Positions 1-38,108 of a stretch of 38,108 nt of DNA are shown here, piece after piece. The notes below the pieces were generated by a model. That model was not told where the DNA came from. It was given only the letters and a program-made list of their open reading frames with translations, and did no database searches. A program made the position numbers and the translations under genes. Positions within the stretch are counted from its first letter, which is position 1; each line of letters begins with the position of its first letter. Where the stretch lies: the NCBI GenBank assembly GCA_018064405.1, contig JAGHVG010000016.1:1-38108 (forward strand). Direction: 5' to 3'. This DNA is from Candidatus Enterousia scatequi. Lineage in GTDB: Bacteria; Pseudomonadota; Alphaproteobacteria; Rs-D84.

Positions 1-90
1 TGCGGTTATCGTTGGCCAATCCGCCATTGCATTTATACCGTATATGCATGATAGTATTATTCCCAGTGTGAATATATTATGTTTGCGCAT
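1..90 (-). CDS. Secreted protein, 5' fragment (paralogue of 31389-32510)
   Basis: Only the first 30 codons lie in the window; the gene continues beyond position 1. The start codon (complement of CAT at 88-90) is preceded by an AAGGGGG ribosome-binding site. The product begins MRKHNIFTLGIILSC and has a typical signal peptide: a basic n-region, a hydrophobic core and a probable AMA cleavage site before DWPTITA. Both the 34-nt leader and the first dozen or so codons closely match those of the gene at 31389. The 26-bp palindrome sits exactly 34 bp upstream of the start in both genes. I infer the same secreted, possibly variable, family. The C-terminal domain cannot be seen, so function is open. 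Confidence 0.75.
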   Translation of the reverse strand, partial: MRKHNIFTLGIILSCIYGINAMADWPTITA

Positions 91-124
91 TGTGCTGTCC
101 CCCTTAGTTTCCTATGATAAAAAT

Positions 125-150
125 GGTACATAAACCAAGGTTTTTGTACC
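125..150. promoter_or_regulatory. 26-bp palindrome between divergent genes
   Basis: Read on the minus strand this is GGTACAAAAACC, a TT centre, then GGTTTATGTACC: two 12-bp half-sites with a single mismatch. Near-identical copies lie at 14899-14924 and 31329-31354. Here it is 34 bp from the minus-strand start at 90 and 70 bp from the plus-strand start at 221. The symmetry and constant spacing suggest an operator for a dimeric regulator, or a promoter-overlapping element. The binding protein is unknown. Confidence 0.7.
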
Positions 151-220
151 GTTCGGTTAACAAGAGGGAACGTGCAGAATTTGCGGCTTTCTTGGGTTAA
201 CAAAACTAAAAGGGGAAAAC

Positions 221-958
221 ATGAAAAAGATATTATTAACAAGTGTTGCTTCGTTGGTGATTACCGGTATCGCACAAAATGCGATGGCTACATGGGGCAC
301 AGAAGGTCACGTTGATTTAAACGGTGCCAAGGAAGCCATTGAACGCGTGGATAATTCTTGGGCAGTAATAAATGGATTACAAGAAGCCGTTCGTACAGCA
401 GATGGTGACATAAACCAAAAACTAGCAAGTATTGCTGGCTATCTTGCCGAGGCACCTGCTGATGATGAAGGTGATGGGGATAAGCAATATGGCGAAAATT
501 CAAACGTTGGTGTTATTTCTGGCATTATAACTGATACCGCAAAAATCCAAGAAGGTTTTTATACTACATTAAGCATGTTGACAGGCGATAAAAACACAGA
601 AGGTTCTGTTGACTACAAAATAGAAACTTTAAGTGAAGCAATTTCTGCTAGCAGCACAAAATTGCAAAATGATGTTTTTGCCTTGGATTCCAAAGTTAAC
701 GAATTGGATGAAAACTTGTCTGCAGGTATCGCGAGTTCTGTCGCACTGTCATCTGTCGCAGTCGCCAATGTCCAAAAAGGCGAAATGTCCGTTGGTGGCG
801 GTTACGGCAACTACAATTCCAAATCTGCAATGGCATTTGGCGCAGCGTTGGGTATTACCAACAACTGGTCCGCGAATGCTGGTGTCGGGCTTGGATTCGG
901 CAAAGACACGAAAGCGTCTTTCCGCGTTGGAACAAATTACAAGTTTAAGTTGTTCTAA
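221..958 (+). CDS. Small YadA-like trimeric autotransporter adhesin
   Basis: This 245-residue protein has a signal peptide (MKKILLTSVASLVITGIAQNAMA). A polar, helical middle region (about 30-165) is probably a coiled-coil stalk. The last 80 residues look like a YadA anchor: a helix (LSAGIASSVALSSVAVANVQ) leads into alternating beta strands rich in Gly and aromatics and ending in KFKLF, with the terminal Phe expected of an outer-membrane barrel. In this family three chains form one 12-stranded barrel that exports the passenger. The passenger is very short for a YadA-type adhesin, so it could act as a structural surface protein rather than a long fibre. The start follows an AGGGGA ribosome-binding site. 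It is divergent from the gene at 1-90. Confidence 0.82.
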   Translation: MKKILLTSVASLVITGIAQNAMATWGTEGHVDLNGAKEAIERVDNSWAVINGLQEAVRTADGDINQKLASIAGYLAEAPADDEGDGDKQYGENSNVGVISGIITDTAKIQEGFYTTLSMLTGDKNTEGSVDYKIETLSEAISASSTKLQNDVFALDSKVNELDENLSAGIASSVALSSVAVANVQKGEMSVGGGYGNYNSKSAMAFGAALGITNNWSANAGVGLGFGKDTKASFRVGTNYKFKLF

Positions 959-984
959 CAAAATCTTGTTTGTGTTAAAGCGCG

Positions 985-1020
985 CACACAGGGGAATTTC
1001 GGTTTCCCTGTGTGTTTTAT
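985..1020 (+). terminator. Rho-independent terminator after the adhesin gene
   Basis: CACACAGGG (985-993) pairs with CCCTGTGTG (1006-1014) and a T-rich tail follows. It lies between the convergent adhesin and CorA genes. Confidence 0.85.
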
Positions 1021-1066
1021 TTGTAAAGATAATATCAGAGTGTGTTGATGTTTTTATCGTGTTTTC

Positions 1067-1951
1067 TTAAAACGTGCGGCGGCGAATTATCCCGTATATC
1101 AGAAATCCAATCAATAAAACCATTATTGCGATAAATATTCCGATTGCTGCGTCGTTGTATTCTGCAAACGGCAGGCGAACATTCATCCCATAATATCCGA
1201 CAATAACCGTCGGGATAACCAAAACAATATTCCACATGGTTAAGCGGTTAATGTACGTGTTGGAATCCATATTAATAACGCTTTCAAATGTTTCCTTGAT
1301 AGATTTCAGCATTTTGCTGTAATTTGCCACAACTTCGGCACCCTGGGCCAATTCAATACGGGCATCTTCAATTAAATCTTCGGCTTCATCTGTTTTTACA
1401 AACCCACGCATTTTTTCCAATTTGTCAATCACAACCAGATTTCCCCGAATACCCGCCATATACAGATTATAACTGTTTTCAACCTCTAACAATGACATCA
1501 GATCTTGTTTACGGACACGTTCCTGTAATGCCTTTTTAGAATCAATAACCCGCTTGTTCAATTCTTTTAAGAATCGCAGGTAAGATTCAGCAATATAGTA
1601 TATTATGTTTAAAACAAACTCTTCGCGTGATGTTTTTTCATCGCGCTTGATTTTGTCCAGTAAATCACAACGTTTGCGACATACTGTAATTACGCGATTC
1701 GCTGAATAAATAATAGACAGTGGTTCGGTATGCCACAGCGTATCATTTTCCCTGTTTACAATAGGAAAACGCACAATTATAACCTTGTAATCATCTTCAA
1801 CTTCTAAACGTGGTTGCTCATCAGGGTCCAAAATGTCAGAAATGGTATCTTCGTCAATTTTGTATTCTGTTTGCAGGCGTTCAAAATCATCATGGTCAGG
1901 ATTGCCAACGTTTATCCAGGTAAAGGTTTTTAGTTTTTCTACATCAAACAT
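1067..1951 (-). CDS. corA: CorA-family divalent metal ion transporter
   Basis: The product is about 294 residues. A long cytoplasmic N-terminal domain with extended helices is followed by two C-terminal transmembrane segments. The signature YYGMN lies at about residues 253-257, at the end of the first membrane helix; in CorA the GMN loop selects hydrated Mg2+ and the protein works as a pentamer. The chain ends in a basic RRR tail. I chose the start at 1951 because a strong GGGAGG site precedes it. An upstream in-frame start at 2023 would add a stretch with no clear ribosome-binding site. It may transport Mg2+ or Co2+; family members with Zn2+ efflux activity (ZntB) cannot be excluded. Confidence 0.9.
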   Translation of the reverse strand: MFDVEKLKTFTWINVGNPDHDDFERLQTEYKIDEDTISDILDPDEQPRLEVEDDYKVIIVRFPIVNRENDTLWHTEPLSIIYSANRVITVCRKRCDLLDKIKRDEKTSREEFVLNIIYYIAESYLRFLKELNKRVIDSKKALQERVRKQDLMSLLEVENSYNLYMAGIRGNLVVIDKLEKMRGFVKTDEAEDLIEDARIELAQGAEVVANYSKMLKSIKETFESVINMDSNTYINRLTMWNIVLVIPTVIVGYYGMNVRLPFAEYNDAAIGIFIAIMVLLIGFLIYGIIRRRTF

Positions 1952-2103
1952 GTGCGCCGCCTCCCTGTTGTTAAATATTGATAAAGCGGCACAGATTCTA
2001 ACGTAAAAAAAATCAAAATGCAAATATAATGGGAATATAAAACTATATTTTTTACATGTTTCGGGTGATAAAATTTGTTTGTCAGATCAAGGGGGGTAAT
2101 ACA

Positions 2104-2535
2104 ATGAAAAAAATTCAAACAGATTCATATACAATTGCACACTATGTTTTGTTGTTTTTGGTCATAGTTGTCGTTATTTGGTTCGTAATTTGGGCAATTC
2201 GTTCAACCCGTGGGGAAGCTGTCGCTGGTGAAACAAAAACGACCAATCCGTCATGTGTTCAACAAACAATAGATTCTGTGGCGCAAATGTGGATTAACGA
2301 CACAGACAAAATTCCCCAGGAATATACAGATATGATGATAAAACACGCAAATCGCGTTGTGAAGGTTAAAACGCGTGGTAATTGTAATGGGCAATCATTT
2401 GTTTGCGAAATGGGTGCTGTGCGCGCATCGTGTGATCCATGTGCGATTGCCGTCGCACGCCAGATGGCGATTGATAAACATACGTCCGATATGGTGCTGA
2501 AAAATTGTAATGTTGAAATACATCAAACAAAATAA
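2104..2535 (+). CDS. Small single-pass membrane protein, unknown function
   Basis: A strong GGGGGG ribosome-binding site precedes the ATG at 2104; an upstream in-frame ATG at 2056 has none. The 143-residue product has one transmembrane helix at about residues 14-33. A roughly 105-residue outer (probably periplasmic) domain contains six cysteines: NPSC, GNC, FVC, ASCDPC and KNC. The pattern suggests a disulfide-stabilised domain. I recognise no family. It is convergent with acpS and shares a bidirectional terminator with it. Confidence 0.7.
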   Translation: MKKIQTDSYTIAHYVLLFLVIVVVIWFVIWAIRSTRGEAVAGETKTTNPSCVQQTIDSVAQMWINDTDKIPQEYTDMMIKHANRVVKVKTRGNCNGQSFVCEMGAVRASCDPCAIAVARQMAIDKHTSDMVLKNCNVEIHQTK

Positions 2536-2565
2536 AAAAAACCGCCAAAACGGCGGTTCTTTTTA
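2534..2565. terminator. Bidirectional terminator between 2535 and acpS
   Basis: AACCGCC (2540-2546) pairs with GGCGGTT (2552-2558). An A-run lies on the left and a T-run on the right, so it can stop transcripts from both sides. Confidence 0.85.
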
Positions 2566-2566
2566 T

Positions 2567-2947
2567 TTATAACGTTTCTATGACAACCATTGCGGCGCAA
2601 TAATCATCTTGGTCAGTCAGGGAAACATGAATCTTGGTTTCTTTGCCGTCAGACAAATCCTTTAGTGCAGATTTTGCACCGCCTGCGATTAATAATTCGG
2701 GACATCCGGCGTCATTATGTGATACGGACACATCCACAAAGCTGATTGAATCACCAAATCCAGTGCCAATCGCCTTTAAAAATGCCTCACGCGCAGCCCA
2801 GAATTTTGCCAGGTGCTTTTCAGCATTCGCGTTATCGTTGTCAGCATATTCTAATTCTTTTTTGGTAAATATGCGTTGTTTTTTGAATGCAGACCAATCA
2901 AGAAAGCGGTTGCATTCAACCAAATCAATTCCAATTCCCAGTATCAC
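2567..2947 (-). CDS. acpS: Holo-[acyl-carrier-protein] synthase
   Basis: This 126-residue enzyme transfers 4'-phosphopantetheine from CoA to the active-site serine of acyl carrier protein, which fatty-acid and lipid A synthesis require. The N-terminal GIGIDLVE holds the Mg2+-binding aspartate. The second signature KFWAAREAFLKAIGTGF matches the usual (F/W)xxKEAxxKAxGxG, with Arg in place of the first Lys. The length is normal for the family. The start is GTG (complement of CAC at 2945-2947) with GGGAGG six bases upstream. It stands alone here. Confidence 0.95.
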   Translation of the reverse strand: MILGIGIDLVECNRFLDWSAFKKQRIFTKKELEYADNDNANAEKHLAKFWAAREAFLKAIGTGFGDSISFVDVSVSHNDAGCPELLIAGGAKSALKDLSDGKETKIHVSLTDQDDYCAAMVVIETL

Positions 2948-3070
2948 GGATTTCCTCCCTGTGTTTTATAATCGGTTAAGCGAATACTAGTAACATTTTA
3001 CCGATTCGTGCAAGTGGAAAATATATGCTTGCAAATAAATTGATAGGATTGTATAAATATATGCACGTGT

Positions 3071-3147
3071 CGGGGCGTAGCTCAGCCTGGTAGAGTACTT
3101 GCATGGGGTGCAAGGGGTCGCAGGTTCGATTCCTGTCGCCCCGACCA
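3071..3147 (+). tRNA. tRNA-Pro(GGG)
   Basis: Acceptor arm CGGGGCG/CGCCCCG, anticodon stem CTTGC/GCAAG with loop ATGGGGT (anticodon GGG), T-arm GGTTCGATTCC, and an encoded CCA end. The gene is 77 nt and is followed by its own terminator. Confidence 0.97.
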
Positions 3148-3156
3148 TAAGAATTT

Positions 3157-3183
3157 AAACCGTCAGAATGGCGGTTTTTTATT
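3157..3183 (+). terminator. Terminator of tRNA-Pro
   Basis: AAACCGTC pairs with GGCGGTTT around a five-base loop and is followed by a T-run. Confidence 0.85.
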
Positions 3184-3184
3184 A

Positions 3185-3301
3185 AAAATAACGCGATTTA
3201 ATCCGGTTACATAACTTTCAAAATATATACAAAAAACAAACAGTTAAATACGAAAAACTGGTACAAAAAAACCAAGGTTTTTTTTCCACCACTTTTTGCA
3301 A
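3185..3301. repeat. Dispersed repeat, copy A
   Basis: The stretch from AAATAACGCGATTTAATC to ATACGAAAAA is a diverged copy of 14691-14760. It continues into an imperfect inverted repeat at 3259-3291 (TGGTACAAAAAAACC, AA, GGTTTTTTTTCCACCA) and CCACTTTTTGCA, matching the start of the second repeat module at about 14761-14802. No protein gene follows on the plus strand; the tRNA cluster lies just downstream on the minus strand. This looks like a decayed or solo copy of the element that precedes the secreted-protein genes. Confidence 0.7.
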
Positions 3302-3365
3302 TAAAAACCCAGGATTTCTCTGCTGTTGCCGGCTTCGTCATAACTGTATTAAATTGCGTTTTTTT

Positions 3366-3400
3366 TAGTAAAAAAAACGCACCAAACGGTGCTTTTTTTA
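3366..3400 (-). terminator. Terminator of the minus-strand tRNA cluster
   Basis: GCACC (3379-3383) pairs with GGTGC (3388-3392). A-rich sequence on the left becomes the T-tract of minus-strand transcripts. A T-run on the right may also let it act on plus-strand transcripts. Confidence 0.75.
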
Positions 3401-3404
3401 TTCG

Positions 3405-3481
3405 TGGTGGATGTGAACGGACTCGAACCGTTGACCTCTACGATGTGAACGTAGCGCTCTAACCAGCTGAGCTACACATCC
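3405..3481 (-). tRNA. tRNA-Val(CAC)
   Basis: Acceptor GGATGTG/CACATCC with encoded ACCA. Anticodon stem CTACG/CGTAG with loop TTCACAT, so the anticodon is CAC. Last gene of a four-tRNA transcript. Confidence 0.95.
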
Positions 3482-3490
3482 GAATAACGT

Positions 3491-3577
3491 TGGTGGGGAT
3501 AGTGGGACTTGAACCCACACGGTCGCAATGACCAAAGGATTTTAAGTCCTCAGCGTCTACCATTCCGCCATATCCCC
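3491..3577 (-). tRNA. tRNA-Leu(TAA)
   Basis: 87-nt class II tRNA with a long variable arm. Acceptor GGGGATA/TATCCCC with encoded ACCA. Anticodon loop CTTAAAA gives TAA. Confidence 0.95.
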
Positions 3578-3586
3578 AGGGACCTC

Positions 3587-3662
3587 TGGTGGAGCTGATG
3601 GGACTCAAACCCACGACCTCTACGATGCGAACGTAGCGCTCTATCAACTGAGCTACAACCCC
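3587..3662 (-). tRNA. tRNA-Ala(CGC)
   Basis: Acceptor GGGGTTG/CAGCTCC carries the G3-U70 wobble pair that is the alanine identity element. Anticodon loop TTCGCAT gives CGC. CCA is encoded. Its anticodon arm is nearly identical to that of the neighbouring tRNA-Val. Confidence 0.95.
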
Positions 3663-3671
3663 AAAAAAATC

Positions 3672-3758
3672 TGGTGGGCATAAGAAGACTCGAACTTCCA
3701 AGGTATTGCTACCACTAGTACCTGAAACTAGCGCGTCTACCAATTCCGCCATATGCCC
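3672..3758 (-). tRNA. tRNA-Leu(CAG)
   Basis: 87-nt class II tRNA. Acceptor GGGCATA/TATGCCC with encoded ACCA. Anticodon stem CTAGT/ACTAG with loop TTCAGGT gives CAG. First gene of the cluster. Confidence 0.95.
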
Positions 3759-3773
3759 GTAAGAGCAAAGCAG

Positions 3774-3802
3774 ATAATAAATTAATTTCTCGCATTTTGC
3801 AA
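3774..3802 (-). promoter_or_regulatory. Promoter of the tRNA cluster
   Basis: On the minus strand there is a TTGCAA -35 box (3797-3802), a 17-bp spacer and a TATTAT -10 box (3774-3779), 15 bp before the first tRNA. Both boxes are close to the sigma-70 consensus. Confidence 0.7.
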
Positions 3803-3884
3803 CAAAAAAACAAAAAGTAGGTTATTATTTTTGTAACATTTTGCTTGCTCTGATTTTTAGATTTTTGCTAACATTTTATCAGAG

Positions 3885-6278
3885 ATGAAGAAGATTCTAC
3901 TTTTTGTAGTGTGTTTTATCGCATGCTGGGGTGATTCAGTGGCGGCTGTTCGTGGTGCAACATCCGGACTTCGCCAATCATCTGTATCGCAACGTGTTAC
4001 GACCACAGATAAATCTGTGCGGACACCAACTGCACGAACTGCGGTAAACGTCAGTGCGCGATCTGGGGTGATAACACACAATACTGGTGCAAATACATCA
4101 CGTGCACAAAACCAATCAAATATAGCGCGTTCGGGTAATGAAAGTAATATGTCTGTTGCAGAAACGCGGACTGGTGCAGAGTATGAAAGGTGTAAAACCG
4201 CGTATTTTACATGTATGGATCAATTTTGCCTGTTAAAAAACGATAACTATCGTCGTTGTTCGTGCACAAATCGTGTCAATGAATTGGCAGATTTAATTGC
4301 AGAATTGCAAGAAGCCGGGGATCAGTTGAGTGTGTTTACAGAAAATTTAGATGTCGTTGGAATGAGTGCGGCACAGGCAAAATCAATGCGCACCCCATCA
4401 GAAGGGGAATCTGCGTTGGCATCAGATACTTCTGCGTCCAAGGCGATATTGGAAGCGATAATGAATTCTATACGGGGTGAAAGTGCAAGTGTTGCTGGGA
4501 AATATTCAGATTTAAACAGTTTAAATTTATCGTTTGATACGGTTAACGCATTTGGAACATCGGATATTGGACAAACTATTGCTGCATATAATGGGCAAAA
4601 TTTGTATGCTGCGGTTTATCCCCAGTGTCGTCAGGCGGTTCGTGCAGATTGTAATAACGCATCTTTACAGCGCGCAATAACGGCGTATTTGATGGCGATA
4701 GAACAAGATTGCAATACAGTGCAGACCGCGATTGAAAACAAACAAGCGGAATTAAAGAGTGCCCTGCGCGAGGGTAGTGCTATGTTGGATTTGGCGCGTA
4801 TAGAAAACCGTCAAACCAGGAATTCATATAATTTTACACAATGCATTAATAATATTGAACAAGCCATCCTTAGCGAAGAGGTGTGTGGTGCTGGATATCA
4901 CAAATGTCTGGATAACGGGCAGTATATAGATGTATCTACGGGTGCACCAATAAAGGGCGTGCCTAATTTCTATAAATTGGGACAATTATTGACATTTGAT
5001 GATAGTGTGGATGCCTTGAACCAAAAATTATCAAAAACTGTAAACAACCTGGGTTTTGTTAAGAACTTTGAAAGTAGGGTAAAAAAATTTGCAGAACCTG
5101 CGTTGGCGAAATGCAGTGAAAATGCAGATAGCGTTTGGTCTGATTATTTAGACAAGGCAATGCTGGATATATATTATGCCCAAAAAGCAAAAGTGGCAGA
5201 AATTAAACAGGGTTGTTTTGATTTTGTTTCGTCATGCTATATGAATACTGATGCGGCAATAACAACCGCAATGCGCGAATTGTTGAATGTTAGGGATATT
5301 GTTGTTCAACCTGATGCGATTGCGTTGAATGGTGCAATGTGCAGGGATTATGTTGATTCTTGTAATAATATGTTTGATGGTAATATTGTTGCCGAATATA
5401 TCAAAAATAGACAAGATACAGATGTGTTGACGGCTTGTCGGGCAATTGTTAAGCAATGTTTTGATAGTTATGGTGGAACCAATTATGAAAATTTTTATTA
5501 TCCGTATAGTGGTTTATTTGGAGTCAAAAATACCGTTAATGAGCAACAGGATGCCCAGACAGTATATGCACTAGATTGGTTTACATTGAGAGATAAAAAC
5601 GGTAATTTAGTTTCAGAATGCGCAGAACAATTAACGACTATTGATGCTTGTAATAATGACAAAATTATAGAGGAAGCATTTGGTGGATTTGACAGGTATG
5701 ATGATAGCAGTGTTCCTGGTGGAATTGCCTATGGTATAAAATCTGAAAATAATCCAAATATGCATATTAATCGTGGTGTAAGGGCAGGTGGGGTTGCCAC
5801 AGAAATTTATAATCAGATATTAGATGTTTTATCAATAAATTGTGCTAATATTGGTGGCAAGTTTGTAGCATTTCAAAATATATCTACTTTAAGCGGTTAT
5901 ACCGTAGGTGGTAGTAGTGGTGATATATGTAAAATTGCGTCATTTTCTGATGCCGATCTTGTTAAGGAATATGGTTTGATGCCTGACGAGGATATGTGCC
6001 CACGTGGCTATAAGTGGGATGTGGATATTAATTCTTGGGGTTTTTGTTCGTGTTGGGAAAACGGGTATAGACGGACTAAAAACGGTCAAACGATCAGCTG
6101 TTTTGCTGGATTGCCGGTCAAAGCAGAAAAAGCACTGAATGATAGGCAATGTGAATACGTTGATGAAGTGGATGTTGATTGGAACGGAGACGCTTCTAAG
6201 TGGTGTAGTTTGCCAGGAACAGTGGTTTGTCCATTTGGGAAAGTGTGGAATTCTACTATCAAACAATGTGTTAAATAA
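3885..6278 (+). CDS. Large secreted cysteine-containing protein, unknown function
   Basis: This 797-residue protein begins with a signal peptide (MKKILLFVVCFIACWGDSVAA). A low-complexity Ser/Thr/Arg/Ala segment follows to about residue 85. A cysteine cluster at about 100-130 includes CKTAYFTCMDQFC and RRCSCTN. A long predominantly helical section (about 130-540) has regularly spaced Cys residues, including PQCR, QDC, GCFDFVSSC and MCRDYVDSC. The C-terminal section has CSCWENG and ends CPFGKVWNSTIKQC. Paired cysteines imply an oxidised extracytoplasmic protein. I recognise no catalytic motif or named family. It ends four bases before the convergent lpxB stop. Codon use matches its neighbours, so recent transfer is not indicated. 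Confidence 0.75.
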   Translation: MKKILLFVVCFIACWGDSVAAVRGATSGLRQSSVSQRVTTTDKSVRTPTARTAVNVSARSGVITHNTGANTSRAQNQSNIARSGNESNMSVAETRTGAEYERCKTAYFTCMDQFCLLKNDNYRRCSCTNRVNELADLIAELQEAGDQLSVFTENLDVVGMSAAQAKSMRTPSEGESALASDTSASKAILEAIMNSIRGESASVAGKYSDLNSLNLSFDTVNAFGTSDIGQTIAAYNGQNLYAAVYPQCRQAVRADCNNASLQRAITAYLMAIEQDCNTVQTAIENKQAELKSALREGSAMLDLARIENRQTRNSYNFTQCINNIEQAILSEEVCGAGYHKCLDNGQYIDVSTGAPIKGVPNFYKLGQLLTFDDSVDALNQKLSKTVNNLGFVKNFESRVKKFAEPALAKCSENADSVWSDYLDKAMLDIYYAQKAKVAEIKQGCFDFVSSCYMNTDAAITTAMRELLNVRDIVVQPDAIALNGAMCRDYVDSCNNMFDGNIVAEYIKNRQDTDVLTACRAIVKQCFDSYGGTNYENFYYPYSGLFGVKNTVNEQQDAQTVYALDWFTLRDKNGNLVSECAEQLTTIDACNNDKIIEEAFGGFDRYDDSSVPGGIAYGIKSENNPNMHINRGVRAGGVATEIYNQILDVLSINCANIGGKFVAFQNISTLSGYTVGGSSGDICKIASFSDADLVKEYGLMPDEDMCPRGYKWDVDINSWGFCSCWENGYRRTKNGQTISCFAGLPVKAEKALNDRQCEYVDEVDVDWNGDASKWCSLPGTVVCPFGKVWNSTIKQCVK

Positions 6279-6282
6279 ATAT

Positions 6283-7410
6283 TTAATTTAGAATGTTTTG
6301 TGCGATTATTTGACTGGCGTCTGTATTGTGTTGTCGCCACATATTGTCGGCAGTTTTTAATTCCGCAATCATTTTTTCACGATTTGCAGGAATTAATAAT
6401 CTGCTAAATTCATTCATTATGTTATTTGTTGTGGCATCAGATCCTAATAATTCTGGGTAAACGGTGTGACCTAATAATATGTTTACCAATGATACCCAGC
6501 GAACCCTTATTAATAGACGGGCAATTAAAACCGTTAACGGGTTCATTTTGTACACAATAATTGCAGGAATATGCATCATTGCCAATTCTGCGGATACGGT
6601 GCCACTGGCGGCGATTGCAATATAAGTGTTAGAGTATAAATCATAACGGTGTTCTGATGCGGTTATTTCTGGTTTTATGTTCCATGTGGACACTTGTTTC
6701 CGTATATATTTATCTGTCGTTTCAACAGTTGGAATTACAAATTTAAAATTTGTATATCCACAATTATGTATCATATTCATTACATCATGAAACAGTGGTA
6801 ACAATTTTTTTACTTCGGTCATGCGGCTGCCGGGGATAAATGTTATAATTTTTGCATCTGATGTTTTATCTGTGTGATGTTTCACAATGATGTTTTCTGC
6901 GATTGGGTGACCGACCGCAATTGTGTCCAACCCATATTTTGTAAAATAAGGAATCTCAAAATCAAAAAAAGCATATAATTTATCAAATGTTGTAGCGATT
7001 TTTTTTGCGCGTTTGGGGCGCCATGCCCAAACCTGTGGCGCAACAACATGATGAAATTTTAGTCCCTTGTTTATTAATTCTTGTCCATCCTGTGTTTTTT
7101 TTAATCCAGATACCACAGATTTAGCAAATCCAGGTGAATCAATGGTTAACACCAAATCAGGTTTTTCGTAAATAATTGCATTAATTGTTTGTTTTATGCG
7201 TTTTGTCAGTGTTTTTGCGTGTGCCAATACCTCTATAACACCCATCACTGCTAAATCTGCCATTGGAAAAATTGGGTGTAGTCCCGCCGCAATCATATTT
7301 TCACCACCAATCCCGACAAATGCAGCATTGGGTGTTGCGCACATTATACGCGCGCCCAGGCAATCCCCTGATACTTCGCCTGCGATAATGAATATTTTTT
7401 TATTCGGCAT
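6283..7410 (-). CDS. lpxB: Lipid-A-disaccharide synthase
   Basis: The 375-residue glycosyltransferase (GT19) joins UDP-2,3-diacylglucosamine to lipid X, forming the lipid A disaccharide on the inner face of the cytoplasmic membrane. The N-terminus IFIIAGEVSGDCLGA matches the family's conserved AGExSGD motif. FIPGSRMTEVKKLLP and the C-terminal AASGTVSAELAMMHIPAIIVYK are also typical. I chose the ATG at 7410, which overlaps the lpxA stop by 11 bases in the usual coupled arrangement. An in-frame ATG at 7425 inside lpxA is possible. Its order after lpxA is the common one. Confidence 0.95.
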   Translation of the reverse strand: MPNKKIFIIAGEVSGDCLGARIMCATPNAAFVGIGGENMIAAGLHPIFPMADLAVMGVIEVLAHAKTLTKRIKQTINAIIYEKPDLVLTIDSPGFAKSVVSGLKKTQDGQELINKGLKFHHVVAPQVWAWRPKRAKKIATTFDKLYAFFDFEIPYFTKYGLDTIAVGHPIAENIIVKHHTDKTSDAKIITFIPGSRMTEVKKLLPLFHDVMNMIHNCGYTNFKFVIPTVETTDKYIRKQVSTWNIKPEITASEHRYDLYSNTYIAIAASGTVSAELAMMHIPAIIVYKMNPLTVLIARLLIRVRWVSLVNILLGHTVYPELLGSDATTNNIMNEFSRLLIPANREKMIAELKTADNMWRQHNTDASQIIAQNILN

Positions 7411-8200
7411 TTTTAGATGTTCCAATTCCGCGTTTAGATCTGTTTTCTATGAAATCAATGGCATCCATTGCATATTTATTGTTTTTTACTTCTTTGCGTA
7501 TGCGTGCCAGACGGTCCAAAACAGTACCTTCGGTATTATTAAATACCGTCGCATACACATCATGAATAGCGTGCATATCTTCATTTGTAAATCCATGACG
7601 CATCAATCCAACACGGTTTATTGTGCGATACATGGCGCGTGGGCCGTCATAAATTGCGTATGGCAAGACATCGTTTGCCACACCCGACATTCCGCCAATG
7701 AATGCGTTGCGCCCGATACGCGAAAATTGCAATACCATTGCCCCCCCAGATAAAATAGCAAAATCTTCAATTTCAACGTGGCCTGCAACCTGGACCAGAT
7801 TAGACATTACAACATTATTTCCAATTTTGCAGTCGTGGCCAACGTGGGCGTTAACCATAATTTGACAATCATCACCAATTTCAGTCCCATCAGATGCGGG
7901 TGTGCCTGAATGGATGGTCACGTATTCGCGAATTCTGCAACGTTTTCCGATACGCAATCCAGTCATGGTGTTTTCGTCTTGCCATTTTAAATCCTGACTC
8001 ATTACCCCCAGAACTGCAAATGGATATACAATAGAATCATCACCAATAGATGTTTTGCCGTCAATAATTACATTGGAAACCAATTCAACCCGATCGCCAA
8101 GTACCACATTTGACCCAATAATACAAAATGGTCCTATTTTACAATCCTGACCAATAATTGCGCTGTCACTGATAATCGCTGATGGGTGTATAGTTGTCAT
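7400..8200 (-). CDS. lpxA: UDP-N-acetylglucosamine O-acyltransferase
   Basis: The 266-residue product catalyses the first step of lipid A synthesis: transfer of a 3-hydroxyacyl group from ACP to UDP-GlcNAc. The N-terminal two thirds is a left-handed beta-helix of hexapeptide repeats (for example CKIGPFCIIGSNVVLGD). NAHVGHDCKIGN contains the expected catalytic His near residue 120. The C-terminal helical domain is present and the length is normal. It overlaps lpxB. An integral membrane protein gene lies 77 bp upstream on the same strand, so the three may be co-transcribed. The start follows an AAGG site. Confidence 0.96.
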   Translation of the reverse strand: MTTIHPSAIISDSAIIGQDCKIGPFCIIGSNVVLGDRVELVSNVIIDGKTSIGDDSIVYPFAVLGVMSQDLKWQDENTMTGLRIGKRCRIREYVTIHSGTPASDGTEIGDDCQIMVNAHVGHDCKIGNNVVMSNLVQVAGHVEIEDFAILSGGAMVLQFSRIGRNAFIGGMSGVANDVLPYAIYDGPRAMYRTINRVGLMRHGFTNEDMHAIHDVYATVFNNTEGTVLDRLARIRKEVKNNKYAMDAIDFIENRSKRGIGTSKNAE

Positions 8201-8277
8201 TAGTATAACCTTTATATTATTGTGCTACAGATTATATCTAAAATGCGAATGTATTGGTATTAAAGAAAAATAACAAA

Positions 8278-9288
8278 TTATAACAAGATGTTGGATTGCC
8301 GGACGGTATCTTGTATATCCGATATTGTGGCAATTTGTAAAATTCCAAGGCACGTTATTACTGGCATTGTCGTCAGTACGCCAAAAGCGCATACCGTAAA
8401 ACCAAAAAACAGCATTTCCATGTTTGCTGGGATACGGGTTGCGTGTTTTATGGACATACCAAACATTATATATCCTATCAGGGATGTTATGATAAATGTT
8501 GGAACGGATTCTGTGATAAGGAACATTGCGAATCCTAAGATCGTTAAAACACGTGTCATCCATTTTAGTTTTATGTATGCAGATTGGCGAATTTTATTAC
8601 CTGGCTTGATTATATGTGTCGCGGCTTCGGCGGCTATGCATAGACCAAATATGGTTACCATAATTAGGTGAATCGGACTTAGATTCCCCAACTGACCAAA
8701 ACGAAAGAATTCTGGCTGCATCAAAATAGCAATAATAGTCGTTAACATAATAATGTTACATATTGATATGTTGGGTATGTTTTTGCGTATTTTGCGACCA
8801 ATGAACAGCCCCAGCATGCATGACGAAATTTGCAGTATTGGTCCCCACCATGTATGCGTATCTGACATTGCTAATATAAATAAACCCAGCAAGATGCCAC
8901 AAATAATTGTTGTTTTGTGTTTGGGATCCTGTTTTTTCCACGCCGGCAGAGATGTTGTTTGGGTTTGATATCCCAGGAATAAACAAGACATAAACAGTAT
9001 AAATGCAATTACCCACGGTAAAAGGGTCTGTGAATCACGCAAAACACCGTAGTTGCCACCAAATAACACAACCCAAACCAATGTTAATGCAACTGTCCAT
9101 AGGCATATTTTTTGTGGTATTTGTTTTGTGTTCCAGTTAAATATGCTAATTAGTTTTTGGCTGTGTTTGTATACCAGGACAAATATCGGACTAGCCAACA
9201 GGGCAGCCCAAAAAAATGCTGGGGCAGATAATGCCGCGTTATTAAACGCGCTGACGGCACTTTGAACGATATTTGCGTTATTAAACAT
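8278..9288 (-). CDS. Polytopic inner-membrane protein, unknown function
   Basis: The start is the ATG at 9288 after AAGGCAAG; the longer frame to 9537 runs into the divergent gene and has no signal. The 336-residue product has roughly nine to ten hydrophobic segments separated by short charged loops (WKKQDPKHK, GRKIRKN, KPGNKIRQ). No catalytic motif is evident. Its place upstream of lpxA/lpxB suggests an envelope role, but I do not recognise the family. The 40-bp gap to the divergent methyltransferase gene must hold both promoters. Confidence 0.75.
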   Translation of the reverse strand: MFNNANIVQSAVSAFNNAALSAPAFFWAALLASPIFVLVYKHSQKLISIFNWNTKQIPQKICLWTVALTLVWVVLFGGNYGVLRDSQTLLPWVIAFILFMSCLFLGYQTQTTSLPAWKKQDPKHKTTIICGILLGLFILAMSDTHTWWGPILQISSCMLGLFIGRKIRKNIPNISICNIIMLTTIIAILMQPEFFRFGQLGNLSPIHLIMVTIFGLCIAAEAATHIIKPGNKIRQSAYIKLKWMTRVLTILGFAMFLITESVPTFIITSLIGYIMFGMSIKHATRIPANMEMLFFGFTVCAFGVLTTMPVITCLGILQIATISDIQDTVRQSNILL

Positions 9289-9328
9289 ATACTTGCCTTT
9301 TGTGTTGCTTGAATTATTATATAAGTGT

Positions 9329-10015
9329 ATGCACGAAAAACAAGAAATTTTTGATTTTATGGGTGGACGCGTTCGTATGATGCGGGGGCGATACAATCCT
9401 ACGTGTGATGCAGTGTGGCTGGCTGCATTTGTCCCTGGAGGATATAAAAGTGCGCTGGATGTCGGTATTGGCACTGGTGGGGTGGCATTGTGTATGCATA
9501 AGCATTTTTCGCAAGGCAAAATAACAGGTATAGACATTTCCCCAGATATGCTGCAAGAATGTTTGACTAATTCCGCACTAAACGAAGTTCAGTTTTCATT
9601 GTTGTGTCAGGATATATTAACATGGAAAACATCGGATACTTTTGATGTTGTTGTTTCAAATCCGCCTTATTTTAAAGGATCGCCCGCCAAACATAACGCG
9701 CACCATAATGTTGAATTACGGGATTGGACACGTGCATGCTTAAAACGTGTTAAACCACACGGATGGTTCTGTACAATCGTTGATGCAGCACAAATGTCGG
9801 GTGTGTTGGCTGAAATTGCTGATAAGTGTGGTGATATTTGTATTTTACCGTTGTTCAGCATTAATAATGTCGCAGAACGTGTTTTATTGCGTGGACGTGT
9901 TGGTTCGCGGGGCAAAACAACATTGTTGGCGGGGTTAGATATAAATGCAAAAGCTATTTTACGTGATGGCTTGACTATCTATGAATATTTGGCTAAACTA
10001 AGTCCACAATGTTAA
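9329..10015 (+). CDS. TrmN6/YfiC-like SAM-dependent methyltransferase
   Basis: The start is the ATG at 9329, giving 228 residues beginning MHEKQEIFDFMGGRVRMMRG. Motif I is ALDVGIGTGGVALCMHKHF, followed by GIDISPDML, and the catalytic motif VVSNPPYF lies at about residue 110. NPPY is typical of N6-adenine and glutamine N5 methyltransferases. The N-terminal RVRMMRGRYNPTCDAVWLAAF resembles enzymes that methylate A37 of tRNA-Val (TrmN6/YfiC). The exact substrate is inferred. The stop overlaps the start of the following M23 peptidase gene, suggesting translational coupling. Confidence 0.85.
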   Translation: MHEKQEIFDFMGGRVRMMRGRYNPTCDAVWLAAFVPGGYKSALDVGIGTGGVALCMHKHFSQGKITGIDISPDMLQECLTNSALNEVQFSLLCQDILTWKTSDTFDVVVSNPPYFKGSPAKHNAHHNVELRDWTRACLKRVKPHGWFCTIVDAAQMSGVLAEIADKCGDICILPLFSINNVAERVLLRGRVGSRGKTTLLAGLDINAKAILRDGLTIYEYLAKLSPQC

Positions 10016-11289
10016 ATTTTATAACGCGGTATTTTACATCGTTATGGTCGTTTATCACTGCACCGTTTCGTGCAGTGTGGCGTGCTGTGGTTAAACTGTT
10101 TCCCCCGCGTGAGTTCACCGTTATGGATATTCCACGTGGCAATGTTTACAGTTTTCAACAGAGCAGTTTTTGGCGTTTTACTAAGTTCTGCGGCAAAATA
10201 GGGCTGGTGCTGTGGGCGTCATGGTCCACGTATGTGTTTGTGTATTATCGTCCATTATTGCAAAAGAAAACAGAGCAGTTGGCCGAAGAAACGGCTCGTC
10301 ATGCCCGTCATATGGTTGATTTACAGGTGTATTTGGCAAAATATAATGAATTGACCCAAAGTTTAAATGTGATTGATAATAAATTTTTGAACGATAAAAA
10401 GTTGACTAAGGATCAACAAGAAGATTTAACGACCAATCGTGCAAAAATATGGGGTGAAATGGATTTTTTGCATACGCGGCTGGTGGACATGTTTTCTAAC
10501 AGTGATTATGCCCCAGAATTTACAAAATTGGCTGATTTGTCGGTTGAATATGAATTGACTCGTGGTGAAAATATAGCGATTAAGCAACAAAATGACCAAT
10601 TAATAGATTCTATGGAATTGGTTGCAGATGCTGATAATATGATTGTGGATACTGTTGCGAAAATGACGGCGGAAAACACAGAAGAATTGCGTTCAAAGGT
10701 GAAACAAATAAATACAACCTTGGTTTCGTTGGGAATATCGGAAACGGATTTGTTGCAGAATGCTAATAAATATTCTAATCCATTGGTGGGTGCGGCATTT
10801 TCACCATTGAACATAGATAAAAAAATGGATGAAAAGTATCAAAAATTGGCGGATGGTCTGGAACTGTGGCACGGTTTGTCTCGTATAACTTCACTATTGC
10901 CTTTGGGGGCACCGGTTCAAAATCCACGTGTAACGTCTGCATACGGAACGCGTACGGATCCATTTGATAAAAAATCATCCAAAAAACACAAGGGGATAGA
11001 TTTTGCTGGAAAAATAGGAACAGAATTAATGGCTGTGGCACCTGGACGTGTTGTTTCTGCGGGTGAACGGGCAGGGTATGGCACAACGGTAGAGATAGAT
11101 CATGGACTTGGGTTTTCAACGCTATATGCACATATGTCGCGCATTACAGTTTCGCGTGGGGATTGGGTTCGCCCGGGAACGATTGTTGGACTTGCCGGAT
11201 CTACGGGTCGTTCAACTGGACCGCATCTTCACTATGAAATTAGGTACAAAGGGCAACCTTTTGACCCATCTAAATTCGTAAAGGAGTAA
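10009..11289 (+). CDS. Membrane-anchored M23 (LytM) peptidase
   Basis: This 426-residue protein has a cytoplasmic N-terminus, one transmembrane helix at about 60-80 and a long coiled coil (about 85-260). The C-terminal M23 domain (about 310-426) keeps the zinc ligands in HKGIDF and GPHLHYE, with GLAGSTGRSTG between them, so it should be active. M23 enzymes cut peptidoglycan cross-bridges. The coiled coil plus M23 layout is used by envelope-remodelling enzymes and their regulators. A bactofilin gene follows six bases downstream; this pairing is known in other bacteria, where the bactofilin scaffold localises the peptidase to shape the cell. The gene overlaps the upstream methyltransferase. Confidence 0.92.
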   Translation: MLNFITRYFTSLWSFITAPFRAVWRAVVKLFPPREFTVMDIPRGNVYSFQQSSFWRFTKFCGKIGLVLWASWSTYVFVYYRPLLQKKTEQLAEETARHARHMVDLQVYLAKYNELTQSLNVIDNKFLNDKKLTKDQQEDLTTNRAKIWGEMDFLHTRLVDMFSNSDYAPEFTKLADLSVEYELTRGENIAIKQQNDQLIDSMELVADADNMIVDTVAKMTAENTEELRSKVKQINTTLVSLGISETDLLQNANKYSNPLVGAAFSPLNIDKKMDEKYQKLADGLELWHGLSRITSLLPLGAPVQNPRVTSAYGTRTDPFDKKSSKKHKGIDFAGKIGTELMAVAPGRVVSAGERAGYGTTVEIDHGLGFSTLYAHMSRITVSRGDWVRPGTIVGLAGSTGRSTGPHLHYEIRYKGQPFDPSKFVKE

Positions 11290-11295
11290 AGGAAA

Positions 11296-11655
11296 ATGTT
11301 AGCATTTACAAACGCTGATGATAAGCAATCGCCAACAGTTGTTGGGGCAGGTTGCAGTATAGATGGCGATATCACCACAGATAACACCATACAAATACAC
11401 GGGCATGTTGATGGTAATATTACGGCCGATACGGTTATTATTGGTCGGGGTGCAACGGTGGTTGGCAAGGTTGTTGCCGAAACACTGTTTTTACATGGTA
11501 CATTGGAAGGTCCTGCGACGGTTGCGACTGCAAATGTGTTTAGCAATGCAAAAATGGTCGGAACATTGGCATATTGCACATTGAACATTACTGGAAATAC
11601 TGGGTTGGAGTGCAAGCTGACCAAACGAAACAGCAAAGGTGGCAAAAATGAATAA
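11296..11655 (+). CDS. Bactofilin
   Basis: A 119-residue polymer-forming cytoskeletal protein. The central domain (about 14-105) is a right-handed beta-helix of short repeats, for example IDGDITTDNTIQIHGHVDGN and the following turns with regular G, V and I spacing. Short disordered tails flank it and the C-terminus is basic (KLTKRNSKGGK). Bactofilins self-assemble without nucleotide and recruit cell-wall enzymes. A strong AAGGAG site precedes it, overlapping the stop region of the M23 gene, so the two are almost certainly co-expressed. Confidence 0.93.
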   Translation: MLAFTNADDKQSPTVVGAGCSIDGDITTDNTIQIHGHVDGNITADTVIIGRGATVVGKVVAETLFLHGTLEGPATVATANVFSNAKMVGTLAYCTLNITGNTGLECKLTKRNSKGGKNE

Positions 11656-12094
11656 AACTGTGTCCAAGGTGTTTGTTGCCGCGGATCATCGTGGTGTTGG
11701 TTTGAAATTGTATCTAATAGAAATGTTGGCTGCTGCGGGTTATCAGGTTGTAAACTTGGGGGTGGATGATCCTGATACGGCTGTGGATTTTCCAGATGTT
11801 GCGCACGATTTGGCGGATGCAATGCTGAATGATGATAAATCACGTGGAATTTTGGTTTGCGGTACTGGGGCAGGTATGGAAATTGCTGCGAATCGTTACC
11901 GTCATATCAGGGCGTCACGTTGCTCAACACCATCCCAGGCACGTGATGACCGTTTTCATGACGATATAAATGTTATAACATTGGCGGCTGATGATATTGA
12001 TATAGAAATGGCATATTTGTGCGTTCAGACATTTTTAGAAAGCCCATTTGATAATATTGAACGGCGCCAGCGCAGAATAGCCAAAATTTCATAA
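11648..12094 (+). CDS. rpiB: Ribose-5-phosphate isomerase B family protein
   Basis: RpiB interconverts ribose 5-phosphate and ribulose 5-phosphate in the pentose phosphate pathway. This 148-residue product has the substrate loop AADHRG and the catalytic motif LVCGTGAGMEIAANR, whose Cys is the base. The following region reads ASRCSTPSQARDDRFHDDINVI, which departs from the common ALCxDxxSAxxxRxHNDANV; the HDDIN element is kept. A related sugar-phosphate isomerase of the same superfamily is possible. The ATG at 11648 is preferred because AAGGTGG lies five bases upstream; a GTG at 11639 is the alternative. It overlaps the bactofilin end by eight bases. Confidence 0.9.
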   Translation: MNKTVSKVFVAADHRGVGLKLYLIEMLAAAGYQVVNLGVDDPDTAVDFPDVAHDLADAMLNDDKSRGILVCGTGAGMEIAANRYRHIRASRCSTPSQARDDRFHDDINVITLAADDIDIEMAYLCVQTFLESPFDNIERRQRRIAKIS

Positions 12095-12096
12095 AT

Positions 12097-12124
12097 AAAA
12101 AACACCCAAATGGGTGTTTTTTAT
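12097..12124. terminator. Bidirectional terminator between rpiB and leuS
   Basis: AACACCC and GGGTGTT form the stem around AAAT, with an A-run before and a T-run after. Confidence 0.88.
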
Positions 12125-14517
12125 TTTGCTATTACAAAATTTACCAATTTATTTGGGACAATGATTGTTTTTACTATTTTTTGTCCGTCTAGTTTTTTGG
12201 CAACAGTGTCTTTGGCGGCGGATGTTATGGCATTCTCTGATGCATCGGGTGCGATGTCAAATTGTCCGGCACGCTTGCCGTTAACAGATACCACAATGGT
12301 CACAGAGGCTTTCGCCAATTTAGATTCGTCAAATGTTGGCCATGCTTCAAATACCATTATGTTTTTATGGCCCAGTTTTTCCCACATTTCTTCGGTTAAA
12401 TGTGGTGCAAATGGGTTTAACACCTGAATTAAAGTTTCATATGCGGGGCGGGGCATATTTCCACTAAACTGATTCATAAATTCCATCATTGCAGAAATAG
12501 CCGTATTAAAATGCATATTGTCCAGGCGATCTGTGACATCAGCGACCAGTTGATTGACGATGCGTTCCTGTTCAGCGGTCATTGGTTCGTCTGTTAAATT
12601 ATCAGACATATTTTCAACACGTTTCAGAAAGCGTTGAACCCCAGCCAACGCGCCATCTGTCCATATAACATTGTTTTCCCATGGCCCCAGTGATAACACA
12701 GAAACGCGTGCCGCATCTGCACCAACAGCATCTACCAAATCAGCAACCATAAATCCGTTACCACGTGATTTTGACATTTTGTAGCCGTCATTACCCATTA
12801 ATAATCCCTGGGCAGTGCGTTTCTTGAATGGTTCGGGGGTGTTTACTAATCCCAGATCATATAATGCATGGTGCCAAAAACGTGAATAGATTAAATGGCG
12901 CGTATTGTGTTCGTGTCCCCCATTGTAGTGCGTCACAGGCATCCAGTTTTCCATTTGTTTGCGTGAACAAAATTCCTGGTCATTTTTTGGGTCCAGGTAT
13001 CGCAGATAATACCATGATGACCCAGCCCAACCTGGCATTGTATCTGTTTCGCGCTTGGCGGCTCCGCCACAGCATGGACACGTTGTGTTTACCCAATCGG
13101 TTGCGCGCGCCAATGGACTTTCGCCATTATCTGTGGGTCTGTAATCCATCATGTGTGGTTGCAGTATCGGCAATTCGTTCTCGGGCACTGGGATCCAGCC
13201 ACATTTATCACAGTAAATCATTGGAATTGGTTCGCCCCAATACATTTGGCGTGAAAATCCCCAATCTTTTAATTTGTATTTTGTTGTGCCGCGTGCAAAA
13301 CCATTTTTTTCGCCGTATTCAATCGCGGTTTTTATTGCGGTTTCTTTATCCATACCGTCCAAGAATTCTGAATTTATGTGCAGGCCATCACCTTCATAAA
13401 CTTTGTCTGGTTCACCACCGGATAATACTGGGATAATGTCCAAATTAAATTTCTTGGCAAATGCCCAATCGCGAGAATCGTGTGCAGGCACCGCCATAAT
13501 TGTTCCGTATGCATAATCTGCCAAAACGTAATCAGATGTAAAAACCGGAATTTGTTTGTTGGTAAAAGGGTTTGTTGCCATAATACCATCAAGTTTTATG
13601 CCTGTTTTATCTTTGGTTGTGTCGGTACGTTCTATCTCTGTCTTGGCGGCAGATGTTTTGATATATTGTTCAACTTCGTTTTTGTTCGCAATTTTACCAG
13701 CATCCAGCCATTTGCGTAATAGTTTATGTTCGGGGGCAATAACACAGAATGTTACACCGAAAATAGTATCAATTCTGGTGGTGTAAATTGTCATAGTGTC
13801 ATTATCAACGCGAAAATCAACGTCGGCACCATGTGAACGCCCAATCAGGTTGATTTCATCTTTTTTAATACGTTCGTCAAAGTCAACATCTTGCAATCCG
13901 TCTAGCAATTTATCCGCGTACTTAGATAGTGCCAGGTTCCATTGCATTTTTTCTTTTTTTTCAATTACGTTATGGCAACGTGGACATTTGTTGTCTTCCA
14001 ATTCTTCATTTGTAAATGTTGTTTTACATTCAGAACACCAATTCATCGGCAGGGCGGATTTGTATGCTAAACCCGCCTTGAAAAATTGAATAAACATCCA
14101 CTGTGTCCATTTAATGTATTCTGGATCCGATGTCGCGATACGCGTTTCAGGGCTAACCGACCAACCAACGCGGTCAATCATTTCAGAATAAGATTTTATT
14201 AAATCGCGTGCAACGTCAGCAGGGTGACGGCCAATTTTTGTTGCGTAATGTTCACCAGCAATCCCCATTGCATCAAACCCCATTGGAAATAATACATCAT
14301 ATCCACGATGACGGCGATATCGTGCCAAAACATCCATGCCCGAATAATTCATCATATGTCCGGCATGCATTCCGGCACCCGATAAAAACGGGAATTCAAC
14401 CAATGTGTAAAAACGTGGCTTTGAACCATCGTTTTTTGGAACAAAGGCACGTTCATCGCGCCAGCGTTTTTGCCATTTTGCTTCACGTTCTTGAATTTTC
14501 TTGATATCGTCGGTCAT
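12121..14517 (-). CDS. leuS: Leucine-tRNA ligase, divergent
   Basis: A 798-residue class I aminoacyl-tRNA synthetase that charges tRNA-Leu. The HIGH-type motif is MHAGHMMNY (about 50-58) and the second signature is GYKMSKSRGN. An editing (CP1) domain is present (YTTRIDTIFG and AVPAHDSRDWAFAKKF), and NWCSEC with CPRC forms a zinc site. Several usually conserved blocks differ from common bacterial LeuRS. The start of motif 1 is EFPFLSGAG instead of PYPSG, the next block is MGIAGEHYATK instead of FGLPAENAA, and the catalytic region has THYNGGHEHNTRHLIYSRFWH. The length is a little short for the family. The start at 14517 follows a TTAAGGGA site. Confidence 0.93.
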   Translation of the reverse strand: MTDDIKKIQEREAKWQKRWRDERAFVPKNDGSKPRFYTLVEFPFLSGAGMHAGHMMNYSGMDVLARYRRHRGYDVLFPMGFDAMGIAGEHYATKIGRHPADVARDLIKSYSEMIDRVGWSVSPETRIATSDPEYIKWTQWMFIQFFKAGLAYKSALPMNWCSECKTTFTNEELEDNKCPRCHNVIEKKEKMQWNLALSKYADKLLDGLQDVDFDERIKKDEINLIGRSHGADVDFRVDNDTMTIYTTRIDTIFGVTFCVIAPEHKLLRKWLDAGKIANKNEVEQYIKTSAAKTEIERTDTTKDKTGIKLDGIMATNPFTNKQIPVFTSDYVLADYAYGTIMAVPAHDSRDWAFAKKFNLDIIPVLSGGEPDKVYEGDGLHINSEFLDGMDKETAIKTAIEYGEKNGFARGTTKYKLKDWGFSRQMYWGEPIPMIYCDKCGWIPVPENELPILQPHMMDYRPTDNGESPLARATDWVNTTCPCCGGAAKRETDTMPGWAGSSWYYLRYLDPKNDQEFCSRKQMENWMPVTHYNGGHEHNTRHLIYSRFWHHALYDLGLVNTPEPFKKRTAQGLLMGNDGYKMSKSRGNGFMVADLVDAVGADAARVSVLSLGPWENNVIWTDGALAGVQRFLKRVENMSDNLTDEPMTAEQERIVNQLVADVTDRLDNMHFNTAISAMMEFMNQFSGNMPRPAYETLIQVLNPFAPHLTEEMWEKLGHKNIMVFEAWPTFDESKLAKASVTIVVSVNGKRAGQFDIAPDASENAITSAAKDTVAKKLDGQKIVKTIIVPNKLVNFVIAK

Positions 14518-14660
14518 GTGTATATCCCTTAAATCGTTTGTTTTTCGGGTATATTTTATAGTGTATAGTGTATTAATTCAAGTTTTTAATATTAAAATTT
14601 AATATACTTGCATAATAGATGACGTTGCTCAGATAGATAAAAACAAAAGTGAACAAACAC

Positions 14661-14687
14661 ACCGCCTAAAATGGCGGGTTTTTGTTA
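14661..14687 (+). terminator. Orphan plus-strand terminator
   Basis: CCGCC (14663-14667) pairs with GGCGG (14674-14678), and a T-rich run follows. No plus-strand gene ends before it. It precedes the repeat at the position the tRNA-Pro terminator holds in copy A, so it may have moved with the repeat or mark a lost gene. Confidence 0.6.
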
Positions 14688-14690
14688 CAA

Positions 14691-14926
14691 ATAACACGAT
14701 TTAATCTGGTTGCGAGAATTTAAAAATACATACAAAAATCAAACAGTTAAATACAAAAAAGTGGTGGAAAAAAACTAAGGTTTAAAGTCAACCACTTTTT
14801 GCATAATTTTGCTGTTGTTTAAAAATGCGCTGTAACCCACAGTGGGTGTGCGTTTGCGTGGTTTTTATAGGTATTGTCTTGTGGGTGCCTGATGGGGTGG
14901 TGCAAAAACCTTGGTTTATGTACCAT
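14691..14926 (+). repeat. Dispersed repeat, copy B (both modules)
   Basis: Module 1 (14691-14760) matches 3185-3260. Module 2 (14771-14926) matches 31201-31356 with six differences in 156 bp. Module 2 begins and ends with related motifs (AAAACTAAGGTTTA and AAAACCTTGGTTTA), the right one lying inside the 26-bp palindrome. A small palindrome in the middle, ACCCAC-A-GTGGGT (14835-14847), has compensatory changes in the other copy. This copy lies upstream of the secreted-protein genes at 15018 and 15218. Confidence 0.85.
14899..14924 (+). promoter_or_regulatory. 26-bp palindrome, second copy
   Basis: GGTGCAAAAACC, TT, GGTTTATGTACC. It matches the elements at 125-150 and 31329-31354. Here it is 93 bp from the ATG at 15018, further than the 34 bp at the other two loci. 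Confidence 0.7.
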
Positions 14927-14952
14927 TATATTTGTGATACTTATTGGTTTTT

Positions 14953-14990
14953 TTGGTGGTGTATTTAGCGCATTGATACGCCACCACCAA
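14953..14990 (+). promoter_or_regulatory. Leader hairpin before 15018
   Basis: TTGGTGGTG (14953-14961) is perfectly complementary to CACCACCAA (14982-14990). No T-run follows, so it is not a standard terminator. It ends about ten bases before the GGGGAG ribosome-binding site and could affect mRNA stability or translation. Confidence 0.5.
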
Positions 14991-15017
14991 GATTAAATCG
15001 GGGGAGTGCGAAAGGAA

Positions 15018-15215
15018 ATGAAACGGATATTTATAATTTTATGTTTAATAACATTCTGCAACATATCATACGCAGATATTGCATCAACGGCATACGTGGA
15101 TAACGCACTTTCCACCAAGCAAGATAAATTACAAATGCAACAACGTCCAACAACTGGCAAACATCAATTGGTATACGATGCCAATACGGCTGAATTTAAG
15201 TATCAGGAGCAATAA
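15018..15215 (+). CDS. Short secreted protein sharing the N-terminal module of the next gene
   Basis: The ATG at 15018 is preferred; a GTG at 15006 has no room for a ribosome-binding site. The 65-residue product has a signal peptide (MKRIFIILCLITFCNISYA), then DIASTAYVDNALSTKQDKL and QRPTTGKHQLVYDANTAEF. This matches the N-terminus of the next protein (DIASTGYVDSIANTKQDVL, ARPTNGTYNVVWDSNSGQF) almost position for position, but stops where that protein enters its cysteine-rich section. It is either a truncated duplicate or a stand-alone partner subunit. The YVD..TKQD pattern recalls short coiled-coil segments in fibre proteins (inference). It is two bases upstream of the next gene and surely co-transcribed. 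Confidence 0.7.
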   Translation: MKRIFIILCLITFCNISYADIASTAYVDNALSTKQDKLQMQQRPTTGKHQLVYDANTAEFKYQEQ

Positions 15216-15217
15216 TC

Positions 15218-16462
15218 ATGAACAAACAAATATCATTATTCATTGTAATATTAATGACGATACCTGCTTTGGCATACGGTGACATTGCATCCACCGGATA
15301 TGTTGATAGTATTGCCAACACAAAACAAGACGTGTTACCGATGGCAGCCCGTCCAACCAATGGTACCTATAACGTTGTTTGGGATAGTAACAGTGGTCAG
15401 TTTATATTTGAACCAGGCATGCAATGTGGTTCGGGTTGTTATGTCAATGGAGATAATGTTTGTATGTATTGTGATAAAGCATCATTTAATACAACCCAAA
15501 CAGAAAGTGTAACCAACGGCACACGTTCGCGCACTAACGCATGTACATCTGTGGATGTTGGTGCAACAACGTGTTCATGTTCCAATCGCAGTTATGGTAA
15601 TTGGACATATAATTGTAATAGCGGCTATAGTGGATCATCATCATGTTCATGCACGACCCCATGCACATCTGTTGCGAATCGTACCGACACAACCAGTGGG
15701 ACGGAAACATGCACAATAAGAAACGGCACAGGCAAACGTTCATACACGAATACATGCAGTAGTAATTACACCAGCAGTGGTTGTTCATCTGCTGGTGCAT
15801 CGTGCAGTGGGTGCAGTGCGTATAACACGCGTTCATCGACGGGTACATGTTATGTTCAAACATGTAACACTGGATATTATGGCACAGCGAATTCGTCAAC
15901 ATCATGTAGCGTATGCACGAATAAGCCATTGCATTCATTCTATACTGGATCATCGACAAGCAACAACTGTCCATGGACATGCGATAGTGGCTATACTCAA
16001 GAGGGCAGCGAATGCGGTGGTCTGAGTTGTCCATCTGGCCAATACGACATCGGATTTAGTCAGTGCATAGATCCCGCCACGAATGAGACAGGTTATGGAT
16101 ACATCAACGACAGTGTTCATACTTGGATAGGTCCAGATAGTTCCAATGAGTCCGTATACGGTCTAACGCAAGACAACACCTGGGGTGTGACATTATATAC
16201 AGGTGATAAAATAAAGGGAGAGACATTATGCAGCAGCATGGAAGGGATAGATGGCAAACCTGGTAATCCTGATGAAGCATTTGATGAGGATACTAGTCAG
16301 TATTGCTGGTGCAGGATGACGTTTCCGGCTGTGTCGCGTTGGGTGTTCCTCTACGACGACGGCTTTGCGGGCAATTGCGCGAACAATTGTGCGGGCTACT
16401 GCGGTTACAACATCCAGTTCAATTCCGCTTTCCGTTCGGGCATGTTCGGTTCGGTTGAGTAA
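15218..16462 (+). CDS. Secreted cysteine-rich protein with a C-terminal variable domain
   Basis: This 414-residue protein has a signal peptide (to about residue 21) and a DIASTGYVD module (about 22-68). A long Cys/Ser/Thr/Gly-rich region (about 69-265) is made of short repeats such as CNTGYYGTANSSTSCSVC. The C-terminal domain (about 270-414) begins SCPSGQYDIGFSQC and contains YGLTQDNTWGVTL and CWCRMTFPAVSRWVF. It ends with a cysteine-patterned stretch (CANNCAGYC) and FRSGMFGSVE. The same domain occurs twice in the protein at 31389. The last 40 or so codons use almost no A in the third position, unlike the rest of the gene. It is probably surface exposed. CAGGAG inside the upstream gene serves as ribosome-binding site. 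Confidence 0.8.
   Translation: MNKQISLFIVILMTIPALAYGDIASTGYVDSIANTKQDVLPMAARPTNGTYNVVWDSNSGQFIFEPGMQCGSGCYVNGDNVCMYCDKASFNTTQTESVTNGTRSRTNACTSVDVGATTCSCSNRSYGNWTYNCNSGYSGSSSCSCTTPCTSVANRTDTTSGTETCTIRNGTGKRSYTNTCSSNYTSSGCSSAGASCSGCSAYNTRSSTGTCYVQTCNTGYYGTANSSTSCSVCTNKPLHSFYTGSSTSNNCPWTCDSGYTQEGSECGGLSCPSGQYDIGFSQCIDPATNETGYGYINDSVHTWIGPDSSNESVYGLTQDNTWGVTLYTGDKIKGETLCSSMEGIDGKPGNPDEAFDEDTSQYCWCRMTFPAVSRWVFLYDDGFAGNCANNCAGYCGYNIQFNSAFRSGMFGSVE
16304..16462 (+). other. Variable module V1
   Basis: The 3' end of the 15218 gene, from CWCRM to the stop. Aligned by codon with V2 (31875-32033) and V3 (32343-32510), fixed Cys, Trp, Phe and SGMF positions alternate with changed ones; most changes are in the first two codon positions. 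The 20-base block ATTGTGCGGGCTACTGCGGT (16386-16405) is identical in V3, although the bases on either side differ. Confidence 0.6.
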
Positions 16463-16492
16463 TTGATGACCGGTATTATGCGAATCGTATCA

Positions 16493-16518
16493 AAAAAACA
16501 ACCGCCCATTTGGGCGGT
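16493..16518 (-). terminator. Terminator of the LOG-family gene
   Basis: ACCGCCC (16501-16507) pairs with GGGCGGT (16512-16518). The A-run at 16492-16498 becomes the T-tract on the minus strand. Confidence 0.75.
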
Positions 16519-16538
16519 GTAAAAATCAGGTGAATTTT

Positions 16539-17162
16539 TTACCAATCACCATTACATTCCAGAATTTTATTAACCAATTCATCAGGGTGTGCCAACATGT
16601 TGGCACTGAAATCCTTGACATCTTCAATAAAACCGTTATGCATCATATGGACAAACATCAAACTAAACAAGTCCCAGAAATGCCCAGTGTTCAGGAAAAA
16701 TATTGGTTTTTTTGATTCACCAATTTGTTGCATGGTTAAAATATCAGAAACTTCGTTTAATGTTCCAACACCGCCCGGCAAAATTATAAATGCATCGGCA
16801 ATTTCGTACATTGCCTGTTTACGCTCGTTAAGCCCACCAACAATTTTTACTTTAACACGTTCGTGTGCTGGTTCTTGTTTGTTAACCAAATGTTCAGTGG
16901 AAATTCCAGTAACCGAACCACCGTTGTCAAGTGCCGCCGTTGATACCGCACCCATCAGGCCAACATTACTGCCCCCGAAAACAATGCCGATTTCATTCCG
17001 CGCCAATAATTCACCAATCTGTTCCGCATCACGTGCATATTGACGATCGTTACCCAGTTGGTGTCCGCAATATACTGCAACCGTTTTTATTTTATGTGGT
17101 GCATCCTTACATTTTTTGTTGTGTATGGGGCTTTTAGTGTTTTTTGCTAGTTTTGTTGCCAT
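16539..17162 (-). CDS. LOG-family nucleotide 5'-monophosphate phosphoribohydrolase
   Basis: This 207-residue protein has the family's Rossmann-like fold signatures: VAVYCGHQLGND, IVFGGSNVGLMGAVS, ERKQAMYEIADAFIILPGG and PGGVGTLNEV (about 130-140), which binds the phosphate and holds the catalytic Glu. Such enzymes, often misannotated as lysine decarboxylases, release bases from cytokinin ribotides or other nucleoside monophosphates. The physiological substrate here is unknown. A basic leader of about 25 residues precedes the fold. The start at 17162 has an AAGGAA site. It is divergent from tilS. Confidence 0.9.
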   Translation of the reverse strand: MATKLAKNTKSPIHNKKCKDAPHKIKTVAVYCGHQLGNDRQYARDAEQIGELLARNEIGIVFGGSNVGLMGAVSTAALDNGGSVTGISTEHLVNKQEPAHERVKVKIVGGLNERKQAMYEIADAFIILPGGVGTLNEVSDILTMQQIGESKKPIFFLNTGHFWDLFSLMFVHMMHNGFIEDVKDFSANMLAHPDELVNKILECNGDW

Positions 17163-17210
17163 GTCTTTTTTCCTTTATTTTTGCAAATTATACCATAAAA
17201 TAACCTGTCT

Positions 17211-18179
17211 ATGAATCAAAATTTTAAGGACTTTATTCAAAAATATACAGACAAGCCAATCGCCGTTGCGGTCAGTGGTGGGGTGGATTCTGTGTGTTTA
17301 TTATGCTGGTTGGCGCAAATTCATAAAAACGTGGTGTGTTTGCATGTGAACCACGGTCTGCGTGCAGCGGCGGATACCGAAACAAAATATGTTTCTGACT
17401 TGTGCAAACAATTAAATGTTCCATGCCAGGTTTTCTATTGGACTGGCGAAAAGCCACAAACGGGTCTGGAAGCGGCTGCCCGGGATGCCCGATACAAGAT
17501 GATGATTGATTATTGCCGTGAAAATGCGATTGATTATTTGATGGTTGCACACCAGGCAGATGATCAAATTGAAACATTTTTAATGAACCTAGGGCGGGGC
17601 AGTGGGATTTATGGTCTGGCGGCGATGAAGACCGAATCTGTGCGTGATGGTATAAAAATTGTCCGTCCGTTGTTGTCTGTGTCGCGCGCGGAAATAAAAA
17701 AATATTGTGATGATAACAATATCAAATATTTTGCTGATGAAATGAATGACGATACGCACTATACGCGTGTTAATATTCGGAAAAATCGCCATGTTTTATC
17801 GGACACGTTGGGGATTAGTGATGCGCGGTTGTTGCTGGCAATTGAAAATTTGGGGCGTTTGCGCGATGCGTTGGACAATGATATAGATCATTTAATTACA
17901 TCTGTCTGTCACAAACATTATGCGATGTTTTCTGATTCTTTTCTGTTTGACCTTAGCCCAGATATTAGATTAAAGTTACTTGGAACATTGATTCAAAAAA
18001 TAGGGGGGGATAATTATCAGCCACGCTTGAAATCATTGGCGTGCGCACTAGATAAATTATCACAAGATACACAATTCACATTGGGACACTGCACAATACG
18101 CAGGTTGAAATCAAAGATTTTAATCGTTCCCGAAGGTGATAAAACAACGTTTAGGACAAGACATGAAAAAAGTATTTAA
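17211..18179 (+). CDS. tilS: tRNA(Ile)-lysidine synthase
   Basis: TilS converts C34 of tRNA-Ile(CAU) to lysidine, allowing AUA to be read as isoleucine. The 322-residue product shows the PP-loop ATP motif AVAVSGGVDSV (about 18-28), LHVNHGLR and AHQADDQIETFLMNLGRGSG. The N-terminal catalytic domain is complete. The C-terminal part is short, as in other compact TilS proteins. It overlaps ftsH by 17 bases; tilS followed by ftsH is a widely conserved order. Confidence 0.95.
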   Translation: MNQNFKDFIQKYTDKPIAVAVSGGVDSVCLLCWLAQIHKNVVCLHVNHGLRAAADTETKYVSDLCKQLNVPCQVFYWTGEKPQTGLEAAARDARYKMMIDYCRENAIDYLMVAHQADDQIETFLMNLGRGSGIYGLAAMKTESVRDGIKIVRPLLSVSRAEIKKYCDDNNIKYFADEMNDDTHYTRVNIRKNRHVLSDTLGISDARLLLAIENLGRLRDALDNDIDHLITSVCHKHYAMFSDSFLFDLSPDIRLKLLGTLIQKIGGDNYQPRLKSLACALDKLSQDTQFTLGHCTIRRLKSKILIVPEGDKTTFRTRHEKSI

Positions 18180-20037
18180 AAAAGATAGATCTGGATGGTT
18201 TTTAGGGTTATTTATTGCACTGTTTTTGGCAATGATTTTGCGCACTTTTGTTGTCGGTGGCCCGTCACAGGTTATTAGTGCTGATGGAACAGTTGTTCAA
18301 TCAACCCGTCCGGTTGAGATGTCTTTTTCAGATGTCTTGCGTCGCAGTGGCGACATTAAGACAATGAATATTCGCGGTGAAGATGTGTCTGGGGAATTAA
18401 AGGACGGCACAAAATATAATGCGACAATAACTTATGATCCGGCATTGTTGTCTAAACTTGCGGAAAATGGTGCAACAATATCCATAGATGCATCCAAGAC
18501 ATTGTTGGATTATCTGGGGTTGTGGTTCCCGATTGTTTTTGGCGTGTTGCTGATATGGTGGTTGTTACGCGGTATGCGTGGTGGGGCGGCGGGAATAGGG
18601 CGCAGTTTAATCGGGCAAAACCCAACAAAAATTACAACAGGAAAACCAAAGACAACGTTTAAAGATGTTGCAGGAATTGATGCAGAAAAACAAGAATTAG
18701 TGGAAGTCGTAGAATTCTTGAAAAATAAAGATAAGTTCAAGGCGATTGGTGCCCGTGTGCCACGTGGAATATTGTTGTCTGGGGAACCAGGAACGGGTAA
18801 AACACTGTTGGCGCGTGCTATCGCAGGCGAAGCAAATGTTCCGTTTTTCGCAACATCGGGCAGTGACTTTTCAGGTATTATCGTTGGGCTGGGGGTCGCT
18901 AAAATAAAAGATATGTTTGAAATGGCAAAACGGACTGCGCCATGCATACTGTTCATAGATGAAATTGATGCAATCGGTCAACGTCGCAGTGCGCATTCTT
19001 TTAATGACCAGGATCGAGAACAGACATTGAATCAGTTGCTGATAGAAATGGATGGGTTTGCAAATGATACTGGGGTAATTGTGATTGGGGCAACCAACCG
19101 ACCGGATATGTTGGATCCTGCGTTGTTACGCCCAGGACGTTTTGATCGCCAGGTCCATATTGATTTACCTGATTTGTCGGCACGTAATGCCATTTTGGAA
19201 TTACACGCTAAAAAGTTTAAGTTAGAAGATAATGTCGCACTTATGGATGTAGCGCGTGGAACAACCGGGTTTTCCGGTGCTGATTTGGAAAATTTGTTGA
19301 ATGAAGCGGCGTTGCATGCGGTGCGTGAAAACCATAGCAAAATAGAAAAATCTGATTTAGATGAGGCGCGTGATAAAATTTTGATGGGGCCAAAGAAAAA
19401 CCGTAAAATGCGCCCAGAAGATATAAAATTAACCGCATATCACGAAGCGGGGCATGCGTTTGTTAGTGTGGCGTATTCTGACGTGACCGACCCCATACAC
19501 AAGGCGACTATTATTCCGCGTGGGCGTGCGCTGGGGATGGTTCAACACTTACCCATTGACGACAAGGTGTCTATGACAATTTCTGAAATTCGTGCTGAAT
19601 TGGCAGTCGCACTGGCGGGGCGCGGTGCCGAAGAAGTGTTTTTTGGTAAAGATAAAATAACAACCGGTGCAGAAAGCGATATTGATATGGCAACGCGGTT
19701 GGCGCGGTATTCTATAACAACAGCGGGATTGTCGGATAAAATTGGTCTGGCGGCAATAAAGCAGGTTAATAATTTCGGTAATCGCAGCCCATTGGAATCT
19801 GCATCTGAAAAAACGTCTGAATTGGTTGATGCGGAAATTCGTTCATGGTTGGACAACGCACACAAAGATGCGATTCGGTTGCTGACTAAAAACAAAGATA
19901 CGGTTAAGCGTTTGGCCGAAGAATTATTGAAACGTGAAACCTTAACTGGGGATGAAATCAAAGAAATTATTTCTGGGAAAAAGAAAACTGTGAAAAAAAC
20001 AATCGCAGTTAAGAAAAATGGAAAACGCGCAAACTAG
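18163..20037 (+). CDS. ftsH: ATP-dependent zinc metalloprotease FtsH
   Basis: A membrane AAA+ protease that degrades membrane proteins and regulators such as LpxC in other bacteria. The 624-residue chain has two transmembrane helices (about 12-30 and 120-140) flanking a periplasmic domain. Walker A is GEPGTGKT (207-214), Walker B is ILFIDEID, the second region of homology is ATNRPDMLDPALLRPGRFDRQ without its first residue, and the zinc site is HEAGH (427-431). Two positions are unusual: Walker A has Glu where Pro is normal, and the pore loop reads GIIVG (238-242) where the family has (M/Y)FVG, so the aromatic gripping residue appears absent. The C-terminus is lysine-rich. The start at 18163 lies within tilS. 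Confidence 0.95.
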   Translation: MKKVFKKDRSGWFLGLFIALFLAMILRTFVVGGPSQVISADGTVVQSTRPVEMSFSDVLRRSGDIKTMNIRGEDVSGELKDGTKYNATITYDPALLSKLAENGATISIDASKTLLDYLGLWFPIVFGVLLIWWLLRGMRGGAAGIGRSLIGQNPTKITTGKPKTTFKDVAGIDAEKQELVEVVEFLKNKDKFKAIGARVPRGILLSGEPGTGKTLLARAIAGEANVPFFATSGSDFSGIIVGLGVAKIKDMFEMAKRTAPCILFIDEIDAIGQRRSAHSFNDQDREQTLNQLLIEMDGFANDTGVIVIGATNRPDMLDPALLRPGRFDRQVHIDLPDLSARNAILELHAKKFKLEDNVALMDVARGTTGFSGADLENLLNEAALHAVRENHSKIEKSDLDEARDKILMGPKKNRKMRPEDIKLTAYHEAGHAFVSVAYSDVTDPIHKATIIPRGRALGMVQHLPIDDKVSMTISEIRAELAVALAGRGAEEVFFGKDKITTGAESDIDMATRLARYSITTAGLSDKIGLAAIKQVNNFGNRSPLESASEKTSELVDAEIRSWLDNAHKDAIRLLTKNKDTVKRLAEELLKRETLTGDEIKEIISGKKKTVKKTIAVKKNGKRAN

Positions 20038-20668
20038 TTTTGAAATATTTCGTATGCAGCCACAGAATACAAATTCTGTATTGTTGTGTCGTGGCAATGA
20101 TTGTGTTATTTTTGATGCGTGGGGGCGTGCAACAGATTGGGCACATTTATTGGATGCGCGTGGACTAAATTTGCGTGCGATATATTCAACACATGGACAT
20201 CCTGATCATATTTCAGCTGCCCCAGATTTAGCAAAACAGTATGGCGCAATATGGTATTTACATCCGGCAGATAGAAATTTAATAGGTTGGGGTAATGAAA
20301 TATTGGATATGTTTGGATTAGATCATTTGTGCCCCCATCATGATGTTTCATCTGATTTGGTGCCGGGTAATGTTAAGGTTTTACCAGAAACAGATATGCA
20401 GATAATCGAAACCCCCGGACATTCTGCTGGGGGGGTGGTGTATTGGTTTCCTGAATATAAAATATTATTGTCTGGGGATACGATTTTTCGGGATGGTTTT
20501 GGTCGCTATGATTTGCCTGGTGGCAGCAGGGGGGATTTAGAGCAATCTATATCAAAAATTTATGATATGAATTTGCCAGATGATACCTATGTTGTTCATG
20601 GGCATGGGTTGGATTCAACGATAAAAATATTAAGGGAAACAAATACGGTATTTAAACATTATGATTAA
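20018..20668 (+). CDS. Metallo-beta-lactamase-fold hydrolase (glyoxalase II-like)
   Basis: A 216-residue protein with the metal-binding motif THGHPDH (about 59-65), further ligands in ETPGHSAGG and LSGDTIF, and the final VVHGHG. This is the arrangement of two-metal thioester hydrolases of the glyoxalase II group. It lacks glyoxalase II's C-terminal substrate-binding domain, so glutathione thioesters are not assured. The start overlaps the 3' end of ftsH by 20 bases and its end overlaps the next gene by eight, placing it in the tilS-ftsH transcript. Confidence 0.88.
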   Translation: MENAQTSFEIFRMQPQNTNSVLLCRGNDCVIFDAWGRATDWAHLLDARGLNLRAIYSTHGHPDHISAAPDLAKQYGAIWYLHPADRNLIGWGNEILDMFGLDHLCPHHDVSSDLVPGNVKVLPETDMQIIETPGHSAGGVVYWFPEYKILLSGDTIFRDGFGRYDLPGGSRGDLEQSISKIYDMNLPDDTYVVHGHGLDSTIKILRETNTVFKHYD

Positions 20669-21392
20669 GCAAATATGGCCTGGTTTTGTTTTGGTTGGGT
20701 GTGCCGGGGTTGACACGATTAATATGGATTCTTTGACATATCGTGAAATTTCAGCGGGTGATTATACGATTGTATCTTGGGGGCGTTTAACAAATTCAAC
20801 CGAACCTGTATATATTTATATAGAAGGTGATGGCCATGCATTTAATGCTTCTGGTCGTCCGACATCAGATCCCACACCACGTGGAACAACAATGCGTGAA
20901 ATCGCTTTGCGTGATCACGGAAGCAATGTGGTGTATTTGGCACGCCCATGCCAGTTTGTTTTATCTGATAAATGCAGTGTGACAGATTGGACGTCTGGGC
21001 GATTTTCATCACAAATCATAGAATCTATGTCAATCGCGGTAAAAGATATTGCACAAAACCGACCAATAGTATTAATTGGGTATTCAGGTGGTGCGCTGGT
21101 TTCTGGGTTAATAATACACAAACACCCTGAATTAAATGTTCGGAAATGGGTTACGATTGCTGGGGTTTTAAATCATGCAGATTGGACAGAATATTTTGGT
21201 GATAGACCGCTTAGTCATTCATTGAATTTGGGTGCGTTACCGCGTGTGCCCCAGGTTCATTATGTTGGGGAAAATGATAAGATAGTTCCATTGGAATTAT
21301 CAACAAAATGGATTGATGGTGCGCTGTTATACATTGTGCCAGGTGCAAGCCATGATGATTTTGGTGGTTTTAGTGTTTTTGGTGATGAATAG
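20661..21392 (+). CDS. Alpha/beta-hydrolase, possible lipoprotein
   Basis: The 243-residue protein has the nucleophile elbow GYSGGA (about 139-144), an oxyanion-region YIYIEGDGHAF, YVGENDKIVPL with the likely acid Asp, and GASHDDF with the likely catalytic His, so a full triad can be proposed. The N-terminus MIKQIWPGFVLVGCAG contains LVGC, which fits a lipobox with lipidation on Cys14, though the hydrophobic stretch is short. Substrate is unknown. It is the last gene of the overlapping tilS-ftsH run. Confidence 0.8.
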   Translation: MIKQIWPGFVLVGCAGVDTINMDSLTYREISAGDYTIVSWGRLTNSTEPVYIYIEGDGHAFNASGRPTSDPTPRGTTMREIALRDHGSNVVYLARPCQFVLSDKCSVTDWTSGRFSSQIIESMSIAVKDIAQNRPIVLIGYSGGALVSGLIIHKHPELNVRKWVTIAGVLNHADWTEYFGDRPLSHSLNLGALPRVPQVHYVGENDKIVPLELSTKWIDGALLYIVPGASHDDFGGFSVFGDE

Positions 21393-21420
21393 TTGACAAT
21401 ATAAAGTTTTGTGGTAGAAT
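21393..21420 (+). promoter_or_regulatory. Strong sigma-70-type promoter
   Basis: TTGACA (21393-21398), a 16-bp spacer, then TAGAAT (21415-21420). The ATG at 21430 is only nine bases after the -10 box, so the transcript would start within about three bases of the start codon. Confidence 0.75.
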
Positions 21421-21429
21421 CCGGTCGTT

Positions 21430-22278
21430 ATGAAAGAAGCCGAACAGTTTAAATTATTTGATATACCAGTGTTATGTAGTGTTTTTATGCCTGCTGCGTT
21501 TGAATATTATGCTGACGTGTTGCCACCGATACCAGATGGGGTAAAGCATTATTATTCTGAATGGGTAAAAGTTTTACCAGAGGTTTTACAAAAACCTTGT
21601 TTTCGTGATTTCGTTGGCGACAAAGGTTATAATGCAATGAAATTTGGTGCGAATCCTGTGTTTACAGAAAGATGTGTTTCGTCACAACAGGACATCGGGT
21701 ACCAATCGCTATATAACGCGCTTAGGAACACAGAAACACTAAATTATTTAATGGAGAAAAATGTAGCAAATTTGCGTTTCGTTGATGTTGGATCTGGTTT
21801 TTGTCCTTTGTCCGCTGCATTACAAAATGAGTATAATTTATCCGATGTTTATATTATAGACAAGCAGCCAATTTTAGATGCTTATGAAATGACCGCGAAT
21901 ATTGTTGGTGGAAAAAGTCCTGTATGTATAGATTGGGATACAGCCAAAGAAAAAATTCAGAACCAGCAAATAAACACCGTTGTGGCGATGGGGCTGTTCC
22001 CGTATCTGCCGTTGGCGGAACAGATTGATAGGTTGATGTTTATTAACCAGTATTGTCAAAATATTTTTATTGAGATTAAGTATAACAGTAAAAGAAACCT
22101 TGCTACGTCACAATTTTTTAGTTCTGACAGTTTGGTTCAGTTGCGTTCTTCGCTTGGGCAGAGTAAGGAATTGGAAAAACACACCCGTCATAAAACACTG
22201 GAATATTACCGGCGTTTTTGTGAATTAAGCAAGAATCGCTTTCGCCAGAAAGAATTTAGTTTATTTATTTGTCGTTAA
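21430..22278 (+). CDS. SAM-methyltransferase-like protein, unknown function
   Basis: The 282-residue protein has LRFVDVGSGFCPLSAAL (about 115-131), a plausible SAM-binding motif I, then VYIIDKQPILDAYE with an acidic residue where motif II is expected. The rest matches no named family I recognise. The N-terminal third (about 1-110) is unassigned. No ribosome-binding site precedes the start, in line with a leaderless mRNA from the promoter at 21393. Its 3' end overlaps the convergent prmC by 18 bases. Confidence 0.7.
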   Translation: MKEAEQFKLFDIPVLCSVFMPAAFEYYADVLPPIPDGVKHYYSEWVKVLPEVLQKPCFRDFVGDKGYNAMKFGANPVFTERCVSSQQDIGYQSLYNALRNTETLNYLMEKNVANLRFVDVGSGFCPLSAALQNEYNLSDVYIIDKQPILDAYEMTANIVGGKSPVCIDWDTAKEKIQNQQINTVVAMGLFPYLPLAEQIDRLMFINQYCQNIFIEIKYNSKRNLATSQFFSSDSLVQLRSSLGQSKELEKHTRHKTLEYYRRFCELSKNRFRQKEFSLFICR

Positions 22279-23031
22279 CACGATTACGCGTTGTTTGTTT
22301 GATAGGTCTTTATCCACCCTAATAAAAACCCAGTGATTGGCTAAAAATATTTTTTTTACTTTGTTTAACATCCCCACACCAATTTCTAAATATATTTTTC
22401 CGTTGGGCTTTATCCAATTTTTTGCGTTTTTAGCAATTTGTTCGTATGCATATAATCCGTTATGCTTTGCATATAATGCGATTTTAGGGTCGTGTTTTGC
22501 AGCGGCATTTATGCGTTTATCAGTTTTTTTAATATATGGTGGGTTGGAAACAATAATATCAAATTTTTTGTTAAATGCCGCTGGATTAGCAAAATCGGCA
22601 TGTTTTAGAGTGATGTAATTATTTAATTTTAATGTGTTGATGTTTCTGGCGGCAACGTGTAATGCTGAATAAGATTTGTCTATACCGGTTCCAGTTGATT
22701 CAGGGATATTCTTCACAAGCGTGGCAATAATACAACCCGTTCCGGTTCCAATATCCAAAATATTTACATTACGTGGCGCATCGGATAAAACGGATTCTAT
22801 AAGTGTTTCTGTGTCTGGGCGTGGATCAAGTGTGTGTCTGTTTGTATAAAACGGCAGGCCATAAAACCATTTTTCATGAATAATTTTGGCAACTGGGGTT
22901 TTACAATATAATTGTATGGCGATTTTATATGCTGTAAACAATGACATGTTCGGAATGTGTTCGCATATAATACGCGCACAATGTGGGTCGCTAAAGCGAG
23001 ATAAAAATTCAAACGCTTGATTTGTTGTCAT
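22261..23031 (-). CDS. prmC: Release-factor glutamine methyltransferase
   Basis: PrmC methylates the Gln of the GGQ motif in release factors 1 and 2. The 256-residue protein has the family marker LDPRPDTETLIE, motif I NILDIGTGTGCI and the catalytic VSNPPYI. The start at 23031 gives MTTNQAFEFLSR, leaving the usual N-terminal helical domain slightly short. A start at 23049 is possible but would extend nearly to the start of the divergent M23 gene (23053). prmC normally sits by prfA; it does not here. Confidence 0.93.
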   Translation of the reverse strand: MTTNQAFEFLSRFSDPHCARIICEHIPNMSLFTAYKIAIQLYCKTPVAKIIHEKWFYGLPFYTNRHTLDPRPDTETLIESVLSDAPRNVNILDIGTGTGCIIATLVKNIPESTGTGIDKSYSALHVAARNINTLKLNNYITLKHADFANPAAFNKKFDIIVSNPPYIKKTDKRINAAAKHDPKIALYAKHNGLYAYEQIAKNAKNWIKPNGKIYLEIGVGMLNKVKKIFLANHWVFIRVDKDLSNKQRVIVLTTNK

Positions 23032-23052
23032 AAAAATATTATAATTCACCCC

Positions 23053-24309
23053 ATGAAAAAAGCAAAAGATATTATAAATAACGTCAATTTGACGAAGTTG
23101 GTTGTTGCGCTGGCAATAGTTTTAACATTGATAGCATCTGTTTTGGTTGTGTCACGTTATACTCATGGTGGCAGGATTCTTGGCCCATCTGAGTGTGTGA
23201 CAACGGTTGCCGTATCAAGCGGTGATACGCTGTCTGGTCTGTTATCTGCCCAGGGATTAAATGGTAAAGATACAAACGCAATTGTAAACGTGCTGAAAAA
23301 AGATGGCGGCATATCGACGATTCGTGCCGATAAGGATAAGATTGAATTCATTCGCCCAGAAGAAAATGCACCTGTGTCTAAGATCGTGGTTATTCCATCT
23401 CCTTGGCACAAGGTGGAAGTGACGTGTGCAGAGGATGGATCATGGCAATGTAATAGTGTTGATGTGGAACGTGATACGCACGGTGTTTATAAATCTGGCG
23501 AAATTGCCGATGGGGATAGTTTTTATTTGGCGGGCATTCGTGCCGGTATCCCAGAAGGCATTTTGATAGATGTATATGATTTGTTAGCATTTGAAATGGA
23601 CTTTGAACGTGATGTTCGTGCAGGACAGAAGTTTTCTGTATTGTATGAAGAAAACTTTTCTAATGGTAAAAGAATTGATACGGGACGGGTTTTGGCGGTT
23701 TCGTTTGATGCATTGCGCGGTAATGTGAAAATGTATCGTTTTAAAAAGGCAGATGGAGCGGTTGGGTATTATGATGAAAAAGGTAATGGCGCGATTAAGT
23801 CGTTAAAGCGGACACCAATTAATAACGCCAAGATTACAAGTAGTTTTTCGGGCAAACGTAAACATCCTGTGTTGGGGTATACGCGTGCACACAAGGGGGT
23901 TGATTTCCGTGCATCTACGGGGACACCGATACCGGCTGCAGGCGCAGGGCGTGTTGTTGCACGTGGATATAACAGTGGTCATGGTAACTATGTTAAAGTT
24001 CGCCATAATGGATCTTATGAAACACTGTACGCACACATGTCCAAATTTGCCAAGGGTGTTGGGGTTGGAACTGTTGTAAAGCAGGGGCAAACAATTGGTT
24101 ATGTTGGGTCAACCGGACTATCAACGGGTCCGCATTTGCATTACGAAATAATCAAAGATGGCAAGCATGTTAATCCTATGACGGTCAAATTGCCCGCGAT
24201 AAATAGTTTGAATGCTGCGGATAAACAAAAGTTTTTAGAATATCGCCAGGAATTAGATGCTAACATTGAAAGGTTGGCGGATAATCCAAAATTATTTATA
24301 CAATTATAA
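23053..24309 (+). CDS. Membrane-anchored M23 endopeptidase with an N-terminal accessory domain
   Basis: The 418-residue protein has a short cytoplasmic stub and one transmembrane helix (about 14-36). A LysM/OapA-like segment with SSGDTLSGLLSAQGL (about 57-71) is followed by a mixed beta domain (about 95-260) as in MepM/ShyA-type enzymes. The C-terminal M23 domain has HKGVDFRA, LYAHMSKF and GPHLHYE, so all zinc ligands are present. Such enzymes cut D-Ala-mDAP cross-links to allow wall growth, and the N-terminal region often holds them inactive. It differs in architecture from the coiled-coil M23 protein at 10009. No clear ribosome-binding site is seen. Confidence 0.9.
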   Translation: MKKAKDIINNVNLTKLVVALAIVLTLIASVLVVSRYTHGGRILGPSECVTTVAVSSGDTLSGLLSAQGLNGKDTNAIVNVLKKDGGISTIRADKDKIEFIRPEENAPVSKIVVIPSPWHKVEVTCAEDGSWQCNSVDVERDTHGVYKSGEIADGDSFYLAGIRAGIPEGILIDVYDLLAFEMDFERDVRAGQKFSVLYEENFSNGKRIDTGRVLAVSFDALRGNVKMYRFKKADGAVGYYDEKGNGAIKSLKRTPINNAKITSSFSGKRKHPVLGYTRAHKGVDFRASTGTPIPAAGAGRVVARGYNSGHGNYVKVRHNGSYETLYAHMSKFAKGVGVGTVVKQGQTIGYVGSTGLSTGPHLHYEIIKDGKHVNPMTVKLPAINSLNAADKQKFLEYRQELDANIERLADNPKLFIQL

Positions 24310-24388
24310 TGTTTTTTATGAATACCTTCCTGTGTGTTTGAATTGTTTGTGCTGATATAATATCAAGCAGAACAAAAGGAGGTTCTTT

Positions 24389-24862
24389 ATGAAAACACTT
24401 TTCAAATTTGTTTTGGCAATGGTTGTTTCGTTTATTCCTGGGATATTGGGGCGTATGTTCACCCCAAGTGGCGGATCAGATTTGTGGTTTAATGCGCTGA
24501 ATAAATCCTTTTTAACGCCTGATGGCTGGGTTTTTGGTGTGGCATGGACAATATTGTATGCGTTGTTGGGTGTTGCATTATTCTTAATCATGAAGAATAG
24601 AAATACTGCATGTAAAAAAGCAACATCGTATTGGTTGTTTGCTGCGCATATGTTGTTAAATACAGCATGGACATTCTTGTTCTTTGGATTACAAATGCCA
24701 ATTCCTGCATTGGTGATATTACTGGGGCTGATTTCCGTTGCATTATGGATGTCGCGTGAGTTTTACTATATCAGCAGAGCTGCATCTTATTTGGTGTGGC
24801 CATACGTTGCATGGTTGGTATTTGCGTTATACCTTAATGGAACGATTGTTTTAATGAATTAA
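24389..24862 (+). CDS. tspO: TspO/MBR-family membrane protein
   Basis: A 157-residue five-helix membrane protein. Family signatures are TPDGWVFGVAWTILYALLG, LNTAWTFLFFG and SYLVWPYVAWLVFALYLN. TspO proteins bind tetrapyrroles and act in stress signalling or porphyrin handling; many alphaproteobacteria carry one. A near-perfect AAAGGAGG site lies eight bases before the ATG, and a TATAAT -10 box is at 24356-24361 without a convincing -35. Its end overlaps the convergent FtsB-like gene by four bases. Confidence 0.93.
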   Translation: MKTLFKFVLAMVVSFIPGILGRMFTPSGGSDLWFNALNKSFLTPDGWVFGVAWTILYALLGVALFLIMKNRNTACKKATSYWLFAAHMLLNTAWTFLFFGLQMPIPALVILLGLISVALWMSREFYYISRAASYLVWPYVAWLVFALYLNGTIVLMN

Positions 24863-25194
24863 AATTTCAGAATTCTGGTTTTAGAATCGCCAATATTAAG
24901 AGTTTGCAGCCCGATTTCTTCAATGTAATCAGGGCTGTTTGCTTGCAATAATTGATTGTGGCGTTCCAGTTGTGATAAATTTGCACGTTGTAATTCTAGG
25001 TCGTGCTGTTCATTGTTCAGGTGCCACATATTTATAAAAAAACTTTGTATATTGACTGTTCCCCAAAACATACGCAAAAACACAAACAGTGCAAATACCA
25101 GCAATATCACCCCCAGTTTACCATGAAAACTGGCCGACCAAGCGTTAGCAACAAGGGTAAAGAATTTTTTGATTTTTTCCTTCATGTGTGCCAT
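24859..25194 (-). CDS. FtsB/DivIC-like septum formation protein
   Basis: A 111-residue bitopic protein with a short basic cytoplasmic N-terminus, a transmembrane helix (about 27-48) and a periplasmic coiled coil (about 55-90). It ends with SPDYIEEIGLQTLNIGDSKT, the usual C-terminal segment of the septum initiator family. FtsB forms a complex with FtsL and FtsQ at the division site. Its start is ten bases from that of the divergent dus gene, so the promoters must overlap coding sequence. An alternative ATG lies at 25185. Confidence 0.85.
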   Translation of the reverse strand: MAHMKEKIKKFFTLVANAWSASFHGKLGVILLVFALFVFLRMFWGTVNIQSFFINMWHLNNEQHDLELQRANLSQLERHNQLLQANSPDYIEEIGLQTLNIGDSKTRILKF

Positions 25195-25204
25195 TATATC
25201 ACAA

Positions 25205-26128
25205 ATGTTTATAAAGAATCAAATTTTTGCTGCACCCCTTGCGGGGATTACTGATAAACCATTTAGACGGGTCATCAGGATGTTTTCGCCTGATGTGTCA
25301 TTGGTGACAGAAATGATATCCTGTCATTCATTGGTTCAGGGTCATAAAAATTGCCCAAGAAATTTTGACCGATATGATGATGAAGGTAATATCGGGGCGC
25401 AAATTTTTGGTGCCGAACCTGACGTGATGGCCGAAGCCGCAAAAATATTGGCGGATCAAGGGGCAAAATGGATTGATATAAACATGGGATGTCCTGTGCC
25501 AAAGGTGGCAACTCGTTCTGGGGCAGGGGCGTATTTAATGCGTGATCATGTGTTGGCGGGCAAAATAATGCATAGCGTGGTTAAGGCAGTTAGTGTTCCT
25601 GTTTCTATTAAGACCCGATTGGGTTGGGATAGTACGCATTGTGATTGGCGGGATTTGATTGATGTGGCGTTTAATAATGGGATAAAATTTGCGACCCTGC
25701 ATGGTCGTACACGTGCCCAGGGATACACTGGCTCGGCGGTTTTGCCGGATGTTACAGATTGTAGAATTCCTGTTATTGCAAATGGCGATATTAAAACATT
25801 AGCGGATGCAGATAGAGCAGAAAAACTCGGCTTTTCTGGGGTAATGGTTGGACGTGGAATGCTTGGAAAGCCATGGTTTTTAAACGAAATTGTGGGTGAA
25901 AACGCAAAACCGGATAATGTCGGTGCTGTTGTGTTACAACATTTGCAGTATGTTATTGACTATTATGGGAATGCTGTTGGGGTTCCTATGTTCAGAAAGC
26001 ATGTTGCTTGGTATTGTGTTGGAATGCCAAATTCTGCGGATTTCAGAATGCAAATTAACACAATTACAGATGTCAACGAACTAAAATCTGCAATATGCGA
26101 ATTTTGGGGTTGCGTTTGCGATATATAG
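25205..26128 (+). CDS. dus: tRNA-dihydrouridine synthase
   Basis: A flavoenzyme that reduces uridines in tRNA D-loops using NADPH. The 307-residue protein has AAPLAGITDKPFRR, the catalytic Cys motif NMGCP (about residue 93), TRLGWD, LHGRTRAQGYTG, VIANGDI and VMVGRGMLGKPW. It resembles the DusB class (the NifR3 lineage in alphaproteobacteria). The start at 25205 is the first ATG giving the MFIKNQIFAAPLAG N-terminus; the longer frame overlaps the divergent gene. Confidence 0.93.
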   Translation: MFIKNQIFAAPLAGITDKPFRRVIRMFSPDVSLVTEMISCHSLVQGHKNCPRNFDRYDDEGNIGAQIFGAEPDVMAEAAKILADQGAKWIDINMGCPVPKVATRSGAGAYLMRDHVLAGKIMHSVVKAVSVPVSIKTRLGWDSTHCDWRDLIDVAFNNGIKFATLHGRTRAQGYTGSAVLPDVTDCRIPVIANGDIKTLADADRAEKLGFSGVMVGRGMLGKPWFLNEIVGENAKPDNVGAVVLQHLQYVIDYYGNAVGVPMFRKHVAWYCVGMPNSADFRMQINTITDVNELKSAICEFWGCVCDI

Positions 26129-26165
26129 GGTTATGATACAAATATAATGTGTAAGGGTCTCGGAA

Positions 26166-27041
26166 ATGAACGAAACAAACGAAAATATTATTGATATAGA
26201 AACAACGCAGAATATTACAGCCGGTGAAATGTTGCGGAATGCGCGTACTACGGGACGCAGGAAACGTGAAATTCAAACTGTTGCAAAACAGCTGTGCATT
26301 CGTGAAGAATTTTTGCAGGCGTTGGAGGATTGTAATTATACGTTTATTCCTGAATTGGTGTATGTTTTGGGGTTTGCACGCAATTATGCAATAGAATTGG
26401 GTTTGGACCCAGCCGAGATTATTGAAAAAATAAAAAAAGAAATGGGTGTTGTTCAACAAGAACTATCTGCTGCCCCGGGTGAGGTTATACCAGACGTTCC
26501 AAAGAAAAGAGAAATTAAATTATCTGATATTTGGGCGGTTGTTAAAGGGTTTGTCAAAAAAGCCATTGAATACATAAAAAAACACTGGTTATGGTTTGCA
26601 GTTGGATTTGGCGCTTTTGTTGTTTTGACAATATTGTTGGTTGTGTTTAATGGTAATAGTGCGGCAGTAAAGGATACCGTCGTTGATGCAGGAACGGTTG
26701 TTTCCGGTGTCGCTTCAGAAACATCAAACGAACCAAAATATACAATTCCTGTGCGTGAACGGTTTGGATCAGAAAATCGTGATAAAGCGACAATTATATT
26801 GCAGGCAATAGAGGATTCGTATGTCGCAGTTGAAGATTCGCGTGGTAAAGTTGTGTTTGGACGGTCTTTGGTTGCAGGCGATGTGTATTTTGTGCCTAAT
26901 GGGAAGCATAAGGCAAAGTTTGGTAATGCGGGTGGTATTGATATATGGGTTAACAATACTTTGGCGCCCAAGGTTGGTAAAAGTCATACCGCAAAGTCAG
27001 GGATTGTTTTATCGGCGGATAGTTTGCTGAATAAAAAATAA
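26166..27041 (+). CDS. RodZ-like helix-turn-helix membrane protein
   Basis: This 291-residue protein has a cytoplasmic helix-turn-helix domain (about 18-90) with the RodZ pattern GEMLRNART, LCIREEFLQALE and YVLGFARNYA. A basic juxtamembrane segment is followed by one transmembrane helix (about 140-162). A periplasmic beta domain (about 195-285) resembles DUF4115 (AIEDSYVAVEDSRGKVVFGR). RodZ links MreB to the cell-wall elongation complex. The usual neighbours ispG and hisS are absent. With the M23/bactofilin and FtsB-like genes it adds to an envelope-growth theme. Confidence 0.87.
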   Translation: MNETNENIIDIETTQNITAGEMLRNARTTGRRKREIQTVAKQLCIREEFLQALEDCNYTFIPELVYVLGFARNYAIELGLDPAEIIEKIKKEMGVVQQELSAAPGEVIPDVPKKREIKLSDIWAVVKGFVKKAIEYIKKHWLWFAVGFGAFVVLTILLVVFNGNSAAVKDTVVDAGTVVSGVASETSNEPKYTIPVRERFGSENRDKATIILQAIEDSYVAVEDSRGKVVFGRSLVAGDVYFVPNGKHKAKFGNAGGIDIWVNNTLAPKVGKSHTAKSGIVLSADSLLNKK

Positions 27042-27086
27042 TCGCCCCCATATTGTATTATTAGATATTTTTATTATATTTTTAGC

Positions 27087-29948
27087 ATGTCCGGATTAAT
27101 AAAGGTTCGCGGTGCACGCGAAAACAATCTTAAAAATATAGATATTGACCTGCCAAAAAACAAATTGGTGGTGTTCACTGGCGTGTCTGGATCGGGAAAA
27201 TCATCATTGGCCTTTAATACTATTTATGCCGAAGGCCAGCGCAGATATGTTGAATCTCTGTCCAGTTATGCCCGTCAATTCTTGGATATGCAGAAAAAGC
27301 CAGATGTTGATTTAATAGAAGGTTTGTCACCCGCAATTTCAATAGAACAGAAAACCACATCAAAAAATCCGCGATCAACGGTTGGAACAGTTACTGAAAT
27401 ATATGATTATTTGCGTTTGTTATGGGCGCGTATTGGTGTTCCGCATTCGCCAGTTACAGGGTTGCCCATAAAATCACAGACGATTGCTGAGATGGTGGAT
27501 TGGACAATGAAAATTCCATCTGGGACACGTCTGTATATTATGGCACCACTGATTCGTGAACGTAAGGGTGAATATCGCAAGGAATTAGCGTTTCTGGTAA
27601 AGCAGGGTTTTCAACGCGCGATAATTGATAATGAATTGGTTGATTTGGCATCTGTTCCACCGTTAGACAAGAATAAAAAGCATAACATATTCGTTATCAT
27701 AGACAGGTTGCAGATACCATCGGACGATTCGTTGATTAGTGATTTTAAATCACGTATGTATGCATCTTTTGAAGGATCATTACGCTTAGTCCCAGGGTCT
27801 GTGTTAGTGCGGCGTCTGGATACTGGTGAAGATATTTTATATTCACAAAATTATGCGTGTCCTGTTAGTGGGTTTACGGTTCCAAAAATAGAACCACGGT
27901 TGTTTTCGTTTAATGCCCCATTGGGCGCGTGTCCGGCATGTGACGGTTTGGGGGTGCAATTAAATATTTCACCTGATTTGGTTATTCCGGATGCAACAAA
28001 ATCAATATTGGGTGGGGCAATCGCACCATGGTCGCGTGGTGGTATGCTTAGCCAGTTTGAGCACTTGTTGGATGCGTTGCATAAAAAATATAAATTGCCA
28101 CTATCAAAACCATGGCATTCCTTAACCGCAGAACAGAAAAATTTAGTTCTGTATGGCAGTGGTGACGATCCAATAAAAATTAATTGGAACGGATATGTGT
28201 ACGAAAAACCGTATGAAGGTGTTATTCCCAATTTGGAACGCAGATTACGCGAAACCGATTCTGATGCTATGCGTGCAGAATATGCGAAATATCAATCTGA
28301 AAAACCATGCCCAATGTGCCATGGTAAACGTCTGAATGTCCAGGCATTATGTATCAAAATAAATGGTATGGATATTATAGATGTGTGTGACTTGTCTGTG
28401 ATTGATTCGTATAATTGGTTTGTTGATTTGCCGAATCATTTAACGCAAAAAGAAAACGATATTGCACGTGTAATTTTACGTGAAATTACTGATCGTTTGG
28501 GGTTCTTAAAAAACGTTGGTTTGGGGTATTTAACTATGTCCCGTATGGCAGGAACACTGTCGGGTGGTGAAGCACAACGAATCAGATTGGCATCACAGAT
28601 TGGCAGTGGCCTGTCGGGTGTGTTGTATGTGTTGGATGAACCATCAATTGGTCTGCATCAAAGTGATAATGATAAATTATTAGATACGTTAAAGATGCTG
28701 CGTGACAAAGATAATACCGTGATTGTTGTTGAACACGACGAAGACACTATGCGTGCGGCGGATTATTTGGTTGATGTTGGTCGTGGTGCAGGGATAAATG
28801 GTGGCAGTATTGTTGCCGCTGGAACCCCAGATCAGGTTATAAATAATCCTGAATCTTTAACTGGTCAATATTTGTCGGGTGCGCGCCAGATAGCAGTGCC
28901 AAAAACACGGCGCAAGGGTAATGGCAAATCTATAACGGTTGTGGGTGCGCGTGGAAATAACCTTAAAAATATTGATGTGGAATTTCCGCTTGGAAAATTC
29001 ATTGCACTAACCGGTGTTTCAGGATCGGGCAAATCAACGTTGTTATTATCTACGTTGTATCCTGCGTTAATGCGTGCGTTATATAATTCTAAGGTTGAAG
29101 CAGCACCGCATGACGTTGTGCGTGGAATTGAAAACATTGACAAGGTTGTGGATATTGATCAATCACCGATTGGACGCAGCCCACGCAGTAATCCGGCGAC
29201 ATATACGGGTGTGTTTACGGATATTCGTGATTTCTTTGCAGAATTACCTGAATCCAAGGCGCGTGGTTATAATGCGGGTCGCTTTTCCTTTAACGTCAAA
29301 GGTGGTCGTTGTGAAGCGTGTCAGGGTGATGGCCAAATTAAAATAGAAATGAACTTTTTGGCGGATGTTTATGTAGAGTGCGATAAATGTCATGGTAATA
29401 GATACAATGATGAAACATTGGCGGTTAAGTACAAGGATAAATCTATTGCAGATGTTTTGAATATGACTGTTGAAGAAGCAAGCAGATTGTTTTCAAATGT
29501 TCCAAAGATTTTACGCAAACTGGAATTATTAAAACGTGTTGGTTTGGGATATATCAAACTGGGGCAAAGTTCGTTGGAACTGTCCGGGGGTGAAGCGCAA
29601 CGCATAAAATTGTCCAAAGAATTAAATGCCATCGGGACAGGGCAAACAATTTATATTTTGGATGAACCAACAACAGGGTTGCATTTTGAAGATATCAAAT
29701 TGTTATTGGGTGTGTTGCACGAATTGGTTGACCAGGGCAATACTGTTATTGTGATTGAACATAATTTGGAAGTTATAAAAACAGCAGATTGGGTTATTGA
29801 TTTGGGACCTGTTGGTGGGGCAGGTGGTGGCACAGTGATTGCAACCGGCACGCCAGAACAAGTTGCCGCAAATTCTGAATCTTTGACGGGCGGGTATTTG
29901 AAAAAGTATCTGGACAAACCCAAAAATAATAATAAAGTAAAAAAGTAA
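27087..29948 (+). CDS. uvrA: Excinuclease ABC subunit A
   Basis: UvrA recognises bulky DNA lesions and loads UvrB in nucleotide excision repair. The 953-residue protein has two ABC ATPase modules, with Walker A GVSGSGKS near residue 32 and again in the second half, and two signatures containing LSGGEAQRI. Zinc-binding sites are CPMCHGKR and CEACQGDG with CDKCHGNR. The first zinc site is incomplete: CPVS (258-261) replaces CPxC, while its partner CPAC (282-285) is intact. The length is normal. No strong ribosome-binding site is seen before the ATG. Confidence 0.96.
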
Positions 29949-29974
29949 TTATAATCATAAAGGAGACATATAAG

Positions 29975-30469
29975 ATGTTTGGTTTTGGTAAAAAGAAAGT
30001 AGATGCTAGCACTGTTTCAACAGAAAACGTAACCGCACAGGAAGAAAAAATACCCACAAATATGCGTGAAACTGCGGAACGTATGATGTCGGGTCAGTTT
30101 GATATGAATGATATGTTGGCCCAGTTGAAACAGATTAAAAAAATGAGCAATTTTAGTGGGCTGCTGAAAATGATGCCTGGGATGTCTGGGGCGGTCAACG
30201 CAATGAAGGAAAAAATCAAAGACGGCAGTGTTGATGCCCAGATAAGAATTTTGGAAGCAATGACCCCAGCAGAACGTTTGGACCCAGAAAAGATTTTTGC
30301 AAATGCCAAGACCCGTATTGCAGAAACCGCGGGTTGCACAGTTCGTGATGTTGAACATATGATAAAACAATATTTAAAAATGCATCAACAAATGGCAATG
30401 ATTCAACGTATGGGCGGGATGGAGGCCGTTATGGAACGTATGAAAAACGCCCAGGGTGGCCAGAATTAA
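29975..30469 (+). CDS. Stand-alone SRP54 (Ffh) M-domain-like protein
   Basis: The 164-residue protein begins MFGFGKKK and continues into a domain (about 42-150) matching the methionine-rich M domain of Ffh: FDMNDMLAQLKQIKKM, LLKMMPGM, ILEAMTPAERLDPEKI, RIAETAGCTVRDVEHMIKQY and a Met-rich tail. There is no NG GTPase domain in the gene or just upstream. The motif that binds SRP RNA is altered: RIAETAG replaces RIAxGSG, and the preceding SRxxR is now NAKTR. It may bind hydrophobic or signal-like segments without 4.5S RNA, or be a decaying duplicate. A good AAAGGAG site precedes it; it sits between uvrA and rlmE. A full-length ffh presumably lies elsewhere. Confidence 0.85.
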   Translation: MFGFGKKKVDASTVSTENVTAQEEKIPTNMRETAERMMSGQFDMNDMLAQLKQIKKMSNFSGLLKMMPGMSGAVNAMKEKIKDGSVDAQIRILEAMTPAERLDPEKIFANAKTRIAETAGCTVRDVEHMIKQYLKMHQQMAMIQRMGGMEAVMERMKNAQGGQN

Positions 30470-30479
30470 TACATTTGGT

Positions 30480-31139
30480 ATGAAAATACTTAATAAAAAG
30501 ATTGCTGCAAAAAAATCATCTGCCCAGTGGATTCAACGTCAGGCGGCGGATCCGTATGTTGCGCGTGCGCACAAGGATGGATATCGGGCGCGTGCTGCGT
30601 ATAAATTGATAGAGATGAACGAGCAATTTAAATTCCTGCGCAATAATCAGGTTGTCGTTGATTTGGGGGCAGCACCAGGATCGTGGTCGCAGTATATTGC
30701 ACGTACATATCCAAAAACAAAAATCTTTGCAATGGATTTGTTGGAAATTCAGGTTATCCCCGGGGTTACGTTTTATCAGGGTGATTTTACATCTGATGAA
30801 GCATTGTCGTGGCTAGAGGCGCAATTGCATTTATCGCCTGATTCTGAATCTCATGGACCTGTTGATGTTGTTGTTTCTGATATGGCACCGAATACGGTTG
30901 GACATAAAAAGACCGATCATTTACGTCAGATGGTATTATTGGAATATGCGCTGGATTTTGCGTTGCGTGCGTTAAAGATTGGTGGAACGTTTGTCGCGAA
31001 ATCATTTACGGGTGGAACAACGAACGATTTGGTTAAACAAATAAAACAACATTTTACATCTGTGCACTATGTAAAACCGCCTGCATCGCGCAAGGATTCG
31101 GTGGAAATGTTTGTCGTTGCATTGGGATTTAAGGGTTAA
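30480..31139 (+). CDS. rlmE: 23S rRNA 2'-O-methyltransferase (U2552)
   Basis: RlmE (FtsJ/RrmJ) methylates the ribose of U2552 in the A loop of 23S rRNA, a late step in 50S maturation. The 219-residue protein has SAM motif VVDLGAAPGSWSQY and VSDMAPN. The K-D-K-E tetrad can be assigned to the Lys in RAAYKLIEM, the Asp in SDMAPN, the Lys in FVAKSF and the Glu in SVEMFVV. I prefer the ATG at 30480; a GTG at 30456 would overlap the previous gene. A strong terminator follows directly. Confidence 0.95.
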   Translation: MKILNKKIAAKKSSAQWIQRQAADPYVARAHKDGYRARAAYKLIEMNEQFKFLRNNQVVVDLGAAPGSWSQYIARTYPKTKIFAMDLLEIQVIPGVTFYQGDFTSDEALSWLEAQLHLSPDSESHGPVDVVVSDMAPNTVGHKKTDHLRQMVLLEYALDFALRALKIGGTFVAKSFTGGTTNDLVKQIKQHFTSVHYVKPPASRKDSVEMFVVALGFKG

Positions 31140-31140
31140 T

Positions 31141-31170
31141 AAAAAACATACCAAAAGGTGTGTTTTTTCA
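31141..31170 (+). terminator. Terminator after rlmE
   Basis: AAAAAACATACC pairs with GGTGTGTTTTTT around AAAA. It separates rlmE from repeat copy C. Confidence 0.88.
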
Positions 31171-31189
31171 ATGGGTTACCTCCTAAAAA

Positions 31190-31356
31190 CTGGTGCAAAA
31201 AAAACTAAGGTTTAAAGTCAACCACTTTTTGCATAATTTTGCTGTTGTTTAAAAATTCGCTGTAATCCACAGTGGATGTGCGTTTGCGTGGTTTTTATGG
31301 GTATTGCCTTTTGGGTGCCTGATGGGGTGGTGCAAAAACCTTGGTTTATGTACCAT
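31190..31356 (+). repeat. Dispersed repeat, copy C (module 2)
   Basis: Positions 31201-31356 match 14771-14926 with six substitutions and no gaps. The inner palindrome reads ATCCAC-A-GTGGAT (31265-31277); both arms have changed relative to copy B and still pair. Module 1 is absent and the rlmE terminator stands in its place. The right end carries the 26-bp palindrome, 34 bp before the ATG at 31389. Confidence 0.88.
31329..31354 (+). promoter_or_regulatory. 26-bp palindrome, third copy
   Basis: GGTGCAAAAACC, TT, GGTTTATGTACC. The 34 bp between it and the start codon match the leader of the gene at 1-90 at about 30 of 34 positions, including GGAAACTAAGGGGGACAGCA. Confidence 0.72.
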
Positions 31357-31388
31357 TTTTTTAACAGGAAACTAAGGGGGACAGCACA

Positions 31389-32510
31389 ATGCGCAAACAC
31401 ATATTCACACTAGGAATAATACTAACCATAATACCGGCATATGGATACAGATCAAGGGATGCAAATAATATCTGGACCGATCCAGAACGTACAACGCTTG
31501 CCAAAGAAATATGCGATAGTGATACCCAGGGTTGTCCATCTGCATCATGTTGGTTACCTGGTGGAATATATTATGATAATAAGGGAACATTTACCGAAAC
31601 ATGTACTGGTGGTTGTTCATCTGGTCGATACAACATTGGATTCAGCAGTTGTGTTGATGTAAAAACGAATGGCACAGGTAGGGGCTATATAACCAGAGGA
31701 AGAGAATACACTGCTGACACCGGTACCTATGGTCTAACGGAGGACCAGACATGGGGCGTGACATTTAGTGGTTATGGTCAAGTAAAAGGTATATCAGCAT
31801 GTACTAGCACATCTGGTACATTGGGTGTAGCCACTGATACAGAATTTAGTAACACAACACTAACTGGAGGCAATTGTTGGTGTAAAATGACAAGTCCGGC
31901 TACTTCGCGTTGGGTGTTCTACGCCGCCGACAGCGGTTCGGGCTCTTGTGGTCGCTGGTGTGCGTACCACTGCGCTGACGTAGTCCAGAACAATGTCATA
32001 GTCCGGTCGGGCATGTTCAGGTTATTTGGGTCAGAGTCGTCTTTTGACCAAACTTATGCGCGCAAATTAAGGGATTGTTCGAGATTTAGTTGTCCACCTG
32101 GTCAATACGACTTAGGATTCAGCAGTTGCATTGAAAATGTGTGGGGAAGTGGCTGGGGCGGTTGGAATTTTAATGGGGGCAAATCCTCCGCCACCACCTA
32201 TGGCTTAACTGCAGCTGGTCAATGGGGTACAACATTAGATGGTGGTAATAACATAACAGGCATAGCATCATGTAATGATACACCTGGTACACAAGGTGTA
32301 CTCGCCGATACAGAATTTAGTAACACAGTAAGTGGAGAATATTGTTGGTGTAAGATGACAAGTCCAGCTGCTTCGAGTTGGGCGTACCTCTACGACTACA
32401 CCACCAATAGTTCTTCCACGTGCGCTGAAGATTGTGCGGGCTACTGCGGTAGGTACAGCCAGAGCACCTCGAGTTTTCGGTCGGCCATGTTCTGGTCGGT
32501 GGGGAATTGA
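31389..32510 (+). CDS. Secreted protein with two copies of a cysteine-rich variable domain
   Basis: The 373-residue protein has a signal peptide (MRKHIFTLGIILTIIPAYG) and a short linker. Two tandem domains of about 140 residues follow, starting at CSSGRYNIGFSSC (about 76) and CPPGQYDLGFSSC (about 235). Each has YGLT...WG(V/T)T, a central DTEFSNT, then CWCKMTSPA, and a variable segment ending R-S-x-M-F. The DNA before each variable segment is nearly identical between the two domains, pointing to a recent duplication, while the variable segments differ strongly. The domain also forms the C-terminus of the protein at 15218. The AAGGGGG ribosome-binding site is shared with the gene at 1-90. Surface or secreted binding protein is my inference; no known family recognised. 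Confidence 0.8.
   Translation: MRKHIFTLGIILTIIPAYGYRSRDANNIWTDPERTTLAKEICDSDTQGCPSASCWLPGGIYYDNKGTFTETCTGGCSSGRYNIGFSSCVDVKTNGTGRGYITRGREYTADTGTYGLTEDQTWGVTFSGYGQVKGISACTSTSGTLGVATDTEFSNTTLTGGNCWCKMTSPATSRWVFYAADSGSGSCGRWCAYHCADVVQNNVIVRSGMFRLFGSESSFDQTYARKLRDCSRFSCPPGQYDLGFSSCIENVWGSGWGGWNFNGGKSSATTYGLTAAGQWGTTLDGGNNITGIASCNDTPGTQGVLADTEFSNTVSGEYCWCKMTSPAASSWAYLYDYTTNSSSTCAEDCAGYCGRYSQSTSSFRSAMFWSVGN
31875..32033 (+). other. Variable module V2 (internal)
   Basis: From CWCKM to FGS in the first domain of the 31389 gene. Shares TCGCGTTGGGTGTTC and CGGGCATGTTC with V1 at its edges but differs in the middle. The third codon position is mostly C, G or T. Confidence 0.6.
32343..32510 (+). other. 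Variable module V3 (3' end)
   Basis: From CWCKM to the stop in the second domain of the 31389 gene. It shares a 20-base block with V1 (32431-32450) and is two codons longer than V1 and V2 before the first inner Cys. Confidence 0.6.
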
Positions 32511-32617
32511 TGTGGGTTGATAAAAAAACATGTTTGCTTTTATTTAAAAATGGTGCACACTTACGGCAAGTATAAGTTGGATGTTGTGTAGTCCCCATTT
32601 AATCGCAGAGATTTAAT

Positions 32618-33862
32618 ATGTTATTATTGAAACGTGTTTTGCTTGATGGACACCAGGTTGATATCCTGGTTGATAAGAATCGCTTTGCACAGATTGCCGA
32701 TGAAATTAAGCCGGATAATCTTATGCAGGTGATGGATTGTGATGGCAAGGCAATATTACCATCGTTCGCCAATATGCATACGCATGCATCAATGATGTTT
32801 TTACGCGGTATTGGCGAAGATAAAGATTTGTTTTCATGGCTGCAGACAGAAATTTGGCCACGCGAAGCCAAATTAAATGAAGATTATGTTTATCATTTAA
32901 GCAGGTTTGCTGTCCTGGAAATGATTAAATCTGGGACAACACTGTTTAATGATATGTATTTTTATGAAAATGCAACAATACGCGCGGTTGATGAAATGGG
33001 AATACGTGCGATGATTCCGCATTTATTTATGGATTTCTTTGATGATGCCAAAACATCAGAACATATCGTAATCGCAGAACAATTTTTGAATACCCCTGTG
33101 CCCTGCGACAGAATAATCAAGGGTCTGGCGTGTCATGCAATTTATACTACGTCACAGCGTGCGTTTCAATCGGCACACGATTTAGCGAAGAAATATAATA
33201 CATATCTGCATGTTCATATCAGTGAAACCCAGCAAGAAGTCACTGACTGTATTGCCAAGTACGCAGTTCGCCCAATAGAATTACTGGATAAATGGGGTGT
33301 TTTGGATAGAAACACATTGTTGGCGCATGCGGTTCATTTGAATGATGATGAACGATATATTGTCCATAATGCTGGCGCATCATTGATTCATTGTCCGGCA
33401 TCAAATATGAAACTGAATTCAGGTGCGTTTAATTTACAATGCTGTTTAGATTCCAGGTTGCCCATTGCATTGGGAACAGATGGTGTGTCGTCAAATAATT
33501 CATTGTCCATGTTAAGTGAAATGAAAATTGCGGCGTTGTTGGCAAAAGAATCAGCTAAATCAGAGTGCGCAGGGGCCGTTTGCGATGTGTTTGACGCGGC
33601 AACTCGCACTGGTTTTGCGGTTGCAGGATTGAATGGCGGACAAATACAGGTTGGTTGTTTGGCGGATTTTATATTGGTTGATTTGAACAATGTATTTTTA
33701 ATGCCTGGATACAACATAAAATCTGATATTATTTATTCAGCAGATACCAGTTGCATCAGAGATGTTTTTTGTAATGGTGTTCCTGTCATGCGTAATGGTA
33801 TTGTGAAAGATGAAGACAGCATTCGCGAAAACTTTCGCAAAGTATGTACGCAATTATTTTAA
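32618..33862 (+). CDS. Amidohydrolase, MTA/S-adenosylhomocysteine deaminase-like
   Basis: A 414-residue metal-dependent deaminase of the amidohydrolase superfamily. Ligand motifs are NMHTHA (H54, H56), LHVHISET, LLAHAVHL and LGTDGVSSNN, in the order of the cytosine/adenosine-type deaminases (MtaD, SsnA/AtzA group). The FLRGIGEDKDLFSWLQTEIWPREAKL segment is typical of 5'-methylthioadenosine/S-adenosylhomocysteine deaminases. Substrate is inferred. Both flanking genes are unrelated. It ends 12 bases before the convergent stop at 33875, with no obvious terminator. Confidence 0.88.
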   Translation: MLLLKRVLLDGHQVDILVDKNRFAQIADEIKPDNLMQVMDCDGKAILPSFANMHTHASMMFLRGIGEDKDLFSWLQTEIWPREAKLNEDYVYHLSRFAVLEMIKSGTTLFNDMYFYENATIRAVDEMGIRAMIPHLFMDFFDDAKTSEHIVIAEQFLNTPVPCDRIIKGLACHAIYTTSQRAFQSAHDLAKKYNTYLHVHISETQQEVTDCIAKYAVRPIELLDKWGVLDRNTLLAHAVHLNDDERYIVHNAGASLIHCPASNMKLNSGAFNLQCCLDSRLPIALGTDGVSSNNSLSMLSEMKIAALLAKESAKSECAGAVCDVFDAATRTGFAVAGLNGGQIQVGCLADFILVDLNNVFLMPGYNIKSDIIYSADTSCIRDVFCNGVPVMRNGIVKDEDSIRENFRKVCTQLF

Positions 33863-33874
33863 TGATTTTATATG

Positions 33875-35692
33875 TTAAAACAATGGTGGATAGCATTCGC
33901 CATTGGCACAACACCCAAATCCATCACCCATGTCGGTATATTCTTCACCAGTGCAGCATCCATATTGATCGGGGTTTGTTCCGTCAGGACATACTTCGGA
34001 TGTTTCGGATGCATAATCTGATTCGGAAACAAACATATTTTCGTTCTGGGATACATTGTATGCGGGCTTATCAATGACAGCGGCAGTTTCCACTTCGCCA
34101 ATGTTTGCGGGAACAACCTGTTGGGTGGGTAACGGTTTAATTGTAAAATCCGCAGACGGCATTGTCGCCACAGTTTGGGGTTCAACAACCACAGGTTCAG
34201 GTTCAACAACCACAGGTTCAGGTTCAACAACAACTGGTTCGGGTTCAACGACGGTTGATTCCTGAATTATTGGTTCGGGTTTTGTGTCCGCTGCAACCGG
34301 TTCGGTTATATTAGTGTCTGAAACAATCACAGGTAAATCCGGGGTTTCGGTCTTGGCGGTTGTTTCAACATTTGGTGTTTCGGTCACAATTTCAGGTGTC
34401 GTTCCTGTCTTCGTGGACTTTTGATACATCCACAACGTGAATATAGACAAAATAATCAGTGCAATTAACAATATGTAATACATCAATCCAGGTTTATGTT
34501 GGACGGATTCAGATGCTGGCACCTGGGGGGCGGCGTATGTCCCAGTGACAGGCGAAACAGGGCGAAACGCGGATTCTGCGACGCTGGGTTCGGGTTCCAC
34601 ATTATGCATGATGGGGCGATAGGGTGCCGCTGGTTCCGTTGTTGGCTGCATCGTTTGTAAAATCGGTGCGGGTTCTGAAACAGGTTCAGGTTGTGAAAAT
34701 GTTTCGTCCAATTCAACGTTTTGTTCGTCGTTCATGTCATAGTCGCGATTATCAGCATCATCGTTAATATCGGATATTGGCGCCGGTTGAAATTCAGAAT
34801 TATTTTTCTGGACAGGTGGTGTAAATGATAACGGTTCGTTGATTTGCGGTTTATTATCCCCATGTTCATTCCTATTGCCGAATTCAATCGGTTTAAATGC
34901 GATACTGTCATCTATAATATTTGGATCAGTGTCAAATAATGGTTTTACTTCGTCGTCCGCCATGGTTGCCCCCTGTTCAATAACTGTGTCTGGTTTATTT
35001 AGTATTTCCGTTGCAGAATTTATATCTGCAGTTGCGATATCAATTCTGCGTTTTGCATTTGCAATTCGTTTTTTTGCACGTGCGATTTTTTCGTTTGTTT
35101 CATCAATTTTAGATTCGGTTCTTAAAATTTTTGATGCCGATTGTTTGGTCGGTTCGTGACCAATTTCAGCACGTTGCGCGGATAGTTTTTCTTTCAATTC
35201 TGATATGCGTGTATCCAATTCAGCAATTGTTTCGTTTGTACGCGCGATTGTTTCGTTTGCGTTATCAATCGTTTTTTGTGCAGCATCCAAACGCATCTGG
35301 GCCGATTTGCGCACCGAATTAACCCTAAATTCATGCAGGCGCACAAGTATATCATCCATATCGTCATCAGTGTTATATGCGCGTATTAATTCATCATAGA
35401 TGTCCAGACCGCTGTATTCAATATCCATTTTTTGATATTTTGTATCCACCTTGGGACGAACAGTTTCTAAATCAATGCCATAATCGTTTGATAAAATATC
35501 ATCCCATTTACGATTGTTGCGGTCATTGATTATCAACATAGCATTTTGTTTGTCGGCATTTGTTGTATAATCAATCACAAAAATCAATTTATGTTCAGAA
35601 TCATAATATGCACGCAATACGTTGCCTGCAATCGTGTATTCTGTTGGTTTAAGTTTATTTGATGATGAAATATTCTCTCTCGCGCTAATCAT
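33875..35692 (-). CDS. Coiled-coil membrane protein with VEPEP repeats, unknown function
   Basis: A 605-residue protein with a globular N-terminus (about 1-120) and a strong coiled coil rich in Ala, Glu, Arg and Lys (about 125-235). A long acidic, Pro-rich disordered section is followed by one transmembrane helix (about 400-420). A Thr/Pro/Val/Glu section contains four seven-residue VVEPEPV-type repeats. A cysteine-rich tail reads CPDGTNPDQYGCC, GFGCCANGEC. The topology would place the coiled coil in the cytoplasm and the Cys tail outside. It lies 12 bases after gcrA and is probably co-transcribed with it. I recognise no family. Confidence 0.75.
   Translation of the reverse strand: MISARENISSSNKLKPTEYTIAGNVLRAYYDSEHKLIFVIDYTTNADKQNAMLIINDRNNRKWDDILSNDYGIDLETVRPKVDTKYQKMDIEYSGLDIYDELIRAYNTDDDMDDILVRLHEFRVNSVRKSAQMRLDAAQKTIDNANETIARTNETIAELDTRISELKEKLSAQRAEIGHEPTKQSASKILRTESKIDETNEKIARAKKRIANAKRRIDIATADINSATEILNKPDTVIEQGATMADDEVKPLFDTDPNIIDDSIAFKPIEFGNRNEHGDNKPQINEPLSFTPPVQKNNSEFQPAPISDINDDADNRDYDMNDEQNVELDETFSQPEPVSEPAPILQTMQPTTEPAAPYRPIMHNVEPEPSVAESAFRPVSPVTGTYAAPQVPASESVQHKPGLMYYILLIALIILSIFTLWMYQKSTKTGTTPEIVTETPNVETTAKTETPDLPVIVSDTNITEPVAADTKPEPIIQESTVVEPEPVVVEPEPVVVEPEPVVVEPQTVATMPSADFTIKPLPTQQVVPANIGEVETAAVIDKPAYNVSQNENMFVSESDYASETSEVCPDGTNPDQYGCCTGEEYTDMGDGFGCCANGECYPPLF
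34179..34262. repeat. 21-bp in-frame tandem repeat
   Basis: Four units of 21 bp based on GGTTCAACAACCACAGGTTC; the first two are identical and the last two diverge. They encode VVEPEPV-type repeats in the gene on the minus strand. Confidence 0.9.
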
Positions 35693-35704
35693 CTGTGTGT
35701 GTTC

Positions 35705-36310
35705 CTATTTCTTCTTTGGCGGGGTGAATTGGTATGCTTGGCGACAATGTTCATAACAATACGGTTTGCCGGTGAACACCTGAGCCCCACAGAAATGAAA
35801 ATGTTCAGAATCAGGGTCACCAATTGGCCAACGACACTGATTCGGTTTCAGGTTTGCCATTTCCAATGAATGCTGAATAATGCGTTGATGAATTGCCAAA
35901 TCTTTATTTGTTTTTTTCGATGCCGTTTTTACAGGTGCAGCAGATTTCGGTGCACTTTTGGCATTCGCTTTGGAATTTTTTTGTTCCTTGGTGTTGGGTT
36001 TTGGTGCCGATTTTTGCGTCTTGACCGGTGCTTTTTTTTGGGTAACGGTCTTTTTTACAACCTTGGCGTTTTTAGTTGTTTGCTTTGGCGCAACCTTTGA
36101 TGCCTTAGCCGGTGCCTTTTTCGCAGGTGCTGCCTTTGGCTTTGCCTTAACAACAACAGATTTGTTGCTGTTCCATCCCAGACGATTTATTTTACCAACA
36201 ACCGCGTTTTTTGATATGCCAAGTTTGCGGCCAATTTCAGCCGTTGACAAACCGCGTTCAAATAAAGTTTTTAATTTCTTTAATGTTGATGCATCCCAAC
36301 CATTAGCCAT
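35705..36310 (-). CDS. gcrA: GcrA cell-cycle regulator
   Basis: GcrA is an alphaproteobacterial sigma-70 cofactor that activates promoters carrying methylated GANTC sites and helps drive the cell cycle with CtrA and CcrM. The 201-residue protein has the N-terminal DNA-binding helix-turn-helix GWDASTLKKLKTLF and GISKNAVVGKINRLGW (1-47). A long Lys/Ala/Pro/Thr linker (about 50-135) follows. The C-terminal sigma-binding domain is CRWPIGDPDSEHFHFCGA with PYCYEHCRQAYQ. The linker is longer and more basic than in Caulobacter, as far as I recall. It is followed by the coiled-coil gene at 35692. Confidence 0.94.
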   Translation of the reverse strand: MANGWDASTLKKLKTLFERGLSTAEIGRKLGISKNAVVGKINRLGWNSNKSVVVKAKPKAAPAKKAPAKASKVAPKQTTKNAKVVKKTVTQKKAPVKTQKSAPKPNTKEQKNSKANAKSAPKSAAPVKTASKKTNKDLAIHQRIIQHSLEMANLKPNQCRWPIGDPDSEHFHFCGAQVFTGKPYCYEHCRQAYQFTPPKKK

Positions 36311-36383
36311 TTTACAAAACCCTTATTTTGTCTTATAATCAAGATTATATCATATTTCCGATTCGAAAGGCAAGGGGGGAAAC

Positions 36384-36842
36384 ATGTTTTTTTACATATT
36401 TTTTGTCGCGTTGTTATTGGGTGCGATTGTGTGCGCATATAATATTTCTGTGGCGGATTTCCGCCGCCGGATAATCCCAGATGTGTATTTGTTCCCACTG
36501 ATGCTGATCGGGTTGGTTATCGTTAGTATGTTTCCATGGGTTTGCACATTGTCCGAATCGGTTATGGGGGCGGTGTTTGGGTTTCTATTGGCATCGGTTA
36601 TTGGAATAATTTTTGAACGTGTGAAAAAGGACAGTGCTGCACCAATCGGTATGGGTGATATAAAATTAATTTCTGTGGGTGGATTGTGGATGGGGCCAAC
36701 GGGATTGGCAATCGCATTAGCGGGGGCGTGTGTGTTTGGCATGCTGTGGGCGCACAGAAACAAACAAAAATACATACCGTTTGCGCCTTTTTTCTTTATG
36801 GGTGCAATTTTGTCTTTTATCGCGTTGATATTTTTGATATAA
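36384..36842 (+). CDS. Prepilin peptidase (A24, CpaA/TadV-like)
   Basis: A 152-residue membrane aspartic protease that cleaves type IV prepilin leaders. Family marks are the first catalytic Asp in SVADFRRRIIPD (about residue 27) and the second in GMGDIKL (about 92). It lacks the N-terminal methylase domain of PilD, matching the short CpaA/TadV form used by tight-adherence (Flp) pili. Four or five transmembrane segments are seen. No pilin or other Tad genes are visible nearby. A strong GGGGGG site precedes the ATG. Two secreted-protein genes follow on the same strand. Confidence 0.9.
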   Translation: MFFYIFFVALLLGAIVCAYNISVADFRRRIIPDVYLFPLMLIGLVIVSMFPWVCTLSESVMGAVFGFLLASVIGIIFERVKKDSAAPIGMGDIKLISVGGLWMGPTGLAIALAGACVFGMLWAHRNKQKYIPFAPFFFMGAILSFIALIFLI

Positions 36843-36861
36843 TCGTAAATAAGGTGTAGGA

Positions 36862-37743
36862 ATGTTATTATCTAAATTAAAATCTGTTTTTGGTTTTGCT
36901 GTGACTGCGTGTTTTGTGGTCGCCGGTGCGAATGCGGCATTTTTGTCTGATTATGGCCAGATTCAGAATGTCCCAGATTATTCATTAAATCCTGCAAACA
37001 AGATTGGAACACCATATAATCAAACGTTCCCCCGGATGATATATGCCCAAGGAACTGATTTGGATACGGCGGAATGTGAACGTACGGTGGCAACACTGAT
37101 TGCGGCATATTGTGCTGGGATAAATAATTGTGTGGAAACGCGGTTGTCGGATTTGCGTCCTGTTATAATGGTGCAACTGTCGCGTTTGCCGGGACATAAT
37201 TATGCGTCGGCGTGTGGTGGATTTATTGATTCTGAATTTGAACGGTTTACGTCCCAATATGGTAATGCGGCACCACAGTACAGGGCAACGTTTCCAAACG
37301 CAACGGAACCGACCAAGAATTCTGATGGTGAATTTAAAATCAAGAATCCATACGAAATTAAATTAAATGACTGGCAGATTGATTATTTGGAACGCGCAAA
37401 TGAATTGGAACAATTGCAGGCAATAAATGGCGCGGGAACCGAATCATTGGCGCGTGCGGATTTTCCGGAAACGTTTGCAGATTTACCATTTGAAGAACGT
37501 ATGGCGATTTTGCAATCTGGATATGAACAGTATAAGGATTCCAGTGCATATAAACAAATGAATATTGAAGATTATGAAGATTATCAGATTCGAATCAAAA
37601 AAGAGTCAGCAATTGTTAAAAATTTTTGTTTGGATGTTGCGCCAGGACGGTTACGTGTGTTGAATGCGGATTTGGCAATGGCAAAACAGTGTCGTGATGC
37701 TGGGGTGCCTGTTGGCAGTTGTAATTTGCAGGGAACATATTGA
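36862..37743 (+). CDS. Secreted protein, unknown function
   Basis: A 293-residue protein with a signal peptide (MLLSKLKSVFGFAVTACFVVAGANA, cut before AFLSDYG). It contains seven cysteines after cleavage, including AECERT, YCAGINNC and SACGGF in the first half and NFCLD, KQCRD and GSCN near the end. Between them is a charged helical segment. No family recognised. It starts 19 bases after the prepilin peptidase gene and its TGA overlaps the next ATG (ATGA), so the two downstream genes are translationally coupled. Confidence 0.75.
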   Translation: MLLSKLKSVFGFAVTACFVVAGANAAFLSDYGQIQNVPDYSLNPANKIGTPYNQTFPRMIYAQGTDLDTAECERTVATLIAAYCAGINNCVETRLSDLRPVIMVQLSRLPGHNYASACGGFIDSEFERFTSQYGNAAPQYRATFPNATEPTKNSDGEFKIKNPYEIKLNDWQIDYLERANELEQLQAINGAGTESLARADFPETFADLPFEERMAILQSGYEQYKDSSAYKQMNIEDYEDYQIRIKKESAIVKNFCLDVAPGRLRVLNADLAMAKQCRDAGVPVGSCNLQGTY

Positions 37744-38108
37744 TGAGAACGTGTAAATATTTTGCATTGTGTGTTTGTGCTTTTTGTTATGGAAACGCAT
37801 TTGGACTTGATGTTTCTGAAATAGCAAATCCAAATGCATGGGTGCAGAAAACACGCCAAGAAACTTACACTGTTGGTGCAGATGGGAAATCATTGTTTCA
37901 TGGAAATACGAATACGGGTATGACTTTAAAATCTACAGGGGAAGTTGGGAGTCAAATAAAGGTGGTTGATAAAAATATACCGGCAAGGGTTAGAACAACA
38001 CCAAGTCCAACGCCAAGTCCAACACCGACACCAAGTCCAACGCCAAGTCCAACACCGACACCAAGTCCAACACCGACACCAAGTCCAACGCCAACACCGA
38101 CACCAAGT
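37743..38108 (+). CDS. Secreted protein with a Pro/Thr/Ser repeat region, 3' truncated by the window
   Basis: The frame is open from the ATG at 37743 to the end of the window (122 codons). The N-terminus MRTCKYFALCVCAFCYGNAFG is a signal peptide with unusual cysteine content. A soluble stretch follows, then from about residue 87 an uninterrupted run of PTPSPT-type repeats. Such Pro/Thr linkers are extended and often glycosylated, usually joining domains outside the cell. The domain after the linker is not visible. The ATG overlaps the previous stop. Confidence 0.8.
   Translation, partial: MRTCKYFALCVCAFCYGNAFGLDVSEIANPNAWVQKTRQETYTVGADGKSLFHGNTNTGMTLKSTGEVGSQIKVVDKNIPARVRTTPSPTPSPTPTPSPTPSPTPTPSPTPTPSPTPTPTPS
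38001..38108 (+). repeat. In-frame PTPSPT-encoding tandem repeat
   Basis: Short tandem units of 6, 12 and 18 bp (CCAAGTCCAACG, CCAAGTCCAACACCGACA) run to the window edge. They would be prone to slippage in multiples of three, changing linker length without breaking the frame. Confidence 0.9.

Follow-up and report, generated by a model that had tools for sequence, protein, structure and literature searches.

Probable variable repeats of a diversity-generating retroelement in a secreted cysteine-rich protein of Candidatus Enterousia scatequi

A secreted cysteine-rich protein of Candidatus Enterousia scatequi contains two segments, V1 and V2, that are very probably variable repeats (VRs) of a chromosomal diversity-generating retroelement (DGR) acting through the mechanism proposed below; we place the probability of this reading at about 0.88. 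Its gene lies in the window, which is the whole 38,108-nucleotide stretch analysed and corresponds to contig C4 of a genome of 756,070 bases in 38 contigs (79% complete). The relatives of the reverse transcriptase (RT) described below place the host with Candidatus Enterousia and related Alphaproteobacteria from the guts of ruminants and horses, and reduced genomes are known for gut Alphaproteobacteria of this type (PMC12306168).

Results

Variable segments in the genes of the window

The preliminary description of this DNA had proposed that the gene at 31389 encodes two tandem domains, each with a fast-changing segment at its end. Our analysis found the same arrangement, with two homologous cysteine-rich domains that each close on a variable segment, fixed Cys, Trp and R-S-x-M-F positions, and a length difference of two codons (6 nt) (Table 1). 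The end of V1 is the end of its domain, and the end of V2 is the stop codon. The variable segment 31919-32023 is identical to its partner at 64 of 104 positions (62%). The preceding DNA had been called almost identical, which proved too strong: 31836-31900 matches its partner at 55 of 62 positions (89%) and 31836-31912 at 65 of 74 (88%). The duplication had also been taken as fresh, but it must be old because the remainder of the duplicated domain is only 66% identical (138/210).

Starts of 36 nt like that of gene 31389 were found at several paralogous genes of the same genome. Elsewhere in the window, a short repeat of Thr/Pro/Ser type (ACACCAAGTCCAACG...) occupies positions 37900-38108 and runs off the contig end.

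Table 1. Features of the window discussed in the text
Feature	Position	Strand	Remarks
Target gene	31389..32510	+	373 aa; secreted; two tandem Cys-rich domains, each closed by a putative DGR variable repeat
Signal-peptide-like N-terminus	31389..31448	+	MRKHIFTLGIILTIIPAYGY; translation inspected by eye
V1, variable repeat	31896..32022	+	collinear with TR2 (contig C17), gap-free
V2, variable repeat	32364..32498	+	same template family as V1; 6-nt insertion
Second target domain of gene 31389	32061..32507	+	used for AlphaFold2
Second target gene	15218..16462	+	414 aa; secreted-type, Cys-rich; same C-terminal domain
Third variable repeat of the window	16325..16453	+	in gene 15218-16462

A reverse transcriptase cassette on another contig

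The suspicion of a DGR raised in the preliminary description was borne out by the presence of an RT, a template and adenine-concentrated differences, both in this genome and in sister species. Profile searches of this assembly detected one RT (RVT_1, E 8e-15), which lies outside the window on contig C8. The cassette there consists of a VRa gene, orf108, the RT gene, a template (TR1), a structured RNA and a VRb gene. The best match of the RT among solved structures was 8ub7-8ube (E 1.5e-46), entries titled only "Reverse transcriptase"; we take 8ub7 to be the DGR reverse transcriptase of Bordetella phage BPP-1. The RT also matches the reverse transcriptase family PHROG 1423 (E 1.1e-93). In an alignment of 11 species it has the motifs PIGNLTSQW and YCDD, and two relatives have PIGNFCSQW or PIGNYCSQW in place of the former. 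DGR reverse transcriptases are recognised by IGNLTSQ in place of QGxxxSP, and the enzyme carries this motif, which together with the matches above indicates that it belongs to the DGR clade.

TR1 lies about 40 bases after the RT gene, and VRb lies 700 bases further on, in the next secreted-type gene. The two differ at 17 of 134 positions, 16 of which are adenines in TR1 (Fisher p = 1.1e-11). These adenines changed to G in eight cases, to T in five and to C in three, and the non-A sites of TR1 and VRb agree at 103 of 104. The 3' end of the pair is GC-rich with one mismatch, and may represent an IMH-like boundary.

The structured RNA lies 3' of TR1 (L015:10362-10529) and has a closing stem and a hairpin, with compensatory changes across 23 loci. 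Such an element is a conserved feature after the templates of this clade. A covariance model, built from sequences that include TR1's own element, matched beside TR1 at E 8.5e-22, and the next match in the genome had E 3.9. The model also matched seven further RT loci at E under 1e-12, and Rfam gave no match at the RT locus. By analogy with BPP-1, this RNA may serve to recruit and prime the RT.

The adjoining orf108 is a conserved ORF of 108 amino acids (L009:919-1245), with homologues beside the RT in L160-L235 and matches at 60-odd of the best 80 GTDB RT loci. The orf108 of a relative gave a confident model of a small alpha/beta protein (pLDDT 91.6), and its fold matches were weak, several of them OB-fold proteins (best E 0.03). 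We found no match in this genome at E<=1 to PF05635, presumably the Pfam family of Avd, an accessory protein that many but not all DGRs have; orf108 is present instead, and possibly replaces Avd.

A second template-like sequence

Near the end of contig C17 lies TR2, a second, orphan, AAC-rich template-like sequence. Its 5' flank resembles those directly preceding genuine templates at L184 and L178, as well as a stretch upstream of the RT in L188. Contigs C17 and C13 (L016, L032) begin at the same base with a near-identical flank, and their starting sequence directly follows the stop codon of a VR gene on C3 and C29. Judged from these junctions, the order is probably VR gene, spacer and template as in sister species, and the hypervariable repeat would be where the assembly broke. 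In the same flank, C13 carries TR2 in mutated form, as if rewriting had also affected a template copy.

At its 3' end TR2 passes into a fragment of a VR gene. The RNA element is absent at TR2, and the covariance model gave one strong match over the whole genome, the one beside TR1. Given the missing RNA element, the fusion with part of a VR gene and a position close to the end of the contig, TR2 could be a relic, a recombinant or a chimera produced in assembly, derived from an intact template that is missing from the contigs. The same species was also sought in viral contigs by exact flank, which returned none, with one relative at 44%.

Fifteen dispersed repeats compared with TR2

Fifteen repeats across the genome, including V1, V2 and 16325-16453, align with TR2, 11 of them free of internal gaps. 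An A mismatch was neutral in the alignment scoring, so that A mismatches were slightly favoured, and the gap-free alignments leave little room for such an effect. In total, 296 of 480 template adenines were changed versus 190 of 1332 non-A positions (odds ratio 9.7), with p = 1e-83, which is only nominal because p-values here assume independent sites and repeats, and the repeats are related. The rate of change by TR2 base was 0.62 for A, 0.13 for C, 0.15 for G and 0.15 for T. Changed adenines gave T (113), G (112) and C (71). All 296 A-site changes fall in codon positions 1 and 2, in a TR2 stretch that has no A at position 3.

The pattern was also seen in individual repeats. V1 differs from TR2 at 21 of 32 adenines and at 13-14 of 90-95 other sites (Fisher p = 1.3e-7 for 13/90), and V2 at 18 of 32 adenines and 18-19 of 90-97 other sites (p = 2.3e-4 for 18/90). 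For 16325-16453, the corresponding values were 16 of 32 and 6-7 of 90-97 (p = 4e-7 for 6/90), and the repeat on C36 was the weak case among the fifteen (p = 0.04). The third repeat of the window, which the preliminary description had missed, fits TR2 better than V1 or V2 do. A template with A at the variable positions, which the preliminary description had proposed to look for, is present beside the RT as TR1, and the template-like TR2 matches V1 and V2. These results point strongly to mutagenic homing from a TR2-type template as the origin of V1, V2 and 16325-16453.

The preliminary description had also remarked on third-position differences and held that one fixed template would not explain everything. 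Both points stand: codon position 3 holds 118 of the 190 non-A changes, and 139 of the 190 are common to at least two VRs. These shared differences point to related lineages of templates or of genes. V1 and V2 have 13-18 non-A differences from TR2, whereas fresh pairs of the clade have 0-1, so the TR2 copy at hand was not their immediate source. A reconstructed AAC version, used as an ideal template for V2 in a search of the 79%-complete assembly, found nothing better than TR2, and that assembly yielded no exact or intact current template for either repeat.

TR1 was considered as a template for both repeats and rejected. Against TR1, V1 is changed at 18 of 29 adenines and 21 of 80 other sites, and V2 at 17 of 30 and 23 of 82, with gaps.

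The same architecture in related genomes

Protein searches found the RT in the genome of the window and in 14 of 58 related genomes. It was also present at at least 80 GTDB loci, and the most distant matches listed came from other phyla. When 40 loci of related RTs in other species were scanned for segments differing at A, 31 had a TR/VR pair near the RT. Within 80 bp the pairs show 8-18 mismatches at A and, in most cases, 0 at other bases; nearly all differ at A only. As a control, the scan was repeated with C, G or T in the role of A on 24 of these loci, chosen because A had passed; 0, 3 and 3 loci passed, with low scores.

Remote targets were also found. Two in G028, on other contigs than the RT, are changed at 12 of 25 A sites versus 3 of 91 others (p = 2e-7) and at 16 of 25 versus 6 of 96 (p = 3e-9). 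A target in G013 that lies 48 kb from the RT is changed at 16 of 26 A and 4 of 70 non-A sites (p = 2e-8). In G006, the target is changed at 15 of 23 A sites versus 1 of 108, and it lies at a contig end that could adjoin the RT contig. The closest parallel to gene 31389 is an ORF of 683 aa in G013, on the contig of L181, which contains two VRs with 0 non-A changes each.

Copies of the target domain also occur in genomes where no RT was detected (24 in G001, 21 in G027 and 11 in G015), indicating no fixed link between the domain and an active DGR. Beside the VR domains examined in genomes with no detected RT, no convincing template was found in G018, G019, G027, G002 or G001. The DGR of L089 (G010) is another one, whose template (NENSNVRCADNNGDKNWYNPKNRK) is unrelated; it shows 13 mismatches at A and 1 elsewhere. 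In L088 (G023) the RT is split into two pieces that lie in different frames, which may reflect gene breakage or an error in the sequence.

Predicted scaffold of the target domain

The second target domain of gene 31389 was modelled with AlphaFold2 from 26 sequences, with a mean pLDDT of 74.5 and block means of 81-93 over residues 51-149. The model has strands at residues 54-58, 64-72, 94-101 and 108-112, followed by helices at 118-135 and 137-145. Foldseek returned no match to a solved structure at E<=0.001, the best having E 2.0 and TM scores reaching 0.31 at most, and no match for the target domain among viral models, and a profile search of PDB chains gave no lectin match for it. A standard lectin should have been found, because C-type-lectin variable proteins are present in the PDB. 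Going by the model, the target domain does not look C-type-lectin-like.

The invariant columns of the target domain include six cysteines and one tryptophan. The templates spell C-x-N-N-C-x-N-N-C-x-N-N-V-x-N-N, a four-residue repeat that matches the predicted helix, and the variable residues may face the solvent, opposite the cysteines. Neither the target domain nor orf108 received a name from Pfam, PHROGs or NCBIfam; a resemblance to the META domain in these searches was below threshold (E 0.005) and serves as a lead only. We give about even odds to the fuller description: a small secreted non-lectin domain whose six invariant Cys are shared between a four-strand sheet and a C-terminal helix, with variable residues every four positions along that helix, used in a single genome of less than 1 Mb as more than 15 dispersed hypervariable binders, with a new small accessory protein substituting for Avd.

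Discussion

In the mechanism that we propose, an error-prone RT would copy a template RNA with paired AAC codons into cDNA, misincorporating opposite adenine, and this cDNA would replace the homologous 3' segment of the target gene. The variable residues would thereby be rewritten, and Cys, Trp and the R-S/G-x-(M/V)-F end would stay unchanged. At least 15 dispersed repeats, V1, V2 and 16325-16453 among them, would derive from a template of the TR2 type, distinct from TR1. Such templates would be copied, now or formerly, in trans by the RT of C8 or by a sister RT that has been lost or was not assembled. V1 and V2 would since have drifted, or would use a template slightly unlike the TR2 copy at hand. 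They are probably still active, and their products are likely to be surface or secreted binders.

A variant of this explanation, compatible with what it says about origin, treats V1 and V2 as former targets. The TR2 system would once have been active and would have lost its RNA element, leaving the repeats to drift under ordinary selection, with TR1/VRb as the only active pair. The fresh state of TR1/VRb (16 A differences, 1 other) compared with the 13-18 non-A differences of V1 and V2 is consistent with this, as are the absence at TR2 of the RNA element, which was found once in the genome, and the presence in the genus of genomes with many domain copies and no detected RT (G001, G027, G015). 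However, with 79% completeness and the edges of C17 and C13 following a VR-gene-like stop, an intact second cassette may be missing from the assembly, and the 16325-16453, C28 and C16 repeats have only 6 non-A differences. We therefore consider loss of activity possible, though rather less probable than its opposite.

Gene conversion from silent cassettes had been named as the alternative in the preliminary description; we also considered conversion among paralogues, in either case with no reverse transcription. Many paralogous repeats do exist, and the 139 of 190 shared non-A differences imply that recombination or common descent contributes to the pattern. Conversion gives no reason, however, for a change of 62% at A versus 13-15% elsewhere with three product bases, and it leaves the A-only pairs beside RTs in about 30 species unexplained, which makes it very improbable as the source of V1 and V2. 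If a gene had duplicated and ordinary positive selection then acted on an exposed surface used for binding, mostly non-synonymous changes with Cys and Trp preserved would also be seen. Selection does not, however, act on the adenines of a non-coding template copy, and TR1 lies outside the target gene and matches VRb at 103 of 104 non-A sites; we consider this reading very improbable.

Read as a DGR, the system resembles that of Bordetella phage BPP-1 (brt, avd, TR and the VR of mtd) in its RT family as judged by the solved-structure search, in the A-specific difference between TR and VR, in a binding-type protein with its VR at the 3' end, and in a structured RNA 3' of TR, which corresponds to the BPP-1 spacer (PMC12875486). 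It differs from BPP-1 in that no Avd-type protein was found and a 108-aa gene is present instead, in its many dispersed targets, and in a domain model that is not lectin-like. With the DGRs of Thiohalocapsa PB-PSB1 (PMC10907252) it shares several targets, multiple VRs per protein and candidate remote targets in trans. Thiohalocapsa PB-PSB1 has nine DGR loci, whereas here one detected RT accompanies at least 15 repeats that belong to one small secreted domain family, in a genome of less than 1 Mb.

Surveys of DGRs have shown that one TR can serve multiple VRs and that one ORF can hold several of them (PMC3521204, PMC6642488). The present system differs in a target family that lacks a Pfam match and in repeats spread over many contigs at a distance from the RT. 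Since multi-target systems, several VRs per protein and action in trans have already been described (PMC3521204, PMC6642488, PMC10907252), we regard the present system as a DGR. Its target would be of the binding type, as in tentaclins and C-type-lectin variable proteins (PMC10743442; PMC8144416). Those proteins carry the VR on a C-type-lectin domain (on a beta-hairpin in tentaclins), whereas in the present model the VR falls on a strand, a loop and a C-terminal helix, and the cysteines are conserved. In a large survey, the annotated variable regions of DGRs were systematically reported as C-type-lectin folds, and uncharacterised domains were left open (PMC8144416). Relative to the open-access literature searched, the non-lectin target, as modelled, the large dispersed repertoire in a genome of less than 1 Mb and the accessory set appear to be new.

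If this is correct, a second scaffold, a Cys-rich helix, would tolerate massive targeted variation, which would widen the view of which proteins a DGR can diversify and would offer a compact natural library scaffold. The RT, the 108-aa gene and the structured RNA form a defined set that bears on whether Avd is replaceable. A gut lineage with a reduced genome would also keep a diversification machine with many targets, whose binding partners could be the host surface, other microbes or phages.
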